The position numbers were made by a program, and so were the translations under genes. From Corynebacterium urinipleomorphum (GTDB lineage Bacteria > Actinomycetota > Actinomycetes > Mycobacteriales > Mycobacteriaceae), in the NCBI RefSeq assembly GCF_900155535.1, contig NZ_LT706962.1, positions 62,001 to 126,000 on the forward strand: DNA of 64,000 nt, given 5' to 3'. Under the pieces are notes generated by a model. That model did not search any database and was not told the origin of the DNA. It was given only the letters and a program-made list of their open reading frames with translations. Below, one piece after another: positions 1 through 64,000 of the stretch; the stretch's first letter is position 1, and each line of letters starts with the position of its first letter.

Positions 1-1173
1 GGCGGGCCGGTCACCCCGCCGCCGTACACTGAGCAGCCACCCGTGCAGGTGGTGCCCGCGAAGAAGCGCGGAGTCGGTGCGGTCGCAGCCGTGGCCATCT
101 CTCTCGTCACCGGCCTTGTTTCCGGCGTGGCCGGCGGTTACGTGGCGGGTTCGATCGCTGGGGCCGCAAAAGAAACAGCGCAAACCTCCGGAATTGGGGC
201 CAGCGACAACGACAACGCGCTCGAGGCTCCGGTGAAGCCGGATAAAACACCTGCTGCTGAGGGCTCCGTGGAAAAGGTCGCGGAATCTGTCCTGCCCGCA
301 GTTGTGTCCATTGAGGTCGCCACTCGCACGAGCGGGGCCGAGGGATCCGGCTCCATCATCAGTTCGGACGGTAAGGTGCTTACCAACCACCACGTAGTCG
401 CGGACGCCGAAAGCGCAGGCGCGCAGATGAGGGTGACACTTAACGACGGCTCGAAGCACCCCGCCACCTTCATCGCCTCCGATGTGAACACCGATATCGC
501 TGTGATCCAGATCGAGGGTGTGAAGGATCTGCCGACGATTCAGTTCGGCGATTCTGACAGCCTCGCTGTCGGCCAGTCAGTGGTCGCGGTGGGGTCGCCG
601 CTCGGGTTGTCGGCGACCGTGACCACAGGCATTGTGTCGGCGATGAACCGGCCCGTTAGAGCGGCACAGGGTGGGGGAGAAAGTTCCCTGATCGACGGCA
701 TTCAGACCGACGCCGCGATCAACCCCGGTAACTCAGGTGGCCCGTTGGTGGATATGAACGGTCACCTGATCGGTATGAACTCGGTCATTGCGTCTCTGTC
801 CCAGGGTGCGTCGGGTGAAGCGGGCTCGATCGGCCTCGGTTTCGCTATTCCCTCCAATTTCGCGCGGCGGGTCGCCGAACAGCTCATTACCGAGGGCAAG
901 GCCCGGCAGCCGATGATGGGCATTGAGGTGGATATCAGGCAGGCATCCGGCGGCGCGCTGGTGAGCAGAGTGCAGCCGGGCAGTCCCGCTGACCGCGGCG
1001 GCTTGCGGGCAGGTGATCTTGTCGAACGCATCAATGACCGGCCGATTGAATCGTCTGATGCGCTTGTCGCCGCGACCCGGTCCTTCGATTTCGGCGAGAC
1101 CGTTAAGCTGCAGGTTCAGACTCAGGGATCCGAAGAAACCAGAACGGTAGAGGTGACTCTAAGTTCCGAGTAG
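1..1173 (+). CDS. HtrA/DegP-like trypsin-family serine protease with PDZ domain (5' end cut by window)
   Basis: This is a membrane-anchored envelope protease. The reading frame is open from base 1, so the N-terminus lies outside the window; the visible start encodes a proline-rich cytoplasmic stretch. Numbering from the codon at 43, a single transmembrane helix lies at about residues 11-40, followed by a linker and a trypsin-like domain. The catalytic triad is visible as His117 (TNHHVV), Asp151 (NTDIAVI) and Ser231 (GNSGGPL). A C-terminal PDZ domain covers about 285-376 (GIEVDIRQ...GSPADRGGLRAGD). HtrA-type proteases of this architecture degrade or refold damaged exported proteins outside the membrane. 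It is followed 44 bp downstream by the mog-like gene in the order known from C. glutamicum. The function class is clear; the substrates are not. Confidence 0.93.
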   Translation, partial: GGPVTPPPYTEQPPVQVVPAKKRGVGAVAAVAISLVTGLVSGVAGGYVAGSIAGAAKETAQTSGIGASDNDNALEAPVKPDKTPAAEGSVEKVAESVLPAVVSIEVATRTSGAEGSGSIISSDGKVLTNHHVVADAESAGAQMRVTLNDGSKHPATFIASDVNTDIAVIQIEGVKDLPTIQFGDSDSLAVGQSVVAVGSPLGLSATVTTGIVSAMNRPVRAAQGGGESSLIDGIQTDAAINPGNSGGPLVDMNGHLIGMNSVIASLSQGASGEAGSIGLGFAIPSNFARRVAEQLITEGKARQPMMGIEVDIRQASGGALVSRVQPGSPADRGGLRAGDLVERINDRPIESSDALVAATRSFDFGETVKLQVQTQGSEETRTVEVTLSSE

Positions 1174-1217
1174 ATTCACTAAGTAGCAAAAACGCCACGT
1201 CCACGAGGAGCCCGACC

Positions 1218-1784
1218 ATGTCTAACACTCTCGATGCGCTAGACCTTCACGAGCCCGACGAGGCTTTCCTGATTGCTTCGGAGGCGGAAGTGGAGTTGCC
1301 GTCGCAGCCGTGCGCGCTCGCGGTGCTGATCAGCGACCACAAGCGGGGCGGGGCCATCGCCGAGGGCTCCGACCAGCTCGTGTTCGAGCTCTTGCAGGAG
1401 ATGGGCTACAAAGTCGACGGCGTGGTGAGCGTGAAGTCGAAGAAGTCCGAGATCCGCAAAGTCATTGAGACTGCAGTCGTGGGTGGAGTGGACCTCGTGG
1501 TCACCATCGGCGGCACCGGCGTGGGTCCGCGCGACAAGGCTCCGGAAGCCACGCGTGCGGTGATCGACCAGCTCGTGCCGGGAGTGGGTCAAGCAGTGCG
1601 CTCTTCCGGTCAGGCGTGCGGCGCGGTAGATGCATGCACATCCCGCGGTATTTGTGGTGTCTCGGGCTCGACCGTGGTTGTGAACTTGGCTCCGTCCCGC
1701 GCAGCTATCAGGGACGGCATGTCCACCATCGCTCCGCTTGTCGCCCACCTGATCAGCGAACTGCGTAAGTACAGCGTCCAGTAG
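1218..1784 (+). CDS. mog: Molybdopterin-binding MoaB/Mog family protein
   Basis: The 188-residue protein is a MoaB/MogA-fold protein, the family that adenylylates molybdopterin before molybdenum insertion. The family signature is visible at residues 96-112, with GGTG at 98-101 and RDKAPEAT replacing the usual RDxTPEAT. An N-terminal extension of about 30 residues precedes the fold. An SD-like AGGAG lies just upstream of the ATG (about 1205-1209). It lies between the HtrA-like gene and a small ORF, with no other molybdenum cofactor synthesis genes nearby; the MoeA-like gene at 4749 is probably a division protein. The role in cofactor synthesis is therefore inferred from family only. Confidence 0.85.
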   Translation: MSNTLDALDLHEPDEAFLIASEAEVELPSQPCALAVLISDHKRGGAIAEGSDQLVFELLQEMGYKVDGVVSVKSKKSEIRKVIETAVVGGVDLVVTIGGTGVGPRDKAPEATRAVIDQLVPGVGQAVRSSGQACGAVDACTSRGICGVSGSTVVVNLAPSRAAIRDGMSTIAPLVAHLISELRKYSVQ

Positions 1785-1790
1785 TTGCAG

Positions 1791-1976
1791 ATGGCACCGC
1801 GGCAGCGGCGTCGGGTGAAACGCATTTCCGACGTCGATTACGACAGGAAAGCGGACCGCCCCAATGAGGAACGGTCCGCTGGTGACGGCGAGAGGTTCGT
1901 CGAATTCGACGATGCGCTGACGGACGACGCGCCGTTGGATTATGCGGCGGAGAGGCCGCCACACTACGGCGATTAG
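1791..1976 (+). CDS. Small hypothetical protein, 61 aa
   Basis: A short hydrophilic ORF follows mog by 6 bp. A TTG lies two codons earlier (1785), but the ATG at 1791 is the more usual start. The protein begins with a basic cluster (RQRRRVKRI) and becomes acidic toward the C-terminus, ending in RPPHYGD; there is no signal peptide or membrane segment. It overlaps the 3' end of the convergent mscL gene by 4 bp. I do not recognise a family. Codon composition resembles the neighbouring genes, and its place directly behind mog suggests cotranscription. Confidence 0.6.
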   Translation: MAPRQRRRVKRISDVDYDRKADRPNEERSAGDGERFVEFDDALTDDAPLDYAAERPPHYGD

Positions 1977-2386
1977 CCCTTGATCTGCGGGTTCTTGCCG
2001 CTTGCGAGGAGGTCGCGGATCTCGGTGAGCAGTTCCTGCTCGGTCGGGTCCTTTGTGTCCGGGTCGATGCCCTTGCGGCGCTTCTGCTGCTCGTCCAGCT
2101 TGTTCATCGGGGCGACGATGAGGAAGTAAACGACAGCTGCGATCAGCAGGAAGTTGATGATTGCGGTGAGCAGTGCACCGAAGTCCATGAAGGTGGCGTC
2201 GTTGCCCGGAATGATTTTGAAGCCGAGGCCGGAGAAGTCGGCGCCGCCCACGGAGTTGATCAGCGGGTTGATGATGTTGTCGGTGAACGCGGTGACGATA
2301 GCGGTGAAAGCGGCACCGATCACGACACCGACTGCGAGGTCGATGACGTTGCCGCGCATGATGAAGTCTTTGAAGCCCTGGAGCAT
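1973..2386 (-). CDS. mscL: Large-conductance mechanosensitive channel MscL
   Basis: The 137-residue protein forms the pentameric MscL pore that opens under membrane tension and releases solutes on hypo-osmotic shock. The N-terminal amphipathic segment and first transmembrane helix (FKDFIMRGNVIDLAVGVVIGAAF, split around residues 5-27) carry the highly conserved MRGNVIDLAVGVVIG motif; a second helix lies at about 68-90 (LLTAIINFLLIAAVVYFLIV). A charged C-terminal tail follows. An SD (AGGAGGG, complement of about 2394-2400) precedes the ATG at 2386 by about 8 bases. In C. glutamicum the same gene sits in this position. Together with betP (12282) it would be part of the osmotic-stress machinery. 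Confidence 0.97.
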   Translation of the reverse strand: MLQGFKDFIMRGNVIDLAVGVVIGAAFTAIVTAFTDNIINPLINSVGGADFSGLGFKIIPGNDATFMDFGALLTAIINFLLIAAVVYFLIVAPMNKLDEQQKRRKGIDPDTKDPTEQELLTEIRDLLASGKNPQIKG

Positions 2387-2512
2387 GATGAGTCCCTCCT
2401 AATGGGGGTTGATGAATTTTATTGCCCGACAGAAATTACTACAGTGACCTCGCTAAAGCCATCCTCGTGCGTCTAAGTTCGCAGAAATGTCAGCGGGAGT
2501 TCGCCTGATGTA

Positions 2513-3130
2513 CTAAGAAGCAATAGCTATGACCACTGCGAGTGGCGAGGATAGTGACGCGGCAGCAACCTCAGCCGCGTCAGCGTGGCGCAGCAGCAGG
2601 AGGACGCTGGAGCTGCTGTCGTCGTCCGGGGTGCCCGCCACGACCACTGTGCCAGCCTCTGCCACCGTGCGCGGGGCGCCGTCGCCGGCTGTGACGACTG
2701 ACACCTGGTCCCCGTGGTGGAGCATCGGAATGATGTCGGGGTCGGCGAGCTTCACCGGAACCAGGGTGTAGTCTGCCGCGTCGTTTCCGACGAGCGCTCG
2801 GGTGAGGTCGGGCCCGATGAGACGGGTGGGGGTCACGACTTCCCCCGCGGACGCGTGCGAAGCAACGATCTGACCTTCCGCGTCATCGACGGAAGATAGA
2901 GCAGCCGCGGGCGCGACATCTCCGGGTAGCGGGCGCAGATCAACATCGCCCGCCGCGATCACATCGCCCGGCCCCACGTCGCGCGCGAACACGAGAACCT
3001 GGGGATCAGAACCAGCGCGGCTGACCAGAGCGCTCACCCCCGCGCAAAGAACGAGGGCGACGGCGGCGCCCCGACGCAGCATCACTGCCCGCCTGTAACC
3101 AGGGGTGCGGAGTAAATCAAAGATGTCCAT
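2513..3130 (-). CDS. SAF-domain protein with N-terminal membrane anchor
   Basis: The 205-residue protein has a transmembrane segment at about residues 18-40 (VMLRRGAAVALVLCAGVSALV) followed by an SAF domain (about 45-110; VLVFARDVGPGDVIAAGDVDLRPLP). SAF domains occur in CpaB/RcpB pilus proteins and FlgA flagellar chaperones, but no pilus or flagellar genes are nearby. The start lies 3 bp after the fthC stop, so the two genes are almost certainly cotranscribed. The same pair occurs in C. glutamicum (from memory). The function is unknown beyond an extracytoplasmic SAF fold. Confidence 0.8.
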   Translation of the reverse strand: MDIFDLLRTPGYRRAVMLRRGAAVALVLCAGVSALVSRAGSDPQVLVFARDVGPGDVIAAGDVDLRPLPGDVAPAAALSSVDDAEGQIVASHASAGEVVTPTRLIGPDLTRALVGNDAADYTLVPVKLADPDIIPMLHHGDQVSVVTAGDGAPRTVAEAGTVVVAGTPDDDSSSSVLLLLRHADAAEVAAASLSSPLAVVIAIAS

Positions 3131-3133
3131 GCC

Positions 3134-3736
3134 CTATTGGACTGCCGGACCACCCCTTCGGTTCCCCAGCCGCATGAATCCGGACTGCGTCACCACCCCA
3201 TCGACCGGATGATCGTGCGGCTCGCACGGTAGCTCGTCGTGAACCTCGTCGTCGTACACGAGTGCCACCACTGGGCACGCGACCGATTTCAGCGCGCGGT
3301 CGTAATAGCCGGCACCTTGCCCAAGACGGACCCCTGCGCGATCGACGCCGAGCGCAGGAACAATCACGGCATCGCACTCGAGCCCGCTTATCGACGTCTC
3401 ACCTGGCCCCTCCGGCTCCCAAATCCCGAAGTGCGCCCCCCGGCGGAGTTCTCCGGTGAATTGTCCCCATCGCAGGTCACCTTCCCTGGGCGTAATCGGC
3501 AACCACACCTCATGGGTCCCAGCGAGGGCAGGGAGGAGATGCTTTCCACCCGGTTCACCGGGGAGAGGGACGTAGGCGGCGACGCGGGAATACCCTTCGA
3601 GCCAGGTGAGGAGGTGGGAGGTCAAAGCGGCGTCGATAAGCTCATGCACCATGGACGCGCGACGGGCACGCGTTGCGCCGCGCACGTCTGCCTTGGAAAC
3701 GGGCCGCTGGTTTGCGGAGTGGCCTACACCGAACAC
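3134..3736 (-). CDS. fthC: 5-formyltetrahydrofolate cyclo-ligase
   Basis: The enzyme converts 5-formyl-THF to 5,10-methenyl-THF with ATP. The family's ATP-binding signature is visible near the C-terminus as GVRLGQGAGYYDRAL, and the N-terminal basic segment RGATRARRASM matches the usual KxxxRxxxR start region. The length of 200 residues is typical. A GTG at 3736 is chosen because a TACAAT hexamer (complement of 3743-3748) ends 6 nt before it, which predicts a leaderless transcript like many others in this window. It is divergent from galU, with overlapping promoter hexamers, and is followed 3 bp later by the SAF gene. Confidence 0.93.
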   Translation of the reverse strand: MFGVGHSANQRPVSKADVRGATRARRASMVHELIDAALTSHLLTWLEGYSRVAAYVPLPGEPGGKHLLPALAGTHEVWLPITPREGDLRWGQFTGELRRGAHFGIWEPEGPGETSISGLECDAVIVPALGVDRAGVRLGQGAGYYDRALKSVACPVVALVYDDEVHDELPCEPHDHPVDGVVTQSGFMRLGNRRGGPAVQ

Positions 3737-3742
3737 GCAATC

Positions 3743-3756
3743 ATTGTAGGTACACT
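3743..3756. promoter_or_regulatory. Back-to-back -10 hexamers of the fthC/galU divergon
   Basis: TACAAT on the minus strand (3743-3748) and TACACT on the plus strand (3751-3756) are separated by only two bases. Each ends 6-8 nt before the start codon of the gene it faces (GTG 3736 and ATG 3765). Both transcripts would begin at or very near the start codon, and polymerase could probably not occupy both sites at once. This is seen in sequence only; start sites are not measured. Confidence 0.6.
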
Positions 3757-3764
3757 ATTCATTC

Positions 3765-4739
3765 ATGCAGAATTCTGACCAGAGCCCGCATTCAGGCCCG
3801 CACGCTGCCGGTTCTCGCTCCAGCGTGAAGACTGTGGTGGTGCCGGCCGCGGGGATGGGCACCCGGTTCCTCCCGGCGACTAAGACTGTGCCGAAAGAAC
3901 TGCTGCCTGTAGTGGACACCCCGGGAATCGAGCTGATCGCTGAGGAAGCTGCTCAGCTGGGAGCTCAGCGTCTCGCGGTGGTCACCGCGCCGGGCAAGGG
4001 CGAGGTCATGGAGCACTTCGGCGACTTTGAGCAGCTTCGCTCCACGCTTGTTGCCCGCGGTAAAGAGGAACAGGCACAAAAGGTTGCCCGCGCAGCATCG
4101 ATCATCGCTGCGGAAGCGGTTGTCCAGGATGAGCCCCTTGGCCTCGGGCACGCAGTGGGGTGCGCCGAGTCGCTTCTGGATGACGACGAGGACGCCGTCG
4201 CCGTTATGCTTCCCGACGACTTGGTTCTGCCCACCGGTGTCATGGAGAAAATGGCTGAGGTGCGCGCCACGCTCGGCGGGTCCGTGCTGTGCGCTTTCGA
4301 AGTGAGCCCGGAAGAAGTGTTCAACTACGGCGTTTTCGATGTGCGCGAGGTGGACGGAGACTCGGGACTGGATGCCGCCGAGGTCAAGCGTGTTGTGGGC
4401 ATGGTGGAAAAGCCTGAGCCTGCGGACGCCCCTTCCAATTTCGTGGCAACCGGCCGCTATCTGCTCGACCGGAAGATCTTCGATGCGTTGCGCCGAATCG
4501 AACCGGGCAAGGGCGGCGAGCTTCAGCTCACCGATGCCATTGAGCTGATGATTAGCGAGGGGCACCCGGTCCACGTGGTCGTTCACAACGGAAAACGCCA
4601 CGACCTGGGTAATCCGGGCGGCTACATTCCGGCTAATGTCGATTTCGGGTTGCGCCACGAGAAGTACGGCCCCGCGCTGTACAAAGCGATCAAGCAGATC
4701 GTGGCCGATTACGAGTCGGAGCACCCAGAAGTCCGGTAG
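3765..4739 (+). CDS. galU: UTP-glucose-1-phosphate uridylyltransferase
   Basis: GalU makes UDP-glucose from glucose-1-phosphate and UTP. The nucleotide-binding motif PAAGMGTRFLPATKTVPKE lies at about residues 29-47 and the downstream VVDTPGIE, ALGHAVGCAE-like and GMVEKP motifs of bacterial GalU are present. The length of 324 residues is normal with a short variable N-terminus. A TACACT hexamer 8 nt before the ATG and the absence of an SD suggest a leaderless mRNA. The stop lies 9 bp before glp, so the two genes and rimJ probably form an operon. UDP-glucose feeds trehalose, glycan and, in this genome, possibly UDP-sulfoquinovose synthesis (see 41355). Confidence 0.97.
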   Translation: MQNSDQSPHSGPHAAGSRSSVKTVVVPAAGMGTRFLPATKTVPKELLPVVDTPGIELIAEEAAQLGAQRLAVVTAPGKGEVMEHFGDFEQLRSTLVARGKEEQAQKVARAASIIAAEAVVQDEPLGLGHAVGCAESLLDDDEDAVAVMLPDDLVLPTGVMEKMAEVRATLGGSVLCAFEVSPEEVFNYGVFDVREVDGDSGLDAAEVKRVVGMVEKPEPADAPSNFVATGRYLLDRKIFDALRRIEPGKGGELQLTDAIELMISEGHPVHVVVHNGKRHDLGNPGGYIPANVDFGLRHEKYGPALYKAIKQIVADYESEHPEVR

Positions 4740-4748
4740 GGAGGGACC

Positions 4749-6008
4749 ATGCGCAGTGTCGACGACCACCTCGCCATGATCATCGATGCGACGATGCGGC
4801 CCGAACCGATCCGCATCGGCATCACTGACGCCCTCGGCCTCATGTGCGCCGAAGAAGTCCAGGCGAGTGCTCCGCTGCCCGGTTTCTCCCAAGCGGCGGT
4901 GGACGGGTACGCCGTCCGTGCCGTCGATGTCGGCGGGGGTAAGAGTCTTGGCCAGCGCGAGGACGCGCCGCTTCCGGATGCCTCGCTCCCGGTCGTGGGT
5001 GAAGTGGCCGCCGGATCCCAAAAGCCGTTGCGTCTTCAACCGCGCCAGGCAGTCCGAGTGGCTACGGGTGCCCCGTTGCCCACGCTTGCGGACGCTGTGC
5101 TTCCCCTCGAGTGGTCCGACCGCGGCCGGAAACGAGTCACTCCGCACCGTCCGGTGCGTTCGGGCGATTTCATCCGCCGGGAGGGCGACGACATCCAGCC
5201 CGGCGACATCGCTGTGCGCTCCGGTGCTGTGCTGGGCCCCGCTCAAATCGGCCTGCTGGCTTCCACAGGCCGGGACAAGGTGCTGGTCTACCCGCGTCCC
5301 CGTGTGACAGTGATGTCGTACGGTCTCGAGCTTGTGGATATTGACCGTAAGCCGGGTCTAGGCCAGGTCTTCGATGTCAGCTCGTACGCTGTGGCGTCGG
5401 CCGCTAAGGATGCCGGGGCGGAGGTCAACCGCGTGGGCATCATCAACGCGGAACCCCGCCGCCTGAAAGAGCAACTGGCTGTTCAGGCACAGAAGAGCGA
5501 GTTCATGATCATCACCGGTGCTGTGGGCGGTTCCAGCGCCAAGCCCGTCCAGGATGCGCTGGGGGAATTGGGCGACATCGACACGACTCGCGTGGCCATG
5601 CACCCCGGTTCCGCCCAGGGCTTCGGTCTCGTGGGGCCGGACCGCATTCCTGTCTTTCTTTTGCCGTCGAACCCGGTGAGCGCTCTCGTTGTTTTTGAGG
5701 CCCTTATCCGTCCGGCAATCCGCACCTCCCTGGGCAAACGTGTGCCGACCCGCCGGACCGTGAAAGCGCGTTCGCTCGGCCGGATCGAGTCGATTCCGGG
5801 ACGCATCGGTTTCATCCGTGCCCGTCTCATGCGCGACGCGGAAACTCACGATTACCTCGTCGACGGAATCGGGGGAGTCTCCGGCAGTCCGGCCCACTTG
5901 CTGGCGGGCCTGGCGGAAGCGAACGCGATCATCCGTATCCCCGCGGACGTGTCCGAGGTGCGTCCCGGTGACATCGTGGATGTCATTTTCCTTCAACAGC
6001 GGGCGTAG
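4749..6008 (+). CDS. glp: Glp, MoeA/gephyrin-like cell-division protein (degenerate MoeA active site)
   Basis: The protein has the full MoeA/gephyrin domain plan in 419 residues: VDGYAVR at 51-57, TGAPLP at 106-111, the MoCF domain at about 180-320 and a C-terminal domain IV. Several MoeA positions are changed. The STGDEL motif is SYGLEL (190-195), the loop expected as SGGVSVGxxD is TGAVGGSS (256-263) with no aspartate, the KPGKP motif is HPGSAQ, and LPGNPVS is LPSNPVS. In C. glutamicum the MoeA homologue in this galU-rimJ-glpR context is Glp, which binds the FtsZ C-terminus and the membrane receptor GlpR. The context here is identical. Automatic annotation would call this MoeA. An SD (GGGAGGG) precedes the ATG. 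Confidence 0.85.
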   Translation: MRSVDDHLAMIIDATMRPEPIRIGITDALGLMCAEEVQASAPLPGFSQAAVDGYAVRAVDVGGGKSLGQREDAPLPDASLPVVGEVAAGSQKPLRLQPRQAVRVATGAPLPTLADAVLPLEWSDRGRKRVTPHRPVRSGDFIRREGDDIQPGDIAVRSGAVLGPAQIGLLASTGRDKVLVYPRPRVTVMSYGLELVDIDRKPGLGQVFDVSSYAVASAAKDAGAEVNRVGIINAEPRRLKEQLAVQAQKSEFMIITGAVGGSSAKPVQDALGELGDIDTTRVAMHPGSAQGFGLVGPDRIPVFLLPSNPVSALVVFEALIRPAIRTSLGKRVPTRRTVKARSLGRIESIPGRIGFIRARLMRDAETHDYLVDGIGGVSGSPAHLLAGLAEANAIIRIPADVSEVRPGDIVDVIFLQQRA

Positions 6009-6010
6009 GC

Positions 6011-6664
6011 ATGTTCAATTTCTTCGGTCGGGCGAGCCACCCCGGCTGGCCTGAACCGACCCCGACTGTGCATATTCCGGGCGGCTCCACGTTGCGCCTA
6101 CGTCCTCTCTCACCGAGAGATGGGAAAGACTGGGCACGTATGCGCGTTGTCGACGAATCCATTCTCCGTCCGGTGGAACCCACCGTCCCCGGCACCTGGG
6201 AGGAAGCTCACTCGCCAGCCGCCTGGCGCGTCAACTGGAGCAATTTGCGGCGTTTCGCGGCCGACGGGATCATTGTTCCCCTGGTGATAGAGCTCGACGG
6301 CCGCTTCATCGGCCAAGTCACGTTAGGCAATATCCAACACGGGGCGATCGGGGAGTGCTGGATCGGGTATTGGGTCTATTCCCGTTATTCGGGTCGCGGC
6401 ATAGCCACCGTCGCGTGCGCCCTCGGCGTCGACCACGCCTTCGCTCGGATCGGAATGCATCGCGTCACCGCCACCTATCTGCCGGACAATCCGGCATCGG
6501 GCAGGGTATTGGCTAATGCCGGCTTCCGCCCCGAGGGCTACCTCCGGGAGAATTTGCATATTGACGGTGCCTGGCGCGACCACCACTTTGTTGCCCAGAA
6601 CATCGACGACTTGCCGGGCTCCGCCGTCGAACGCCTCGCTGCGCGCGGCCGACTCTGGATCTAG
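6011..6664 (+). CDS. rimJ: GNAT N-acetyltransferase, RimJ-like
   Basis: The 217-residue protein is a GCN5-related acetyltransferase of the RimJ/RimL group, which acetylates N-termini of ribosomal or other proteins using acetyl-CoA. The acetyl-CoA-binding region is visible as IGYWVYSRYSGRGIATVACAL (about residues 118-138), followed by the typical HRVTATYLPDNPASGRVLANAGF segment where the CoA pantetheine region and the GF motif occur. The start is 2 bp after the glp stop, so the two are translationally linked. The real substrate is unknown; the rimJ name reflects similarity and position. Confidence 0.85.
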   Translation: MFNFFGRASHPGWPEPTPTVHIPGGSTLRLRPLSPRDGKDWARMRVVDESILRPVEPTVPGTWEEAHSPAAWRVNWSNLRRFAADGIIVPLVIELDGRFIGQVTLGNIQHGAIGECWIGYWVYSRYSGRGIATVACALGVDHAFARIGMHRVTATYLPDNPASGRVLANAGFRPEGYLRENLHIDGAWRDHHFVAQNIDDLPGSAVERLAARGRLWI

Positions 6665-6766
6665 AAAAACTGCCTGTTTTCTGCGGCGTGGGTCGTTCAT
6701 CGCCGCCTGCGGCCTCTATATCCTCAGGCAGGAATACGTGACCGGAAAACAGAAAGGTCGTTGCAC

Positions 6767-7774
6767 ATGTCCGGCAGCCTGAGCCTGATCATCGTCCTCA
6801 TCGTCGTGGTGTGGGCGATCGTTCTCGCACCGATGGTGTTGGGGGACTCGAAGCCGATCCGGCGCTCTGGTGAAGGCTATGACGAGACGCGTGTCCTACA
6901 TCAAGGCACTACCCCCTTGCAGGCACGTCGCCGCCCACGCGTGACCAAGGCGGACATCCACAGCTACGACGAGGAGAGCGACTACGAGGTTCTCGACCCC
7001 GTCGCGGACGAGGAAGAAGTGCTTATCGACGACTCTTCCGGCTCCACCTCCCTCAAGAAGCTCTTTGCCCGGAAAGAAATTGAGGGCGAGGTCGTGGAAC
7101 CTGAACCCGAGAACGAAGTCGAGGCTGTAACCGAGGCTGTAGTCGAAGCCGAGCAAGATTCTGAGGCCGACGCAGAGCCTGTTTCTGAAACCGACGCGGA
7201 GCCGGCAGCTGAGTACGAGCTCGACGCGTCTTACCTCTCCCCGGAGGATTACGGCTACTCCACAGTGACACAGCTGGAGGAGAAGGAGCCGGAAGCGGAA
7301 CCGGAAGCGGAGCCTGCGACGGAGCCTACGGAAGATGAGCTCGCGTTCGCGCGGGCACGCCGCGGCCGCGGAGGATGGGACCCTGAGGCAGCTAAGAGTG
7401 TGCGCGAGGAGCGATTCCGCCGCCGCCAGCGCACACTGCTGGGCTTGGTGCTCGTCTTTGCTGTTGCTTTTGTTTTCGGCATCGTCTCCGGCGGATGGGC
7501 GTGGCTCGCTCCCGCGGCAGCGGCAGGACTGCTGGCGTGGTACTTGGCGGCTCTGCGCACCACGGTGAAGAAAGAACGCGCTTTGCATGAGCGACGGGTG
7601 CGCCAGCTTCGTCGTGCTCGTCTCGGCGTGATCTCTTCCGCGGAGGACGCTCCGGTGCCGCCCCACATGCGTCGACCGGGCGCCGTTGTCGTGGAAGTGG
7701 ACGATGAGAGCGCCGACTTTGCCAACCTTCCTACCTACCGCCAGGAAACTGAGCCGGTCCGAGAAATCGCATAG
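6767..7774 (+). CDS. glpR: GlpR/SepX-type divisome membrane protein
   Basis: The predicted protein of 335 residues has an N-terminal transmembrane helix (about 3-27, SLSLIIVLIVVVWAIVLAPMVL), a long acidic, Glu-rich linker (about 85-185), and two more helices at about 220-260 (TLLGLVLVFAVAFVFGIVSGGWAWLAP and AAAGLLAWYLAAL) followed by a basic tail. This matches GlpR, the membrane receptor of Glp in corynebacteria, and SepX of Streptomyces. A TTG at 6761 is in frame, but ATG 6767 has an AGAAAGG SD at 6751-6757 with 9-nt spacing and is preferred. It is separated from rimJ by about 100 bp and may have its own promoter. It would tether Glp, and through it FtsZ, to the membrane. Confidence 0.85.
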   Translation: MSGSLSLIIVLIVVVWAIVLAPMVLGDSKPIRRSGEGYDETRVLHQGTTPLQARRRPRVTKADIHSYDEESDYEVLDPVADEEEVLIDDSSGSTSLKKLFARKEIEGEVVEPEPENEVEAVTEAVVEAEQDSEADAEPVSETDAEPAAEYELDASYLSPEDYGYSTVTQLEEKEPEAEPEAEPATEPTEDELAFARARRGRGGWDPEAAKSVREERFRRRQRTLLGLVLVFAVAFVFGIVSGGWAWLAPAAAAGLLAWYLAALRTTVKKERALHERRVRQLRRARLGVISSAEDAPVPPHMRRPGAVVVEVDDESADFANLPTYRQETEPVREIA

Positions 7775-7820
7775 TTTTTCGGCCAATAAGAGGTCGTCAT
7801 AGCCGGTAACATCCCCGGGT

Positions 7821-8336
7821 ATGACGACTTCTTTTTCTACTCAGGTAAACACGAACCCGGGCAAGTCTGCGCAGCTGTGGGAGAAATTCAGCGACACCAA
7901 GTTCAAGCGCCTCCTCTTCTCCGCTTTCTACTCGGTGAAGGCGCCGTACTTCCGCACGGTCATGCCCCGCGTACAGGTCGCTGAACCCGGCCGTTGCGTG
8001 GTGCGCCTGGGCAAGTGGTGGGGTGTGCAGAACCACATTGGCACCTTCCACGTCATCGCCGGGCTGAACGGCGCTGAGGCTGCCATGGGGCTGCTGTGCG
8101 AGGTCACGGTCCCCGACACTCACCGGTGGATTCCGCGCGGCATGCGCGCCGACTACCCGGCCAAGTCCACAGGTGGACTGACTATCACGGCGACCGCGGA
8201 CTTCCCGGAATTCGACACCATCACCCGTGAGACGGGCGGACAGTTGGTCACTATCAACTGCGAGATCGTCGATGATGCCGGTGTGGAGCCAATCACCGCG
8301 GAGATTGACGTCTGGGTCACTGCGAAGAAGAAATAA
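7821..8336 (+). CDS. DUF4442 hotdog-fold thioesterase-like protein
   Basis: The 171-residue protein fits DUF4442, a family related to hotdog-fold acyl-CoA thioesterases. Features include the FRTVMPRVQVAEPGRCVVRLGKWWGVQNHIGTFHV region (split around 48-82), where the conserved N-H-x-GT (NHIGTFH) resembles the hotdog active-site turn, and the following NGAEAAMGLLCE helix. TAACAT at 7807-7812 ends 8 nt before the ATG, predicting a leaderless transcript. It converges on and overlaps the Tag-like gene by 20 bp. The acyl substrate is unknown. Confidence 0.75.
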   Translation: MTTSFSTQVNTNPGKSAQLWEKFSDTKFKRLLFSAFYSVKAPYFRTVMPRVQVAEPGRCVVRLGKWWGVQNHIGTFHVIAGLNGAEAAMGLLCEVTVPDTHRWIPRGMRADYPAKSTGGLTITATADFPEFDTITRETGGQLVTINCEIVDDAGVEPITAEIDVWVTAKKK

Positions 8337-8736
8337 TCATCTCGATCATTCCCTCCATCGTCTTCGGGCCAATGTAGACGAAGCCCAGAGGCCGCAAATA
8401 GGCGGTCAAGGCTAGGCCGTCCTTGAAAGGATCGGTCTCAAGAAACCAGTTGATGAGCTGCGACAAGGATCTGCGATCCCGCATGGCGACGGTAGCTTTC
8501 GCGTTGGTCACCACAGCTTCAATCTTGCGTCGGTTGCGGATCAGGGCGGGATTCTTCATCAGGTATTCGATGTCATCCTCGTCGAATTCGGCCACGAGCT
8601 CCGGGTCGAAATCGCAGAAAGCATCTTTCAAAGCGTCGCGCTTCTTCTGGATCAGGTCCCAGGACAGGCCGGGGAGAAATACTTCGAGGGTGAGCAGTTC
8701 GAATGCTTGCGTGTCGTCGATAAGCGTTGTTGTCAT
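8317..8736 (-). CDS. Tag-like (3-methyladenine glycosylase I) protein lacking the zinc-binding termini
   Basis: The 139-residue protein aligns by eye with the central part of Tag: FELLTLEVFLPGLSW (12-26) corresponds to the E. coli segment containing the active-site Glu38 and Trp46, here Glu18 and Trp26, and the following KRDALKDAFCDFDPELVAEFDEDDIEYL and NPALIRNRRKIEAVVTNAKA parts match the helix-hairpin-helix region. The N-terminal Cys/His segment (CxW...YHDxEWG) and the C-terminal HxxxC that together bind zinc in Tag are absent, as is any start codon further upstream that would supply them. It may be a degenerate glycosylase or a repurposed HhH DNA-binding protein. Its 3' end overlaps the DUF4442 gene. 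Confidence 0.7.
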   Translation of the reverse strand: MTTTLIDDTQAFELLTLEVFLPGLSWDLIQKKRDALKDAFCDFDPELVAEFDEDDIEYLMKNPALIRNRRKIEAVVTNAKATVAMRDRRSLSQLINWFLETDPFKDGLALTAYLRPLGFVYIGPKTMEGMIEMIISSSQ

Positions 8737-8791
8737 ACTTACTTTGACTGCTGTCGCAGCCCGAATGGTTCCACGTTGTAGTGTTTAGATC

Positions 8792-9199
8792 ATGAATAGC
8801 CCCGCCCTCCGCGATTTCGCTTTGCTCATGGCGCGGCTCGTGCTCGGAGTCGTGTTCATCGCGCACGGCTACCAGCACTGGATCGGGGAAGGCATGCGGC
8901 GCACTGCGCAGCAATTCGCGCAGGCGGGCGTGCCACAACCTCGCTTAGCCGCATACCTCGCCGGATCGTTGGAACTCGTCGGCGGGGCCATGCTCATCAT
9001 CGGGCTGCTCACCACGATCGTGGCCGGCATACTCGCGTTGATGATGCTCGCTGCTGGGTACTTCATGCACCTAGAAGCCGGGTTCTTCGCAAGTGACGGC
9101 GGAATTGAGTTTCCGCTCGTTCTCATCGTGCTGCTGGGGCTCATCGTCGTGTTTGGCTCAGGCCGGGTGAGCTTGGACAAGGTGCTTGTCGATGGTTGA
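8792..9199 (+). CDS. DoxX-family integral membrane protein
   Basis: The protein of 135 residues has four predicted hydrophobic segments (about 8-26, 47-67, 70-92 and 103-127), the ARLVLGVVFIAHGYQHW start typical of DoxX proteins, and no catalytic motif. DoxX proteins in actinobacteria are linked to redox or envelope homeostasis, but the role here is unknown. TAGTGT (8779-8784) ends 7 nt before the ATG, predicting a leaderless mRNA. The 3' end overlaps the next gene, so the two are cotranscribed. Confidence 0.85.
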   Translation: MNSPALRDFALLMARLVLGVVFIAHGYQHWIGEGMRRTAQQFAQAGVPQPRLAAYLAGSLELVGGAMLIIGLLTTIVAGILALMMLAAGYFMHLEAGFFASDGGIEFPLVLIVLLGLIVVFGSGRVSLDKVLVDG

Positions 9200-9800
9200 C
9201 CACAACGACGTCCAAGCCGCCCTCTCCGCCCGGATCGATGGGGAAGACTCCGCGATCGCAGACGACGTGCTCGACGCGCATCTCGCCGAATGCCCGGAAT
9301 GCCAACGCTATTGGGAGCAATCCCTGCAGTTTTCGCGCTCCCTGAGTGCAGTGCCAATGTCGCCGCCGGATAATCTCTCCGATGTCATCTACGCGGGGGT
9401 TGAAACCGAGTTCCAGCGGGTCTCCGCCCGCCGAGTCCTGCTCATGACCGCCTGCCGCGTGACGCTAGTGCTCCTGGCACTCGTTTATGTCGTGTGGGCC
9501 GGGCGTCTCCTCGCGCCGGAAATGACAGATGTGGAGCTCGGCGCTGCTTCTGTGCGGGTAGGTATCGCGACAGCGTTGCTCTTCGTCAGCTGGAAACCTT
9601 CGCAGATCCCCGGGGTGCTGCTGATTGTGGGGGCAATGTTCGGCTTCAGTCTGGGCTTCGCAGTCCTTGAGGCCATTACCGGTGGAACAGCCCCGTGGAG
9701 TCAACTGCTCACTCTTCTTTTCACATGCGCTGTGCTCGTGGCGATGTGGGTTACGGACTACGGCAACCCGCTGCGGGTTCTCAACGCCCGGCCGATCTAG
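9192..9800 (+). CDS. Membrane protein with N-terminal zinc-finger (zf-HC2-like) domain
   Basis: The protein of 202 residues starts with a short anti-sigma-factor-type zinc-finger region containing a HLAECPECQRYW motif (about residues 26-37), the HxxxCxxC arrangement that binds zinc in zf-HC2 domains. Four hydrophobic segments follow (about 75-92, 107-120, 126-148 and 160-180). An upstream TTG at 9186 is in frame; ATG 9192 is preferred and overlaps doxX by 8 bp. No sigma factor gene is adjacent, so an anti-sigma role is only a possibility. It converges with pmt, whose stop abuts its own. Confidence 0.75.
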   Translation: MVDHNDVQAALSARIDGEDSAIADDVLDAHLAECPECQRYWEQSLQFSRSLSAVPMSPPDNLSDVIYAGVETEFQRVSARRVLLMTACRVTLVLLALVYVVWAGRLLAPEMTDVELGAASVRVGIATALLFVSWKPSQIPGVLLIVGAMFGFSLGFAVLEAITGGTAPWSQLLTLLFTCAVLVAMWVTDYGNPLRVLNARPI

Positions 9801-11339
9801 TTATTTCCAGCTCGGCAACCACATCAGCTGGTTATAGAAGCTGTCCGGAATGACGAAGCCGTACAGGATCGGGGAGAAGTACAGGAACATCCCTATCACG
9901 GTTGCCAAGTAGACAATCACCCCGAGCTGACCGGATGTAATGGGGCCCGCGATCCTACTCATCCACGGGACACGCTTACCGCGTTTGGAGAGCTCACCAA
10001 GAGCCAGTGCGAGCAACACAATGGTGAAAGGAACGAGCGGGCCCGCGTAGAAGAAATACATCTGGCGGTCAAAAGCCGCGAGCCACGGAAGAAAACCGGC
10101 GGCGAAAGCGATAAGCGGAATGATGACGCGGCGGTCCTTGCGGGAGATCCACGCCCAGATGGCCCACAGCAGGATCGGAACGGTCAGCCACCAGATTGCG
10201 GGGGTGCCAAAGAGAAAGATCATGCGGCGGCATTCTTGGCCGCCCGCGCATTCGATGCCGGTGGAGGAATAGTAGAGGATCGGGCGCGAGGCAACCAGCC
10301 ACGACCATGGTTTCGAATCCCAAGGGTGGGAGTGCCCCGCCGACGATGTCAGCTCCGAGTGAAACTTCAGCACCGAGAGGTGGTAGTAGAGCCACCCGGC
10401 GGCCGCCTCAGGCAATTTAGCTAGGGCAGGCCAGTCGGAGTTGGCAATCGTGCCGTCGGAAAGCGAATGGCGGTAGACGGCAGTCTCGGATGCGAACCAT
10501 GCGCGCCACGACCACATGTAGAGGACAGCCGGGATGAGAACGATGGAGGCGAGTGCCGAAGGGACGTCTCTCAGCAGCGTCTCGCGCACCGGATTCTTCA
10601 CCCCGTAGCGGTGCCGCAACCAAAGGTCGTAGAACGATGACAGTAGGCCGAAGAAGGCGATGTAGTACAGGCCCGACCATTTGACGGCCAAAGCGCATCC
10701 GAGCAGCACACCGGTGGCGAAGCGCCACCAACGGAATCCGAGCCGAGGGTTGATCTCCCCGCGCAAGTACGCGTCGTGAAAACGCTGGTGCACCTGCCGC
10801 ATGTCCCCGGCGAGAGTCCACGCCGCCATGACGACAAAGAGGAGGATGAACACGTCGAGCATGCCGAAACGGCCAATGACCAGCAAGACTCCGTCGCAAA
10901 GAGCCATGACACCAGCGAAGAGGGCGATCATCCACGACTGGGACAGACGCCGAGCCAGCAGCATGGTGAATACGACGACGGCCGAGGCGAACAGCGCCGC
11001 CATGACGCGCCAGCCCAAGGGCGTGTAATCGAAGACCATTTCGCCGAGCGCTTCGATCCGCTTAGCCAAAGGCGGGTGCACAACGAGACCGTAGCCCGGG
11101 TTCGATTCAATGCCGCCGAGCACAGGGTTGAACCACGACCGCGCGATATCCCAGGCTTGCGGCACGTAGTGCTTCTCGTCGAAGACCGGGGTGCCGTTCG
11201 ACTTTGCCGAAGTCAGACCCACGAATCGGGTGAAGAGCGCAAGAAAGCCGATGGCGACCGTGACAATGGTGTCTGGGCGCGACCATGGAACAGTCACGGG
11301 GGCGGTTGGCTCCGGTTTACGGAGAAGGGTCGAACTCAC
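9801..11339 (-). CDS. pmt: Polyprenol-phosphate-mannose-dependent protein O-mannosyltransferase
   Basis: The protein is a multi-spanning GT39 (Pmt) enzyme that mannosylates Ser/Thr of exported proteins at the outer face of the membrane. The first extracytoplasmic loop carries the essential acidic motif (FDEKHYVPQAWDIARSW), and the later HSHPWDSKPWSW motif and about ten hydrophobic helices are typical. The frame is open to an ATG at 11381, but the GTG at 11339 is preferred: a TAAGAT hexamer (complement of 11347-11352) ends 7 nt before it, and the length of 512 residues fits the family. It is divergent from rsmI. In actinobacteria Pmt works with Sec and uses polyprenyl-phosphomannose. Confidence 0.93.
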   Translation of the reverse strand: MSSTLLRKPEPTAPVTVPWSRPDTIVTVAIGFLALFTRFVGLTSAKSNGTPVFDEKHYVPQAWDIARSWFNPVLGGIESNPGYGLVVHPPLAKRIEALGEMVFDYTPLGWRVMAALFASAVVVFTMLLARRLSQSWMIALFAGVMALCDGVLLVIGRFGMLDVFILLFVVMAAWTLAGDMRQVHQRFHDAYLRGEINPRLGFRWWRFATGVLLGCALAVKWSGLYYIAFFGLLSSFYDLWLRHRYGVKNPVRETLLRDVPSALASIVLIPAVLYMWSWRAWFASETAVYRHSLSDGTIANSDWPALAKLPEAAAGWLYYHLSVLKFHSELTSSAGHSHPWDSKPWSWLVASRPILYYSSTGIECAGGQECRRMIFLFGTPAIWWLTVPILLWAIWAWISRKDRRVIIPLIAFAAGFLPWLAAFDRQMYFFYAGPLVPFTIVLLALALGELSKRGKRVPWMSRIAGPITSGQLGVIVYLATVIGMFLYFSPILYGFVIPDSFYNQLMWLPSWK

Positions 11340-11379
11340 GGCAATGATCTTAGCGGGTGGGTATGACAAGCTTGGTGGC

Positions 11380-12222
11380 ATGGAAACTCATTACCTGCCG
11401 CAGCGCGGGATCGTGCTCGCAGCGACACCGTTGGGCAACGTTGGAGACGCTTCAGCGCGGCTCGTGCACGCCCTCGAGCACGCGGATGTCATCGCGGCGG
11501 AGGACACCAGGCGCACACGCAACCTCGCGTCGGCGCTAGGAGCGAACATAGCCGGCAAGGTCGTTTCAAACTTCGACCACAATGAGGACAAACGGGTTTC
11601 TGAACTCATTGACATCGCCCGCACATCGGTCGTCCTCGTTGTGACGGACGCAGGGATGCCTCTGGTCTCCGACCCGGGGCATTCTCTCGTCGCCGCCGCT
11701 CACGGTGCTGGCATTCCAGTCACCTGCTTGCCGGGGCCGTCGGCGGTGACAACAGCTCTGGCCTTGTCCGGACTCGGAGTCGGCCGCTTCATCTTCGATG
11801 GGTTCGCCCCCCGTAAGCCCGGCGCGCGCGCCGCGTGGCTCGAATCGCTCAAGAATGAGAAGCGCGCAGTGTGCTTCTTCGAATCGCCGCACCGCCTCGA
11901 GGCTACCCTCACAGAAGCGGCCGAGATTCTCGGGCAGCGGCAAGCAGCCGTGTGCCGTGAGTTGACCAAGACGTATGAAGAGGTGAAGCGGGGCACTCTC
12001 GCCGAGCTCGCGGAGTGGTCGGCCGAAGGTGTGCGCGGCGAAGTCACCGTCGTCATTGACGGGGGAATCGAGTCCGCTGAGCCGGAGGACGTTCTCGCAC
12101 TCGTGCAGCAAAGAGTCGACGACGGAATGCGGCCAAAAGACGCAGTCAAAGAAGTCGCCAAAAGCGCGGGAATCAAGTCAGGCGAGCTTTACGACGCCTT
12201 CATAGCCGCTCGCAGCTTCTAG
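11380..12222 (+). CDS. rsmI: 16S rRNA (cytidine-1402-2'-O)-methyltransferase
   Basis: The 280-residue protein belongs to the tetrapyrrole-methylase-fold family RsmI, which 2'-O-methylates C1402 of 16S rRNA using SAM. Motifs present include LAATPLGNVGDASARL (12-27), AAEDTRRTRNL (about 41-51), VTDAGMPLVSDPG (88-100, SAM site) and the CLPGPSAVTTALALSG loop. The frame runs upstream to 11191, but the start METHYLPQRG at 11380 matches the family N-terminus. It is divergent from pmt. KsgA at 20162 is a second 16S methyltransferase in the window. Confidence 0.94.
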   Translation: METHYLPQRGIVLAATPLGNVGDASARLVHALEHADVIAAEDTRRTRNLASALGANIAGKVVSNFDHNEDKRVSELIDIARTSVVLVVTDAGMPLVSDPGHSLVAAAHGAGIPVTCLPGPSAVTTALALSGLGVGRFIFDGFAPRKPGARAAWLESLKNEKRAVCFFESPHRLEATLTEAAEILGQRQAAVCRELTKTYEEVKRGTLAELAEWSAEGVRGEVTVVIDGGIESAEPEDVLALVQQRVDDGMRPKDAVKEVAKSAGIKSGELYDAFIAARSF

Positions 12223-12231
12223 CCAGCTAAC

Positions 12232-12246
12232 GTGCACTTAGTGCAC
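12232..12246. promoter_or_regulatory. 15-bp palindrome upstream of betP
   Basis: GTGCACTTAGTGCAC is an inverted repeat with two perfect GTGCAC arms around TTA, extended by a T/A pair. It lies 10 bp after the rsmI stop and 36 bp before the betP ATG. The short loop disfavours a terminator, so an operator for betP is possible. In C. glutamicum betP is controlled by the MtrAB two-component system; I cannot assign this element to MtrA. Confidence 0.4.
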
Positions 12247-12281
12247 ATCTCCGTTACCGTCTTAGGTGAAAGGAGCCTTGA

Positions 12282-14072
12282 ATGACTGGTAACGAGATTC
12301 GCGACCCCCACGACCCCGATGCCGAGCCGCATGCGGAGGATCCAATTGAGCACGACCGCCCAGCGACGGCGGAACTGCAGGACCTTCTGGACGCGCGGAA
12401 CCACGGCAATCAACAGAAGATTTCTGATCCGGAGGACGCTATTGAGCGTGCCTCCGAGGATGACAGCTTGCAGGTCGACTGGGCGGTAGTCGCCCCTCTC
12501 GCCGCTGTTGTCATCGCGGTAGTCGTCTGGGGTCTTACCGCGAAGGAGAGTTTCAGCGCGTTCTCTGACGCATCCTTCACCTGGGTGATCAGCAACCTCG
12601 GCTGGGCATATGTTTTCTTCGGAACAGTCTTCGTCCTGTTCATTATCGTGATGGCTGCCTCCCGGTTCGGCAAAATCCGGCTCGGGGCCTCCGACGAGCA
12701 GCCAGAGTTCAGCACGATGTCCTGGATCGCGATGATGTTCGCGGCCGGCATGGGCATCGGCCTGATGTTCTTCGGTGCATCCGAGCCGCTGAATTTTTAC
12801 CGCGACGGAGTTCCAGGCATGGACAGCGCGGACGCGGTGGGCACAGCTATGGCCCAGACAATGTTCCACTGGACACTGCACCCGTGGTCTGTGTACGCGA
12901 TCATTGGCCTCGCTATCGCGTACTCCACCTTCCGTCTCGGTCGCAAGCAGCTTCTATCCAGCGCCTTCATTCCTCTGATCGGGGAGAAGCGGGCTGAAGG
13001 ATGGCTGGGCAAGCTTATCGACGGCCTGGCGATCTTCGCCACCATTTTCGGCACCGCCTGCTCCCTCGGACTCGGTGCGCTCCAAATCTCTACGGGCCTT
13101 GAAGCCTCCGGCCTCGTCGATTCTCCGTCGACCCAATTGACCATCGGAATCGTCGCGGTGTTGACCCTCGCGTTCCTCTTGTCCGCGATGTCCGGCGTGG
13201 GCAAGGGCATCCAGTGGGTGTCCAATTTCAACCTGATCATCGCCACTGTCTTGGCCATCTTCGTGTTCGTGTTCGGCCCGACCTTGACGCAGCTGAACAT
13301 GCTGCCCACGGCTATCAATTCCTACTTGGACCAGTTCTTCCTTATGGCGTCGCGCACCGCGAACTCCGCCGATTCCTCGGCCGGTGAATGGTTGGGTGAC
13401 TGGACCATCTTCTACTGGGCATGGTGGATTTCCTGGTCCCCGTTCGTGGGTACCTTCCTGGCCCGCATCTCGCGTGGACGCACCATCCGCGAATTCTGCA
13501 TCGGAGTCGCCCTTGTGCCTGCTGGGCTGTCCACCGTGTGGTTCTGTATTTTCGGTGGCACTGCCATCCACCTGGAGCAGATTGGCGAGTCTATTTACGG
13601 TGACGGTGCGTCCGAGGAACAACTGTTCAACCTTCTGCACACCCTGCCAGGGGGCACCTTTATGGGCATTCTTGCACTGGTCCTTCTCGGCACCTTCTTC
13701 ATCACTTCGGCGGATTCTGCGTCGACTGTGATGGGATCCTTGTCCCAGAACGGCAAGACCGATGCGAAGCCGCTGCTGACCGGTATGTGGGGCCTGGCCA
13801 CTGCGGCTGTCGGTCTGACACTGCTCATTGCGGGTGGCGACGACGCGTTGAACTCTCTCCAGAGCGTCACCATCGCAGCGGCCACCCCGTTCTTGATCAT
13901 TCTGATCCTGCTGATGTTCGCGATTGTCAAGGATGTCAGCAATGACACGATTTACCTCGACATGAAGGAACAGCAGCGTTTTGCTCACCAGCTGGCAATT
14001 GAGCGTCGCATGCACCGCGACGCCATCGCTAAGTCCCGCAAACGGCAGCGCATGTTCGGTACGAAGCGCTAG
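12282..14072 (+). CDS. betP: Sodium-coupled glycine betaine transporter, BCCT family
   Basis: The 596-residue protein closely resembles C. glutamicum BetP, a trimeric Na+/betaine symporter activated by hyperosmotic stress. It has an acidic N-terminal tail (about 1-65), twelve predicted helices and a positively charged C-terminal tail (about 545-596) that acts as osmosensor in BetP. The glycine-rich [10 protein letters not shown] stretch (156-165) and the aromatic betaine box (W197, W202 and Y205 in [21 protein letters not shown] later) are intact. An SD (GAAAGGAG) precedes the ATG. It is followed directly by metG, as in C. glutamicum. Substrate assignment rests on the close match to BetP rather than EctP or LcoP. 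Confidence 0.93.
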
Positions 14073-14090
14073 TCACTTATGCTGGGGCAC

Positions 14091-15944
14091 ATGACTGTCT
14101 CCCCGAACAACCCCACCTCCGAAAATGTCCTTGTGTGCGTGGCCTGGCCGTACGCCAACGGCCCGCGCCACATCGGTCACGTCGCCGGATTCGGTGTCCC
14201 GTCCGACGTCTTCGCGCGCTACCAGCGCATGGTGGGGAACAACGTGCTCATGGTCTCGGGTACGGACGAGCACGGCACCCCCCTTCTCGTTCAAGCGGAT
14301 AAGGAGGGTGTGACTGTCAAGGAATTGGCGGACCGGTACAACCGCCAGATCGTGGAGGACTTGGCGGGTCTCGGTCTGTCCTACGATTTGTTCACCCGCA
14401 CCACCACCCGCAACCACTATGCGGTGGTGCAGGAGCTGTTCAAGGGACTGTACGCCAACGGCTACATGATCAAGGAGACCACGCAGGGCGCGATCTCCCC
14501 GTCGACCGGCCGCACTCTTCCGGACCGTTACATCGAGGGCACCTGCCCGCTATGCGGCGCCGACGATGCCCGCGGCGACCAGTGCGACAACTGCGGTAAT
14601 CAGCTCGACCCGGTCGACCTGATCAACCCGGTGTCCAAGATCAACGGCGAAACCCCCGAGTTCATCGAGACCGAGCACTTCATGCTCGACCTCCCGGCGC
14701 TTCATGACGCGTTGAAGGAGTGGCTCGAGGCCCGCGAAGATTGGCGCCCGAACGTGCTCAAGTTCTCCCTGAATCTGCTCGAGGACATGCGCCCGCGTTC
14801 GATGACCCGCGACATCGACTGGGGCATCCCGGTTCCTGTCGAGGGCTGGGAGAACGATCCGGGCAAGAAGCTCTACGTTTGGTTCGACGCCGTCATCGGT
14901 TATCTCTCCGCATCCATCGAGTGGGCAGCCCGCACCGGAAACCCGGATGCGTGGAAGCAGTTCTGGCAGGACCCGGACACCCGCGGCTACTACTTCATGG
15001 GCAAGGACAACATCACCTTCCACTCTCAGATCTGGCCCGGTGAGCTCCTCGGTTACGCCGGCAAGGGCTCCAAGGGCGGCGAGGTTCACGAGCTCGGCGA
15101 GCTCAACCTCCCGACCGAGGTCGTTTCGTCCGAGTTCCTCACCATGTCCGGTTCGAAGTTCTCCTCCTCCAAGGGCGTGGTCATTTACGTCAAGGACTTC
15201 CTCGCCGAATTCGGTCCGGATCCGCTGCGCTACTTCATTGCTGTCGCCGGCCCCGAGAACAACGACACCGACTTCACGTGGGATGAGTTCGTCCGTCGCG
15301 TGAACAACGAACTTGCCAACGGCTGGGGCAACCTAGTCAACCGCACCGTGTCCATGGCCCACAAGAACTTCGGGGAAGTTCCGGAGCCGGGCGAGCTTCT
15401 CGACGTCGACCGTGCCATCCTCGACCTCGCATCCCAGACTTTCGACTCCGCCGGACGCGAACTGGGGCTTGCCCACTTCAAGGCTGCAATCACCAAAGTG
15501 ATGCACGTTGTCGGCGAAGCGAACGCCTACATCGCAGACCAGGAGCCGTGGAAGCTGGCTAAAGACGAATCCCAGCGTGAGCGCCTTGCCACCGTGCTTT
15601 GGACCGCGCTCCAGGTCGTGTCTGACTGCAACGCCATGCTGACGCCGTTCCTGCCCCACACCGCGCAGAAGGTTCACGAGACGCTCGGCCGCGACGGTGT
15701 TTGGGCAGCAACCCCGACCGTCAAGGAAGTCACGGACGATGCTGAGCTCGAGCTGGTCGGCGTTGGTCTTCCGGAGCAGGGGCAGACTTACCCGGTGATC
15801 ACTGGAGAGTACGCATCCCAGCAGGCCGTATGGGCGCGCGTTGATGTCGTGCCGGGCACGAAGCTGGAGAAGCCGCAGCCTTTGATTGCCAAGCTCGATC
15901 CTGAGCTCGGTGTGACCGGCCCTGAGTGGGCACCGGTGCAGTAA
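14091..15944 (+). CDS. metG: Methionyl-tRNA synthetase
   Basis: This class I synthetase of about 617 residues charges tRNA-Met. The HIGH motif appears as HIGH in NGPRHIGHV (residues 23-31), the KMSKS motif as the variant KFSSSK, and a four-cysteine zinc knuckle as [18 protein letters not shown] at about 150-167. The anticodon-binding helical domain follows. The frame allows an ATG at 14079, but TATGCT (14078-14083) ends 7 nt before ATG 14091, which suggests a leaderless message starting at 14091. The gene is called metS in C. glutamicum and follows betP there too. Confidence 0.97.
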
Positions 15945-15962
15945 CTTGTCTGGGTCTGTTTC

Positions 15963-17321
15963 TCAGTTGGCCTCCGGGTAGAAGGGGAATTCGAGGCGGT
16001 ACTCGCGCTCCAAGTCGAGGAGTGCCGCCACGCATGTCTCGTAGTCGCGGTCGATGTCGTAGGCGTCCAAGATCGCGTGCCCTTTGGCGAAGAACCGCTC
16101 CCGGTCCCGCTTGAGCCGCTGAATGTCGTCGAGCGTGCACTTCCAGCGTGGCTCCTCGGCAGTGGTGTGCCGCGCGAAGAGCCCTTCCGGATCGACTAAT
16201 GCGTATGTGCCGTCCTCGAAGAGCCACACGATATCGCCGGTGACTGGGTCGGGAACGTACATGCCGCGCTTATCGGTCTTCAGGTTGTGATGGTGCTGGC
16301 AAAGTGAGAAAAGATTTGCCGCCGTAGTCTGCCCGCCCTCTTCGTAGGGGATTCGGTGGTCGAGCTGGCATTTCCATGCCGGGTGGTCGCATCCAGGGAA
16401 GATGCAGGTCCCGTCCCTGCCCTGCACGTAGGCGCGAACCGAGGGCGGCGGCACGTAACCGGCGACCGTGTGATCTCGCGCGGGGCGTAGATCGACGATC
16501 GTTGATCCCGCGCCATGAACCATCTCAGTTCCCGCGGCAGTGGTGTGCCCGAAGCCGGGAATGAAAGCAGAAGCGGATTCGTCGGCGGTGCCGTCCTCGT
16601 GCATCGGCGCATAAGCGAAAATTGTGACGCTGGCGGGCGGGGTGATTTCCCCGGTGATGAGTTTCACCACTGCTTCGACCGGAGTGATGTCTTCGGTTTT
16701 CGCCGCTTCCAGGATGAATTCCTTGATCATGGCCATTGTGGCGTGGTCCGCGGTCAGAGTCATTCCGGAGGTCCCATGGGTGCCGCCGGGGTGAAAATCG
16801 AGGTCGCATTGGCCGGGCGCCGCGCTTTCACGGGACTTCCGCTTGCGTTTGTCGTGCGCGATCGAAGAGTCGATGTCGCCGATGAACTTGTTCAACCGGT
16901 GAGTAATGGTGTGGGCGCCCGGCAACTCTTGATTCTGCTTGGTCGGCGTGAAGAGCTTCATCAGCATATCGTCGATGAGATCATAAATGTCCTGGTCCAC
17001 GTTGTTGCCGAGCATGCTCATGGCGCGGTCGATCGCTTTCAAACGCGATAGATCCAAGCGAGCTGTTTCATCCTGCAGCTGCTTGAGATGCGGCAAGCAC
17101 TTAAGTGTCATGTAGCAGTAGACCCCCGATTTCACCTCGTTAAGTGGAAGCCCAGTAGTGGTGCGTAACCGCGCCATCTCAATGTCGTGGTCGGCGGAAC
17201 CGAGGAACTCCTCGCCGTCTTCGGCGTACTGGCGGAAGAGCGCATGGTGTGCCCGGCGGAGTGCCATGCCGTTAATGGCGTCCGGATCGTCCAGGTTTTC
17301 AGTGGCGAAAAACGGATCCAT
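15963..17321 (-). CDS. HNH endonuclease-domain protein, DUF222/13E12 repeat family
   Basis: The protein of about 452 residues has an N-terminal DUF222 region (about 1-300) and a C-terminal HNH nuclease motif: CIFPGCDHP...CQLDHRIPYEEGG...NLFSLCQHHHNLK, with the paired cysteines that bind zinc, the DH catalytic pair and the HHH cluster. These proteins are repeated in mycobacterial genomes as the 13E12 family, where several are LexA-controlled. ATG 17321 is preferred to the adjacent GTG 17324 because the GGAGG SD is then 7 nt away. A perfect-arm SOS box lies at 17452-17467, 131 bp upstream. The biological role of the family is not established. Confidence 0.88.
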   Translation of the reverse strand: MDPFFATENLDDPDAINGMALRRAHHALFRQYAEDGEEFLGSADHDIEMARLRTTTGLPLNEVKSGVYCYMTLKCLPHLKQLQDETARLDLSRLKAIDRAMSMLGNNVDQDIYDLIDDMLMKLFTPTKQNQELPGAHTITHRLNKFIGDIDSSIAHDKRKRKSRESAAPGQCDLDFHPGGTHGTSGMTLTADHATMAMIKEFILEAAKTEDITPVEAVVKLITGEITPPASVTIFAYAPMHEDGTADESASAFIPGFGHTTAAGTEMVHGAGSTIVDLRPARDHTVAGYVPPPSVRAYVQGRDGTCIFPGCDHPAWKCQLDHRIPYEEGGQTTAANLFSLCQHHHNLKTDKRGMYVPDPVTGDIVWLFEDGTYALVDPEGLFARHTTAEEPRWKCTLDDIQRLKRDRERFFAKGHAILDAYDIDRDYETCVAALLDLEREYRLEFPFYPEAN

Positions 17322-17451
17322 CACGGTTCCTCCCCTCGATCTGGCAGTTCCAGCAGTGTCATGATTTCCCCCTCAACGTGACTGCGTTCTCTGTTTGTGC
17401 GAACAGTCTTTCATATTGGGTGAACCATGCCTGCGGGAACAGCATTATCAA

Positions 17452-17467
17452 TCGAACGTGTGTTCGA
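17452..17467. promoter_or_regulatory. LexA-type SOS box
   Basis: The element consists of TCGAAC and GTTCGA arms, perfectly complementary, around GTGT. It satisfies the Gram-positive/actinobacterial SOS consensus CGAACRNRYGTTCG at every position. It lies upstream of the HNH/DUF222 gene on the minus strand within a 272-bp region with no gene of its own (17322-17593); the other neighbouring gene ends toward it, so the HNH gene is the only plausible target. Confidence 0.75.
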
Positions 17468-17593
17468 CTATTTGAGCAAACTACCAGGTCGCTAGAGTGC
17501 GCTGTCGAACAGGAACCGGGGTTCGCCTCGATCACGGGGCTGGGCGAGGCATTGCCCGGGCTAAGCGACGGTCGACGTGGTCAGCTTCGAAAT

Positions 17594-17986
17594 CTAGTTG
17601 CCCAGGAACTGCTTGATGAAGGCAGTCAACTTTCCGGGTTCCTCGTCTTCGAAACGGGTGTCCACGACCACCAGGGGGGCGGTGTACATGTCGTGGTCGG
17701 GGGAGGTGACGACGAGGTCGGTGCCGTAGTCGTCGATAAGCAATTGCCATTTGAAGTCGTGCTCGCGGATGAACGCGTCGCCGAGCGCTGTGCCGTACAT
17801 GCGGGCGACGTCGCCGCGGGAGTACGCGCGCCGCAGGTCGGGCTCGAGGGCGAGGTATTCCCTCAAGACCTCTTCGAATGAGGCGACGATGTCGTCGATC
17901 GAGCCGTTGATTCCGGCGACGGCAGCTTCGGCAAGGTCGCGCTCGATTTGGGTGCGGGTTGCGGCATCGATGTCGTGGAACTCCAT
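17594..17986 (-). CDS. DUF3806 domain protein
   Basis: The 130-residue protein fits DUF3806: an N-terminal helical part (ATRTQIERDLAEAAVAG, IVASFEEVLREYL) then the segment with DVARMYGTALGDAFIREHDFKWQLL and the strand-rich DYGTDLVVTSPDHDMYTAPLVVV region. The frame continues upstream to 18085, but ATG 17986 is chosen because TATCCT (complement of 17994-17999) ends 7 nt before it. It is divergent from tatD with overlapping promoter hexamers. No signal peptide is visible. Function unknown. Confidence 0.8.
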   Translation of the reverse strand: MEFHDIDAATRTQIERDLAEAAVAGINGSIDDIVASFEEVLREYLALEPDLRRAYSRGDVARMYGTALGDAFIREHDFKWQLLIDDYGTDLVVTSPDHDMYTAPLVVVDTRFEDEEPGKLTAFIKQFLGN

Positions 17987-18010
17987 GCGCCCGAGGATAG
18001 GCTGGAACGC

Positions 18011-18847
18011 ATGTCGAAGAAGAAACCGCGCCCCACGCCCGTTCCAGCCGCGCGAATTGCCGGGCTTGTCGACGCCCACACGCACCTCGCCTCCGCCAAA
18101 GCCCGCACCAAAGACGAAGTCGATGCGATGGTGAATAGCGCTGTGGAAGCGGGTGTCGAGCGGATCTGCACGGTTGGCGACGGACTAGATGAGGCGGAGC
18201 TGGCGCTCGAGGCGGCGCATATGAATGACCGTGTTTTCGCTGCGTGCGCGATCCATCCGACGCGCGCGGGGGAGCTGGATGAGACGGCGCGGAAGCGGCT
18301 GACTGAAATGGCCGCGGATGAGCGGTGTGTGGCGGTGGGGGAGACCGGCATCGACACCTACTGGATCAAGCATGACCCTGACGGAACTGCGTCACTAGAC
18401 GTCCAGGAGGAGGCGTTCCGCTGGCACATCCAGCTCGCCGTCGATTCAGGCAAGGCGCTGATGATCCACAACCGCGAGGGCGACGCAGACATGATGCGGA
18501 TTCTCGCCGACGCCCCGCGGCCCGAACATGTCATGTTGCATTGTTTTTCTTCGCCCATCGACTTCGCCCGCGAGGCGATCGACCGCGGCTACGTCCTGTC
18601 CTTCGCCGGCAATGTGACGTTCAAGCGTAACGACCAGCTGCGGGAGGCGGCGAGGATTGCGCCGGCCGGGCAGTTGCTCATTGAAACGGATGCTCCGTAC
18701 ATGACGCCCGAGCCGTTCAGGGGTGCACGCAACGAGCCGTCCTTGATCGGCCACACCGCGAAAGTTGTAGCCGAGGCGCGAGGGGTGCCGGTCGAGGAGC
18801 TGGCCGCCGAGGTGAACGAGACCTTCCGACGCATCTTCGGGGTGTGA
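18011..18847 (+). CDS. tatD: TatD-family metal-dependent hydrolase (DNase)
   Basis: The 278-residue protein is a TIM-barrel metallohydrolase of the TatD family. Metal-binding signatures are visible: DAHTHLA near the start (about residues 20-26), VGETGID (Glu ligand, about 110-116), IHNRE (about 153) and HCF (about 176), and IETDAPYM (Asp ligand, about 228-235). TatD proteins act as 3'-5' exonucleases on DNA or RNA. The start at 18011 is supported by TAGGCT at 17998-18003, 7 nt upstream; the frame extends further upstream but into the divergent gene. It is followed by rpf2, ksgA and ispE, an order common in actinobacteria. Confidence 0.92.
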   Translation: MSKKKPRPTPVPAARIAGLVDAHTHLASAKARTKDEVDAMVNSAVEAGVERICTVGDGLDEAELALEAAHMNDRVFAACAIHPTRAGELDETARKRLTEMAADERCVAVGETGIDTYWIKHDPDGTASLDVQEEAFRWHIQLAVDSGKALMIHNREGDADMMRILADAPRPEHVMLHCFSSPIDFAREAIDRGYVLSFAGNVTFKRNDQLREAARIAPAGQLLIETDAPYMTPEPFRGARNEPSLIGHTAKVVAEARGVPVEELAAEVNETFRRIFGV

Positions 18848-18989
18848 GGTAACGCACTTTTCCAATTCATGCAGGGCGGAAGTTGCGTGGGTGGACGGAC
18901 GTTGTGCATGTGATTGTTGGGGTGGCAACAAAAGGGATGGCCAGCTGAATTTCTGGTGCGGCGTCGTTCTTTACCGTATTGTTACTTGA

Positions 18990-20150
<1,161 letters not shown>

Positions 20151-20161
20151 TCTCGGAGGAC

Positions 20162-21022
20162 ATGACGCGCCCCGACATCCAGTTGCTCGGCCCGGTGGAG
20201 ATCCGGGCTCTCGCTGATGAGCTCGGGGTGTCCCCGACGAAGAAGCTCGGGCAGAACTTCGTTCACGACCCCAACACCGTGCGCCGCATTGTGGCGGCTG
20301 CTGAGCTCTCGCCGGACGATACTGTTCTGGAGGTCGGACCTGGCTTGGGCTCCCTGACGTTGGGGTTGCTCGAGGTTGGGTGCCAGGTTTCTGCCGTGGA
20401 GATCGACTCGCGTTTGGCGCAGCGACTCCCGCAAACAGCGGCTGAATTGGCTCCGGAGGCGGCGGGCAACCTCGAGGTTATCAACGCCGACGCGCTCAAA
20501 GTGGGAAAGCCGGATCTGCCGGTTCCGCCCACGGCTTTGGTAGCGAACTTGCCCTACAACGTGGCGGTTCCGGTCTTGCTGCACTTGCTGGAGGAGTTTC
20601 CGAGTATTCGCCGCGTCCTTGTCATGGTCCAGCTCGAAGTGGCGGACCGTCTCGCGGCGGAACCAGGATCGAAGATCTACGGCGTGCCCAGCGTGAAGGC
20701 ATCGTTCTACGGGGACGTGCGGAAAGCGGGCAACATCGGCAAGAATGTTTTCTGGCCTGCGCCCAACATTGAATCGGGGCTCGTGCGTATCGACGTCCGC
20801 GATAAAGGCTGGCCACTCTCCTTGCGCGAGCGCGTTTTTCCGCTTATCGACGCAGCTTTTGCCCAAAGACGCAAGACCCTCCGCGCCTGCTTGAGCGGGG
20901 TTTACGGGTCAGGGGCGTCCGCCGAGGAAGCGCTGCGCGCCGCGGGGATCGACCCTGCGCTGCGGGGAGAAAAGCTCGCTGTGGACGACTTCGTCCGTCT
21001 CGCGGAGGTGAGTGAGCAATGA
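20162..21022 (+). CDS. ksgA: 16S rRNA dimethyladenosine transferase KsgA/RsmA
   Basis: The 286-residue enzyme dimethylates A1518 and A1519 of 16S rRNA using SAM. Motifs present are [18 protein letters not shown] (about 25-42), [16 protein letters not shown] (motif I, SAM), the acidic motif VEIDSRLA and the catalytic motif [11 protein letters not shown]. The frame opens upstream within rpf2; ATG 20162 is chosen because it gives the usual N-terminus, although GGAGGA lies only 1 nt before it, an unusually short spacing. It overlaps ispE by 4 bp (ATGA), so the two are translationally coupled. Confidence 0.95.
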
Positions 21023-22008
21023 AATTCACGGCACGCGCCAACGGCAAAGTGAACCTGCATCTCGGGGTGGGGGAAGTCCGGGCTGACGGCTACCACGATC
21101 TGTCCACCGTCTTCATGGCGGTGGACAGGCCGGAAACAGTCACGCTCACCACGCTCGAAGGCGGTGAGCGTCACCCGGATGCATCGCCTCTCAGCTTCAT
21201 CTCGGAGATGAAGACGACGTACCACGTCCAGAAACCCGACGAGGACCTGGATACGCCGAAGAACCTGGCCTGGAAAGCGGTGGATTCGATCTGCACCGGC
21301 TACATGGGGATTCTGGGGCAGGACGAGTGGCGCGAGGACATCAAGCCGGATTTGCCGATGATGCGCCTCGAGGTGGACAAGACTGTGCCCGTGGCCGGCG
21401 GGATGGCGGGCGGCTCCGCCGACGCCGCCGCTGCGGTGGAGGCGATTAGCGCGCTCATCGCCCACTACGACCGGCCGCTGCCGGAGGAGCTGTTCACGTA
21501 CTTGGTGCCCGCGCTGGGGGCCGATGTCCCGTTTGCTCAGATGGGCGGCATCGCGCTGGGTACCGGCCGCGGGGATTCGCTCGTGCCGATGATGGGGCGC
21601 GGGAAGTACTGGTTCGCATTCCTGAACCCCAAGGTGGGGCTGTCCACGAAGGATGTGTTTGAGAAATTGGACGATCTCCGTTTCACGTACCCTTCGATGG
21701 TCCCGCACATGGACACGACGACGTTGTCGCGGGCGCTCGTGTCCGGTGATCCGCAGCTCGTGGGGGCCGCCATGCACAATGACCTGGAAGCCGCTGCGCT
21801 GGCGTTGCGGCCGTCGTTGCAGCAGCTCATCCACGACGCTGAAGATGCCGGCGCGATCCGCGCGATGGTGTCCGGTTCCGGCCCGACCGTTGCGGCGCTG
21901 TGCGGGGATGAGGAGGCGGCAAGGGGGGTCGTCGATAAGCTGACTGCGCGCGGTGACATCGAAGGCTTCGCTGCTCACGGGCCTGTCGGGGGCGTGCGTC
22001 TGCTATAG
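21019..22008 (+). CDS. ispE: 4-diphosphocytidyl-2-C-methyl-D-erythritol kinase
   Basis: This GHMP kinase phosphorylates CDP-methylerythritol in the non-mevalonate isoprenoid pathway, which supplies decaprenyl carriers and menaquinone. The N-terminal [11 protein letters not shown] (7-17) with catalytic Lys, the ATP-binding glycine motif [17 protein letters not shown] (about 124-140) and the C-terminal [13 protein letters not shown] (about 284-296) are all present. At 329 residues it is of normal actinobacterial length. It overlaps ksgA by 4 bp and ends 32 bp before the toxin-antitoxin module. Confidence 0.95.
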
Positions 22009-22014
22009 GCCGAG

Positions 22015-22034
22015 GGTATACTTTGCGGTATACT
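22015..22034 (+). promoter_or_regulatory. Tandem GGTATACT repeats: promoter and probable antitoxin operator
   Basis: Two identical octamers, GGTATACT, lie at 22015-22022 and 22027-22034, a 12-bp period. Each contains the GTATAC palindrome and a TATACT hexamer that matches an actinobacterial -10 element. The second hexamer ends 6 nt before the antitoxin ATG (22041). Ribbon-helix-helix antitoxins commonly bind closely spaced short palindromes over their own promoter, so this is the likely autoregulatory site. Confidence 0.6.
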
Positions 22035-22040
22035 GGGTGC

Positions 22041-22271
22041 ATGGCAGAGCAGACGACGATCAAAGTGCCCGTTGGTTTGCGCGACCAGATCAAAGTTATT
22101 GCGCAGCAACGGGGTGCGAGCATGCCGAGCATCATCGAGGAAATGCTCGAGGTCTACCGTGAAGAACTTCGAATGCGCCGGTTGCAAGCTCAAGTCGAAG
22201 CGACTCCGCTAGAGGAGTTGAAAGACTACATGAAGGAATCGGCTGAATGGGATCGGGCATACGGGTGGTGA
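22041..22271 (+). CDS. Ribbon-helix-helix antitoxin
   Basis: The 76-residue protein begins with a ribbon-helix-helix DNA-binding module: a strand (QTTIKVPVGLRDQIKVIA), then GASMPSIIEEMLEVY as the second helix. The C-terminal half (LRMRRLQAQVEATPLEELKDYMKESAEWDRAYGW, described by its charged helix ending in W) would wrap the toxin. ATG 22041 is chosen over TTG 22023 because the latter lies within the promoter repeats. The stop TGA overlaps the toxin's GTG start, giving coupled translation. The most likely partner is the MazF-like protein that follows. Confidence 0.82.
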   Translation: MAEQTTIKVPVGLRDQIKVIAQQRGASMPSIIEEMLEVYREELRMRRLQAQVEATPLEELKDYMKESAEWDRAYGW

Positions 22272-22621
22272 CCGAGGAGCTCGCGCCGGGGGACGTGGTG
22301 TGGATCGAGTTGGATCCCACCGCGGGAAACGAACAGGCAGGAACTCGACCGTGCGTTGTGGTGTCCTCGCGAAATCACTTGAGAACTGTTCCCACCTTGG
22401 TGTCTGTCGTGCCCGTGACCTCAAAGGATCGCGGATGGGATAGTCACGTTCCAATTGATCCTGAAGGCGTGCTGCCTAAGCAGAGTTGGGCGATGGCTGA
22501 ACAAGTTCGGACGCTTTCGCGGGAACGGATCCGGCGCGGAAATGGTCGAGTGAGTGTCTCGTGTTTTCGCGAAATTCTGTGGTGGGTGCGGGCGTTCATT
22601 GCAGACCCCTCTCGTGTCTAG
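22268..22621 (+). CDS. MazF/PemK-family mRNA interferase toxin
   Basis: The toxin is predicted at 117 residues. It has the PemK/MazF pattern: GDVVWIELDPTAGNEQAGTRPCVVVSS (start of the SH3-like barrel, with the conserved GxEQxGxRP turn), the VSVVPVTSK strand and WAMAEQVRTLSRERI, in which the conserved polar residue preceding the Q lies in the active-site region. MazF toxins cleave single-stranded mRNA at short motifs. An ATG at 22247 is in frame, but GTG 22268 overlaps the antitoxin stop as GTGA and is typical of coupled TA genes. The stop TAG forms part of the next gene's TAGAAT hexamer. Confidence 0.85.
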   Translation: MTEELAPGDVVWIELDPTAGNEQAGTRPCVVVSSRNHLRTVPTLVSVVPVTSKDRGWDSHVPIDPEGVLPKQSWAMAEQVRTLSRERIRRGNGRVSVSCFREILWWVRAFIADPSRV

Positions 22622-22633
22622 AATGGCCCCATC

Positions 22634-24433
22634 ATGGCGAACCTGATCAACCTGGAAAATGTGTCCAAGACGTGGGGGCTGAAAACCCTGCTGGACGAAG
22701 TGTCTCTCGGTGTGCAGACCGGGGACCGGATCGGCGTGGTGGGACTCAATGGTGGCGGCAAGACCACGCTGCTCGAGGTGCTCACCGGTATTGAGCTGCC
22801 TGATGAGGGGCGGGTGTCTCACACCAATGGCCTGCGTATGGCGGGGGGGACCCAGCGTTTCACCCTGCCGGACGACGTGACGGTCGGGCAGGCCGTGGTG
22901 GAGCCGCTGGGGCTCGAGGTCTTTGAATGGGCATCGAATGCCAAGGTCCGCGAAGTTCTGGCCGGAACGGGTGTGGCGGAGCTGGGACTGGACACGCCAG
23001 TCGGAAGCCTGTCGGGCGGCGAGCGGCGCCGGGTGAACCTGGCTGCGGCACTCGTACGCGACCTTGACCTGATTGTGCTCGACGAGCCGACGAACCACCT
23101 CGATGTGGAAGGCGTGCAGTGGCTTGCGGACCATTTGCTCAAACGGAAAGTGGCCATTGTGGTGGTCACGCACGACCGCTGGTTCCTCGACACTGTGGCG
23201 ACGTTGACCTGGGAAGTCCACGACGGAAAAGTCGACGTCTACGAAGGCGGGTACAACGATTGGACGTTCGCGCGCGCGGAGCGTGCGCGGCAGGCCGACG
23301 CGATTGAGCAGCGGCGGCAGAATCTGGCGCGGAAGGAGCTCGCGTGGCTGCGCCGCGGTGCGCCTGCCCGCACGTCGAAGCCGCGTTACCGCATCGAGGC
23401 AGCGGAAGCGCTGATCGCGGATGTTCCCGCCCCGCGCGACACGGTGGAGCTCATGGCGTTCTCGAAGCAACGCCAAGGCCGCGTGGTTGTGGAGTTGGAG
23501 AACGCGCGTATTGACGCACCAGACGGTCGCACCCTCGTGGACCACCTGACGTGGCGGCTGGCTCCGGGCGAGCGCATCGGTCTTGTCGGTGTGAATGGTT
23601 CAGGAAAGACAACGCTTCTCCGAACCATTGCCGGGGATTATCCGCTGGCGGAAGGCAAGCGCATCGAGGGGCAAACCACCAAGATCGGGTGGCTGCGGCA
23701 GGAACTCGATGACCTGGATCCGTCGCGCCGGGTGATCGACGCAGTGGAAGATGTGGCCACGTACATCACGCTGGGCAAGAAGGAAATGAGTGCGTCTCAG
23801 CTGGCGGAGCGCCTCGGATTCTCCCCGAAACGCCAGAGGACACCGGTCGGTGATTTGTCCGGCGGCGAGCGGCGCCGGCTGCAGCTCACGCGCGTGCTCA
23901 TGAGCGAGCCGAACGTGCTGCTGCTCGACGAGCCGACGAACGACCTGGACATTGACACTCTCCAGGAGCTGGAAAACCTCCTCGATTCCTGGCCCGGCAC
24001 CCTGGTGGTGATCTCCCACGACCGCTACCTCATCGAGCGCATTGCCGATGTCACCTACGCTCTCTTCGGGGACGGGGCACTGACCAATCTGCCCGGCGGC
24101 ATCGAGCAGTACCTGGACCGCAGAAAGGCGATGTCGGAGGAATCCGGTGTCTTGGACTTGGGAGAGACGGCACCGAAGAAGAAGCCGGAGGGCGGAATCA
24201 GCGGGCAGGAGCGCCGTGAGCTGTCGAAGAAGATGAAGTCGCTGGACCGCAAAATGGAGAAGCTCGACGAGCAGGTGGCTGCCCTGGAGTCCGGAATCAC
24301 GGAGATGTCTGGGGCGGCGGCCCCCGATTTCGAAGCAATTGGGGCGAAGACTGGCCGAGTGGCTGAGCTGCGTGCGGAGCGTGAAGAGCTGGAACTGGAG
24401 TGGCTCGACTTAGGTGAGCAGCTGGAATCTTGA
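22634..24433 (+). CDS. ABC-F family ATP-binding protein
   Basis: The protein (599 residues) has two ATPase domains and no membrane segment, the ABC-F plan. Domain 1 has Walker A GLNGGGKTT (about 36-44) and signature LSGGERRR (about 125); domain 2 has GVNGSGKTT and LSGGERRR again, each followed by a Walker B LDEPTN. A linker of about 80 residues joins the domains, and a charged coiled coil (KKPEGGISGQERRELSKKMK onward) ends the protein, as in Uup. ABC-F proteins act on ribosomes or DNA branch structures. TAGAAT (22619-22624) ends 9 nt before the ATG. There is no sign of an antibiotic-resistance setting. Confidence 0.92.
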   Translation: MANLINLENVSKTWGLKTLLDEVSLGVQTGDRIGVVGLNGGGKTTLLEVLTGIELPDEGRVSHTNGLRMAGGTQRFTLPDDVTVGQAVVEPLGLEVFEWASNAKVREVLAGTGVAELGLDTPVGSLSGGERRRVNLAAALVRDLDLIVLDEPTNHLDVEGVQWLADHLLKRKVAIVVVTHDRWFLDTVATLTWEVHDGKVDVYEGGYNDWTFARAERARQADAIEQRRQNLARKELAWLRRGAPARTSKPRYRIEAAEALIADVPAPRDTVELMAFSKQRQGRVVVELENARIDAPDGRTLVDHLTWRLAPGERIGLVGVNGSGKTTLLRTIAGDYPLAEGKRIEGQTTKIGWLRQELDDLDPSRRVIDAVEDVATYITLGKKEMSASQLAERLGFSPKRQRTPVGDLSGGERRRLQLTRVLMSEPNVLLLDEPTNDLDIDTLQELENLLDSWPGTLVVISHDRYLIERIADVTYALFGDGALTNLPGGIEQYLDRRKAMSEESGVLDLGETAPKKKPEGGISGQERRELSKKMKSLDRKMEKLDEQVAALESGITEMSGAAAPDFEAIGAKTGRVAELRAEREELELEWLDLGEQLES

Positions 24434-24506
24434 GTCCAAGCTATATTTTTGAGAGAAATAGTTCAAAGTGCAAAATAAATGATGAGCTCTCTGTAGTCTT
24501 CGGGCT

Positions 24507-26534
24507 ATGGGGAATCCAGTGAGATCAGTCACAGATCGGATCAGCTTCAAGCGGCGCACGTTCCTCGCGGGAGCAAGCCTCGCCGCAGCAACAGCCGCGA
24601 TGGGGGTGCCACGCGCAGCAGGGCAAGAAGCCGTGCTTACGGTGGGCCGCGGCATGGCGGACATGACCGGCGAGCCGCTCGGCGCCGGCATGAACGGGTA
24701 CGCGGTGATGAAGCAGTCCACCACCGGCATCCGCTTCCGTCAGTTCGCGCGGGCCTTCATCTTCGAGGACGCGGACGGCGTGAGCAGCGTGTTCGTCATC
24801 GCCGAGATGGGGTTGATGTTCCAATCCATCCAACTCGAGGTGCTCCGCCGCCTGCGGGGCTTGTTCGGAGGCAAGTACAACGAGTCGAACGTGTTCATCA
24901 CCGCCACCCACACGCACGTGGGGCCGGGCGGCACCTCGGGCCACCTCATGGTGGACCTGACCACCCTGGGTTTCCGGCCCGTGACGTTCGAAGCGACAGT
25001 CGCCGGCATCGTCGAGGCAGTGGAGAGGGCGCACGCGGACAAGCAGCCGTCGAACCTCCGTCTCGTGCGCGGCGAGGTGAAAGATGCCGGCGTCAACCGT
25101 TCGTTCCAGGCGTTCTCGCGCAACCCGGAGGAGGAAAAGAGGGCGTTTCCCACAGGGGTCAACCCGGAGAGCCTCACCTTGTTCGTCAGCCGCGGCGGAA
25201 AAGACGTCGGCCTGATCAACTGGTACGGCATGCACGCCACGAGCTTCGGGCACGAGCACACGCTTATCGACGGCGACCACAAAGGCTGGTCATCCTGGCG
25301 CATGGAAAAAGAGCGTGGCACCGTTCACCGGGATGCGGCGAATCCTCCCTTTGTCGCGGCGTTCGCCACCGCCCCTCAAGGAGACATCACCCCGAATGCC
25401 GGACTGGAACCGAAGACCGGTCCGGGATACGAGAATGAGGCGCTCTCCGCCCAGATTCTTGGCGACCGGCAGATTGACGCTACTCAGGGGAAGTTGGTGG
25501 ACATCAGCGGCAGCCGCATCCGCAACCGCCACAAATGGGTGGACATGCGCAATGTGGCCGTCCGCGGAGAATTCACCCCTGACGGTTCGGACCAGAGGAC
25601 TGGCCCGGCGATTCTCGGTGCCGCGTTCGCCGCATCCAGCCAGGAAGACGGCGGTGGTTTGGAGGTTCCTATCTTCAACGAGGGGGAGCGCGGCGGCACC
25701 CCGTGGGTGAAGCATCTCAACGACGTGACGGTGCCCTCAGACTGGAAAGAGATTCACGGCAACAAGGAGATGCTGCTGCCACTCGGCTACATCGACGGGA
25801 TGATCCAGCAGGTGCTGATGTTCTCGGTGACGCAGATCGCCGGGTTGACCATCATCACTAACTCGATGGAGCCGACGTCGATGGCGGGGTACCGGATGCG
25901 CAAACGCGTGGCGGAAGTCCTCGGCGTGCCGCTGGAGACCGTGGTGTGCCAGGGATACACCAGCGGTTACGCCCACTACGTGGCCACCCCGGAGGAATAC
26001 GACAACCAGGACTACGAGGGTGGCGCAACCATCTTCGGGCGCCACGAGTTGTGCGCGATGGTCCAGGTCTACGATGAATTGGCGCGCTCTTTGCGGGACG
26101 GATCGCAACTTGATTCCGGAGCTCCCGCGGGTGATCTGACCGGGTGGATCCCGAAGTCGCTTCCTGGCCGGCCCGGTATCGACCGCCCGGCATGGGGGAA
26201 GCAATTCGGCGACGTGATCACGGCAACGCAAAAGGTCAAGGCGGGCGACACTGCGTCGGTGACGTTTTCCTTCGCCAACCCCAACTCGGATCTCCGGCGC
26301 GGAGTCGGCTACCACGCAATCACGGATGCGTCCGGCGCGATCGTCGCGGACGATTTCCACTCCAGCACCATCATCGAGTTTGTGAAGAACGCCGATGTGG
26401 TCAACGCCCGCATCTCCTGGGATACGCAGGGTTTCAGTCCTGGGACCTACACGGTGACAGTGGAAGGGAAGTCCCGGGCAATCAGCGGTGAGCTGACACC
26501 GTTTGAGGGCACGGCGGAGGTGACCGTCGTTTAG
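24507..26534 (+). CDS. Tat-exported neutral/alkaline ceramidase
   Basis: The protein (675 residues) belongs to the neutral/alkaline non-lysosomal ceramidases, zinc enzymes that hydrolyse ceramide to sphingosine and fatty acid. A twin-arginine signal is visible as KRRTFLAGASLAAATAAMG (about residues 14-32). The catalytic domain contains the zinc-binding THTHVGPGG (about 130-138), the NWYGMHATSFG segment with another His, and the YTSGYAHYVATPEEY motif (about 490-504) that holds active-site tyrosines in the family. A C-terminal Ig-like domain (about 555-675) follows. TAGTCT (24494-24499) ends 7 nt before the ATG. Sphingolipids are absent from corynebacteria, so host or environmental ceramide is the expected substrate. 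Confidence 0.9.
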   Translation: MGNPVRSVTDRISFKRRTFLAGASLAAATAAMGVPRAAGQEAVLTVGRGMADMTGEPLGAGMNGYAVMKQSTTGIRFRQFARAFIFEDADGVSSVFVIAEMGLMFQSIQLEVLRRLRGLFGGKYNESNVFITATHTHVGPGGTSGHLMVDLTTLGFRPVTFEATVAGIVEAVERAHADKQPSNLRLVRGEVKDAGVNRSFQAFSRNPEEEKRAFPTGVNPESLTLFVSRGGKDVGLINWYGMHATSFGHEHTLIDGDHKGWSSWRMEKERGTVHRDAANPPFVAAFATAPQGDITPNAGLEPKTGPGYENEALSAQILGDRQIDATQGKLVDISGSRIRNRHKWVDMRNVAVRGEFTPDGSDQRTGPAILGAAFAASSQEDGGGLEVPIFNEGERGGTPWVKHLNDVTVPSDWKEIHGNKEMLLPLGYIDGMIQQVLMFSVTQIAGLTIITNSMEPTSMAGYRMRKRVAEVLGVPLETVVCQGYTSGYAHYVATPEEYDNQDYEGGATIFGRHELCAMVQVYDELARSLRDGSQLDSGAPAGDLTGWIPKSLPGRPGIDRPAWGKQFGDVITATQKVKAGDTASVTFSFANPNSDLRRGVGYHAITDASGAIVADDFHSSTIIEFVKNADVVNARISWDTQGFSPGTYTVTVEGKSRAISGELTPFEGTAEVTVV

Positions 26535-26551
26535 CTCGTACACTGGGGCGC

Positions 26552-26875
26552 ATGATTTTGATCAACGTACGTTTCCGCCCCCTGCCCGAGAACACCGAGA
26601 ACTTCCGTGAGCTGGTCAACGACTTCACTGAGGCCTCCCGCGCTGAGGAGGGCAACCTCTTCTTCGAGTGGTACCGCAACACCGACGATCCGCGCGAGTA
26701 CATCCTGGTCGAGGCATTCAAGGATGACGCGGCTGAGGCCCACGTGAATTCCGACCACTTCAAGGCCGCACAGGAACTGTTCCCGCAGATCCTGGAGAAG
26801 ACCCCGGAGATCATCAACACCCTCATTGAGGGCAAGACCGAGTGGGACGAAATGGCCGAATTCAAGGTGCAGTAG
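26552..26875 (+). CDS. Antibiotic biosynthesis monooxygenase (ABM/YgiN-like) domain protein
   Basis: The 107-residue protein is a single dimeric ferredoxin-like ABM domain: an N-terminal strand (MILINVRFRPLPENTENFRELV), the glutamate-rich GNLFFEWYRNTDDPREYILVEAF centre and AHVNSDHFKAAQELFPQIL, with the conserved W-R/E and H positions of the family. Members oxidise quinols or act in stress responses. TACACT (26539-26544) ends 7 nt before the ATG. It lies between ceramidase and ppk2, each with its own apparent promoter. The substrate is unknown. Confidence 0.85.
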   Translation: MILINVRFRPLPENTENFRELVNDFTEASRAEEGNLFFEWYRNTDDPREYILVEAFKDDAAEAHVNSDHFKAAQELFPQILEKTPEIINTLIEGKTEWDEMAEFKVQ

Positions 26876-26897
26876 CAGGCGTATTACCGTTGTAGGT

Positions 26898-27749
26898 ATG
26901 AGTTCTGAGAGCACTAACAAACCGCCGAAGCTGTCCAAGAAGGCCTACGAGGAGGAGCTGCTCCGCCTCCAGGCAGAATTGGTGAAAATGCAGCAGTGGG
27001 TTGTGGCCACCGGCGCACGCATCGTCGTCGTCATGGAGGGCCGCGACGCGGCGGGAAAGGGTTCCGCAATCAAGCGGATCACCCAATACCTCAACCCGCG
27101 TGTGTGCAGGATTGAGGCGCTGCCGAAGCCGACGGAGCGGGAGCAGACGCAGTGGTACTTCCAGCGGTACGTCGAAAAGCTCCCTGCCGCCGGCGAAATC
27201 GTGATCTTCGACCGCTCCTGGTACAACCGTGCCGGTGTGGAGCGCGTCATGGGCTTCTGCACCACGGAAGAGTATCGGCGCTTCCTGCACCAGGCGCCGA
27301 TCTTCGAGCGTCTGCTGGTGGAAGACGGGATTTACCTGCGCAAGTACTGGTTCTCCGTGTCCGACGAGGAGCAGCACGCGCGCTTCCAGTCCCGCCGCAA
27401 CGATCCGCTGCGCCAGTGGAAGCTCTCGCCGATGGACCTGGAGTCCATCACCAAATGGGAGGACTACTCCCGCGCGAAGGACGAGATGTTCATCCACACC
27501 GACATCCCGACCGCTCCGTGGTACACCGTGGAATCCGAGGACAAGAAGCGTTCGCGCATCAACGTGATCTCGCATTTGCTGTCCACGATCCCGTACGAGC
27601 ACGTTGAGCCGGACCTGCCGGAGATCCCCGAGCGCCCGGAGTCCGACGAGTACGAGCGTCCGCCGCGCGCCGAGTTCCGCTACGTGCCGGATGTGGCCTC
27701 CAAGTTGGAAAAGGGCAAGAAGAAAGACAAGAAGAGCAAGAAGAAGTAG
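26898..27749 (+). CDS. ppk2: Polyphosphate kinase 2
   Basis: The protein of 283 residues is a class I PPK2, which transfers phosphate between polyphosphate and nucleotides, in corynebacteria mainly making polyphosphate or phosphorylating NDPs. The P-loop motif MEGRDAAGKGSAIKRI (about 50-65), the lid region motif DRSWYNRAGVERVMGFC and RYVEKLP are intact. A lysine-rich tail (KLEKGKKKDKKSKKK) ends it. The frame starts upstream at 26826 inside the ABM gene; ATG 26898 has TACCGT (26885-26890) 7 nt before it. It is convergent with aag, the stops being adjacent. Confidence 0.94.
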   Translation: MSSESTNKPPKLSKKAYEEELLRLQAELVKMQQWVVATGARIVVVMEGRDAAGKGSAIKRITQYLNPRVCRIEALPKPTEREQTQWYFQRYVEKLPAAGEIVIFDRSWYNRAGVERVMGFCTTEEYRRFLHQAPIFERLLVEDGIYLRKYWFSVSDEEQHARFQSRRNDPLRQWKLSPMDLESITKWEDYSRAKDEMFIHTDIPTAPWYTVESEDKKRSRINVISHLLSTIPYEHVEPDLPEIPERPESDEYERPPRAEFRYVPDVASKLEKGKKKDKKSKKK

Positions 27750-28316
27750 CTACTTCGGGTAGCCGCGGGGCGTGCTCACCGTCTTGTTCCTGGGTATCCA
27801 GAAGCGGTAGGGCACCTCCGCGTTCTTGCTGATGCCCACGCGCGGGCCCGCGACCCATTCGGGTTCCTCGTCGCGCGGGGCGAGCATGACAGGGGCGCCG
27901 TTGTCCTCCAAGGAAAGGCCGAGGGCGCGCCCCAAATTTCCTGGCCCGCGCGCAAGGTTCTCGTAGGCGACGACTTTGCCGTTCGCTTGTCGACGTTCCC
28001 GTGCCAGCTCTTCCCCCTCCAGGACCTCCCCGCCCCGCATGAGGCACCCTTGGCCGGTGCCTTCGGGCGCGCACACGATGTTGCCGTTGAGGTGGATCCC
28101 GTAGGAAAGGTAGACGTACAGTCTGCCGGGCGGGCCGAACATGGCGGCGTTGCGGGGAGTTTTCCCCCGGTAGGTGTGCGCGGCGGCATCCTCCGCGCCG
28201 AGGTACGCCTCCACTTCGGTGAGCCGGATGGTCACGCCGTTGTGCGTGACGGTGCAGCCGAGCAGCTGCGGTGCGACCACGTCGGCAGGAGCGGAGAAGT
28301 CGATCCGGGAAGGCAT
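27750..28316 (-). CDS. 3-methyladenine DNA glycosylase (AAG/MPG family)
   Basis: The 188-residue monofunctional glycosylase removes alkylated purines. Visible motifs are LLGCTV (start of the fold), RLTEVEAYLGAEDAAAHTYRG (with the catalytic Glu and the conserved AxHxxxG), RNAAMFGPPGRLYVYLSYGIHLNGNIVC, and LARGPGNLGRALGL. This family is unrelated to the Tag-like protein at 8317, which may be inactive, so this is the better candidate for alkyladenine repair in the window. Start ATG 28316 gives a typical N-terminus. Confidence 0.93.
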   Translation of the reverse strand: MPSRIDFSAPADVVAPQLLGCTVTHNGVTIRLTEVEAYLGAEDAAAHTYRGKTPRNAAMFGPPGRLYVYLSYGIHLNGNIVCAPEGTGQGCLMRGGEVLEGEELARERRQANGKVVAYENLARGPGNLGRALGLSLEDNGAPVMLAPRDEEPEWVAGPRVGISKNAEVPYRFWIPRNKTVSTPRGYPK

Positions 28317-28331
28317 AGAAGCCTTTTTAGC

Positions 28332-28610
28332 CTAACGAGGCAGGGGATTAAAGACGGGGGAGGGCATCTGCTGGCCGATGATGCGCACTGCCCCGTATCC
28401 CAGCGCGCCGAGCGACGTAATGATCCCAGTAGCGGCTAGGACAAACGCGATGGTGTTCGTCGTGTCTGCAGCGATGGAGTCCTTGTCGGTGGAAGACAGC
28501 GCTCTCCAATCAATGGCATGGGCCGTGTCGGGGGATGCTGTGAGCGTCCCAGCCGCAAGGCAGAATGCGAGACCTACAGCTGGCAAACGACGTTTCCGGA
28601 CGAGGGGCAT
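28332..28610 (-). CDS. htaC: HtaC-like small membrane protein of the haemin-uptake locus
   Basis: The 92-residue protein has an N-terminal signal-like helix (about 8-28, LPAVGLAFCLAAGTLTASP) ending near AHA, and a second helix at about 54-76 (AFVLAATGIITSLGALGYGAV). I name it from position: C. diphtheriae has a small membrane protein gene, htaC, directly after htaB. Here it begins 12 bp after the htaB stop. ATG 28610 is preferred to the longer frame reaching 28646, which would overlap htaB. The function is unknown. Confidence 0.65.
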   Translation of the reverse strand: MPLVRKRRLPAVGLAFCLAAGTLTASPDTAHAIDWRALSSTDKDSIAADTTNTIAFVLAATGIITSLGALGYGAVRIIGQQMPSPVFNPLPR

Positions 28611-28621
28611 GGTCTTCACTC

Positions 28622-29479
28622 CTAGCGCGGCATGAAGTTCTGCCAAGCGAAGAACAGTCCGCCGCCGATGAGAGCGATGGCTGCGATCACGATTCCAATG
28701 ATGGAACCGGTGCTCAGGCTGCTTCCTGATTCAGTAGTCGGAGCCGGCTGCGTCGTAGTCGGGTCAGATGGCTTCGGTGCCGTCGTGGTCGCCGGGGATG
28801 TCGGTGCAGAATTCTGCTTGTCGCCGAACTTGAGGGTGTAGTTGAACGCATCCGCTTCCGGCTTGTACGTCTCGGAATAGGAGATCAAGGAATCAAAGCC
28901 GCCCTTGCCCAGCCTGCCTTCCTTGGTTTTTCCCGTGACTTCGGCTCCGGCAACCGGAGTAATGGGGTTCTCGAGCTCGTACACTGCAATCACGGCATCG
29001 TCAGCTTTCGGGACGGCGGCTTTCTTTCCTCCCGGGAGTTCGCCGTTCGCCTCGTAGTCTGCGGTGAACGTCACTTTCTTGCCGTCTACCTGAACCTTGA
29101 AGTCTTCGTAAGAGAGGTCCAGGCCCCAGCCACGGTTCGGGCCGAGACCCTTGTGTCCGTAGAACTGGATCTTTCCGTCGAGGTTGATTGTGCCGTTGCC
29201 CTGGGCGTCGAGCTTCGACTTAGCAGCGTTGACGGGAAGATCGAAGCCGGTGGTCTTGCCGGTGGCCGGCGTCTTTGTCGCACCGTCGGAGACATTGATC
29301 TCGCCTCGAGCGAAGCCCTGGACATAGTTCAGGAAGCTGCTCTTAAGGGGCCAGTTCACAGATCCGGACTGCACAACAGGTGCGGACTCCGCGGCGGTAG
29401 CTGCCAGCGGGGCGACGGTAAGAACGCTTGCAGCAAGAGCGGCGGCTGTAACTGGGGCGAGGGATGTGGAGAAGCGCAT
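28622..29479 (-). CDS. htaB: Haemin-binding surface protein HtaB
   Basis: The 285-residue exported protein has one HtaA-type CR domain. Order: signal peptide (about 1-30, ending ATAA), CR domain (about 38-210), a Thr/Pro/Ser-rich linker (SPATTTAPKPSDPTTTQPAP) and a C-terminal transmembrane anchor (about 258-280). The haem-ligand pair of CR domains is present as Tyr52 (SSFLNYVQG) and His109 (QFYGHKG). In corynebacteria HtaB accepts haemin from HtaA and hands it to HmuT. The frame allows ATG 29485, but GAAAGG would then abut the start; ATG 29479 gives 6-nt spacing. Two DtxR-like boxes lie upstream, so the htaBC pair probably has its own iron-regulated promoter. Confidence 0.92.
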   Translation of the reverse strand: MRFSTSLAPVTAAALAASVLTVAPLAATAAESAPVVQSGSVNWPLKSSFLNYVQGFARGEINVSDGATKTPATGKTTGFDLPVNAAKSKLDAQGNGTINLDGKIQFYGHKGLGPNRGWGLDLSYEDFKVQVDGKKVTFTADYEANGELPGGKKAAVPKADDAVIAVYELENPITPVAGAEVTGKTKEGRLGKGGFDSLISYSETYKPEADAFNYTLKFGDKQNSAPTSPATTTAPKPSDPTTTQPAPTTESGSSLSTGSIIGIVIAAIALIGGGLFFAWQNFMPR

Positions 29480-29517
29480 GGGCATCCTTTCAGAGAGTGC
29501 ACTTTTGCATATATAAA

Positions 29518-29566
29518 TAAGGTGTGCCTAACCTTGGTAGAACTATATAAGGTGTGCCTAACCTTA
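29518..29566. promoter_or_regulatory. Two tandem DtxR-like iron boxes upstream of htaB
   Basis: Two 19-bp elements, at 29518-29536 and 29548-29566, match TTAGGTTAGCCTAACCTAA at 14 and 15 of 19 positions. They are near-identical direct copies 30 bp apart (AAGGTGTGCCTAACCTT in both). The second copy overlaps the hmuV stop codon. An AT-rich TATATAT stretch (about 29508-29514) between the boxes and htaB could hold the -10 region. Iron-loaded DtxR would repress htaBC. Confidence 0.8.
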
Positions 29567-30385
29567 GCAAGGTTCTGGGGCGAATTTTTTGGAAAACAGG
29601 ACGGAGGTGTGTTCCTCGATGCGGTCGTCCCGCTCAGGGCGCACGTAAAGGCCAGATGGTGTGTGCTCAACGTTGATCGGCCATTGGTAAACCTCCGACA
29701 AAATCTCGGGGGAGTACACGTCGTGGACCGAACCTGCTGCGGCCACCTTGCCGCGGTTGAGGCACACCACCTTGTCGCAGTAAGTCGCCGCGGCCTGGAG
29801 GTCGTGGAGGACGACGATCACTGTCCGCCCGGCATCTGCGAGGCGGCGCACAGTTCCCATCGTGCTTTCCTGGAATCGGATGTCCATCGCGGCGGTGGGT
29901 TCGTCGAGAATGGCGATTGGGGTTTGTTGAGCCAGGATTCGCGCGAATGCGACGCGAGCGCGTTCGCCACCGGACAGAGTGGTTACATCGCGGTCCTCTA
30001 AATGGGCGACACCGGCGGTTGCGAGTGCTGCGTCGACGATCGTGCGGTCCATCTCCGGTGTGCTTTGCTTCGACCAGGGTGTGCGTCCCATTTCCACGAC
30101 ATCGCGGACCAGGAATGAGAAGGCCACTGAAACGTCTTGGAGCATCACCGAACGAGTTTGCGCGAGGAGGGTCGGCGGGGCCGATAACACGTCTATCCCA
30201 TTTAGGCTCACGCTTCCTGTGGTCGGGCGACTATCACCTGAGATCGCAGCCAGAAGCGTGGATTTCCCAGCTCCGTTCGGGCCGATCAGTGCGGTGACTT
30301 TTCCTGCGGGGGCGGCAAAAGAGACGTCGTCAAGAATGAGGTTCCCGTTCTTTACCACCGTGATTTTTGAAGCCTCTACAGTCAT
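29564..30385 (-). CDS. hmuV: Haemin ABC transporter ATPase HmuV
   Basis: The 273-residue ATPase powers haemin import through HmuU. Walker A is GPNGAGKST (about 35-43), the signature LSGGERAR (about 140) and Walker B IAILDEPTAAMD. ATG 30385 overlaps the hmuU stop as ATGA; the long open frame upstream to 30820 is only a shadow within hmuU. The C-terminal tail ends at a stop inside the second htaB iron box. Confidence 0.94.
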   Translation of the reverse strand: MTVEASKITVVKNGNLILDDVSFAAPAGKVTALIGPNGAGKSTLLAAISGDSRPTTGSVSLNGIDVLSAPPTLLAQTRSVMLQDVSVAFSFLVRDVVEMGRTPWSKQSTPEMDRTIVDAALATAGVAHLEDRDVTTLSGGERARVAFARILAQQTPIAILDEPTAAMDIRFQESTMGTVRRLADAGRTVIVVLHDLQAAATYCDKVVCLNRGKVAAAGSVHDVYSPEILSEVYQWPINVEHTPSGLYVRPERDDRIEEHTSVLFSKKFAPEPC

Positions 30386-31473
30386 GCGACCCTGCTCTTT
30401 CGGATCATTTGCCGCAACAGAATGAAGAACGTCGGGCCACCGAACAGCGCGGTGAAGATGCCAATGGGTAGGTCTGCGAACGGGATCAAAATGCGTGCGA
30501 ATATATCGGACGCTCCAATGAGGAGTGCGCCCCCTACGATCGAAGCGGGAATCAGGACTCGGTTCGACGGGCCAGCAACCGTACGGATGATATGTGGAAT
30601 CACCAAACCAACAAAGGCAATCAGGCCAGCGAAAGACACCGCCGCGGCTGTAAGCAAAGTGGACAGGAAAATGGCTGCGATTCTCACCTGTTGAACATTC
30701 AAGCCCACGTGTGACGCGGCAGTGTCGCCCAGCGCGAGAAGATCGAGTTTCCGGCCAAGCGTCAGCGCAACGAGAGCTGCTGCAGTGACAATCAGCGCGA
30801 CGATCCCTGTTTGCTCCCAATTCGCACCAGCGAGAGTGCCCATCTGCCAGAAAATGATCTGCTCACGGGCGGTCGTCGGTGCGAGAAACACGAGCAATGA
30901 GATTGCTGCACCTGCTATTGCGTTAGCGGCGATACCGACGAGAACAAGGTTGATAACCTGGACTTTTCCATCGGATCGTGACAGCTGGTAGACGACGATC
31001 GTAGTGGCTATACCTGCCGCGAACGCGCACACAGGAACGGACCAGGAGCCGAGTGCGCTGGTGCCGAAGACGATTGCAACGGCAGCGCCCACCCCCGCCC
31101 CACTCGTGACACCGATAATCGATGGTTCAGCGAGAGGGTTCGAGAACACCGCTTGCATGAGTGCCCCGCCTAGTCCAAGCGCGGCGCCGACAAAAAGACC
31201 GAGCACGAGACGCGGAAGACGGATTTGCCAGAGAACGGACGCATCGAGTTCCGTGGCGGACATCGGTCCGGCGGCGAGAATAGGCCAGAGATCGTCCAAC
31301 TCTAAGTCGTACTGGCCGACAATGACAGAGCAAATACATGTTATGGCGAGGAGCGTGAGCACGACCGCGAAGAGCACTCCGCGGCGGAACCGACGCTTTT
31401 GGAAGGTGTCTCGCTTACCGCTAGCTTGTGTCGAGTAGATTGCTTGATTCTTGGTGCTGGTGACAGCAATCAT
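30382..31473 (-). CDS. hmuU: Haemin ABC transporter permease HmuU
   Basis: The 363-residue FecCD-type permease has about ten predicted membrane helices after a basic N-terminal tail (KRDTFQKRRFRR). Family landmarks include LRLPRLVLGLFVGAALGLGGALMQAVFSNPLAEP and SIIGVTSGAGVGAAVA. It overlaps hmuT by 4 bp and hmuV by 4 bp, so the three are a tightly coupled unit. It would form the dimeric channel for haemin delivered by HmuT. Confidence 0.95.
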   Translation of the reverse strand: MIAVTSTKNQAIYSTQASGKRDTFQKRRFRRGVLFAVVLTLLAITCICSVIVGQYDLELDDLWPILAAGPMSATELDASVLWQIRLPRLVLGLFVGAALGLGGALMQAVFSNPLAEPSIIGVTSGAGVGAAVAIVFGTSALGSWSVPVCAFAAGIATTIVVYQLSRSDGKVQVINLVLVGIAANAIAGAAISLLVFLAPTTAREQIIFWQMGTLAGANWEQTGIVALIVTAAALVALTLGRKLDLLALGDTAASHVGLNVQQVRIAAIFLSTLLTAAAVSFAGLIAFVGLVIPHIIRTVAGPSNRVLIPASIVGGALLIGASDIFARILIPFADLPIGIFTALFGGPTFFILLRQMIRKSRVA

Positions 31474-32534
31474 TTCGCGTCCGTTTCGCCATATAGAGCG
31501 TGCGCAGCCCGCAGCAGCAATTCGGGTGTTTGGGGCCCGTAGGCTAGAGAATCACCGTCGGGGAGAGCGAGAACGCGGCTGTTCTGGCCTGCGGTTGTCT
31601 GTGCCACGCCCGGACGCTGAAGCAGACCCTGGATATCGCCGGTGGATTCAAGGCCCCCGTTCATCATGACGAAAAGCTCGGGGTTCACCTCGGCGAGCGC
31701 CTCTGGGCTCGCGGGAGAAGGAGCTCCAATGCCGTTCTCGGAGTTCACATCGATTCCACCCAGCGCGGAGATGAGGTCCTTAGTGTGGTTCTCATCTCCC
31801 AGAAGGTAGAAGACTCCACCCGTGCCACGGGCATAGAGGAACGACATTCTAAGCGGGTTCGAGGGAACGACTTCGGCGATGGCTTGCTGGGCGTCGGCTA
31901 GTTCCTTCTCAGTCCGATTTGCGAGCTCTTCGCCTGCTTTCGGTGCACCGACAACCGCTGCCAAGTCGCGGATGTCTTGGCCGATGGAGTCCATCTGGCG
32001 CTTCGGCTGCATCACCACCACGGTGATACCCGCATTGCGAATTTGGTCGATGGCCTCTTCTGGCCCGATCGAATGGTCGACAATGACCAAGCTCGGTTTG
32101 AGGTTGAGCACGGCTTCGGCGTTGAGAGTATGGCCGCCCTCCGTGACAACGGGGAGGTCCTTGAGGGATTCCTCGGCGGAGGAGACAGTGCGGCCGACGA
32201 TGCTGTCGGAGAAGCCGAGACCGCGAAGCGTTTTGGTGTACGTGCCATATAGATCGAGGGCAAGGATCCTGGAAGTGTCGGTTACGGACACCTCGTAGCC
32301 GTCAGCATCCGTGAGCTGAACAGGAAGTGATGGTTGCGGGTTGTTCGTCACTGGTTCCACTTCGCTCAACTGATCCACGCGGGCAACTCCGGTCCCCGCA
32401 TGAGGGTCAGAAGCGGACTCAAGGGAATCGACGAGCTGCTGAGTTTGAGACTGGGTTGGGTTATCCCAAGAGGCGCACCCTGAAGCCAGTAGTAGGGAGG
32501 TGGCCAGGATTACGCCGGTGAGAGTCTTTTTCAT
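31470..32534 (-). CDS. hmuT: Haemin-binding lipoprotein HmuT
   Basis: The 354-residue solute-binding lipoprotein carries a lipobox LASGC with the lipidated cysteine at residue 20. Two axial haem ligands known from C. diphtheriae HmuT (His136 and Tyr235) are matched by His135 in EGGHTLNAE and Tyr234 in SFLYARGTGG. The two-lobed substrate-binding fold of class III proteins is otherwise evident. An SD (AGAAAG) precedes the ATG. It lies 11 bp after htaA and overlaps hmuU, so htaA-hmuTUV is one operon. Confidence 0.95.
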   Translation of the reverse strand: MKKTLTGVILATSLLLASGCASWDNPTQSQTQQLVDSLESASDPHAGTGVARVDQLSEVEPVTNNPQPSLPVQLTDADGYEVSVTDTSRILALDLYGTYTKTLRGLGFSDSIVGRTVSSAEESLKDLPVVTEGGHTLNAEAVLNLKPSLVIVDHSIGPEEAIDQIRNAGITVVVMQPKRQMDSIGQDIRDLAAVVGAPKAGEELANRTEKELADAQQAIAEVVPSNPLRMSFLYARGTGGVFYLLGDENHTKDLISALGGIDVNSENGIGAPSPASPEALAEVNPELFVMMNGGLESTGDIQGLLQRPGVAQTTAGQNSRVLALPDGDSLAYGPQTPELLLRAAHALYGETDAK

Positions 32535-32545
32535 TGTCGAACTTT

Positions 32546-34450
32546 CTAATTCTTCAAAACGAAACGGGTGAGTACACCGCCGGAGGTGACAAAGGACGCG
32601 AGAATGAGCAGCATCTGGGCGATCGTGTTGTCGTCCCAGGAGAATCCATCTTCGCCGGCGGATTTGATTTGGAATTGACTCTCTCCAGCCCCCTTAGAAG
32701 TAGATGAGCTGTCAATGTCGTGCTGTTCATCCAGAACAGATCCGTTTGCCCCAGCATCAGTGCTTTCGGTCGTTGAAGCGGAGTCATTGCGCAGTGATGC
32801 GGCTTGATCGGCAGAGCCTCCTTGGCCGGTTGCTTCACCTGAATTGGAATTACCTTGGCCATCGGCGCAGTTCGGTGATCCCCCCAACTGCGCTACGAAC
32901 GAGATTGGGTCCAATGAGTCCCCGGCAGGATAGAACTGTCCGAATGCTTCCGCACCAGCTGCCGTCAGTGAAGTGTTTGCACGCCCTGAGACAGCGTTGT
33001 CCGAGATGTTGAGTTCGGAAAAGGAAAGATTAGCAATGGTCACGCGGCCGAAATCGTGGGGATTGCCTTTAGGGTCATTCGATTTCGTGTTGAGGATCAG
33101 CTGCCCGGTGTTGCCGGAGAACTGGACTTCCATGTTGGAGAAACGTGTGTCCAGAATGCCGTCATGCCCGGTGAAACGAATTGCTCCGGGGAAGAGGATT
33201 GAACCGGATTTGCTCTGCGTGTTGACAGATCCAGAGTTTCCGGACCACTGGAAGGCGTTGTTTGAATCGCCGACCCCGCTGAGTTCCCAGCCGCCTCTTG
33301 CAATGGATCCTTTGATGTAATTCCTGAACGACTGGCGTACGCCCCACGTTGCGTTGGCCTTCTGCACGCCACGTGCGGCGGAATCCGCACAGACGTTTCC
33401 TGGCCCGGATGCTTTGGCTGAAGCCGCGACTGTTGTTCCGCCCACCGGGGCTTTACTCGTGCTCATCGGTAGTATCGCAGGCGCTCCGCCGCCTCCTGGT
33501 GCCCCGCTGTCTGCCAACGGGCTGACGTCCGCCGCAGCGAATTGCTGGCCACCCTCGATCGGTGAAGGTCCCGGTGTAGCAGTCGAAGGTGTTGCTGACG
33601 CAGCGTCGCTTGCTTGCCGGTTGAAGAGCTTTTCTGCGTTGGTCAACACGTTGTCGGTGTTGACCATCAAACCGTTGACTTCGATCAAGGTGTCGTTGAT
33701 CGTTCCGACCAGAGCGGCGGGTCCTTCAGTGGCATTCGAACGGGTCTGGCCGCGATCGGTCGATGCGCTGATACCGGATTGTGAGGGTGCGGCACCTGCC
33801 TCATCACGGAGCTGAAGCTGGACATCTATCGGGTCCATTTCTGCTCCTGCCTCATAAAATGTCTTCCCGAAGACCTGCAGAGCTTGGGGGTCATTGTTAA
33901 GAGTTGAAGTGCCCTGCAATCTCACGGTGGCGGCAGAGAAATCCGGAGCGGCACTAAGGACGACGTTGGCGAGCCGGGTATCCTTCCAAACCTTCCTTGG
34001 GCCTTTGGTCTTGGTGTCTATGAATTCGTTTCCCTCGGCATCAACGATCACTTGAGCCCGCGACCCATTCACGAGGAGACGGATGTTGCTCAACGTCAGG
34101 TCCAAGATCCCGTCGTGGCCGTAGAAGTGGACTTTTCCGTCGAATTTGATCAGGCCCGAGTCCTTTGAGCTCATTCCTGACAGGGTTGCCGGGAAGGTGT
34201 ACTGGGTGTTGCCGTCGACTCGTCGGCCGTTGTACTCGATGTAGCCCTGGGCAATATTTCCGGTGATGTACTTCCGGAAGGACTGCTTTACACCCCACGT
34301 CAGTGTGCCGTTGTGGACCGCGCGGTGGGTTTGGCTGGTGCCGGCATCCTGCGCGTAGGAGATGGCGGGCAGAGCGAGCATGGGGGCGCCGGCGCCGAGA
34401 ACAGTGATCGATGCTACTGCGGCAAGCGCAGAGAACTTTCTTTTGAGCAT
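32546..34450 (-). CDS. htaA: Surface haemin receptor HtaA with two CR domains
   Basis: The 634-residue exported protein takes haemin from haemoproteins at the cell surface. Order: signal peptide (about 1-33, ending YAQ), CR1 (about 47-225), a long Ser/Pro/Gly-rich linker, CR2 (about 365-525), an acidic Ser/Thr-rich segment and a C-terminal transmembrane helix (about 612-631, ending FVLKN). Haem-ligand positions are kept in both domains: CR1 Tyr61 (SFRKYITGN) and His112 (HFYGHDG); CR2 Tyr in SFRNYIKGS and His in RFTGHDG. An AAAGGGA SD precedes the ATG. A DtxR-like box lies at 34508-34526, 58 bp upstream. The operon order htaA-hmuTUV-htaB-htaC is that of C. diphtheriae. Confidence 0.95.
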   Translation of the reverse strand: MLKRKFSALAAVASITVLGAGAPMLALPAISYAQDAGTSQTHRAVHNGTLTWGVKQSFRKYITGNIAQGYIEYNGRRVDGNTQYTFPATLSGMSSKDSGLIKFDGKVHFYGHDGILDLTLSNIRLLVNGSRAQVIVDAEGNEFIDTKTKGPRKVWKDTRLANVVLSAAPDFSAATVRLQGTSTLNNDPQALQVFGKTFYEAGAEMDPIDVQLQLRDEAGAAPSQSGISASTDRGQTRSNATEGPAALVGTINDTLIEVNGLMVNTDNVLTNAEKLFNRQASDAASATPSTATPGPSPIEGGQQFAAADVSPLADSGAPGGGGAPAILPMSTSKAPVGGTTVAASAKASGPGNVCADSAARGVQKANATWGVRQSFRNYIKGSIARGGWELSGVGDSNNAFQWSGNSGSVNTQSKSGSILFPGAIRFTGHDGILDTRFSNMEVQFSGNTGQLILNTKSNDPKGNPHDFGRVTIANLSFSELNISDNAVSGRANTSLTAAGAEAFGQFYPAGDSLDPISFVAQLGGSPNCADGQGNSNSGEATGQGGSADQAASLRNDSASTTESTDAGANGSVLDEQHDIDSSSTSKGAGESQFQIKSAGEDGFSWDDNTIAQMLLILASFVTSGGVLTRFVLKN

Positions 34451-34507
34451 TGGGATCCCTTTTTGTGCAGTGCTCGGGAGGGGAGCAGGATTTCAAACTT
34501 TAGCGTG

Positions 34508-34526
34508 TTAGGTTAGGCTAACTTAT
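34508..34526. promoter_or_regulatory. DtxR-like iron box between htaA and a divergent membrane gene
   Basis: TTAGGTTAGGCTAACTTAT matches the 19-bp DtxR consensus at 16 positions, the best match in the window. It sits 58 bp before the htaA ATG and 38 bp before the start of the divergent gene at 34564, so iron-loaded DtxR could repress both. Confidence 0.85.
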
Positions 34527-34563
34527 ATAGCAAACGAAGGTGAATGGAAGGTTGATAGGGCAG

Positions 34564-34971
34564 ATGGCTCACGATGATTCGACTCAAGTCATTAGCCGCG
34601 TGGCAGAGGGGCCGCGGGCGAAACTCGAAGGATGGGAGCGCGGGGCGATCACACTGGCTACTGCCGTTCTTGCTTTTGGGGGAGCGGCCGGCAACTCGCT
34701 GGTGGCGCTAGTTGGGGCGGCGGGGCTCCTCGCTGTTGTGGTGGTGATGACGCAGATGCCGGCTCGTAAGGCCCGGAAGTTACAGGGTGGGGGCCGAGAA
34801 TTCCGTACCGGACCGGCTGTCGTTTTCGGTGTGGCGTGGGGTCTTGTGATGGCCGCGGTCGGAGCAATCCTGTTTCTTTTTCCGAACGGCTACGCCATGA
34901 CCGGAGGGATGCTCGCGGCGGGAGTGAGCGCGGTGATCATGGTGATCGCGCTGGCGATTGTCGATAAGTGA
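34564..34971 (+). CDS. Small membrane protein divergent from htaA, function unknown
   Basis: The 135-residue protein has four predicted hydrophobic segments (about 25-42, 44-60, 82-106 and 110-133) after a hydrophilic N-terminus, with a basic loop (ARKARKLQGGGR) between the second and third. A GTG at 34540 is in frame, but ATG 34564 has an AGGG about 6 nt upstream and is preferred. The gene shares the best DtxR-like box with htaA and ends 4 bp from the hmuO stop, so it sits inside the haem locus. I do not recognise a family; a haem- or iron-linked role is inference from position. Confidence 0.7.
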   Translation: MAHDDSTQVISRVAEGPRAKLEGWERGAITLATAVLAFGGAAGNSLVALVGAAGLLAVVVVMTQMPARKARKLQGGGREFRTGPAVVFGVAWGLVMAAVGAILFLFPNGYAMTGGMLAAGVSAVIMVIALAIVDK

Positions 34972-34975
34972 AGTG

Positions 34976-35626
34976 CTAGCCCGCGAGTTCAATGAACACC
35001 CTGCTGTTAAGGGTGAACGCCTGCCTAGCGTTGGAGAGCAGTGAGGCGCGTTCCACCTCATCGAACGGCAGGGAATCGAGCGTGTCCTTGTACTGCTTCC
35101 GGTACGGCGGAATCTTCCCGATGGCCGAGAAGTCGTAGAAATTCAACTCGTCGGCGGTGAAACCGTAGTGTCCAGCTAGCACTCGGGCGATGACTTGGCC
35201 GCCTGCGATGTCTCCGAGGTAGCGCACATAGTGGTGTGCGATTAGGGCGGGGGCATCCGCGTCGGGAATGTGCTCCAGTGTTGCGACGTACTGGCGAGTA
35301 GCGGGAAGCGGGCTGATTTGTTCTCGCCAGTCAGGTCCGATCATTGCCGCAAGGTCGCGCCCGAGGGCGGGGACCCGCTCTAATCGCGGGTCGGCGATCC
35401 GCGATGTCGTGACGCCTTCGGGGTCGGCGGAGCAGCCGCGTCGGGCCGCTTGCTCGAGGGCGGTGTAGATAAAGTAGTACTGCGCGGTCAGATTGACGGC
35501 GTCCTGCCGGGTGAGGTTGCCGCTGCCCAATGCTGACATGAATGAGGTGTTTTCAGCCTGGGAGTGAGCGGTGGCTGTGCCGTCGCGGAGGAGCGTGGAA
35601 ATGGGGGTGGCGGTGACAATCGTCAT
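34976..35626 (-). CDS. hmuO: Heme oxygenase
   Basis: The 216-residue enzyme opens haem to biliverdin, CO and iron. The proximal haem ligand is His21 in TATAHSQAENTSFM, equivalent to His20 of C. diphtheriae HmuO. The distal helix glycines are in YLGDIAGGQ (Gly138, Gly142). Conserved RxxxFxYYxLL-like elements (AQYYFIYTALEQA) are present. An SD (GGAGG) lies before the ATG at 35626. Two DtxR-like boxes upstream indicate iron control; C. diphtheriae hmuO is also haem-activated by ChrSA/HrrSA, which cannot be checked here. Confidence 0.95.
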   Translation of the reverse strand: MTIVTATPISTLLRDGTATAHSQAENTSFMSALGSGNLTRQDAVNLTAQYYFIYTALEQAARRGCSADPEGVTTSRIADPRLERVPALGRDLAAMIGPDWREQISPLPATRQYVATLEHIPDADAPALIAHHYVRYLGDIAGGQVIARVLAGHYGFTADELNFYDFSAIGKIPPYRKQYKDTLDSLPFDEVERASLLSNARQAFTLNSRVFIELAG

Positions 35627-35644
35627 CGGGAGCCTCCTGTGAAC

Positions 35645-35688
35645 TAAGGTTAGGGATACCTAAAATAGATACAGTAAGGCTAACCTAA
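35645..35688. promoter_or_regulatory. Two DtxR-like boxes in the hmuO promoter region
   Basis: TAAGGTTAGGGATACCTAA (35645-35663) and TACAGTAAGGCTAACCTAA (35670-35688) each match the 19-bp DtxR consensus at 14 positions. Their starts are 25 bp apart. Both lie within 65 bp upstream of hmuO. The flanking 35689-35758 region, before the HAD gene's end, holds only a trivial 8-codon frame (35707) and nothing else I can support. Confidence 0.7.
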
Positions 35689-35758
35689 TTTACAAGAGGT
35701 GAACGCATGGCGATGGGAATTAGCAAACGTTAGTATGACTTAATTCGGGTAGCGGGCC

Positions 35759-36550
35759 CTACAGCCAACTCTCGATCATCTTGATCGCTCCGTGGTCCGC
35801 GTTAGATTCAGCCACGATGTCCGCGATCGCCTTGAGTTTCTCGTGCCCGTTCTCCATGGCCACGGCGGTGCCGGCGGTCTCGAGCATCTCGTAGTCGTTC
35901 AGGTAATCGCCGATAGCGGCGGTGTCGGCGATGTCGACATCGAGAATCTCCGCAAGTGCTTTGAGTGCGTGGCCCTTATTGGTTTCCGGCGACATGATGT
36001 CCACCCAGTGCTCGCCACTGACGGCAATGTTCTGGTCTGACGCAGCCCGGGCGATGGGGAGGCCGTCTTTCTCCGCGTCTGTCTCCACGAAGAGAGAGAC
36101 CTTGATGGTGGGATCGTCGGAATGTTCCGCGGCTTCGAGCAGAGAGGGGACGGGCCGCTGCGAGTGGTAGTACTTCGAGGTTTCGCGGGCGATGTTCTCC
36201 GGCATGTCTTCTAGCACAAGCGCGTATTCGGGTTTGCACACCACCGGGTAGACAGGCGCGTCGGCGGCGGCGCGGAGAACGCTCGTCACAGCATTTTCGT
36301 CCATCGGCTTGGTGGACACGATGTCGCCGTCGTGCCACACCGCTCCGCCGTTCTCGGCGATGAAGGTCTGGATGCCGCGTCCATCGAACATGTCTTGCAG
36401 CGTGGCCAGCTGGCGGCCGGATGCCGGGGCGATCACCATGCCTTTGCTCTTCGCTTCCTCGAGCACGTCCCAGAACTCGTCGGGGATATTTCCCTCCGGA
36501 TCGACGAGGGTTCCGTCCATGTCGAGGGCGACGATTCGGGGGAAAGTCAT
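35759..36550 (-). CDS. Cof-type HAD-superfamily hydrolase
   Basis: The 263-residue protein has the four HAD motifs: DMDGTLVD (motif I, Asp10 nucleophile), APASGRQ (motif II), the lysine of motif III (NKGHALKAL) and GDYLNDYEML (motif IV). A C2-type cap lies in the middle (about 80-185). Cof-type phosphatases act on sugar phosphates or cofactors such as FMN or PLP; the substrate is not evident. It is divergent from the hydratase-like gene at 36585, from which it is separated by 34 bp. Confidence 0.88.
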   Translation of the reverse strand: MTFPRIVALDMDGTLVDPEGNIPDEFWDVLEEAKSKGMVIAPASGRQLATLQDMFDGRGIQTFIAENGGAVWHDGDIVSTKPMDENAVTSVLRAAADAPVYPVVCKPEYALVLEDMPENIARETSKYYHSQRPVPSLLEAAEHSDDPTIKVSLFVETDAEKDGLPIARAASDQNIAVSGEHWVDIMSPETNKGHALKALAEILDVDIADTAAIGDYLNDYEMLETAGTAVAMENGHEKLKAIADIVAESNADHGAIKMIESWL

Positions 36551-36584
36551 AGCAGTCCTTTACGTGCTGTGGAACACTGGCTTC

Positions 36585-37583
36585 ATGGTAGAAAGCACCA
36601 CTGGGCCAGTACATATTGCCGTCCGGCAGTCTACCGGAGTGATCACTCTGGACCGGCCGGAGGCGTTGAACTCCATCAACCCGGAGATCCTCTTTCCCGT
36701 CATAGAGGCGCTCGAGGAATGGAAGGAAGACGATGGGGTGGAACGCGTCGTGGTCACGTCCTCCGGGAAGCATTTCTGCGCGGGCGGCGACGTGCGCTGG
36801 GCGCGGGAGGCGGCCCTGGCAGGTAAGGGGGAGCAGGCCGACGAGTTTTTCTCGCGCGAATACGAGATGAATCTGATGATCGCGCAGTACCCCAAGCCGT
36901 ACATTTCCCTTATTTCCGGTGTGGTCATGGGCGGCGGTCTCGGTCTGTCCGCGCACGGAAGCCACGTCGTGATCGCACCCGATGCGTTCTCCTCGATGCC
37001 GGAAATGAACATCGGGTTCTTCACTGATGTGGGAATGAGTCACCGGCTGCAGAATCTGCCGAAGTACCCCTCGCTGGATCTAGGAATGTTCCTCGCGTTG
37101 ACCGGATACCGGATGAGCGCGGACGACATGATGGCCACCGGCTTGGCCACGCACCTCGTGGGCTCGCTCGATGGTCTCCTGGACCGCATCATCGAGGAGG
37201 GGACGGGGGTGCTCGATGAGGCGGCGATCGAACCTGGGCCGTCGGAACTGGAAAAGCTCTACCCTCTTATCGGGGGAGCGTTCTCCGCACCGTGGTCCGA
37301 CATCAAGAACAACATCGATTCCAACCCGGAGCTGGCAGAGGTTGTTGAGCCGTTGATCCCGCACGCCTCCCCATCGTCGCTGGTGGCAACGGCAGAGTTG
37401 GTGCTGGCTAATTCCCGGCACGATCTGGCGGGAAGCCTCGAGAACGAGCGGCGCTACGCCAAACTCCTCCTGCGCGAGCCGGATTTCCACGAAGGTGTGC
37501 GCGCCGTGCTTGTGGACAAAACCAAGGACGCCCAGTTCCAGCCGGAGCCAGGGCCGGAGAAATACCGGGACGTACTAGACTGA
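36585..37583 (+). CDS. Enoyl-CoA hydratase/isomerase family protein, 3-hydroxyisobutyryl-CoA hydrolase-like
   Basis: The 332-residue crotonase-fold protein has the extended C-terminal region of the ECH_2/HIBCH group. The oxyanion-hole segment SGKHFCAGGDVRW (about 52-64) and GVVMGGGLGLSAHGSHVV (about 113-130) match the family, and PEMNIGFFTDVG (about 141-152) carries the catalytic Glu/Asp of 3-hydroxyisobutyryl-CoA hydrolases (usual form PExxIGxFPDVG). This points to thioester hydrolysis in valine degradation rather than fatty-acid hydration. The frame extends upstream to 36309, overlapping the divergent HAD gene; ATG 36585 fits the family start. Confidence 0.85.
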   Translation: MVESTTGPVHIAVRQSTGVITLDRPEALNSINPEILFPVIEALEEWKEDDGVERVVVTSSGKHFCAGGDVRWAREAALAGKGEQADEFFSREYEMNLMIAQYPKPYISLISGVVMGGGLGLSAHGSHVVIAPDAFSSMPEMNIGFFTDVGMSHRLQNLPKYPSLDLGMFLALTGYRMSADDMMATGLATHLVGSLDGLLDRIIEEGTGVLDEAAIEPGPSELEKLYPLIGGAFSAPWSDIKNNIDSNPELAEVVEPLIPHASPSSLVATAELVLANSRHDLAGSLENERRYAKLLLREPDFHEGVRAVLVDKTKDAQFQPEPGPEKYRDVLD

Positions 37584-37621
37584 GGGCCGTTTGAGCAACG
37601 CGACATGTGAAAGGACGCAGC

Positions 37622-39106
37622 GTGAACGCTGAAAGCCCGGTCAATCCCAACCCGCATGAGAACCCGATGGACGACTGGAACCACAAACTACACTTGGCGC
37701 AGGAGATGCTGCCGCTGATCAGCCAGCTGCACCGTGAGAACAATGTGGTCACCTCCATCTACGGGCGTCTGTTGGTGGGTATGACGGACATCGAGATCAT
37801 CAAGGCGCACCGCTACGCCCGCCGCGTGGTTGCGCGCGAGCTCCCGTTGGACGCGACTCTGCCGATCCTGCGTGAGTTGACCGAGATGAACCTGGGCACC
37901 GCTTCCATCGACCTGGGCCGCCTGGCCAAGAACTATTCCCGCACCGAAGGCACGGAGCTGCGCTCCTTCCTCGAGGAAGAGCTCGCCGAGGTCATTGGTG
38001 CGGACAGCCACCGCGTCCCGCGCGATGTGATCCTGTACGGCTTCGGCCGCATTGGCCGCCTGCTTGCACGCATCCTCATCGCCCGTGAAGCTCAGTACGG
38101 CGGCGTGCGTCTGCGTGCTGTGGTGGTGCGCAAGAAGGGCGACGACGACGTGGTCAAGCGCGCCTCCCTGCTGCGCCGCGACTCGGTGCACGGCCCGTTC
38201 AACGGCACCATCACCGTGGACAAGGAGAACGAGATCATCTGGGCTAACGGCACCCCGATCCAGATGATTTACTCCGATGACCCAGCTGCCATCGACTACA
38301 CCGCATACGGCATCAACGACGCGATCGTGGTGGACAACACCGGCCGTTGGCGCGACCGCGCCGGCCTGTCCCAGCACCTGCAGTCCAAGGGCGTGGCACG
38401 GGCTCTGCTCACCGCGCCGGGCAAGGGCGACGTGAAGAACATCGTTTACGGCATCAACCACGGCACCATCGACGATTCGGAGCAGGACCGCGTCCTGTCC
38501 GCGGCTTCCTGCACCACGAATGCCATTACTCCGGTGCTCAAGGTGGTCGGGGACCGCTGGGGTGTCAAGCACGGCCACGTGGAGACTGTCCACTCCTACA
38601 CCAACGACCAGAACCTGGCCGACAACTTCCACAAGGGGCCGCGCCGCGGTCGCGCCGCCGGATTGAACATGGTGCTCACCGAGACCGGTGCGGCGAAGGC
38701 TGTGTCCAAGGCCCTGCCGGAATTCGAGGGCAAGCTCACCGGCAACGCCATCCGCGTTCCCACCCCGGACGTGTCTATGGCGGTGCTCAACTTGGACCTG
38801 GAGAGCGAGGTCGACCGCGAGGACGTGAATAACTACCTGCGCCGCGTGTCCACGGACTCTGACCTGCGCCAGCAGATCGACTACATCCAGTCCCCGGACA
38901 TCGTGTCCACGGACTTCGTGGGCACCACCCACGCGGGCATCGTAGATGGTCTGGCCACCATCGCTTCCGGGAACCACCTGGTGCTCTACGTCTGGTACGA
39001 CAACGAGTTCGGCTACTCCAACCAGGTGATCCGCATCGTTGAGGAGATCGCCGGCGTGCGCCCGAAGATTCTTCCGGTGCGCAAGGATCCGCAGGACATC
39101 CGTTAA
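37622..39106 (+). CDS. gapB: Long-form glyceraldehyde-3-phosphate dehydrogenase
   Basis: The 494-residue enzyme carries an N-terminal extension of about 120 residues before the NAD(P)-binding motif YGFGRIGRLLARIL. The catalytic cysteine is in SAASCTTNAITP, followed by HVETVHSYTNDQ, typical of GAPDH. In C. glutamicum this long paralogue, GapB, works in the gluconeogenic direction with NADP as well as NAD. GTG 37622 is chosen because a GAAAGGA SD lies 7 nt before it. manA follows after 12 bp, so the pair may be an operon supplying hexose phosphates. Confidence 0.93.
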   Translation: MNAESPVNPNPHENPMDDWNHKLHLAQEMLPLISQLHRENNVVTSIYGRLLVGMTDIEIIKAHRYARRVVARELPLDATLPILRELTEMNLGTASIDLGRLAKNYSRTEGTELRSFLEEELAEVIGADSHRVPRDVILYGFGRIGRLLARILIAREAQYGGVRLRAVVVRKKGDDDVVKRASLLRRDSVHGPFNGTITVDKENEIIWANGTPIQMIYSDDPAAIDYTAYGINDAIVVDNTGRWRDRAGLSQHLQSKGVARALLTAPGKGDVKNIVYGINHGTIDDSEQDRVLSAASCTTNAITPVLKVVGDRWGVKHGHVETVHSYTNDQNLADNFHKGPRRGRAAGLNMVLTETGAAKAVSKALPEFEGKLTGNAIRVPTPDVSMAVLNLDLESEVDREDVNNYLRRVSTDSDLRQQIDYIQSPDIVSTDFVGTTHAGIVDGLATIASGNHLVLYVWYDNEFGYSNQVIRIVEEIAGVRPKILPVRKDPQDIR

Positions 39107-39118
39107 AAGGACGGTCAC

Positions 39119-40237
39119 GTGCTCAAACTTTCGGGCAAGGTCCAGAATTACGCCTGGGGCGACACCTCCAGCATCGCCGGTCTGCAAGGCCGCACACCCA
39201 CCGGCGAACCGGAGGCGGAGATGTGGTTCGGCGCTCATCCGTCCGCGCCCTCGGGTACTGCAGAAGGGCCGCTCGACGCGGTGATCACCGCCGATCCCGA
39301 AGGCACGGTGGGCACACAGGAGACGCTGCCGTTCCTAGTGAAGTTGCTGGCTGCGGCGCAACCGCTGTCCATCCAGGCGCACCCGTCAATCGCCCAAGCG
39401 CAGGAGGGGTTCGCGCGGGAGGATGCCGCGGGGATTCCGCGGGACGCAGCGCACCGCAACTACAAGGACACCAACCACAAGCCCGAGATCCTCATCGCGC
39501 TCACTCCGTTCCGGGCGATGGCGGGGTTCCGTCCGGTGGATGAGACGGTGGCGCTTCTCGACGAACTCGATGTTCCGGAGCTTGAGCATGTCCGCGCATC
39601 GCTTATCGACGGCGACCTCCGCTCCGTCTTGTCCAGCTGGCTGGCTATGGAGGATCCGGCGCCGCTGGTGAACACTGTGCTGGACCGCGCGGCGGAACTC
39701 GACTCGGATGTGGCACGCAACCTGGTGTTCATCGGGGAAGCGTTCCCCGGGGATGTGGGAGTGCTGGCGGCGTTGCTGCTCAACCACATCAACTTGGAGC
39801 CAGGGCAGGCGCTTTTCCTGCCGGCAGGCAACATGCACGCTTACCTCGAAGGCTTCGGCGTGGAAGTCATGGCGAACTCGGACAATGTGCTCCGCGGCGG
39901 CCTGACAGAGAAGCACATCGACGTTGAAGAGCTGGAAGACATTGTCATCTTCGAGCCGATCAAGGACCCGGTTCTGGCGTCCCGCACCGCGGAACAGGGC
40001 GGGGCCGTCGTGTCCGAATTCCCGGTTCCCGTCCCGGATTTCTCGGTGACGCGGTGCACGGGGGAGGGCACTATCCCGGTCGAAGGCCCGGCTATCGTGC
40101 TGGCGGTCGCAGGGGAGGTCGAGCTTGGGGGAGAGCTGAGTCTCCGAGCGGGCGAAGCGGCGTTTGTTCCGGTCTCCGACGGTGTGGTGGCCGCGGCTTT
40201 CGGCTCCGCGGACTTGTTTATTGTGCGGCCCGGCTAA
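39119..40237 (+). CDS. manA: Mannose-6-phosphate isomerase, class I
   Basis: This zinc enzyme interconverts fructose-6-phosphate and mannose-6-phosphate, the entry to GDP-mannose and to the mannosyl donors used by Pmt and lipid mannosyltransferases. Zinc ligands are visible in SIQAHPS (Gln/His, about 82-88), KPEILIAL (Glu, about 121-128) and GNMHAYLEG (His, about 239-247). A C-terminal cupin follows. GTG 39119 has an AAAAGGA SD. Its 3' end overlaps the convergent sqd2-like gene by 20 bp. Confidence 0.95.
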   Translation: MLKLSGKVQNYAWGDTSSIAGLQGRTPTGEPEAEMWFGAHPSAPSGTAEGPLDAVITADPEGTVGTQETLPFLVKLLAAAQPLSIQAHPSIAQAQEGFAREDAAGIPRDAAHRNYKDTNHKPEILIALTPFRAMAGFRPVDETVALLDELDVPELEHVRASLIDGDLRSVLSSWLAMEDPAPLVNTVLDRAAELDSDVARNLVFIGEAFPGDVGVLAALLLNHINLEPGQALFLPAGNMHAYLEGFGVEVMANSDNVLRGGLTEKHIDVEELEDIVIFEPIKDPVLASRTAEQGGAVVSEFPVPVPDFSVTRCTGEGTIPVEGPAIVLAVAGEVELGGELSLRAGEAAFVPVSDGVVAAAFGSADLFIVRPG

Positions 40238-41354
40238 TGCATTCCTCGTAGTACTCCACCAGTTTCTCGGTGGCGGCGCGCCACGACCACCGCTCGGCTT
40301 CCTGGCGGGCGGAGAGGGCCATGGTGTCGCGCAATGGAGCGTCGATAAGCAGGCCCGCGAATGCGTCTGCCCACTGTTGGGGTGTGGCGTGCTTGTCCAC
40401 GAGTCTGCCTGTTTCCCCGTCCTCGATGACGAACGGGATGCCGCCGGCGCGTGCGCCCACGACGGGCACGCCGGAGGCGAACGATTCGAGCGCGACGAGG
40501 CCCAGGGTCTCCGTGAGCGAGGGGAACGCGAAGACGTCGGCGGACGCGAAGGCTTGGGCGAGGGGCGTGCCCGACATGTAGCCGGTGAAGACGGTGTAAG
40601 CGGGGTCGAAGGTCTTCTTCATCTGCTCCAGTTGCGGGCCCGCGCCGACCATGGCCAGACGTGCGCCGGGGACCTTCTCACGCATAAGCGGCATGACTTC
40701 GTTGAGCACGGCGAGGTTCTTTTCCGCGCTCATGCGGCCGACGTAGATGAGCAGCGGGGCGTCGTCTCCATCGGTGAGACGCCCCCGCATTTCAGCCGAG
40801 TAGTTGTCTGGGTGGTAGCCCACGGTGTCCACGGCTTTCGGCCACACCGCAAGGTCGCGGAAGCCGTAACCTCTCGCGGTCTCCAGCATGGGGTCGGAGG
40901 TGACCAGGTTCATCTGCGCGCGGTTGTGAAGCGCGCGGATGAGAGCCGTCGCGGGCGTTTTCACTGCGCCGATCTTGAGTGCTTCCGTGTACGCCGGAAC
41001 GTCGGTGTGGAAAGAGGCGAGCAGCGGCTTCTTATGGAGCTTGGCGAGAAGAACTCCGTACCCAGCGAAGAACACCGGGTTGACGGCGTGGACGATGTCC
41101 GGGTTGAACTCCTTCAACTGCTTCGCCACTGCCGGGGTGGGTAGGCCCACCTTGATCTCCGGGTAGATGCGGTGCAAAGAGACACTCGGGGCGCGGACCA
41201 CCGGGAAGCCGGCGTATGTGTCGGGGGCGTCTCCGGTGGCGAAGATCATCACCTCGTGGCCCATCTCCGCCAGCTGGTCGACAGTGCGGATGACGCGGGT
41301 GACCACGCCGTCGATTTTGGGGAGGAAGACCTCCGTGAAAATCGCGATGCGCAT
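40218..41354 (-). CDS. GT4 glycosyltransferase, SQD2/SqdX-like (probable sulfoquinovosyl transferase)
   Basis: The protein has 378 residues and two GT-B Rossmann domains with no membrane helix, fitting a peripheral lipid glycosyltransferase. N-terminal features are FTEVFLPKIDGVVTRV (7-22) and SFHTDVPAY (about 134-142), where SQD2 has SYHTHVPxY. C-terminal features include RDLAVWPKAVD, IYVGRMSAEKN, the EX7E region SETLGLVALES (SQD2: SETLGLVVLEA), ARAGGIP and WSWRAATEKL (SQD2: DWRAAT). Mycobacterial MgtA, a mannosyltransferase, is the nearest alternative but matches these signatures less well from memory. The start codon abuts the SQD1-like gene's stop with no gap, so the two are an operon. The acceptor would be diacylglycerol. 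Confidence 0.7.
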   Translation of the reverse strand: MRIAIFTEVFLPKIDGVVTRVIRTVDQLAEMGHEVMIFATGDAPDTYAGFPVVRAPSVSLHRIYPEIKVGLPTPAVAKQLKEFNPDIVHAVNPVFFAGYGVLLAKLHKKPLLASFHTDVPAYTEALKIGAVKTPATALIRALHNRAQMNLVTSDPMLETARGYGFRDLAVWPKAVDTVGYHPDNYSAEMRGRLTDGDDAPLLIYVGRMSAEKNLAVLNEVMPLMREKVPGARLAMVGAGPQLEQMKKTFDPAYTVFTGYMSGTPLAQAFASADVFAFPSLTETLGLVALESFASGVPVVGARAGGIPFVIEDGETGRLVDKHATPQQWADAFAGLLIDAPLRDTMALSARQEAERWSWRAATEKLVEYYEECISRAAQ

Positions 41355-42545
41355 CTACGCGTTCTCCGGCACGCCTTCTGCCTGGTTGCGGGTCCACAAA
41401 GAGCGGGCCGGGATCTTGGTGCGGTCGACGCGGTCGGCGTACTTCTTCGCCACGTCCTCGACTTCCTGGAGCAGACCTTCGGCGAGCTTGGTCGGCTCGA
41501 GGCCCAGGCTCAGGAACGTGTCGTTGGACACGTGAAGCTCATTCTCCGCCGATTCCTTGCGCGGGTTGGGCACCAGCGCGTACTCGGTGCCGGAGATCTG
41601 TGCCACCAGCTCGGCGAGGTCACGAACGCGGTGGGTCTCCGTCATCTGGTTGAAGATCATCACACGGTCGCCCTTTGCCGGCGGGTTCTCCAGCGCGATC
41701 TGCACGCACTTGACCATGTCGCGGATGTGGATGAACGCGCGGGTCTGGCCGCCGGTGCCGTGAACGGTGAGCGGGTAGCCGATGGCGGCCTGCATGAGGA
41801 AGCGGTTGAGCACCGTGCCGTAGTCGCCGTCGTAGTCGAAGCGGTTGATCAGGCGCTCGTCGCGCTCCGTCTGCGGGGTGTGGGTGCCCCAGATGATGCC
41901 CTGGTGCAGGTCGGTGATGCGTAGCTCGTCGTTCTTGGCGTAGTAGGCGAAGAGGTTCTGGTCGAGCACCTTGGTCAGGTGGTAGACCGAGCCCGGGTTG
42001 GTGGGGTAGAGGATCTGCTGGTCCACGAGCTCTTCGCCGTTGTCCACCTTGATGTCCAGGTAGCCCTCCGGGATCTTCATTCCGGCGGTGCCGTAGCCGT
42101 ACACGCCCATGGTGCCCAGGTGGACGATGTGGATGTCCAGGCCGGACTCGACAACGGCGACGAGCAGGTTGTGGGTGGCGTTGACGTTATTGTCCACGGT
42201 GTAGCGCTTGGTCACCGGGTTCTTCATGGAGTACGGGGCGGCGCGCTGCTCCGCAAAGTGGATGACCGCATCGGGCTGCTCGGTGACAATGAAGTCTTTG
42301 AGTGCTTCGTAATCCTGGGCGACATCGATGTTGCGGAAGGCGATTTCTTTCCCGGAGACCTCTTTCCAAGCGGCGATGCGCTCCTCAATTGTCGCGATCG
42401 GGGTGAGGGATTCGGCGCCCAGTTCTTTGTCGATTGCGCGGCGGGAAAGGTTGTCCACGATGGTCACGTCGTGGCCGATATCCGAAAGGTGCAGTGATGC
42501 CGGCCAACCACAGAATCCGTCGCCACCGAGAACCGCGATTTTCAT
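41355..42545 (-). CDS. SQD1/SqdB-like UDP-sulfoquinovose synthase
   Basis: The 396-residue protein is an SDR-fold nucleotide-sugar enzyme whose signatures follow SQD1, which makes UDP-sulfoquinovose from UDP-glucose and sulfite. The NAD-binding start is GGDGFCGW (7-14). Further SQD1 hallmarks are [16 protein letters not shown] (45-60), [12 protein letters not shown] (96-107), LGTMGVYG with Thr145, and the catalytic Tyr188 and Lys192 in VYHLTKVLD. Later [28 protein letters not shown] and [17 protein letters not shown] match the SQD1 substrate-binding parts. Ordinary UDP-glucose epimerases lack these. ATG 42545 has GAAAGG 8 nt upstream; the frame reaching 42725 would cross the divergent gene. 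It is the first gene of a two-gene operon. Confidence 0.85.
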   Translation of the reverse strand: [396 protein letters not shown]

Positions 42546-42546
42546 T

Positions 42547-42556
42547 AGGTATACCT
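42547..42556. promoter_or_regulatory. AGGTATACCT palindrome overlapping the sqd1 ribosome binding site
   Basis: A perfect 10-bp palindrome lies between the GAAAGG SD (complement of 42554-42559) and the ATG (42543-42545), sharing three bases with the SD. A TAACGT hexamer (complement of 42580-42585) further upstream could be the -10 element. A separate inverted repeat, ACCCGGC/GCCGGGT (42585-42591 and 42605-42611), lies in the divergent promoter region. Confidence 0.4.
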
Positions 42557-42659
42557 TTCTTTTTGAACGCTTCTCGGTCACGTTACCCGGCTTCGTCGGT
42601 TCGCGCCGGGTGAGTGGAAAATGGCCACAGAGCCAAGACGATCCATGTATGTTTCGGGT

Positions 42660-44316
42660 ATGAAACAAAATGCGGGAGACATCATTGTTGTTGGCGCAGG
42701 ACTGGCGGGGCTGGTTGCTGCGCATGAGGCGGTCAAAGCAGGGCGCAAGGTCGTCTTCGTCGAGCAGGAAAGCCGCGCGAACCTCGGCGGCCAGGCATTC
42801 TGGTCGCTCGGGGGCCTGTTCATGGTGGGCACCCCGGAACAGAAGCTCATGGGGGCGAAGGACTTCGAGGACCTGGCATGGGCTGACTGGGAGAACTCAG
42901 CGGATTATGACGACGAGGATTATGACCGCTGGCCGCGCGAGTGGGGCCGCGAGTACGTGCGCTTCGCGTCCAATGAGATGCACGGCTACCTGAAAGAGCT
43001 GGGCCTGCGCGTGTTGCCCACCGTCGGCTGGGCAGAGCGCGGCTCCGGTGACGCGTCCGGCCACGGCAACACAGTTCCGCGTTTCCACCTCACGTGGGGT
43101 ACAGGCCCGGAAGTCGTGCGGGTTTTCCGCGAACCCGTTGAGCGCGCCGAGCAGGCGGGCCAGGTGGAGTTCAAATTCCGTCACCGCGTCGATGAGATCG
43201 TCGTAGAAGACGGCCGTGCCGTTGGAGTGAAAGGGATGAAGCTGGCTGCAGATTCTTCTGACCGCGGCGTCGCGTCGAATAGCGACGAGGTGGAGCCTTT
43301 CGAGGTGCGCGGGGCCGCAGTGGTGATCTCCACCGGCGGAATCGGCGGCAACCTGGACAAGGTCCGCCAGATGTGGCCGGAGGACCGCTGGGGGCCGTGC
43401 CCGGACGACATGGTCACCGGTGTGCCGGAGCACGTGGACGGTAGAGGCATCGATATTGCCGCTGCTGCCGGTGCCAACCTGGTCAACACCGACCGCATGT
43501 GGCACTACCCGGAGGGCATGATCAACTGGGATCCGATCTGGCCGGGCCACGGCATCCGCATCATTCCCGGTCCGAGCTCCATGTGGCTGGACGCAACGGG
43601 TAAGCGCCTGCCCACCAACTTGTTCCCGGGGTCGGACAACATCGCGGCGCTCGCACACATCGGCAGGACGGGCCACGGGTACTCATGGTTCATCCTCAAC
43701 CAGCACATCGCGGACAAGGAATTCATTTTCTCGGGCTCGGAGCAGAACCCGGACCTGACTGACAAGTCTCTGAAGAAGCTGGCCGGCAAGGTCGGCCCCG
43801 GCACGCACCCGGCGGTGAAGGCTTGTCATGGACAACGGCGTCGACTGGGTCACGGCCGACACGGTCGAGGACCTCGTGCGCACAATGAACGAGCTGGGCG
43901 ACATCGAGCTCGACGGCGAGCTGGTGCGCAAGCAGTTGGTGGAGCGCGACGCGCAGCTGACCAACGACTTCTCCAAGGACGCGCAGGTCAACTACATCCG
44001 CACGGCACGCAACTTCCTGGGCGACAAGCTCGTCCGCTGTGCTGAGCCGCACCGTCTCCTCGACCCGAAGAAGGGTCCGCTCATCGCAGTGAAGCTGCAC
44101 GTGCTCACGCGCAAGACGCTCGGCGGCATCGAGACGGACTTGAACGGCAGGGCCTTGCTTGCCGACGGCTCCGTGTTCCCCGGCCTCTACGCCTGCGGCG
44201 AGGCCGCCGGTTTCGGCGGCGGAGGAATGCACGGAAAGAATGCCTTGGAGGGAACCTTCCTCGGCGGGTGCATTCACTCCGGCAAGCGGGTGGGGGAGAA
44301 CGCAGCCCGGGAGTGA
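42660..44316 (+). pseudogene. FAD-binding dehydrogenase interrupted by a single-base frameshift
   Basis: The gene encodes a fumarate-reductase/KstD-like flavoprotein. The first part (42660 to about 43820) has the FAD-binding motif DIIVVGAGLAGLVAAHEA and the GGQAFWSLGG segment of the putative FAD-binding dehydrogenase family. The homologous protein continues from about 43825 in the +1 frame (VMDNGVDWVTADTVEDLV) and ends with ACGEAAGFGGGGMHGKNALEGTFLGGCI, the C-terminal FAD motif. Removing one T at 43823-43824 joins HPAVKA to VMDN in frame. Without it, the first frame ends at 44045 in unrelated sequence. TATGTT (42648-42653) ends 6 nt before ATG 42660. It may be a recent pseudogene or a sequencing error. 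Intact length would be about 550 residues. Confidence 0.85.
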
Positions 44317-45534
44317 TTACCGCTGCCAGTGAAGCGAAGCTGTGGCCGCCTGTCCGCGTAGGCGGTCTTTGTCCCGGTCGGGGATGAGCGAACCCCCGGT
44401 GAGCCAGACCAGGTGGGTGGCGGAGTCGGGGACGTCCGGGAGCCGCCACGGAATGGTGAGCCCCGCGGTGGCGGACGGTTCAACGATGATGCCGGAGGTC
44501 CGCTCGAGCCAGTTGACGGCGGCGAGGAAGGTGATGTCGCCGAGCGTGTGGAAGCCGCTGACCAGATGCGCCGCATGCTCCATGGCGAGCGGGGAGGGGC
44601 TCTGCACGGCGAGGCCATCGGCGATCGTGCGCCCGGGCAGACCGTAGTCGGCGCACGAGACTGACGGGTTCTCGGTGAACACGCCGAGCGTCATGCTCGG
44701 GCTGGCGGTGGGCTCGACGAAGTGGCAGGAGACTGCATCGCCGAATGCCATCTTCAGGCCGAAGGTGACGCCGCCGGGGCCGCCGCCCACGCCGCAGGGA
44801 AGGTAGACGTACAGGGGGTTGTCTTCGGTGAAGTGCTTGCCAGCGGCGGCGAACTGTTCCTTGAGACGTTCACCCGCCACCGCGTAGCCGGCGAAGAGGC
44901 CGAGGGAATTCTCGTCGTCGATGAAGAATGCGTCGTGGGAATGTTCGCGAGCTTCCGCAACGGTGTCGGTGAACAACCCTGAGTGCTCGACGACGGTGGC
45001 GCCGCGGGAGCGGAGCAGGTCCTTCTTCCATTGTTTCGCATCCACTGACATGTGGACCTCGGTGTCGAAACCGAGCAGCGGACCGACGGTGCCGATGGAC
45101 AACGCGAGGTTCCCCGTGGAGGCGACGGAGAGCTTCTCGTACTGCTTTTCCTCCGCCAGCCGAAAGACTTCGTGGACTCCGCCACGGGATTTGATGGACC
45201 CGCTGATCGGCAGGGAATCGTCGCGCTTGACCCACAGCTCGCCCGGAAGATCCCGTTCCATGAGGCGGGCCACGTAGTCCTGGGTCTCCGGAACGGGTTG
45301 GATGTCGGACTCGATGACGCCATTTCCGGTTTCGGGGAAGTGTTCGGCGACCCAGGGGGCGAACCGGTCGAAGCGTGCGACGGCTTCGTCGACGGCGCGG
45401 GCGATGTCGGGGTCGAGGGCGCGTGAGTCGGGGGTCCGGGCCCAGGAGATCTCATGTTGGTGGGTGATGCCGTCGAGAAGCGACAGCGGCTGCGGAGTCG
45501 CGGGATGAGCTGGGCGGTCCCAAGGCATGGTCAT
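44317..45534 (-). CDS. dsdA: D-serine dehydratase
   Basis: The 405-residue PLP enzyme converts D-serine to pyruvate and ammonia. The PLP lysine is Lys115 in SGSIKSRGG, with the conserved ELWVKRDDSLPISG before it; the glycine-rich phosphate loop is PCGVGGGPGG, and ESDIQPVPETQDY is typical of DsdA. ATG 45534 is chosen because TACAAT (complement of 45543-45548) ends 8 nt before it; a longer frame to 45618 crosses the divergent gene. It is divergent from an MFS gene, which may be its transporter. No dsdC-type regulator is adjacent. Confidence 0.93.
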   Translation of the reverse strand: MTMPWDRPAHPATPQPLSLLDGITHQHEISWARTPDSRALDPDIARAVDEAVARFDRFAPWVAEHFPETGNGVIESDIQPVPETQDYVARLMERDLPGELWVKRDDSLPISGSIKSRGGVHEVFRLAEEKQYEKLSVASTGNLALSIGTVGPLLGFDTEVHMSVDAKQWKKDLLRSRGATVVEHSGLFTDTVAEAREHSHDAFFIDDENSLGLFAGYAVAGERLKEQFAAAGKHFTEDNPLYVYLPCGVGGGPGGVTFGLKMAFGDAVSCHFVEPTASPSMTLGVFTENPSVSCADYGLPGRTIADGLAVQSPSPLAMEHAAHLVSGFHTLGDITFLAAVNWLERTSGIIVEPSATAGLTIPWRLPDVPDSATHLVWLTGGSLIPDRDKDRLRGQAATASLHWQR

Positions 45535-45607
45535 GGGGATCCATTGTAGGAACCCCTCGGGTGTACAGTTACGTGGGTCACATTCGGTGTCAGGAGGGAG
45601 ACAATCA

Positions 45608-46807
45608 ATGGAAACCAAGAAGTCTCAACCGCAGCTGGTGTTCGCCACCGTTGTGGCCTTCCTCATTACCGCGGGCTGGGCAGCCAACCATTTCGCTTCC
45701 GTGCTGGTGGTCCTGCGTGAGCACCAGCACATGTCCACCCTGCTGGTCAATAGTGCCTACGGCATTTACGCGTTGGGCCTGTTCCCGTGCCTGATTGCCG
45801 GCGGACTTGTCGCTGACCGCTTCGGATCGCGCCCCGCGGTGATGGTCGGTGCCGTCGTCGCCGCGCTGGGCAACATCGCGCTCATGTTCTGGCAGGAAGT
45901 GCCTGCGGTTCTACTCATCGCCCGGTTCGTGATCGGGCTCGGCGTCGGGCTGGTGGTCAGCGCCGGCACCGCGTGGGCCGGGCGCCTTCGCGGTGCGGCG
46001 GGAACGACACTCGCCGGCATTTTCTTGACCTCCGGTTTCATGCTCGGCCCGATCGCCTCAGGCATCATCGCGCACCTGGTCAGTGCCCACAATGCGATCT
46101 ATATTCCGTACATCGCGTCGATCGTGCTCTCCTTCGCAGCGGTGGCGTTCTCTTTGGTGGTCGGCGATGCCCCGAATATCCGCGAGGTCATCGTTGAGAA
46201 GGTTGAGGAGGAGCAAGGCGTTCGCGCGCCTGCTCCGGACCGTTCGGCGAAGAAGGCCTTGGCCACCGCGTTCCCGATGGGCCTGTGGGTTTTCGCGTCG
46301 ATGACCAGTGCGATCGTGGTGCTCTCCGGGCGCGTGGGACAGCACTTCGAGTCCAGCGCGTTCCTGCCCGGTGTCGCGGCTGTGACGGCATTCGGCTCCG
46401 GTCTGGTCATCCAGGCGATCGGCCGCCGCTTCGAATTCGGGCCGTCCTCAGGCGTGGTCGGGGCGGTGTGCTCCGCGGTCGGCATGACCCTCGCGGCGAT
46501 TGGCGGTGCGGCCCCGTCCATGCTGATGTTCGTGGTGGCGTCTGTGTTCCTCGGCCTCGCGTACGGCTTGTGCCTGCGCGAAGGTCTGCTGGATGTGGAG
46601 ACGTTCAGCCCGCCGGAGAAGCGCGGCGCCGTCATCGGTGTCTACTACGTGGCCACGTACATCGGGTTCGGCTACCCGCCGCTCATCGAATGGCTGGCCG
46701 GTCATCTTGGCCCCTCCCTGCCGTATTGGGTATTGGCCGCAGGCGCGCTGTGCTCGGCCGCAATCAGAACGGTGCAGATCCGCTCGGGATACTTGAAGCG
46801 CCCGTAG
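45608..46807 (+). CDS. MFS transporter divergent from dsdA
   Basis: The 399-residue protein has twelve predicted helices and the MFS signature GLVADRFGSRPAVM in the loop between helices 2 and 3 (about 65-78). The long charged loop between helices 6 and 7 (EVIVEKVEEEQGVRAPAPDRSAKKA) is typical. ATG 45608 follows a GGAGGG SD (about 45593-45598), and TACAGT at 45564-45569 may be the -10 element. The substrate is unknown; position suggests D-serine or another amino acid, which is inference. The next gene follows after 16 bp. Confidence 0.85.
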   Translation: METKKSQPQLVFATVVAFLITAGWAANHFASVLVVLREHQHMSTLLVNSAYGIYALGLFPCLIAGGLVADRFGSRPAVMVGAVVAALGNIALMFWQEVPAVLLIARFVIGLGVGLVVSAGTAWAGRLRGAAGTTLAGIFLTSGFMLGPIASGIIAHLVSAHNAIYIPYIASIVLSFAAVAFSLVVGDAPNIREVIVEKVEEEQGVRAPAPDRSAKKALATAFPMGLWVFASMTSAIVVLSGRVGQHFESSAFLPGVAAVTAFGSGLVIQAIGRRFEFGPSSGVVGAVCSAVGMTLAAIGGAAPSMLMFVVASVFLGLAYGLCLREGLLDVETFSPPEKRGAVIGVYYVATYIGFGYPPLIEWLAGHLGPSLPYWVLAAGALCSAAIRTVQIRSGYLKRP

Positions 46808-46823
46808 CACCTACTCTGGGGGC

Positions 46824-48137
46824 ATGACTCCTCACAGCGCAGGACCTGAAGGAACCCGGCTCATGCACCGCGACCTGAACGCGACGGACTCGGTGCCGTG
46901 GTCGGGGCCGAAGCTTGACGGCAAGGGCGGTGAGCTGATCACCACTGACCCGAACGGAACGTGCTCCACGCTGTTCCAAGCCACGAACGGCATGGTCATC
47001 GGCCTATGCACCCGCTACAAGGAAGGGGACGGCGGCCTCGAGGTCGACCGGCCTGTCGTTGTGCTCTTCGATCCGGAGACCGCTGAACCTGTGGCCACCC
47101 TTGAGATGGAGCGCCATGGTCTGCTCGGCGGTGTCTACGGCTACCTGGATGCCAGCGACCAAGTGATCATCGCTGAGGGGCATGACATCTGCACCGTCGT
47201 CCACCGTTACAACGGCGAGAAGTGGGAACTGAAGGTGGACAGCCGCACCAGGCTGACCAGCTTGCCGGAGGACGCGCAGCTTGCGGGCCTCATTCCCGAC
47301 GGTGAGGGCCACACGTGGTTTATCACCCAGGACGCGACGATCGGTGTGGTGACTCCCTCTGGTGATGTGAGCATTTTGCTGGCGGAGGGCGAGGCAGTCG
47401 CCAACGGTCTTGTGGGCCGGCCGAATGGGGTGAGTGTGCTGACCACCCACGCACTCTACGAAGTGGAGCTGGACGGGGGCGAGATCAACGTTGTCTGGCG
47501 CACCGCCTACGACCGCGGGTCTGCCCGCAAGCCCGGCCAGCTCAGCTGGGGTTCCGGCACCACGCCGACGTTCTTCGGGCCAGAAGGAGCGTGGGTGGCC
47601 ATCGTGGACAACGCCGACGACGCACCGAACCTGCTGGTGCTCTCCGCTGAGACCGGCGAGGAGCTTGCGCGGATGAAGGCTTTCGAGACTTCCGGGCAGG
47701 GGACGGAGAACTCGCTCATGGCCGACGGCAACACCCTATGGATCCCGTCCACGTACGGCTTCACCTACCCCGAGCAGGCGGTCAACGGCCCGTCCGTGCC
47801 CGCCGACGCGGACTTCGTGGGAGGCCTGACGCGTATCGACGCCACAGAGGACACCGACGGTGTTTCCCTTACCCGCGTCTGGGAGACGGGTGCCAGCGTG
47901 GCCACCCTGCCGATCCTGACGCGGGAGGACCGCCGCATCTGGTCGATGAGCACTGATGCCGACGACCATGTGGTGAGCTTCGCGGCCGTCGACGCAGACA
48001 CCGGCGAAGAGGTATTCCGTCGTGAGATCGGGGAGAAGCCGCTCGACGACCCCGGTCAGATGACCGGCGTGATCACCCCGGGCGGCGTGTTCTGGCAGGC
48101 GACGTTCTTCCGCATGCACGTGCTGAAAGAGAAGTAG
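46824..48137 (+). CDS. Cytosolic propeller-like protein of unknown function (paralogue of 52581-53975)
   Basis: The 437-residue protein has no signal peptide or membrane helix. Its sequence is strand-rich, with repeated turns of the type VVLFDPETAEPVATLE, VLTTHALYEVELDGGEI and NLLVLSAETGEELARM that resemble blades of a beta-propeller of the SMP-30/YncE sort. It shares strongly conserved blocks with the secreted protein at 52581: GTRLMHRD near the N-terminus, GLCT, RGSARKPGQLSWGSGTTP, IVDNAD and GTENSLMA/LWIPS.YGFTYP. I do not recognise a named family. TACTCT (46812-46817) ends 6 nt before the ATG. The two paralogues flank the BrkB and patatin genes. Confidence 0.75.
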   Translation: MTPHSAGPEGTRLMHRDLNATDSVPWSGPKLDGKGGELITTDPNGTCSTLFQATNGMVIGLCTRYKEGDGGLEVDRPVVVLFDPETAEPVATLEMERHGLLGGVYGYLDASDQVIIAEGHDICTVVHRYNGEKWELKVDSRTRLTSLPEDAQLAGLIPDGEGHTWFITQDATIGVVTPSGDVSILLAEGEAVANGLVGRPNGVSVLTTHALYEVELDGGEINVVWRTAYDRGSARKPGQLSWGSGTTPTFFGPEGAWVAIVDNADDAPNLLVLSAETGEELARMKAFETSGQGTENSLMADGNTLWIPSTYGFTYPEQAVNGPSVPADADFVGGLTRIDATEDTDGVSLTRVWETGASVATLPILTREDRRIWSMSTDADDHVVSFAAVDADTGEEVFRREIGEKPLDDPGQMTGVITPGGVFWQATFFRMHVLKEK

Positions 48138-48155
48138 CCGCCTATTCCATCACGC

Positions 48156-48614
48156 CTACTCCACGATGAAAGCCACGTTCGTCGTGGTCAGCTCGTGCTC
48201 GCCGGGGCCGGCGGGGAGGGCGCGAAGCTCCGCCTGGGTCTCAGGGGAGAGCGGAATGATCCACCCCTCGTTCGGGTCGAGTGCTGGGGGACCGGCCACT
48301 CCCGCCTGAAACGTCACGGGGCGGGAGGTGGGGGAAGTGAGGCGCAAGGGGGCGTCGATAAGCGAAATGCGCTGGAACGCACCTTGGTCGACGGTGATGA
48401 TGACGATGATGTCGTCCGACTCGGGGCTGATGTTCGCTGTGTGAACTGCCAGTGTGTCCGCGTGGTAGACGGTGATGCGGCCGCGTTTGCGGATGACACC
48501 GAACGCGATCGCGATGGCGGGCACCGCGATGAGCATGAAGATGATCACGAGGATCAGGATCGGCTCCCAGATGCTTGTGGCGAAGCCGAGGTCAGTGTTT
48601 TGCGCCCATGACAT
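48156..48614 (-). CDS. Hypothetical membrane-anchored protein
   Basis: The 152-residue protein has one N-terminal transmembrane helix (about 17-42, PILILVIIFMLIAVPAIAIAFGVI) after a short extracytoplasmic or cytoplasmic tail and a strand-rich domain (about 48-152) containing ITVYHADTLAVHTANISPESDDIIVIITV and ending TTTNVAFIVE. TAGGGT (complement of 48621-48626) ends 6 nt before ATG 48614. It lies between and on the opposite strand to the propeller and BrkB genes. I recognise no family. Confidence 0.65.
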   Translation of the reverse strand: MSWAQNTDLGFATSIWEPILILVIIFMLIAVPAIAIAFGVIRKRGRITVYHADTLAVHTANISPESDDIIVIITVDQGAFQRISLIDAPLRLTSPTSRPVTFQAGVAGPPALDPNEGWIIPLSPETQAELRALPAGPGEHELTTTNVAFIVE

Positions 48615-48663
48615 GGCCCAACCCTACAACGGGATGGGGCGAGGGCCGGATAATGTGTGGTGC

Positions 48664-49812
48664 ATGAGTCAGAAAACCCCGGGGGATGTCGTCGCGCACG
48701 CCGCCGAATTCGTGCAACCCTACGGTCCCGGGGACATCGAGATGGTCGAGCCCGCCTACGCGCGGGAAGAGCCGCTGCGGCGCGGGAACCTGCTGTCGTG
48801 GAAGGCGTGGAAGCTGGTGCTCGCGCGCACCGCGATGGATTTCGGGCCTCTGGCGATCACGGACCGCGGCGCGACCATGACGTATTTCTCCGTGACCGCG
48901 TTCGCGCCGATGCTGCTGGCGTTCTATTCAACGGTGACCCTGCTGTTTCCCACCGACGAGAACGCGCTGCACGAGATGATCGGCGGGCTTATCGACGACA
49001 CCGTGCCCGAAGCCCTCCGCCCTCAAGCTTTCGACTTATTCATGACCGTGGTGGGCACCCCCGCGCAGAGCACCGTCGCGCTGGTGATCTCGATTTTGGT
49101 GTCGCTGTTATCTGCGTCTGCGTATGTGCGCGCCTTCTCGCGGTCCACGAATGTCATCTACGGGCGCACGGAAGGGCGCGGCCTGCCGGTGACGTGGCTG
49201 ACCATGTGGGCGATCACCCTGCTGCTGGTGCTGGGCCTCGTCGTCGTGGTCGCGGCGTTGGTGCTGCGCGAATCCATCATCGACGCGGTGCTGGGCCCCA
49301 TCGCGGAGCCGCTCGGCCTGACGGGTGCGGTGAACTACCTCAACCAAATCCTGCTGCCGGTGTGGGAGTGGGCGCGGTACCCGGCAGTGGTGGTCGCGGC
49401 CGTCGTGCTGATGTCCTGCCTGTTCTATTTCGCGCCGAACGTGAAGCCGGGCCGGTTCCGCCTGCTCACTGTCGGCGCGATCTTCGCCATGCTGGTCATC
49501 GGTGCGGAGTGGCTGCTGTTCGGCTGGTACCTGTCCACTTTCGGTGTGCGCAGCGCGTACGGCGCGTTCGGGACCGTGCTCGCCGTGCTGGTGGCAATCT
49601 GGGTGATGAATATCGTCCTGCTGCTCGGCGTGAAGCTGGACGCGGAGATCCTCCGCGCGAAGGAATTGCAGGCGGGATACGATTCCGAATTCCTCATTCA
49701 ATCTCCCCCGCGTTCCCAAGACGCTGTTCTGTGGCAACGTAAAGTGCAAGTGTGGCTACATCGTCTCGCCGAGGACGTGAAGGCTGAGACTGAGCCGGAA
49801 CACAAAAAATAG
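48664..49812 (+). CDS. YihY/BrkB-family membrane protein
   Basis: The 382-residue protein has about six membrane helices typical of YihY/virulence factor BrkB: the start RGATMTYFSVTAFAPMLLAFYS (about 74-95), helices around residues 130-165, 178-205, 230-255 and 265-330, and the final ILLLGVKLDAEI motif. The older RNase BN name for the family was an error, and its function is not established; BrkB of Bordetella contributes to serum resistance. A GTG frame upstream reaches 48472, but TAATGT (48651-48656) 7 nt before ATG 48664 supports this start. The N-terminal 70 residues and C-terminal tail are hydrophilic. Confidence 0.85.
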   Translation: MSQKTPGDVVAHAAEFVQPYGPGDIEMVEPAYAREEPLRRGNLLSWKAWKLVLARTAMDFGPLAITDRGATMTYFSVTAFAPMLLAFYSTVTLLFPTDENALHEMIGGLIDDTVPEALRPQAFDLFMTVVGTPAQSTVALVISILVSLLSASAYVRAFSRSTNVIYGRTEGRGLPVTWLTMWAITLLLVLGLVVVVAALVLRESIIDAVLGPIAEPLGLTGAVNYLNQILLPVWEWARYPAVVVAAVVLMSCLFYFAPNVKPGRFRLLTVGAIFAMLVIGAEWLLFGWYLSTFGVRSAYGAFGTVLAVLVAIWVMNIVLLLGVKLDAEILRAKELQAGYDSEFLIQSPPRSQDAVLWQRKVQVWLHRLAEDVKAETEPEHKK

Positions 49813-49837
49813 TTTCGTACCCCTAAAGTGGTGAACC

Positions 49838-50704
49838 ATGATTGACGCACGCGATACCGCCCTGGTGATTGAGGGGGGCGGAACACGCAATTCGTACACT
49901 GCCCCCGCGATTATGAAGCTCATCGAGGAAGATGTGCGTTTCGGCTGGGTCGGGGGAGTGTCGGCCGGTGCTATCCACGCCATCAACTTCCTGTCCGGCG
50001 ACGCGCGGCGCACCGAGGAAGCGTTCACGACATTCATGGGCCACCCGAAGATCGGTGGGTTGCGGTCGCTGGCTCTCGGCCGCGGTCTGATGAACGCGGA
50101 GTTCATGTTCCAGGACCGCGGCGGCGAACTGCCGTTCAACCTCGAGGCGTTTCTCGCCAACGAGACTCCGATCCACATCGAAGCTGTCCGCGCCGACACA
50201 GGCGAGTCCGTGGCGTGGAATAACGCCGACCTTAAGGACGAGGACACGATCAACGTGGTCATGCGCGCCTCCTCCACGATGCCGATGCTCATGCCCATGG
50301 CGCACATCGACGGCGTGCCGTACGTTGACGGCGCCCTCGGCGACGACGGCGGATTGCTGGTCAGCGCCGCGGAGAACGCCGGCTTCACCAAACTCCTCGT
50401 CCTGGCCACCAAACCGCGGGACTATGTCCGTGAACCCGTGAACCGCCCGGCGATGATCCGCCGTATGTTCCCGAAGTACCCGGAGGTGGCTCGCCGCACC
50501 ATCGAACGCCCCGACCACTACAACAAGGCCAAGGCGCGTATCGACGAACTGGCGAGTAAAGGCCACGCCTACGTCTTCTACCCGGAGCAGATGATGGTGG
50601 AGAACGCTGAGTTCAAAGTGCCCAAGCTGCAGAAGAACTTCGCCGCGGGCAAGGAGCAGTTCGACCGCGAATGGGATGCGGTCAAGGAGTTCTTGGAGAG
50701 CTAG
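49838..50704 (+). CDS. Patatin-like phospholipase, copy 1
   Basis: The 288-residue protein has the patatin catalytic pattern: an oxyanion loop EGGGTRNSY (12-20), the nucleophile Ser42 in GGVSAGA (GxSxG) and the dyad aspartate Asp164 in PYVDGALGDD. No signal peptide or membrane helix is visible, so it would be cytoplasmic, like E. coli YjjU. Patatins hydrolyse acyl esters of lipids. TAAAGT (49824-49829) ends 8 nt before the ATG. It is followed by a close tandem paralogue. Confidence 0.9.
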   Translation: MIDARDTALVIEGGGTRNSYTAPAIMKLIEEDVRFGWVGGVSAGAIHAINFLSGDARRTEEAFTTFMGHPKIGGLRSLALGRGLMNAEFMFQDRGGELPFNLEAFLANETPIHIEAVRADTGESVAWNNADLKDEDTINVVMRASSTMPMLMPMAHIDGVPYVDGALGDDGGLLVSAAENAGFTKLLVLATKPRDYVREPVNRPAMIRRMFPKYPEVARRTIERPDHYNKAKARIDELASKGHAYVFYPEQMMVENAEFKVPKLQKNFAAGKEQFDREWDAVKEFLES

Positions 50705-50742
50705 CCGGGACAGGTGGTCTTTTACCCCTTACAATCGTCCGC

Positions 50743-51612
50743 ATGATTGACGCCACCGACACCGCTCTCGTTGTTGAAGGTGGCGGCATGCGCAACTCCT
50801 ACACCGCCCCAGCGATCGTCCGGTTCATTGAGGAGGACGTGCGTTTTGGATGGGTAGGGGGCGTTTCCGCCGGTGCGGCGCACACGGTGAATTACGTGTC
50901 GCGCGATGCGCACCGTGCGCGGGAATCGTTCACGAACTTCGTGGCGCACGAGAAATTCGGCGGCTGGATGTCACTTGCCCGGGGCACGGGCTATTTCAAC
51001 GCGGAGTTCATTTACGAGGGCTCGAATGACATTCTCCCGTTCGATTGGGAGACCTTCGACGCCAACCGCGACACCGAGGTGCACATCGAGGCCGTGCGCG
51101 CTGACACCGGCCACACGGTCACCTGGAACCGCAAAGATCTGCTTTCCACCGAGCTCATCGGCCAAGTCACGCGTGCATCGTCGACCCTGCCGAAAGTCAT
51201 GCCCATGGGCAGCATCGACGGCATTCCGTACGTCGACGGTGCGCTGGGAATATCGGGGGGCTTGCTTATCGACGCCGCCCTGAACGCCGGCTTCTCTAAA
51301 TTCCTAGTGCTGGCCACAAAGGAACGGGACTATGTGCGTCCCGCCAACACCCGCCCGATGGCCACCCGCCGACTGTTCACCAAACATCCGGCCGTTGCTG
51401 AAGCGTTGATCGCCCGCCCGCCGCGGTATAACGCCTCCAAGGACAAGATTCTTCAGCTGGAGAAGGAAGGCCGGGCCAAAGTCTTGTTCCCGGAGCACAT
51501 GAGCGTGGACGCGTCTGAGCGCAACGTGACCAAGCTCAACGCCAACTATCTGCTCGGCAAAGCCCAAATGGAGCGTGAATGGAACGGGTGGGTGGAGTTC
51601 TTGTCCGCGTAG
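50743..51612 (+). CDS. Patatin-like phospholipase, copy 2
   Basis: The 289-residue protein is a tandem copy of the preceding gene: the first 45 residues differ at only a few positions (MIDATDTALVVEGGGMRNSY), with Ser42 in GGVSAGA and Asp165 in PYVDGALG. The remainder has diverged more. TACAAT (50730-50735) ends 7 nt before ATG 50743, so it has its own promoter signal. An in-frame GTG-type extension to 50671 overlaps copy 1 and is rejected. It ends 10 bp before the SDR gene. Confidence 0.9.
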   Translation: MIDATDTALVVEGGGMRNSYTAPAIVRFIEEDVRFGWVGGVSAGAAHTVNYVSRDAHRARESFTNFVAHEKFGGWMSLARGTGYFNAEFIYEGSNDILPFDWETFDANRDTEVHIEAVRADTGHTVTWNRKDLLSTELIGQVTRASSTLPKVMPMGSIDGIPYVDGALGISGGLLIDAALNAGFSKFLVLATKERDYVRPANTRPMATRRLFTKHPAVAEALIARPPRYNASKDKILQLEKEGRAKVLFPEHMSVDASERNVTKLNANYLLGKAQMEREWNGWVEFLSA

Positions 51613-51622
51613 CCTGGCGGGC

Positions 51623-52507
51623 ATGGCACTCATTGATCCACGAACCAAGTACCCGTCTGAATTCCCCAGCGAGCCGCGCCAGGACAATCCCGGCCAAGAC
51701 GTCGAGATGGATACTGAGCCGGATCTCGGCCTCGACTCATACAAAGGAAGCGGCAAGCTGGAGGGCCGCCGCGCACTGATCACCGGCGGTGATTCCGGCA
51801 TCGGCGCCGCTACCGCTATCGCCTTCGCCCGCGAGGGCGCCGACGTGGCTATCGCCTACCTTCCCGAGGAACAGGAGGACGCGGAGCGCATCATCGCCGC
51901 CATTGAGAAGGAAGGCCGAACGGCAGTGGCGATCCCCGGCGACCTGACTGAGCTGGATAACTGCGTTGCCGCCGTAGAGAAGACCGTCTCCGGTCTCGGC
52001 GGCATCGACATCCTGGTCAACAACGCGTCCCGCCAGGTCTGGAACGACGGCGTTCTCAACATCTCCGACGAGGACTTCGACGCGACGATGAAGACCAATA
52101 TCTACTCGGCATTCCGCATCACCAAGGAAGCCGTCAAGCACATGGAGCCCGGCTCCTCCATCATCTTCTCCACCTCCATTCAGGCGTACCAGCCGTCGAA
52201 GGAGCTGCTGGACTACGCCATCACCAAGGCCGCGTTCAACAACTTCGCTAAAGGGCTGTCGGAGGAACTTCTTCCGTCCAGGGGCATCCGCGTCAACGCA
52301 GTCGCACCGGGCCCGATCTGGACAGTGATTCAGCCGGCGGAAGGCCAGCCGAAGGAGGTCGTGGACGAGTTCGGCCAGGGCTCGAAGATGGGCCGCCCCG
52401 GCCAGCCGGCAGAGCTGGCAGGCGCCTACGTCTTCCTCGCCTCCGAGGACGCGTCCTACATCTCAGGCGAGACGCTCGCTGTGACCGGTGGCGCGCTGAC
52501 GCCGTAG
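51623..52507 (+). CDS. SDR-family oxidoreductase, YhdG/YghA-like
   Basis: The 294-residue protein has an N-terminal 45-residue extension (PRTKYPSEFPSEPRQDNPGQ...), then a classical SDR fold: TGGDSGIGAA (NAD(P) motif, about 55-64), NNASRQVW, the catalytic Ser in FSTSIQAYQ, and Tyr/Lys in DYAITKAAF (YxxxK). The N-terminal extension and the LPEEQEDAERI segment are typical of the YghA/general-stress-protein 39 group. Substrate unknown. It is closely linked behind the patatin pair, and an operator-like palindrome follows it. Confidence 0.88.
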   Translation: MALIDPRTKYPSEFPSEPRQDNPGQDVEMDTEPDLGLDSYKGSGKLEGRRALITGGDSGIGAATAIAFAREGADVAIAYLPEEQEDAERIIAAIEKEGRTAVAIPGDLTELDNCVAAVEKTVSGLGGIDILVNNASRQVWNDGVLNISDEDFDATMKTNIYSAFRITKEAVKHMEPGSSIIFSTSIQAYQPSKELLDYAITKAAFNNFAKGLSEELLPSRGIRVNAVAPGPIWTVIQPAEGQPKEVVDEFGQGSKMGRPGQPAELAGAYVFLASEDASYISGETLAVTGGALTP

Positions 52508-52545
52508 GCCCCGTGCGGTGCTTCGCTTGCATGAATGAAAACAAG

Positions 52546-52565
52546 AACCAGCATTGATGCTGGTT
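52546..52565. promoter_or_regulatory. 20-bp palindromic operator before the secreted propeller gene
   Basis: AACCAGCATTGATGCTGGTT is a perfect 9-bp inverted repeat around a 2-bp centre. It ends 1 bp before TACCCT (52567-52572), which ends 8 nt before the ATG at 52581. The palindrome therefore covers the region where the -35 to -10 spacer would lie, a classic repressor position. The loop is too short for a terminator hairpin. Confidence 0.6.
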
Positions 52566-52580
52566 GTACCCTCCTGAGGC

Positions 52581-53975
52581 ATGAAACACGCGTCAAAAAT
52601 CGCCGCAGCGTTACTCGTTGCCGGGGCAGTAGCCAGTGGGGCGGCATCTGCCCACGCCGGGACCCAAGCAGCTCCGACCGGAACCCGGTTGATGCACCGC
52701 GACATTGAATCATCGGATGCGGTGCCATGGGCAGGGCCGAATGCGGCTGGTGAACTGAAATGGTCGGCGCCGCTGGGCACGTGTTCCACGACATTCCAAG
52801 CCTCTGACGGCATGGTGCTCGGCCTGTGCACGAAGTACGTGGGCACGGAGCAAAAGCACAAGAATCCACTCGGATTGGACACCGTCGTGCCGTCGGTGGT
52901 TTTGTTCGATCCCGATACTGCGCAGCCGCTGGCCACCCTCGAGTTGAAGAAGACTTCTTTGCTCGGCGGAGTGTACGGCTACCTCGATGAGCACGACAAG
53001 GTCGTCATCGCCGAGGGGGCTGACGTGCTCAATGTCGGCCATCGGTTTGAGAACGGGAAGTGGCGCCTGAGCGTCGATAAGCGCGTGTCCCTTGGGCTAC
53101 CAGCTGGAGCGTCGCTCGGCGGTCTCGCTCCTGACGGGGCGGGGCGCGCGTGGTTTGTCACGAAGAATGCGACGATCGGTGTGATCGACGGCGGGCGAAT
53201 TTCCACGTTGCCCCTGTCTAAGGCACCGGGCGGGGAGACCATTGCGAACGGTCTGACTGGGCGACCGAACGGCATGAGCGTGCTCACCAGTCATTCCCTG
53301 AACGAGGTCGAATACTCCGGGGGAAAGATCACCCTGAAATGGCGGCGGGATTATGACCGTGGATCGGCCCGCAAACCGGGCCAGCTGTCGTGGGGATCCG
53401 GAACCACGCCGACGGTGTTCGGTCCGAATGGCAAGTGGGAAGCGATCGTGGATAACGCGGACGGATCCCCGAACCTCATCGTTGTTGATGCCCAGACTGG
53501 TAAAGACGTGTGCGTCATGCCAGCGTTCACGACGGGCGGGCCGGGCACCGAGAACTCCCTGATGGCCAGCGGGAATTCGTTGTGGATCCCGTCGAGCTAC
53601 GGGTTCACCTATCCGCCTTTGGCGGTGGAGGGGAAGGCTAGTCCCGCGTTGGCACCGTTCACCGGTGGACTAGCCCGGATCGATGTGGTGCCTACCGAGA
53701 ACGGCGTGGCGTGTGAGCGTCGCTGGGAAAAACCCCGCAAAATTGAGACTCTGCCAATCTTGACGGAGCAGGACCGCACAATCTGGTCGCTCAGCACCGA
53801 CCCCTCGCGGTTGCGTGTGGACCTCGTCGGGGTGAGCGCCGATACCGGTGATGAGGTTGCCCGGCGTCAGGTGGGCACACTTCCCGTGGACATGCCGTTG
53901 CAGCTCACCGGCATGATCACCCCGGACGGCGCTTACTGGCAGGGCACCGCGACGAGGATGCTGCGGTTGAAGTAG
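52581..53975 (+). CDS. Secreted propeller-like protein of unknown function (paralogue of 46824-48137)
   Basis: The 464-residue protein has a Sec signal peptide (about 1-27, KIAAALLVAGAVASGAASAHA with an AHA cleavage site). The mature part shares blocks with the cytosolic paralogue at 46824: GTRLMHRD, GLCTKY, RGSARKPGQLSWGSGTTP, IVDNAD, GTENSLMA and WIPSSYGFTYPP, and similar strand-turn repeats. The family is unknown to me. TACCCT (52567-52572) ends 8 nt before the ATG and a palindrome covers the region just upstream. Convergent with prfC, 6 bp away. Confidence 0.78.
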   Translation: MKHASKIAAALLVAGAVASGAASAHAGTQAAPTGTRLMHRDIESSDAVPWAGPNAAGELKWSAPLGTCSTTFQASDGMVLGLCTKYVGTEQKHKNPLGLDTVVPSVVLFDPDTAQPLATLELKKTSLLGGVYGYLDEHDKVVIAEGADVLNVGHRFENGKWRLSVDKRVSLGLPAGASLGGLAPDGAGRAWFVTKNATIGVIDGGRISTLPLSKAPGGETIANGLTGRPNGMSVLTSHSLNEVEYSGGKITLKWRRDYDRGSARKPGQLSWGSGTTPTVFGPNGKWEAIVDNADGSPNLIVVDAQTGKDVCVMPAFTTGGPGTENSLMASGNSLWIPSSYGFTYPPLAVEGKASPALAPFTGGLARIDVVPTENGVACERRWEKPRKIETLPILTEQDRTIWSLSTDPSRLRVDLVGVSADTGDEVARRQVGTLPVDMPLQLTGMITPDGAYWQGTATRMLRLK

Positions 53976-53981
53976 TCGCGC

Positions 53982-55625
53982 CTAGTCGGCGACGAGGGGC
54001 TCCATCGTGAGCTCGGGGTGCTCCTTTTCAATGAAGGCGAGCTTCCACTTGTCGCCGAACAGGGCGATGAGCTCGCCGTCGGTGCGGGTGAAGATTTCCA
54101 CACCGCGCTGGCGGCTGAGCTCCGGGACGGATTCAGGGTCGGTGCGGCGGGCCACCGAGTAGGGGATCGGCTCGGTGACGGTCTCCACGTTGTACTCGTT
54201 TTCCATGCGTGCCTGCATGACTTCGAACTGCATGGGGCCGACAGCGGCCATGACGGGGGCGGCGTCGCCGCGGGCGTCGTTACGCAGGATCTGCACAACG
54301 CCCTCTGCGTCTAGCTGCTCGAGCGCTTTGCGGAACTGCTTGTACTTGCCCAGAGACTGCGCGCGCAGCGTACGGAAGTGCTCCGGCGCGAACTGCGGCA
54401 TCGGCGGGAACTGCACCTTCTTGCCGGAGTAGATGGTGTCGCCCGGCGCGAGCGCACCTGCGTTGACAAGTCCGATGATGTCGCCGGGGAACGCGGTTTC
54501 CACGGTGTCGCGGTTGCGGCCGAAGACGGTCAGGGCGTACTTGGTGGAGAAGCTGCGGCCCGACTGCGCGTGGGTGACCTGCATGCCACGGTCGAATTCG
54601 CCGGAGACCACGCGCATGAATGCGAGGGTGTCGCGGTGGTTCTTGTCCATGCCGGCTTGGACCTTGAACACCACCCCGGAGAATTCGTCACCGACCTCGC
54701 GCTCGGCATCCATCGCAGAGGTGGATGCCTCGATCGCCTTCGGGTCGGACTCGCGGCCTTCCGGTGCCGGCGCGATGGCGCACAGGGTGTCCAGGATCTG
54801 GTGGACGCCGAAGTTGAGCATCGCGGAGGCGAAGATCAAGGGCGAGGTCACGCACTGCTCGAAGAGTTCCTGGTTGTGCACCGCACCGTCGGCGGCGAGC
54901 AGTTCAGCCTCCTCGACGGCGGTCTCCCAGGCATCCTCTTCGCGTTCAAGGGCCTCGGCCGGGGTGTACTCCTCCTCCGGGGCGATGGTGGATCCGCCGG
55001 CAGTGCGGATGAAGTGGATGTACTGGTCCGCCTCACCGTCCTCGTTCACGTGAGCTAGGCCGCGGAAGTCACCCGCTTCGCCCACCGGCCAGTAGAGCGG
55101 GGTGGGCTGGAGGTCGATCTCGGTCACGATTTCGTCGACAAGCTCGAGCGGCTCGCGGCCGACGCGGTCCCATTTGTTGATCACGGTGACAATCGGCAGC
55201 CCGCGCGCCTTGCACACGCGGAACAGCTTGAGGGTCTGTGGCTCGAGGCCCTTCGCGGCGTCGATCAGCATGACCGCGGCGTCCACGGCGGAAAGCACGC
55301 GGTAGGTGTCCTCGGAGAAGTCCGCGTGACCCGGGGTGTCCACCAGGTTGATCACGTAGGGCTCCGTTTGTCCCCTTTGCCGGGCTTCGTCCGGCAAATA
55401 CTCGAACTGCAGCGCCGACGACGCGATGGAAATGCCGCGGTCTTTCTCCATTTCCATCCAGTCGGACACCGTCGACTTGCGGTTGCCCTTTCCGTGCACC
55501 GCGCCGGCCTCCGAGATGATGTGCGCGTGCAGTGCCAGCGCCTCCGTCAACGTCGACTTACCGGCGTCGGGGTGGGCGATGACTGCGAACGTGCGGCGGC
55601 GTGCGGCCTCGGAAACGGTGCTCAT
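53982..55625 (-). CDS. prfC: Peptide chain release factor 3
   Basis: The 547-residue translational GTPase recycles RF1/RF2 after peptide release. The G1 motif is AHPDAGKST (17-25), the RGISI effector segment and DTPGHADF (G3) follow, and NKWDR is G4. Length and the C-terminal domain (MQFEVMQARMENEYNVET) are normal for RF3. It is convergent with the secreted propeller gene. In C. glutamicum a prfC gene is found in this general region between gapB and prs/glmU (from memory). Confidence 0.96.
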   Translation of the reverse strand: MSTVSEAARRRTFAVIAHPDAGKSTLTEALALHAHIISEAGAVHGKGNRKSTVSDWMEMEKDRGISIASSALQFEYLPDEARQRGQTEPYVINLVDTPGHADFSEDTYRVLSAVDAAVMLIDAAKGLEPQTLKLFRVCKARGLPIVTVINKWDRVGREPLELVDEIVTEIDLQPTPLYWPVGEAGDFRGLAHVNEDGEADQYIHFIRTAGGSTIAPEEEYTPAEALEREEDAWETAVEEAELLAADGAVHNQELFEQCVTSPLIFASAMLNFGVHQILDTLCAIAPAPEGRESDPKAIEASTSAMDAEREVGDEFSGVVFKVQAGMDKNHRDTLAFMRVVSGEFDRGMQVTHAQSGRSFSTKYALTVFGRNRDTVETAFPGDIIGLVNAGALAPGDTIYSGKKVQFPPMPQFAPEHFRTLRAQSLGKYKQFRKALEQLDAEGVVQILRNDARGDAAPVMAAVGPMQFEVMQARMENEYNVETVTEPIPYSVARRTDPESVPELSRQRGVEIFTRTDGELIALFGDKWKLAFIEKEHPELTMEPLVAD

Positions 55626-55684
55626 GACCTGTAGAGGGTAGTCGCTTCAACAGGTGGAGGGCTAACCGTTGCCGTTGGCCGCAC

Positions 55685-56584
55685 CTAGGGAAGTGTCTCG
55701 GCGAAAAGCGCCTGGTCAATAGCGATCCCGACGGCCGCGCCTGCGCCTGTCGCCTGCGATACCTGGTCGGGAGAACTGATCACGTTCCCGGCTGCCCAGA
55801 GACCCGGCTGTGATGTCAGGCCGCGTTCTGTGCGGACCCATCCGTCGACGACATCGCATCCAGCTCCGCGGAGCAACTCATCGTTCGGTTCGAAGCGCGG
55901 GCCGGTGAAGCAGGATTCGAAGGGGAGCTGAAGGTTTCGGGTCCGAACTACTACTCCGCCTCCCTCGACTGGACCGACTTCGAGGACTTGTTCGTCAACG
56001 ATTGCGATCCCAAGAGCTTGGAAAAGGGCGCATTCTTGGCTGGGGAGCTCGAGGCCATTGGGAAAGAATGTCACCGCATCCGCCCATTTTGTGAGGAGTT
56101 TGGTGATGTTGAATGTGAAGCCAGGGTTCTCTCCTCCGATCACGGCGAGGTTCGTTCCCTTCACCTCGTATCCATGGCAGTAGGGGCAGTGGAAGACGCG
56201 GGAGCCCCACAGTTCGGGAAGACCGTGAACGGCAGGCAAGACGTCGGTGATGCCGGTGGCGACGAGGACATGAGGAGAATCAATGTCTCTACCGTCGGCG
56301 AGGGAGACGGACCAGCGGCATCCGTCGCGGCGTGATTCCTTCAGCGTTTCAGCAGGGTTCTGCACGATCGTTCCGCCGAAGGACTCGAATTCAGCATGGC
56401 CTCTGCGTAGCAGTTCAATCGGATTCACTGAATCCCATCCGAGGATCCCGTGGGCGTGCTCGCTGAAGCGGTTGCGCGGCTTGCCGTCGTCGACAAGCAC
56501 AACAGATCGGTTCGCTCGTGCGAGCGTGATCGCGGCGGCAGTTCCAGCGAATCCTCCGCCGATGATGGTGACATCCGTTCGCAA
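55685..56584 (-). CDS. Thioredoxin-reductase-like FAD/NAD(P) oxidoreductase
   Basis: The 299-residue flavoprotein resembles the thioredoxin reductase fold: an FAD motif TDVTIIGGGFAGTAAAI near residues 3-20, the redox motif CPYC (Cys133, Cys136; HCPYCHGYEV), an NADPH motif IGGENPGF and the FAD-binding AAGNV near the C-terminus. The CPYCHG motif and lack of a nearby trxA suggest a TrxR-like enzyme with another partner. The frame extends to 56650, but TTG 56584 has a GGAG SD 7 nt upstream and gives the family N-terminus, so it is preferred. An FMN reductase follows on the other strand. Confidence 0.85.
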   Translation of the reverse strand: MRTDVTIIGGGFAGTAAAITLARANRSVVLVDDGKPRNRFSEHAHGILGWDSVNPIELLRRGHAEFESFGGTIVQNPAETLKESRRDGCRWSVSLADGRDIDSPHVLVATGITDVLPAVHGLPELWGSRVFHCPYCHGYEVKGTNLAVIGGENPGFTFNITKLLTKWADAVTFFPNGLELPSQECALFQALGIAIVDEQVLEVGPVEGGGVVVRTRNLQLPFESCFTGPRFEPNDELLRGAGCDVVDGWVRTERGLTSQPGLWAAGNVISSPDQVSQATGAGAAVGIAIDQALFAETLP

Positions 56585-56727
56585 GCTCTGACTCCTTGGA
56601 ATGCAGCTGGCAGGTCCGTGCGTTGTAGACGTTAGTTGCTCGAGCTCCACGCCAAAAGAGGGCCAATGGCCCTGATTAGAGTGGGGCCGAGAAGTAAGAA
56701 CCGCACACAGAGAGAAAGGGATCGAAC

Positions 56728-57273
56728 ATGAAGATCGGCGTGATCGTCGGATCCATCCGTAAGGGACGCACCGCAGAGAAGGTCGCGGAGTGGATGAAAG
56801 AGAACATCGGGGAGCGCGAGGGCGCCGAGTACGAGTTCATCGACCTGGCCGACTTCGAGCTTCCGCTTTACGACGGCGCTGGGCTCCCCATGCTCATGAA
56901 CAAGCAGTACGACGACGATGAGGTGACCCGCTGGTCCCAGGCAATCGACGCCTGCGACGGCTACATCTTCATCACCCCGGAGTACAACCACTCCGTGCCG
57001 GCGGCCCTGAAGAACGCCGTGGACACCTTGGGTCCGGAGTGGGTGGGCAAGCCCATCGCATTTGTCGGCTACGGCGGTGTCGGGGCGATCCGCGCGATCG
57101 AGCACTGGCGCCAGATCGCCGCGAACTTCCACATGCACGACATCCGCGAGCAGCTCGGATTCATCCAGGCGATGGAGATGCGCGACGGCTTCAACCCGAT
57201 GCCGCACCGGGCCAAGGAACTCGCCGCGCTGTGCGATCGGCTTGAGGAGCTGACAGGCAAGCTGCGCGGCTAA
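56728..57273 (+). CDS. NADPH-dependent FMN reductase family protein
   Basis: The 181-residue flavodoxin-like protein begins with GVIVGSIRKGRTAEKVAEW (4-22), the FMN-phosphate loop of the family, and has the FITPEYNHSVPAALKNAVD motif (about 77-95) that contacts FMN. Members reduce FMN, azo dyes, quinones or chromate. An AGAAAGGGA SD lies before the ATG. It is convergent with pth, the stops being adjacent. The physiological substrate is unknown. Confidence 0.9.
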   Translation: MKIGVIVGSIRKGRTAEKVAEWMKENIGEREGAEYEFIDLADFELPLYDGAGLPMLMNKQYDDDEVTRWSQAIDACDGYIFITPEYNHSVPAALKNAVDTLGPEWVGKPIAFVGYGGVGAIRAIEHWRQIAANFHMHDIREQLGFIQAMEMRDGFNPMPHRAKELAALCDRLEELTGKLRG

Positions 57274-57885
57274 TTACCGTGCGTGGATCTCGTTCTGTGC
57301 GCGCTGGAGGCCGTGTGTGACCACGAGGCGGGCGGCCTCGGCGGCGGTGGCGATCTGTGTGCCGAGGCCCTCGCTGTCGACGGGGCCGAGCACCCACTCC
57401 GGGACAGGCATGCCCGTTGGCGGGCGGCCGATGCCGATGCGCACGCGGATGTAGTCCCGTGTGCCCAAGTGCTCGGTCAGGGACTTCAGGCCGTTGTGGC
57501 CGTTCTCGTTCCCGCCCTGCTTGATGCGGACTTTCCCGGCGGGCAGGTCCAGCTCGTCGTGGAGCACGATGATGCGCTCAGGGGGAATGCCGAGTTTTTC
57601 CGCCACCGGTGCGATGCCCTCGGCACTGGTGTTCATGTAGGTGGTGGAGCGCACCGCGAAAGCAGTCGTGTCCGGGACCGGTGCTCCCTGGGCCTTGAAG
57701 CCGGGGAGGGGGTGCAGGGGAGCGTCGATAAGCTCGTCCTGCGCCATGTAACCCACGTTGTGGCGGGTTGCCGCGTATTTCGCGCCGGGGTTGCCCAGGC
57801 CGACGATGAGCCAATCGGCGCTGCCGGCATCGAGGTCGAAGGACTCCCGTTTCGGGTTGAACAGGGCGCGTAGTTTGTCGAACAC
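57274..57885 (-). CDS. pth: Peptidyl-tRNA hydrolase, copy 1
   Basis: The 203-residue esterase frees tRNA from stalled peptidyl-tRNA. The visible motifs are GLGNPGAKYAATRHNVGYM (with the catalytic His), TTYMNTSAEG, LHDELDLPAGKVRIKQGGNENGHNGL. GTG 57885 is chosen over the longer frame because TAGACT (complement of 57893-57898) ends 7 nt before it; an ATG at 57924 is in frame but meets the divergent gene. An N-terminal extension of about 25 residues precedes the motif. A second pth gene lies at 58887. Confidence 0.9.
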   Translation of the reverse strand: MFDKLRALFNPKRESFDLDAGSADWLIVGLGNPGAKYAATRHNVGYMAQDELIDAPLHPLPGFKAQGAPVPDTTAFAVRSTTYMNTSAEGIAPVAEKLGIPPERIIVLHDELDLPAGKVRIKQGGNENGHNGLKSLTEHLGTRDYIRVRIGIGRPPTGMPVPEWVLGPVDSEGLGTQIATAAEAARLVVTHGLQRAQNEIHAR

Positions 57886-57925
57886 GCGGCCCAGTCTAAG
57901 TGAGCGTTCCGATAGAGTGGCCATC

Positions 57926-58876
57926 ATGCCGCCTGAACTTCCCGCCCGTTTGCCCCGCGTCATCGCTGCCCCCATGGCGGGCGGTCCGAGCACCCCGGAG
58001 CTGGTCAATGCCGTCGGGTTCGGCTTCCTCGCGTGGGGGACCTGCACCCTCGACCACGCGCGCGACGAGCTTTCGCGTGTCGACGAGCCCTTCGGCATCA
58101 ACCTCTTCTACCCGCAGCGCCACGAGCCGCGCCGGGAGGACCTGGAGGCGATTGCCGCTGAGCTGGGCGCGGATATTCCCGAGCCGGACTACACCTTCGG
58201 CTTCCACGAGAAGCTGGACCTCGCGCTTGCGGACGGCCGCGCGTCGATCATTTCGTGCACGTTCGGCTGCTTCACGGCCGAGGAATTCCGTCGGATCCAC
58301 GACACCGGCATTCAGGCGTGGGTGACGGTGACGAACGAGGTCGACGCGCTCAAAGCCGCCGAGCTCGGCGCCGACGGTCTCATCGTCCAAGGTCCGGGGG
58401 CGGGCGGGCACCGCTCGACGTGGACCATCAAGGAAGAGCCGGACACACGGCCGCTGGAAAGGCTTCTCGACGGCGTGTTCCGCCACGTCAACCTTCCGCT
58501 CATCGCCGCCGGCGGTGCGCGCACAGCCGAGGATGTGGAGCGGTTGATCGAGTGGGGAGCGTCCTCTGTCGCCTGCGGTAGTGCGTTCCTGCTTGCCCGC
58601 GAAGCCGGCACGAGCGAAGCGAATCGCGCCCTGCTTCGGGCGGGCGGGGAGACTGTCTCTACCCGCGCGTTCTCCGGCCGCTACGCCCGCGGAGTGGAGA
58701 CCCGGTTCACCCGCGAGCACCCCGATCTTCCGCCGCTGTACCCGCAGCTGAACGCCATGCAGAAGCCGCTGCGTAACGACCCCGACTATGCCTACTGCCT
58801 CGTCGGGGAGAACTTCGCCGGCACACTACAGGAAGGGTCCGCCGCGGAGATCGAGGCGACACTCCTCGGGCAGTGA
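57926..58876 (+). CDS. Nitronate monooxygenase-like flavoprotein
   Basis: The 316-residue TIM-barrel protein is of the nitronate monooxygenase (2-nitropropane dioxygenase) type and binds FMN. Motifs are VIAAPMAGGPSTPELV near the start, GPGAGGHRSTW (about 170-180, phosphate/FMN loop with the catalytic His), LIAAGGARTAEDV and SSVACGSAFLL. NMOs oxidise toxic nitronates such as propionate-3-nitronate. TAGAGT (57913-57918) ends 7 nt before ATG 57926. It lies between the two pth genes, as in C. glutamicum (from memory). Confidence 0.85.
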   Translation: MPPELPARLPRVIAAPMAGGPSTPELVNAVGFGFLAWGTCTLDHARDELSRVDEPFGINLFYPQRHEPRREDLEAIAAELGADIPEPDYTFGFHEKLDLALADGRASIISCTFGCFTAEEFRRIHDTGIQAWVTVTNEVDALKAAELGADGLIVQGPGAGGHRSTWTIKEEPDTRPLERLLDGVFRHVNLPLIAAGGARTAEDVERLIEWGASSVACGSAFLLAREAGTSEANRALLRAGGETVSTRAFSGRYARGVETRFTREHPDLPPLYPQLNAMQKPLRNDPDYAYCLVGENFAGTLQEGSAAEIEATLLGQ

Positions 58877-58886
58877 CCGGCGGGGC

Positions 58887-59447
58887 CTACAGGGAGGTGA
58901 GGAGCTCGTCGGCGGCGTCGGCAAGCATGATAGGCAATTCCGCAGCCTCTTGTTTGCCGAATGGCTTGAGCACGAAATCGGCGGGGGCCTGGCGCCCCGG
59001 CGGACGGCCGATGCCGACGGCGAGGCGGTTGTAATTCGGAGTGCCCAGGGACTTGGTCACGGACTTCAGTCCGTTATGGCCGTGGTCCCCGCCGCCGAGG
59101 CGGAGCTTGATTTGGCCGAAGTCGAGGTCCAGCTCGTCGTAGATGACGTAGATATTCTCCGGCGGGATACCGTAGTAGCTGGCCAGCGCCTTGACCGGTC
59201 CACCGGAGACGTTCATGAACCCGCGGGTGCGCGCAAGGATTGTCTGCCGTCCAGACAGCCGTCCGGCGGTGAGTTCGGCGACCTCCGTGTTCGTCTTCTT
59301 GTGCACGCTCAACTGCGCCGGCATCGGGGAGACGCGGTCGAGGAGCTCCTCAATCACCATCGCTCCCGCATTGTGGCGGGTCTGGGCGTAGATCGTGCCC
59401 GGGTTGCCCAGGCCGACGATGAGGACGGGTGCGGAAGATTCAGCCAT
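58887..59447 (-). CDS. pth: Peptidyl-tRNA hydrolase, copy 2
   Basis: The 186-residue protein carries the same catalytic features as the copy at 57274: GLGNPGTIYAQTRHNAGAMV, TRGFMNVSGGPV, YDELDLDFGQIKLRLGGGDHGHNGL. It lacks the N-terminal extension of the other copy. ATG 59447 is supported by TATGCT (complement of 59455-59460) 7 nt upstream; the upstream frame to 59591 crosses the terminator and rplY and is rejected. The neighbour upstream is the terminator and rplY. Confidence 0.92.
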   Translation of the reverse strand: MAESSAPVLIVGLGNPGTIYAQTRHNAGAMVIEELLDRVSPMPAQLSVHKKTNTEVAELTAGRLSGRQTILARTRGFMNVSGGPVKALASYYGIPPENIYVIYDELDLDFGQIKLRLGGGDHGHNGLKSVTKSLGTPNYNRLAVGIGRPPGRQAPADFVLKPFGKQEAAELPIMLADAADELLTSL

Positions 59448-59466
59448 GCCGTCAAGCATAAAGAGA

Positions 59467-59511
59467 AAACGGCCGGCACTCCCCGTCGTGGGGAAAACCG
59501 GCCGTTTGTTT
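59467..59511 (-). terminator. Rho-independent terminator downstream of rplY
   Basis: A 10-bp perfect stem, AAACGGCCGG (59467-59476) with CCGGCCGTTT (59498-59507), encloses a loop containing a second CCCC/GGGG pairing (CCCCGTCGTGGGG). On the minus strand it is followed by TTTTCTCTTT. It separates rplY from the downstream pth gene. Confidence 0.85.
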
Positions 59512-59541
59512 GCGAAGGGGTGATTCCCTTTTAGCGAGGTT

Positions 59542-60210
59542 TTACTCCTCTGAGTCGCCCTCAGCGTCGCCCTCGGACTCGCCAGCCTCATCCTCGGAAT
59601 CGGCGCCAGCCTCAGCGCCGCCTTCCTCAGCGTCCTCAGCAGCAGCCTCGAGCTCTTCGTCGACCTGCTCGAAGGTGACGTTGATAGCCAGGTACTCCGG
59701 ATCGGTGATGAGCTCTGCGCCCTCCGGCAGCGGCAGGTCGCCGGCGAAGATCTGGTCGCCGATCTCCTTGCCCTCGATGGACACGGTGATCTCGTCCGGA
59801 ATGTTCAGAGCGTCGACCTCGATCTCCACAACGTCGATCTCCTGCAGGACGACAGCGTCGTCGGCTGCCTCGCCCTCGTAGACGACCGGGACCTCGACGG
59901 TGACCTTCTCGCCGCGCTTGACGCCGAAGAGGTCGATGTGGTCGATGTTCAGGGTCAGGACATTCTGGTCGACGTGTTTGACCATGGCCAGGTTCTTGTC
60001 GCCCTCGACCTCGAGCTCGAGAATGGCGTTGGTGCCGTCGTTGCGCACCAGAGCGGTGATCTCCAGGATGTCCACGTGGAAGTGGATGTTGTCCTCGCCG
60101 TTGCTGTACAGGACGCCCGGGACGCGGCCCGCTGCGCGCAGGCGGCGTGCGGAGCCCTTGCCGAACTCGTCGCGCTTCTCAGCCTGAATGACCGGGAACT
60201 TGGAAGCCAT
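59542..60210 (-). CDS. rplY: 50S ribosomal protein L25/general stress protein Ctc
   Basis: The 222-residue protein has an N-terminal L25 5S-rRNA-binding domain (about 1-92: EKRDEFGKGSARRLRAAGRVPGVLYSNG) and a C-terminal TL5/Ctc domain (about 100-185), followed by a strongly acidic tail of Glu/Asp/Ala/Gly repeats (about 190-222). The acidic tail is common in actinobacterial L25. An AGAAGGAGAA SD lies just before the ATG. It is preceded by the structured region 60211-60571 and prs, and followed by a terminator. Confidence 0.96.
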   Translation of the reverse strand: MASKFPVIQAEKRDEFGKGSARRLRAAGRVPGVLYSNGEDNIHFHVDILEITALVRNDGTNAILELEVEGDKNLAMVKHVDQNVLTLNIDHIDLFGVKRGEKVTVEVPVVYEGEAADDAVVLQEIDVVEIEVDALNIPDEITVSIEGKEIGDQIFAGDLPLPEGAELITDPEYLAINVTFEQVDEELEAAAEDAEEGGAEAGADSEDEAGESEGDAEGDSEE

Positions 60211-60255
60211 GATGGTTCTCCTTCTACATGTTGCTTATCGGGGTTAAGCCACAGA

Positions 60256-60302
60256 AAGAGCCTGCGGCCACTTGTGCTCGTCGAGTGACCGCAGGCTTTT
60301 TG
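60256..60302 (+). terminator. Hairpin with T-run upstream of rplY, orientation ambiguous
   Basis: AGCCTGCGG (59-67 of 60200s) pairs with CCGCAGGCT (60289-60297), with an inner CCACT/AGTGA pairing, and is followed on the plus strand by TTTTT. No plus-strand gene ends here. On the minus strand it follows prs and precedes rplY by about 50 bp, with CTTTCT after the stem. It could terminate the glmU-prs transcript before rplY, which would then need its own promoter. Confidence 0.5.
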
Positions 60303-60383
60303 GGAGAAAAGTCTGTGATGTTTCATCGCGTCGATAACGGCCCTGCTTGCTGGTTCGACCATGCAAGTGGGGTCCCTCGCCGA

Positions 60384-60449
60384 GACCTGCAAAACATTAA
60401 CAGATTTGGGGTGGGGTGACCAAACCTGTGCTGACGTTCGTTGCAGGTC
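60384..60449. other. Structured intergenic hairpin B between prs and rplY
   Basis: GACCTGCAA (60384-60392) and TTGCAGGTC (60441-60449) form a perfect outer stem. Inside, CAGATTTGG (60401-60409) pairs with CCAAACCTG (60420-60428) with one mismatch. The segment lies in the 361-bp gap 60211-60571, which contains no gene I can support and no tRNA. Confidence 0.6.
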
Positions 60450-60468
60450 GCCCGGCGCGTGAAAATGA

Positions 60469-60559
60469 AGATACCTATTCCAGGGTGCCTGTTCATCGGG
60501 TCGCGGTAACGGGGTGCCGCGACGTTAAGTGGTGAATAGGCGGGCTGGAATAGGTATCT
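60469..60559. other. Long, almost continuous stem-loop A just behind prs
   Basis: The outer stem is a perfect 15-bp repeat, AGATACCTATTCCAG (60469-60483) with its complement at 60545-60559. An 11-bp stem (60487-60497 with 60531-60541, including G-U pairs on the plus strand) and a 7-bp stem GTCGCGG/CCGCGAC (60500-60506 with 60517-60523) continue inward to a 10-nt loop. The element starts 13 bp after the prs stop on the minus strand. A following T-run is weak, so it may be a stabilising 3' end, a terminator-like element or a small repeat. Confidence 0.65.
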
Positions 60560-60571
60560 GGGAAAAGGGGG

Positions 60572-61549
60572 TTAGGCCTGGCCCTCGAAGAGAGTGGTCA
60601 CAGAGCCGTTCTCGAAGATCTCGTGGATCGTGCGAGCCAGCAGCGGGGCGATGGACAGGACGGTGAGGTTGCTCCATCCTTCCGTGGACTGCGGGAGCGT
60701 GTCTGTGGTGATGACCTCTTCGGCACCGCAGTTGGACAGGCGCTCGCGTGCAGGGTCGGAGAAGACACCGTGGGTGGTGGCAATGACCACGGACTCGGCA
60801 CCCGCGTCCTTGAGGACGCCGACCGCGCCAGCGATGGTGCCGCCGGTGTCGATCATGTCGTCGAGAAGAATGCAGTTCTTGCCCTCCACATCGCCGACGA
60901 CGCGGTTGGAGACGACCTTGTTCGCTGCGTCGATGTCGCGGGTCTTGTGCACGAAGGCCATCGGGGCGTCGCCGAGCGTGTTCGCCCACTTCTCAGCAGT
61001 CTTCACACGGCCGGCGTCGGGGGAGACCACCACGAGGTTGTCCAGCGAGTACTTGGACTTGATGTAGTCCGTGAGGATCGGCATGGCGTGCATGTGGTCG
61101 ACCGGACCATCGAAGAAGCCCTGGATCTGGTCCGTGTGCAGGTCCACCGACACGATGCGGTCGGCGCCAGCGGTGGTGAGCAGGTCAGCGACCAGGCGGG
61201 CGGAAATCGGCTCGCGTCCACGGTGCTTCTTGTCCTGGCGCGCGTACGGGTAGAACGGCAGGATCGCGGTGATGCGCTTGGCGGAGCCGCGCTTCAGAGC
61301 GTCGATCATGATGAGCTGCTCCATCAGCCACTTGTTCAGCGGCTGGGCGTGAGACTGCATGACAAAGCAGTCGGCGCCGCGGACGGACTCCTCGAAGCGG
61401 ATGAAGATCTCGCCGTTGGCGAAGTCGCGTGCGGTGGTGGGCACGAGGTCGATGCCGAGCTCATCTGCGACCTTCTCTGCCAGGTCCGGGTGGGCCCGGC
61501 CGGAGAAGACCTTGAGGTCCTTGTGGCTTTCGACTTTCTTACCGGTCAT
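60572..61549 (-). CDS. prs: Ribose-phosphate pyrophosphokinase
   Basis: The 325-residue enzyme makes PRPP from ribose-5-phosphate and ATP. Motifs visible are KVFSGRAHPDLAEKVAD near the start, GADCFVMQSHAQPLN, FYPYARQDKKHRGREPISARLVADLL (ATP loop), the flexible-loop KTRD segment and the PRPP-binding ILLDDMIDTGGTI. ATG 61549 overlaps glmU by 11 bp and has AAAGG about 10 nt upstream; the GTG at 61561 would abut that SD. PRPP feeds nucleotide, His and Trp synthesis and, in corynebacteria, decaprenyl-phosphoribose for arabinan. Confidence 0.96.
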   Translation of the reverse strand: MTGKKVESHKDLKVFSGRAHPDLAEKVADELGIDLVPTTARDFANGEIFIRFEESVRGADCFVMQSHAQPLNKWLMEQLIMIDALKRGSAKRITAILPFYPYARQDKKHRGREPISARLVADLLTTAGADRIVSVDLHTDQIQGFFDGPVDHMHAMPILTDYIKSKYSLDNLVVVSPDAGRVKTAEKWANTLGDAPMAFVHKTRDIDAANKVVSNRVVGDVEGKNCILLDDMIDTGGTIAGAVGVLKDAGAESVVIATTHGVFSDPARERLSNCGAEEVITTDTLPQSTEGWSNLTVLSIAPLLARTIHEIFENGSVTTLFEGQA

Positions 61550-63008
61550 TGGTGGTGTCACCTTTCAGTTCACTCTCGCGTGCACGCTGGGATGCTTCAG
61601 CCGCGGCAGTGCCGGGGCGGTTCTGCTCCACCCAGCCTTCGATGTTGCGCTGGTGTCCTTCCTTGATGGCGAGGGCGCCTGCGGGCACATCTCTAGTCAC
61701 CACTGTACCCGCGCCGGTGTACACCCCATCGCCGACAGTGACAGGGGCGACGAACATGGTGTCGGAGCCGGTGCGGCAGTGGTCGCCGATGGTGGTGCGG
61801 TGCTTGTTCACGCCGTCGTAGTTGACAAAGACGCTGGAGGCTCCGATGTTGGATTCGCGGCCGACGGTGGCGTCGCCGATGTAGGTCAGGTGCGGGATTT
61901 TGGAGCCGTCGCCGATTTCTGCGTTCTTCGCCTCGACGAAGCCGCCGAGCTTGCCGCGTGCGCCGAGCTTGGTGCCCGGGCGGATGTAGGTGAACGGGCC
62001 GACGGTCGCTTCGGGGCCGACGACACCGAGCTCGCCCTGCGTGCGCACGACGTGGGCGCGTTCTCCGACCTCGAAGTCGGTCAGCGTGGTGTCCGGGCCG
62101 ATGACGGCACCGTCGCCGATGACGGTGGAGCCCCACAGCTGCGTGTTCGGGTGGATGGTCACGTCTTGGCCGATTTCCACGTCGACGCCGATCCAGGTGG
62201 TGTCCGGGTCGATGACGGTTGCGCCGCCGCGCATGGCCTGCTCGACGAGGCGGCGGTTGAGCTCCTTGCCGGCGGCGGCCAGCTGGACGCGGTCGTTGAC
62301 ACCTGCCAGCTCACGGGCATCGGGTGCGGTGAAGGCCGTGACGGTGCGACCGTCGTTCACAGCGATGCCGAGGACATCGGTGATGTACAGCTCGCCCTGT
62401 GCGTTGTCGGAGTTGATACGGGTCAGCGCGTCGCGCAGCACGGTGCCGTCGAACGCGAAGACGCCGGAGTTGACCTCGGTGACGGCGCGCTGTTCGTCAT
62501 TCGCGTCTTTCTCCTCGACGATTTCGCGCACGTTGCCTTCGCCGTCGCGGATGATGCGCCCGTAGCCCGTCGGGTCCTCGAACTCCAGCGACAGCACGGT
62601 CACAGCCGCCCCAGCGCTTTCATGCTTATCGACGAGCCTCTCCAACGTCTCCGCCCTCAACAACGGCACGTCGCCGTTGGTGACCACGACAGTTCCCTGG
62701 AAATCGGGGATGGCGTCCAGACCGACCTGGACGGCGTGACCTGTGCCGTTCTGCTCTTCCTGCACGGCTTGGAGAATGCGCACCTGCATGTCTTCCGCGA
62801 TCGTGTCCACAGCCGGGGAGACTTGGTCGCGCTGGTGGCCGACGACTGCCACGAGGTGTGCGGGGGAGAGCCCGGCGGCCGCGTGCAGCGAGTGGGAGAG
62901 AAGACTACGCCCCCCGATCTCGTGGAGGGTCTTCTGCGTCGTCGACTTCATGCGGGTTCCGGCGCCAGCCGCCAGAACGACCACGGCGCACTCGGAATGG
63001 TTAGGCAC
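61539..63008 (-). CDS. glmU: Bifunctional GlcNAc-1-P uridylyltransferase/GlcN-1-P acetyltransferase
   Basis: The 489-residue enzyme makes UDP-GlcNAc for peptidoglycan and mycothiol. The N-terminal uridylyltransferase domain starts with VVVLAAGAGTRMKSTTQKTLHEIGG (about 9-33). The C-terminal left-handed beta-helix contains hexapeptide repeats such as IGVDVEIGQDVTIHPNTQLWGSTVIG, with SNIGASSVFVNYDG near the acetyl-CoA site. The GTG start is at 63008, with a GGAGG SD upstream. The C-terminal tail (EQNRPGTAAAEASQRARESELKGD) is charged. It is overlapped by prs, so the two genes form an operon. Confidence 0.97.
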   Translation of the reverse strand: MPNHSECAVVVLAAGAGTRMKSTTQKTLHEIGGRSLLSHSLHAAAGLSPAHLVAVVGHQRDQVSPAVDTIAEDMQVRILQAVQEEQNGTGHAVQVGLDAIPDFQGTVVVTNGDVPLLRAETLERLVDKHESAGAAVTVLSLEFEDPTGYGRIIRDGEGNVREIVEEKDANDEQRAVTEVNSGVFAFDGTVLRDALTRINSDNAQGELYITDVLGIAVNDGRTVTAFTAPDARELAGVNDRVQLAAAGKELNRRLVEQAMRGGATVIDPDTTWIGVDVEIGQDVTIHPNTQLWGSTVIGDGAVIGPDTTLTDFEVGERAHVVRTQGELGVVGPEATVGPFTYIRPGTKLGARGKLGGFVEAKNAEIGDGSKIPHLTYIGDATVGRESNIGASSVFVNYDGVNKHRTTIGDHCRTGSDTMFVAPVTVGDGVYTGAGTVVTRDVPAGALAIKEGHQRNIEGWVEQNRPGTAAAEASQRARESELKGDTTNDR

Positions 63009-63069
63009 GCTGGGGTCCTCCTTATGGTTGCTCTGAATTCCGGGGAAATTCCGTGGACCAGCTTAACGC

Positions 63070-64000
63070 TTACGCCGCACCGGCAGAGACTTCACGGAGG
63101 TTCCAAGCCCCGACCACGCCTGCGTAGCCGAGAACCGCAAGGAAGATCAAGGCGGCTTGGGTGCCGAAGCTGGCCACCACCGATGTGATTGCACCGACTA
63201 TGAGAAGCATCAGGCCCATCGCGGTGTTGGAAACCCCGGTGATGAGGGTGCGGTCATCGCCCTCCGTCATATCCACCAGGTACGTCTTGCGGCTCACACG
63301 CACAGTGGTGTGGGCGAGATTGACCAGGAAGAAACCGAGGGGCATGACCCAGGCGTTGACTGTCTCCGGCGCGAGCCGCGCGCTGAGCACCAGAAGCACC
63401 AGAACCGTCGAGGCAGCGCCGGCTGCCCACCCCATTGCGGCCTTGGAGGACTTATCGGACCACCAGCCGGAGACCCGCCCGCCGATGAGCGCCGCGCCGC
63501 CGGAGGCGATGATGAAGGCCCCCAGTCCGGTGAGGTCTGCCCCCTGCTCGTGCGCGAGCATGACGATGAACGGCGTGGACAATGCGGTCACGAGCATCAG
63601 CGAGCGGACGATCAAGAATTTCTGCAGGTCCCGGTCGCTCTTGATCAACTCCCACATCTGTGTGAAGCCGTGGGCCGTGGCTTTGTCGTCCGGCTCAGAC
63701 TCGGGCTCCTTGATGCCGGTGAACACGAGCGAGGCGAACGCCCACGTGGCTGCACCGGCACCCAACAAGGTGACGAGGACCCAGCGGGGCAGGTCGTTCG
63801 GCAGGAACGTCAGGCCGAGGCCGACGGCCAGGGTGAACGCGCCGCCGAGAGCTGTCGCCCGGCCCGTGATGTCGCCGCGGTGCCCCTTGGAGATCGTCCG
63901 GCCTTGCACGTCCTTGCCTGCGATGGAACAGATGGCTCGGAATAGCGCCTGGACACCCAGCAGCACCAAGACCGCGACGCCTAAAGCCGCACCGTTGAGG
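63070..64000 (-). CDS. MFS transporter, N-terminus beyond window end
   Basis: The frame stays open to the last bases of the window, so the first helices lie outside. The visible part (about 310 residues) has about nine hydrophobic segments; the charged loop GIKEPESEPDDKATAHGF between the two halves and the RVSGWWSDKSSKAAM loop are typical of MFS proteins. The final segment ends VGAWNLREVSAGAA. Substrate unknown. The gene ends 62 bp before glmU. Confidence 0.85.
   Translation of the reverse strand, partial: LNGAALGVAVLVLLGVQALFRAICSIAGKDVQGRTISKGHRGDITGRATALGGAFTLAVGLGLTFLPNDLPRWVLVTLLGAGAATWAFASLVFTGIKEPESEPDDKATAHGFTQMWELIKSDRDLQKFLIVRSLMLVTALSTPFIVMLAHEQGADLTGLGAFIIASGGAALIGGRVSGWWSDKSSKAAMGWAAGAASTVLVLLVLSARLAPETVNAWVMPLGFFLVNLAHTTVRVSRKTYLVDMTEGDDRTLITGVSNTAMGLMLLIVGAITSVVASFGTQAALIFLAVLGYAGVVGAWNLREVSAGAA

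Follow-up and report, generated by a model that had tools for sequence, protein, structure and literature searches.

Sulfoquinovosyl diacylglycerol (SQDG) is usually regarded as a lipid of photosynthetic membranes. Two bacterial gene sets are relevant here, the Rhodobacter-type set, sqdB-sqdD-sqdC, and a cyanobacterial pair. The latter, sqdB-sqdX, is known from Synechococcus sp. PCC 7942 (Guler et al. 1996, 2000, as cited in PMC3806779). In Sulfolobus, Agl3 catalyses a reaction of the same family, and its alanine mutants at the H, R, M, Y and K positions matched by motif to those of the Corynebacterium protein are inactive (PMC4388408, section 6). The tree legend of that paper also lists UDP-sulfoquinovose synthases of Mycobacterium vanbaalenii and Propionibacterium freudenreichii, together with SACE_5690; neither Corynebacterium nor SQDG turned up when the paper was searched for them.

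The locus studied here lies in a 64-kb stretch of the Corynebacterium urinipleomorphum genome (hereafter, the window), in which an SQD1/SQD2-like sulfolipid operon had been predicted. Both open reading frames of the pair are open, intact and full length in the translation of the window (Table 1). The segment 40218-42545 is very probably a two-gene sqdB-sqdX operon for SQDG, and the earlier reading as a sulfolipid gene pair largely holds, as judged by family placement, catalytic residues and linkage to sqdB. As originally described, the two genes abut with zero gap, the sqdB stop codon TAG (41357-41355) being followed directly by the sqdX ATG (41354-41352), an arrangement that suggests probable translational coupling. 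A neighbouring gene in the window is apparently frameshifted.

Table 1. Features of the candidate sqdBX locus (coordinates within the 64-kb window)
Feature	Position	Strand	Details and basis
sqdB, predicted UDP-sulfoquinovose synthase	41355..42545	(-)	396 aa + stop, ATG at 42545; family match, alignment, tree
sqdX, predicted GT4 sulfoquinovosyltransferase (UDP-sulfoquinovose:diacylglycerol)	40218..41354	(-)	378 aa + stop; acceptor inferred
AGAAAGG, probable ribosome-binding site of sqdB	42554..42560	(-)	8 nt before sqdB ATG; inferred from sequence
GGTAACGT, conserved extended -10-like element upstream of sqdB	42580..42587	(-)	motif search; function inferred

The pair resembles cyanobacterial sqdB-sqdX in gene content, order and orientation. 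In cyanobacteria, exactly one SqdX match at E <= 1e-50, 43-48% identical to the Corynebacterium protein, is present in 71 of 77 genomes, and 12 of the 24 loci examined (out of 74 matched genomes) carry sqdB in the 1.5-kb flank, upstream and on the same strand. The Corynebacterium locus differs in that its host is a non-photosynthetic actinobacterium with a mycolate envelope and in that its SqdX, at only this level of identity, occupies a separate branch.

All of the SQD1-specific segments claimed for the upstream protein are present in its translation. Specifically, Thr145, Tyr188 and Lys192 align with the conserved catalytic triad Thr145, Tyr182 and Lys186 of Arabidopsis SQD1 (1qrr), with 177 of 375 aligned residues (47%) identical in the pairwise alignment, and H96, R101 and M146 are also retained, so that the residues essential in Agl3 are kept (PMC4388408). 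SQD1 is the best PDB match (E 6e-100), and the next enzyme (E 2.5e-12) is about 290 bits weaker; because SQD1 is far ahead of any other PDB match, the segments are beyond chance, and an unrelated short-chain dehydrogenase/reductase (SDR) was rejected. The motif HFxEQRxAP, which supplies the family-specific His and Arg, is found in 126 of 127 aligned SqdB-family rows and YHxxK in all 127, and the protein combines the SDR triad (Thr, Tyr-x3-Lys) with this His and Arg, as expected of a bacterial SqdB. The protein is thus identified by sequence as a bacterial-type UDP-sulfoquinovose synthase (SqdB), with the activity as a prediction.

In a tree comprising this family without other SDR families, the protein falls in a 63-row bacterial branch (support 100) that also contains cyanobacterial, Rhodobacterales and Firmicutes SqdB, while SQD1 and another cyanobacterial SqdB type form the sister branch. 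The tree and the gap between PDB matches together group the protein with SqdB, and not with GalE, dehydratases or decarboxylases. The protein is better called SqdB than SQD1 proper. All 115 bacterial-type rows, this protein among them (TMGVYG), have Val after TMG, whereas the 12 SQD1-type rows have Glu (TMGEYG); at this position the pairwise alignment to SQD1 has a 2-residue gap. The SQD1/Agl3-type Glu, proposed as the dehydratase acid, is accordingly absent from SqdB of C. urinipleomorphum, unlike in Sulfolobus Agl3, which carries Glu147, serves N-glycans, and retained 12.4% activity upon E147A substitution (PMC4388408). SqdB is 65-69% identical to one cyanobacterial SqdB type and about 68% identical to Rhodovulum SqdB, although Rhodobacterales sqdB is followed by GT8-like and epimerase-like genes rather than by a GT4 sqdX. 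The NCBIfam model for UDP-sulfoquinovose synthase, NF041015, gives SqdB 349.7 bits against a cut-off of 575; we rejected this low score as negative evidence, since both scanned cyanobacterial SqdB adjoining sqdX also miss the cut-off (324 and 471).

The downstream protein has Pfam GT4 domains and the E-x7-E motif of the GT4 fold (in ETLGLVALE). Two of the sequence motifs originally cited for it, ARAGGIP and WRAATEKL, are present, while the third reads TETLGLVALES rather than SETLGLVALES. The transferase belongs to one clade with the sqdB-linked cyanobacterial SqdX (support 98 in a quick tree, 99/97 in a careful tree), within which it belongs to a branch of its own shared by Actinobacteria and Trueperaceae. 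Asp15, Val18, Thr19, Arg20, Asn92 and Asn149 are present in all 58 rows of the clade but in only 4, 4, 3, 0, 0 and 0, respectively, of the 17 rows outside it. Instead of SQD2-like, the protein is here called SqdX, a name that comes from gene neighbourhood and literature, and it would be a sulfoquinovosyltransferase with diacylglycerol as the putative acceptor.

The GT4 fold is shared with MgtA and PimB', the closest same-genome paralogue (L112) is 34% identical, and no SqdX model is among the best 25 of 38 families matched, all of which would suit an MgtA/PimB'-like enzyme transferring mannose, glucose or glucuronic acid and adjoining an SDR gene by chance. This explanation is nevertheless highly improbable: in neither tree does the SqdX clade include L112, MshA (L113) or PimB' (L114, which matches C. 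glutamicum PimB' at E 1.5e-134), the quick tree having placed five of the six same-genome GT4 paralogues and the careful one three. In addition, all 84 Corynebacterium transferase matches at E <= 1e-75 follow sqdB in the same orientation, with 2-104 bp between the match ends and none without sqdB. Membership in PimB' or MshA was rejected on this placement. L112 may be MgtA, with none of the models or PDB chains compared giving it that name. The outcome named beforehand as contrary to the prediction, a first protein outside the SQD1 clade and a second within MgtA/PimB, was in substance not found, with MgtA itself unnamed in the trees.

In the predicted pathway, SqdB would oxidise UDP-glucose with bound NAD+, giving a 4-keto-5,6-ene to which sulfite, from a presumed cellular source, would add to form UDP-sulfoquinovose, and SqdX would then transfer sulfoquinovose to diacylglycerol on the inner face of the membrane. 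The predicted product, SQDG, is an anionic lipid without phosphorus. Alternatively, UDP-sulfoquinovose could be made and SqdX could use phosphatidylinositol mannoside, phosphatidylglycerol, a trehalose lipid or a glycan, yielding a sulfoglycolipid other than SQDG. The acceptor choice of GT4 enzymes is unreadable from sequence, archaeal Agl3 supplies N-glycans (PMC4388408), and the curated model that scores best with the transferase is N-acetylglucosaminyl-phosphatidylglycerol synthase (NF053787), at 144 bits against a cut-off of 480. However, the same weak match occurs in a cyanobacterial clade member (162 bits) and in paralogues outside the clade and is thus non-discriminating, and the transferase groups with sqdB-linked cyanobacterial SqdX; we consider a different acceptor unlikely. 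Identity as a GlcN-phosphatidylglycerol synthase was rejected on the same scores.

The survey of other corynebacteria suggested along with the original prediction revealed that the pair is common, occurring in about a third of the genus: SqdB matches are present in 86 and transferase matches in 84 of 242 Corynebacterium genomes, and a species-specific oddity was rejected on these counts. The UDP-sulfoquinovose synthase model matches nothing in C. glutamicum. As for the route to sulfite, PF01507 (PAPS reductase family) is matched in 83 of 86 sqdB-positive versus 124 of 156 sqdB-negative genomes (Fisher p 2e-4, kinship ignored), the match being missing from three sqdB-positive genomes.

An unsupervised search of 82 distinct sqdB upstream sequences returned GGTAACGT as its first motif, which in C. 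urinipleomorphum starts 42 nt upstream of the sqdB ATG. In one further motif run the search effort, in starts and rounds, was greater for the real set than for the 12 shuffled ones, and the run was repeated with equal effort. A PHO-box-type direct repeat of 11 bp is found upstream of sqdB in 35 of 83 Corynebacterium genomes at a score of at least 15 bits, and the same matrix is positive upstream of pstS in 15 of 25 genomes at that threshold (shuffles <1%), the 25 being hand-picked (20 with sqdB, 5 without) rather than randomly drawn. The sqdB counts are partly circular because the matrix was trained on sqdB upstream sequences, a limit that does not affect the scans of pstS and background. A crude lag analysis was ambiguous, with lag 11 and lag 14 tied at z 5.2 for sqdB upstream sequences and prominent multiples of three for pstS upstream sequences; the motif search was used instead. 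Among other actinobacterial sqdBX promoters, 3 of 13 score at least 10 and none of 13 at least 15. Phosphate control of sqdB across the genus is supported by these repeats, with binding and induction as predictions. The suggested role under phosphate limitation thus gains support from other Corynebacterium species but not from C. urinipleomorphum itself, where the 600 bp scanned upstream of sqdB lack a PHO-box-like repeat (highest score 6.7). The matrix also misses pstS of this species (7.3, under the 95th percentile of its shuffles, 9.8), and phosphate control there is no more than possible.

The missing repeat would also suit a relic, a pair decaying or unused in the C. urinipleomorphum lineage, as would the frameshifted neighbouring gene and signs of decay in relatives: one genome (G220) has only an SqdB fragment, a second (G236) gives no match to SqdX, and an in-frame stop lies within four of the SqdX matches. 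In C. urinipleomorphum, however, both reading frames are full length with catalytic residues intact, SqdB is 95-97% identical to the same protein in the nearest two species, and the -10-like element is kept, making a relic quite improbable. A functional sqdBX operon remains the preferred reading.

We found no literature report of SQDG in Corynebacterium, a search that left subscription papers largely uncovered, so absence is unproven. The original statement to this effect stands for the genus, with the qualification that actinobacterial UDP-sulfoquinovose synthases, of the same enzyme family and phylum as Corynebacterium SqdB, are already in print (PMC4388408). The 11-bp PHO-box-type repeat upstream of Corynebacterium sqdB, shared with pstS, is new here. 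The lipid could have been overlooked because C. glutamicum has no model match and the NF041015 cut-off misses this SqdB branch.

Genus-wide, SQDG would likely replace anionic phospholipids under phosphate shortage. We give an even chance to a broader scenario in which much of Corynebacterium makes SQDG as a phosphate-starvation regulon output, replacing anionic phospholipids inside the mycolate envelope, the operon having come by transfer from a Micrococcales-like donor and been mostly kept at one site beside gapX, with the phosphate box lost or changed in some lineages, including C. urinipleomorphum, where expression would be constitutive or under another signal. The presence of sqdBX in about a third of Corynebacterium species, many of them with the pstS-shared repeat, opens lipid remodelling in response to scarce phosphate to direct test in these bacteria. 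Corynebacterium species with sqdBX, bacteria of skin and environment, probably make plant-type sulfolipid, and the conserved pair points to a source of sulfoquinovose beyond plants and algae.

Both reading frames of the sqdB-sqdX pair are intact in the window, and the stop codon of sqdB is followed, with zero gap, by the start codon of sqdX, bearing out the original prediction that the two genes abut. The motifs quoted in that prediction are all present in the translation, except that SETLGLVALES actually reads TETLGLVALES. The divergent FAD-dehydrogenase-like gene has an apparent frameshift, judged by eye: sensible sequence fades near the end of one ORF, and the protein continues in an overlapping ORF in another frame, which looks like an assembly error or a pseudogene.

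Coordinates of the genes discussed (window positions unless a contig is given; G000, genome of the window)
Feature	Position	Strand	Remark
sqdB	41355-42545	-	396 aa
sqdB stop codon	41357-41355	-	TAG
sqdX start codon	41354-41352	-	ATG
sqdX	40218-41354	-	378 aa, GT4
FAD-dehydrogenase-like gene	42621-44316	+	apparent frameshift
Its ORF with fading end	42621-44045	+	
Its overlapping ORF	43828-44316	+	other frame
L112	G000:C11:354257-355366		closest same-genome SqdX paralogue, 34% identical

The best PDB match of the first protein is Arabidopsis SQD1 (phmmer, E 6e-100; 177 of 375 aligned residues identical), and the next enzyme is UDP-glucuronate decarboxylase (E 2.5e-12). Specifically, Thr145, Tyr188, Lys192, His96, Arg101 and Met146 match SQD1 in the alignment. 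Of the corresponding Agl3 residues, matched by motif, His, Arg, Met, Tyr and Lys are essential, and a Thr144Ala variant retains activity (PMC4388408). The residue following TMG is Val in the window SqdB and Glu in Agl3 and SQD1. Across 127 rows (125 loci, the window protein and SQD1), this position is Glu in 12 SQD1-type rows and Val in the other 115, one of which reads LGTTGVY. The Val branch includes Rhodobacterales SqdB with GT8-like and epimerase-like genes next in order, the layout of Rhodobacter sqdBDC, as well as a cyanobacterial SqdB (L155) adjoining SqdX. A 74-row SqdB tree, drawn from the 127 rows with other SDR families left out, separates an 11-row branch of SQD1 and cyanobacterial proteins from a 63-row bacterial branch containing the window protein; PMC6946739 also describes split cyanobacterial SqdB clades. 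Because of the Val after TMG and its place in the bacterial branch, the first protein is, judged from its sequence, SqdB and not SQD1 proper, so that the original assignment to SQD1 stands for the UDP-sulfoquinovose synthase family and fails for the branch. The protein scores 349.7 with the NCBIfam model NF041015 (cut-off 575), and both sqdX-linked cyanobacterial SqdB scanned (n = 2) also score below the cut-off. One cyanobacterial genome (G244) carries both SqdB types (L088, L119): the SqdB that adjoins SqdX is SQD1-like, and the one at the other site is of the bacterial type.

For the second protein, curated models give weak GT4 matches and nothing stronger, and its PDB matches include MshA and PimA. 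At E <= 1e-50, it has a single match in 71 of 77 cyanobacterial genomes (43-48% identity), and sqdB lies within the 1.5-kb flank in 12 of 24 SqdX loci fetched, out of 74 matched cyanobacterial genomes. In a 72-row tree, it clades with the sqdB-linked cyanobacterial proteins and with proteins of Firmicutes and Trueperaceae (support 98), and a 40-row tree recovers the same clade (support 99/97), in line with the transferase originally predicted. The same-genome GT4 paralogues placed fall outside (L112-L115 and L117 in the 72-row tree, L112-L114 in the 40-row tree), among them MshA (L113) and PimB' (L114; E 1.5e-134 against C. glutamicum PimB'). L112 is perhaps MgtA; neither the curated models nor the PDB chains give it a name. 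Every one of the 58 SqdX-clade members tested has Arg20, Asn92 and Asn149, and none of 17 proteins outside the clade has any of the three. The clade placement and this residue pattern support the second protein as SqdX, for which diacylglycerol would be the acceptor. Loci L074, L079, L087 and L101 (Prauserella, Saccharomonospora, Nocardioides) have SqdB and no SqdX match in the fetched flank, and the two genomes searched, those of L074 and L101, offer no GT4 match above 33-34% identity; another transferase or another product is therefore likely there.

The predicted pair recurs across corynebacteria, with SqdB (E <= 1e-30) in 86 and the transferase (E <= 1e-75) in 84 of 242 genomes; named carriers include C. 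minutissimum, C. pilosum, C. lubricantis, C. phoceense, C. mucifaciens and C. senegalense. Each of the 84 transferase matches follows sqdB on the same strand, the match ends being 2-104 bp apart. No transferase match at E <= 1e-75 exists in G236 or in G220, which has an SqdB fragment, G024 holds a second, partial SqdB copy, and SqdX matches in G004, G154, G174 and G181 (n = 4) contain in-frame stops, all signs of decay or duplication within the genus. A control search with NF041015 gave no SqdB match in C. glutamicum. Of the 10 named Corynebacterium loci, 8 have a gapX homologue in the fetched flank, on the downstream side in six, like the window, and on the opposite side in two, suggesting that the site is mostly shared and old within the genus. 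More widely, the transferase directly follows sqdB in 30 of 80 named loci, Kocuria, Citricoccus, Brevibacterium and Trueperaceae among them. Of 396 genomes sampled from the phylum, 38 have SqdB (E <= 1e-100) and 32 have SqdX (E <= 1e-75), and in this sample all 14 members of other genera of the same family lack both at these thresholds. As Citricoccus is the sister in both transferase trees, acquisition of sqdBX from a Micrococcales-like donor is plausible.

An unsupervised motif search of 82 distinct 200-bp sqdB upstream stretches gave the -10-like GGTAACGT as its top motif and, as the next one, an 11-bp direct repeat, tTCACc....GTTcACC (log-likelihood 187.6 for 63 thinned sequences, versus 67.4-80.9 in 20 shuffled sets at equal effort). 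At >= 15 bits, the repeat is present in 35 of 83 sqdB upstreams versus 2 of 830 shuffles; the distance from the site to the best -10 match downstream is 48-50 bp for 25 of the 35 and 60-61 bp for three. It is likewise present in 15 of 25 pstS upstreams, from hand-picked genomes and outside the matrix training, versus 5 of 1000 shuffles. At this threshold, 0 of 156 window tiles carry the repeat, and 154 kb of Corynebacterium loci contain five sites, three of them sqdB promoters. PHO boxes are described as two 11-nt direct repeat units with, in S. coelicolor, the core GTTCACC (PMC4415409), and C. glutamicum PhoR as binding 8-bp repeats with a 3-bp linker, the best artificial site being CCTGTGAAaatCCTGTGAA (PMC3353115). 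Either PhoR or RegX3 is a candidate regulator. The window sqdB promoter (L001, best score 6.7) and those of its nearest relatives (L002-L005, -2.0 to 4.4) lack the repeat, which speaks against a local role. Since the pstS upstreams of the window genome, G005 and G110 score 7.3, 7.5 and 8.6, each under the 95th percentile of its own shuffles, the matrix can overlook diverged boxes. Phosphate control of sqdBX is likely in many Corynebacterium species; the role under phosphate limitation originally proposed gains ground in the genus but not from the window's own promoter.

PF01507, a domain common to CysH and CysD, is present in 83 of 86 sqdB-positive versus 124 of 156 sqdB-negative genomes (Fisher p 2e-4, kinship uncorrected), with two matches in the window genome. 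It is absent from G196, G224 and G236, which are not among the 207 matched genomes. The sqdBX pair is kept in two species close to that of the window, G224 and G187; as the former has no PF01507 match and the latter a single weak one, their SqdB may obtain sulfite from another source.

Actinobacterial UDP-sulfoquinovose synthases are already in print (PMC4388408), Bacillus coahuilensis is named as a non-phototroph with sulfoquinovose in a review (PMC12890257), and the same enzyme pair is known in cyanobacteria. Among the papers listed in literature searches there was no report of sulfoquinovosyl diacylglycerol (SQDG) in Corynebacterium. New here are the breadth in Corynebacterium, the strict sqdB-sqdX linkage, the SqdX placement and the PHO-box-like repeat shared with pstS. 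The window pair very probably constitutes an SQDG operon; its enzymes are ordinary and its host is surprising, and the prediction of SQDG is directly testable.
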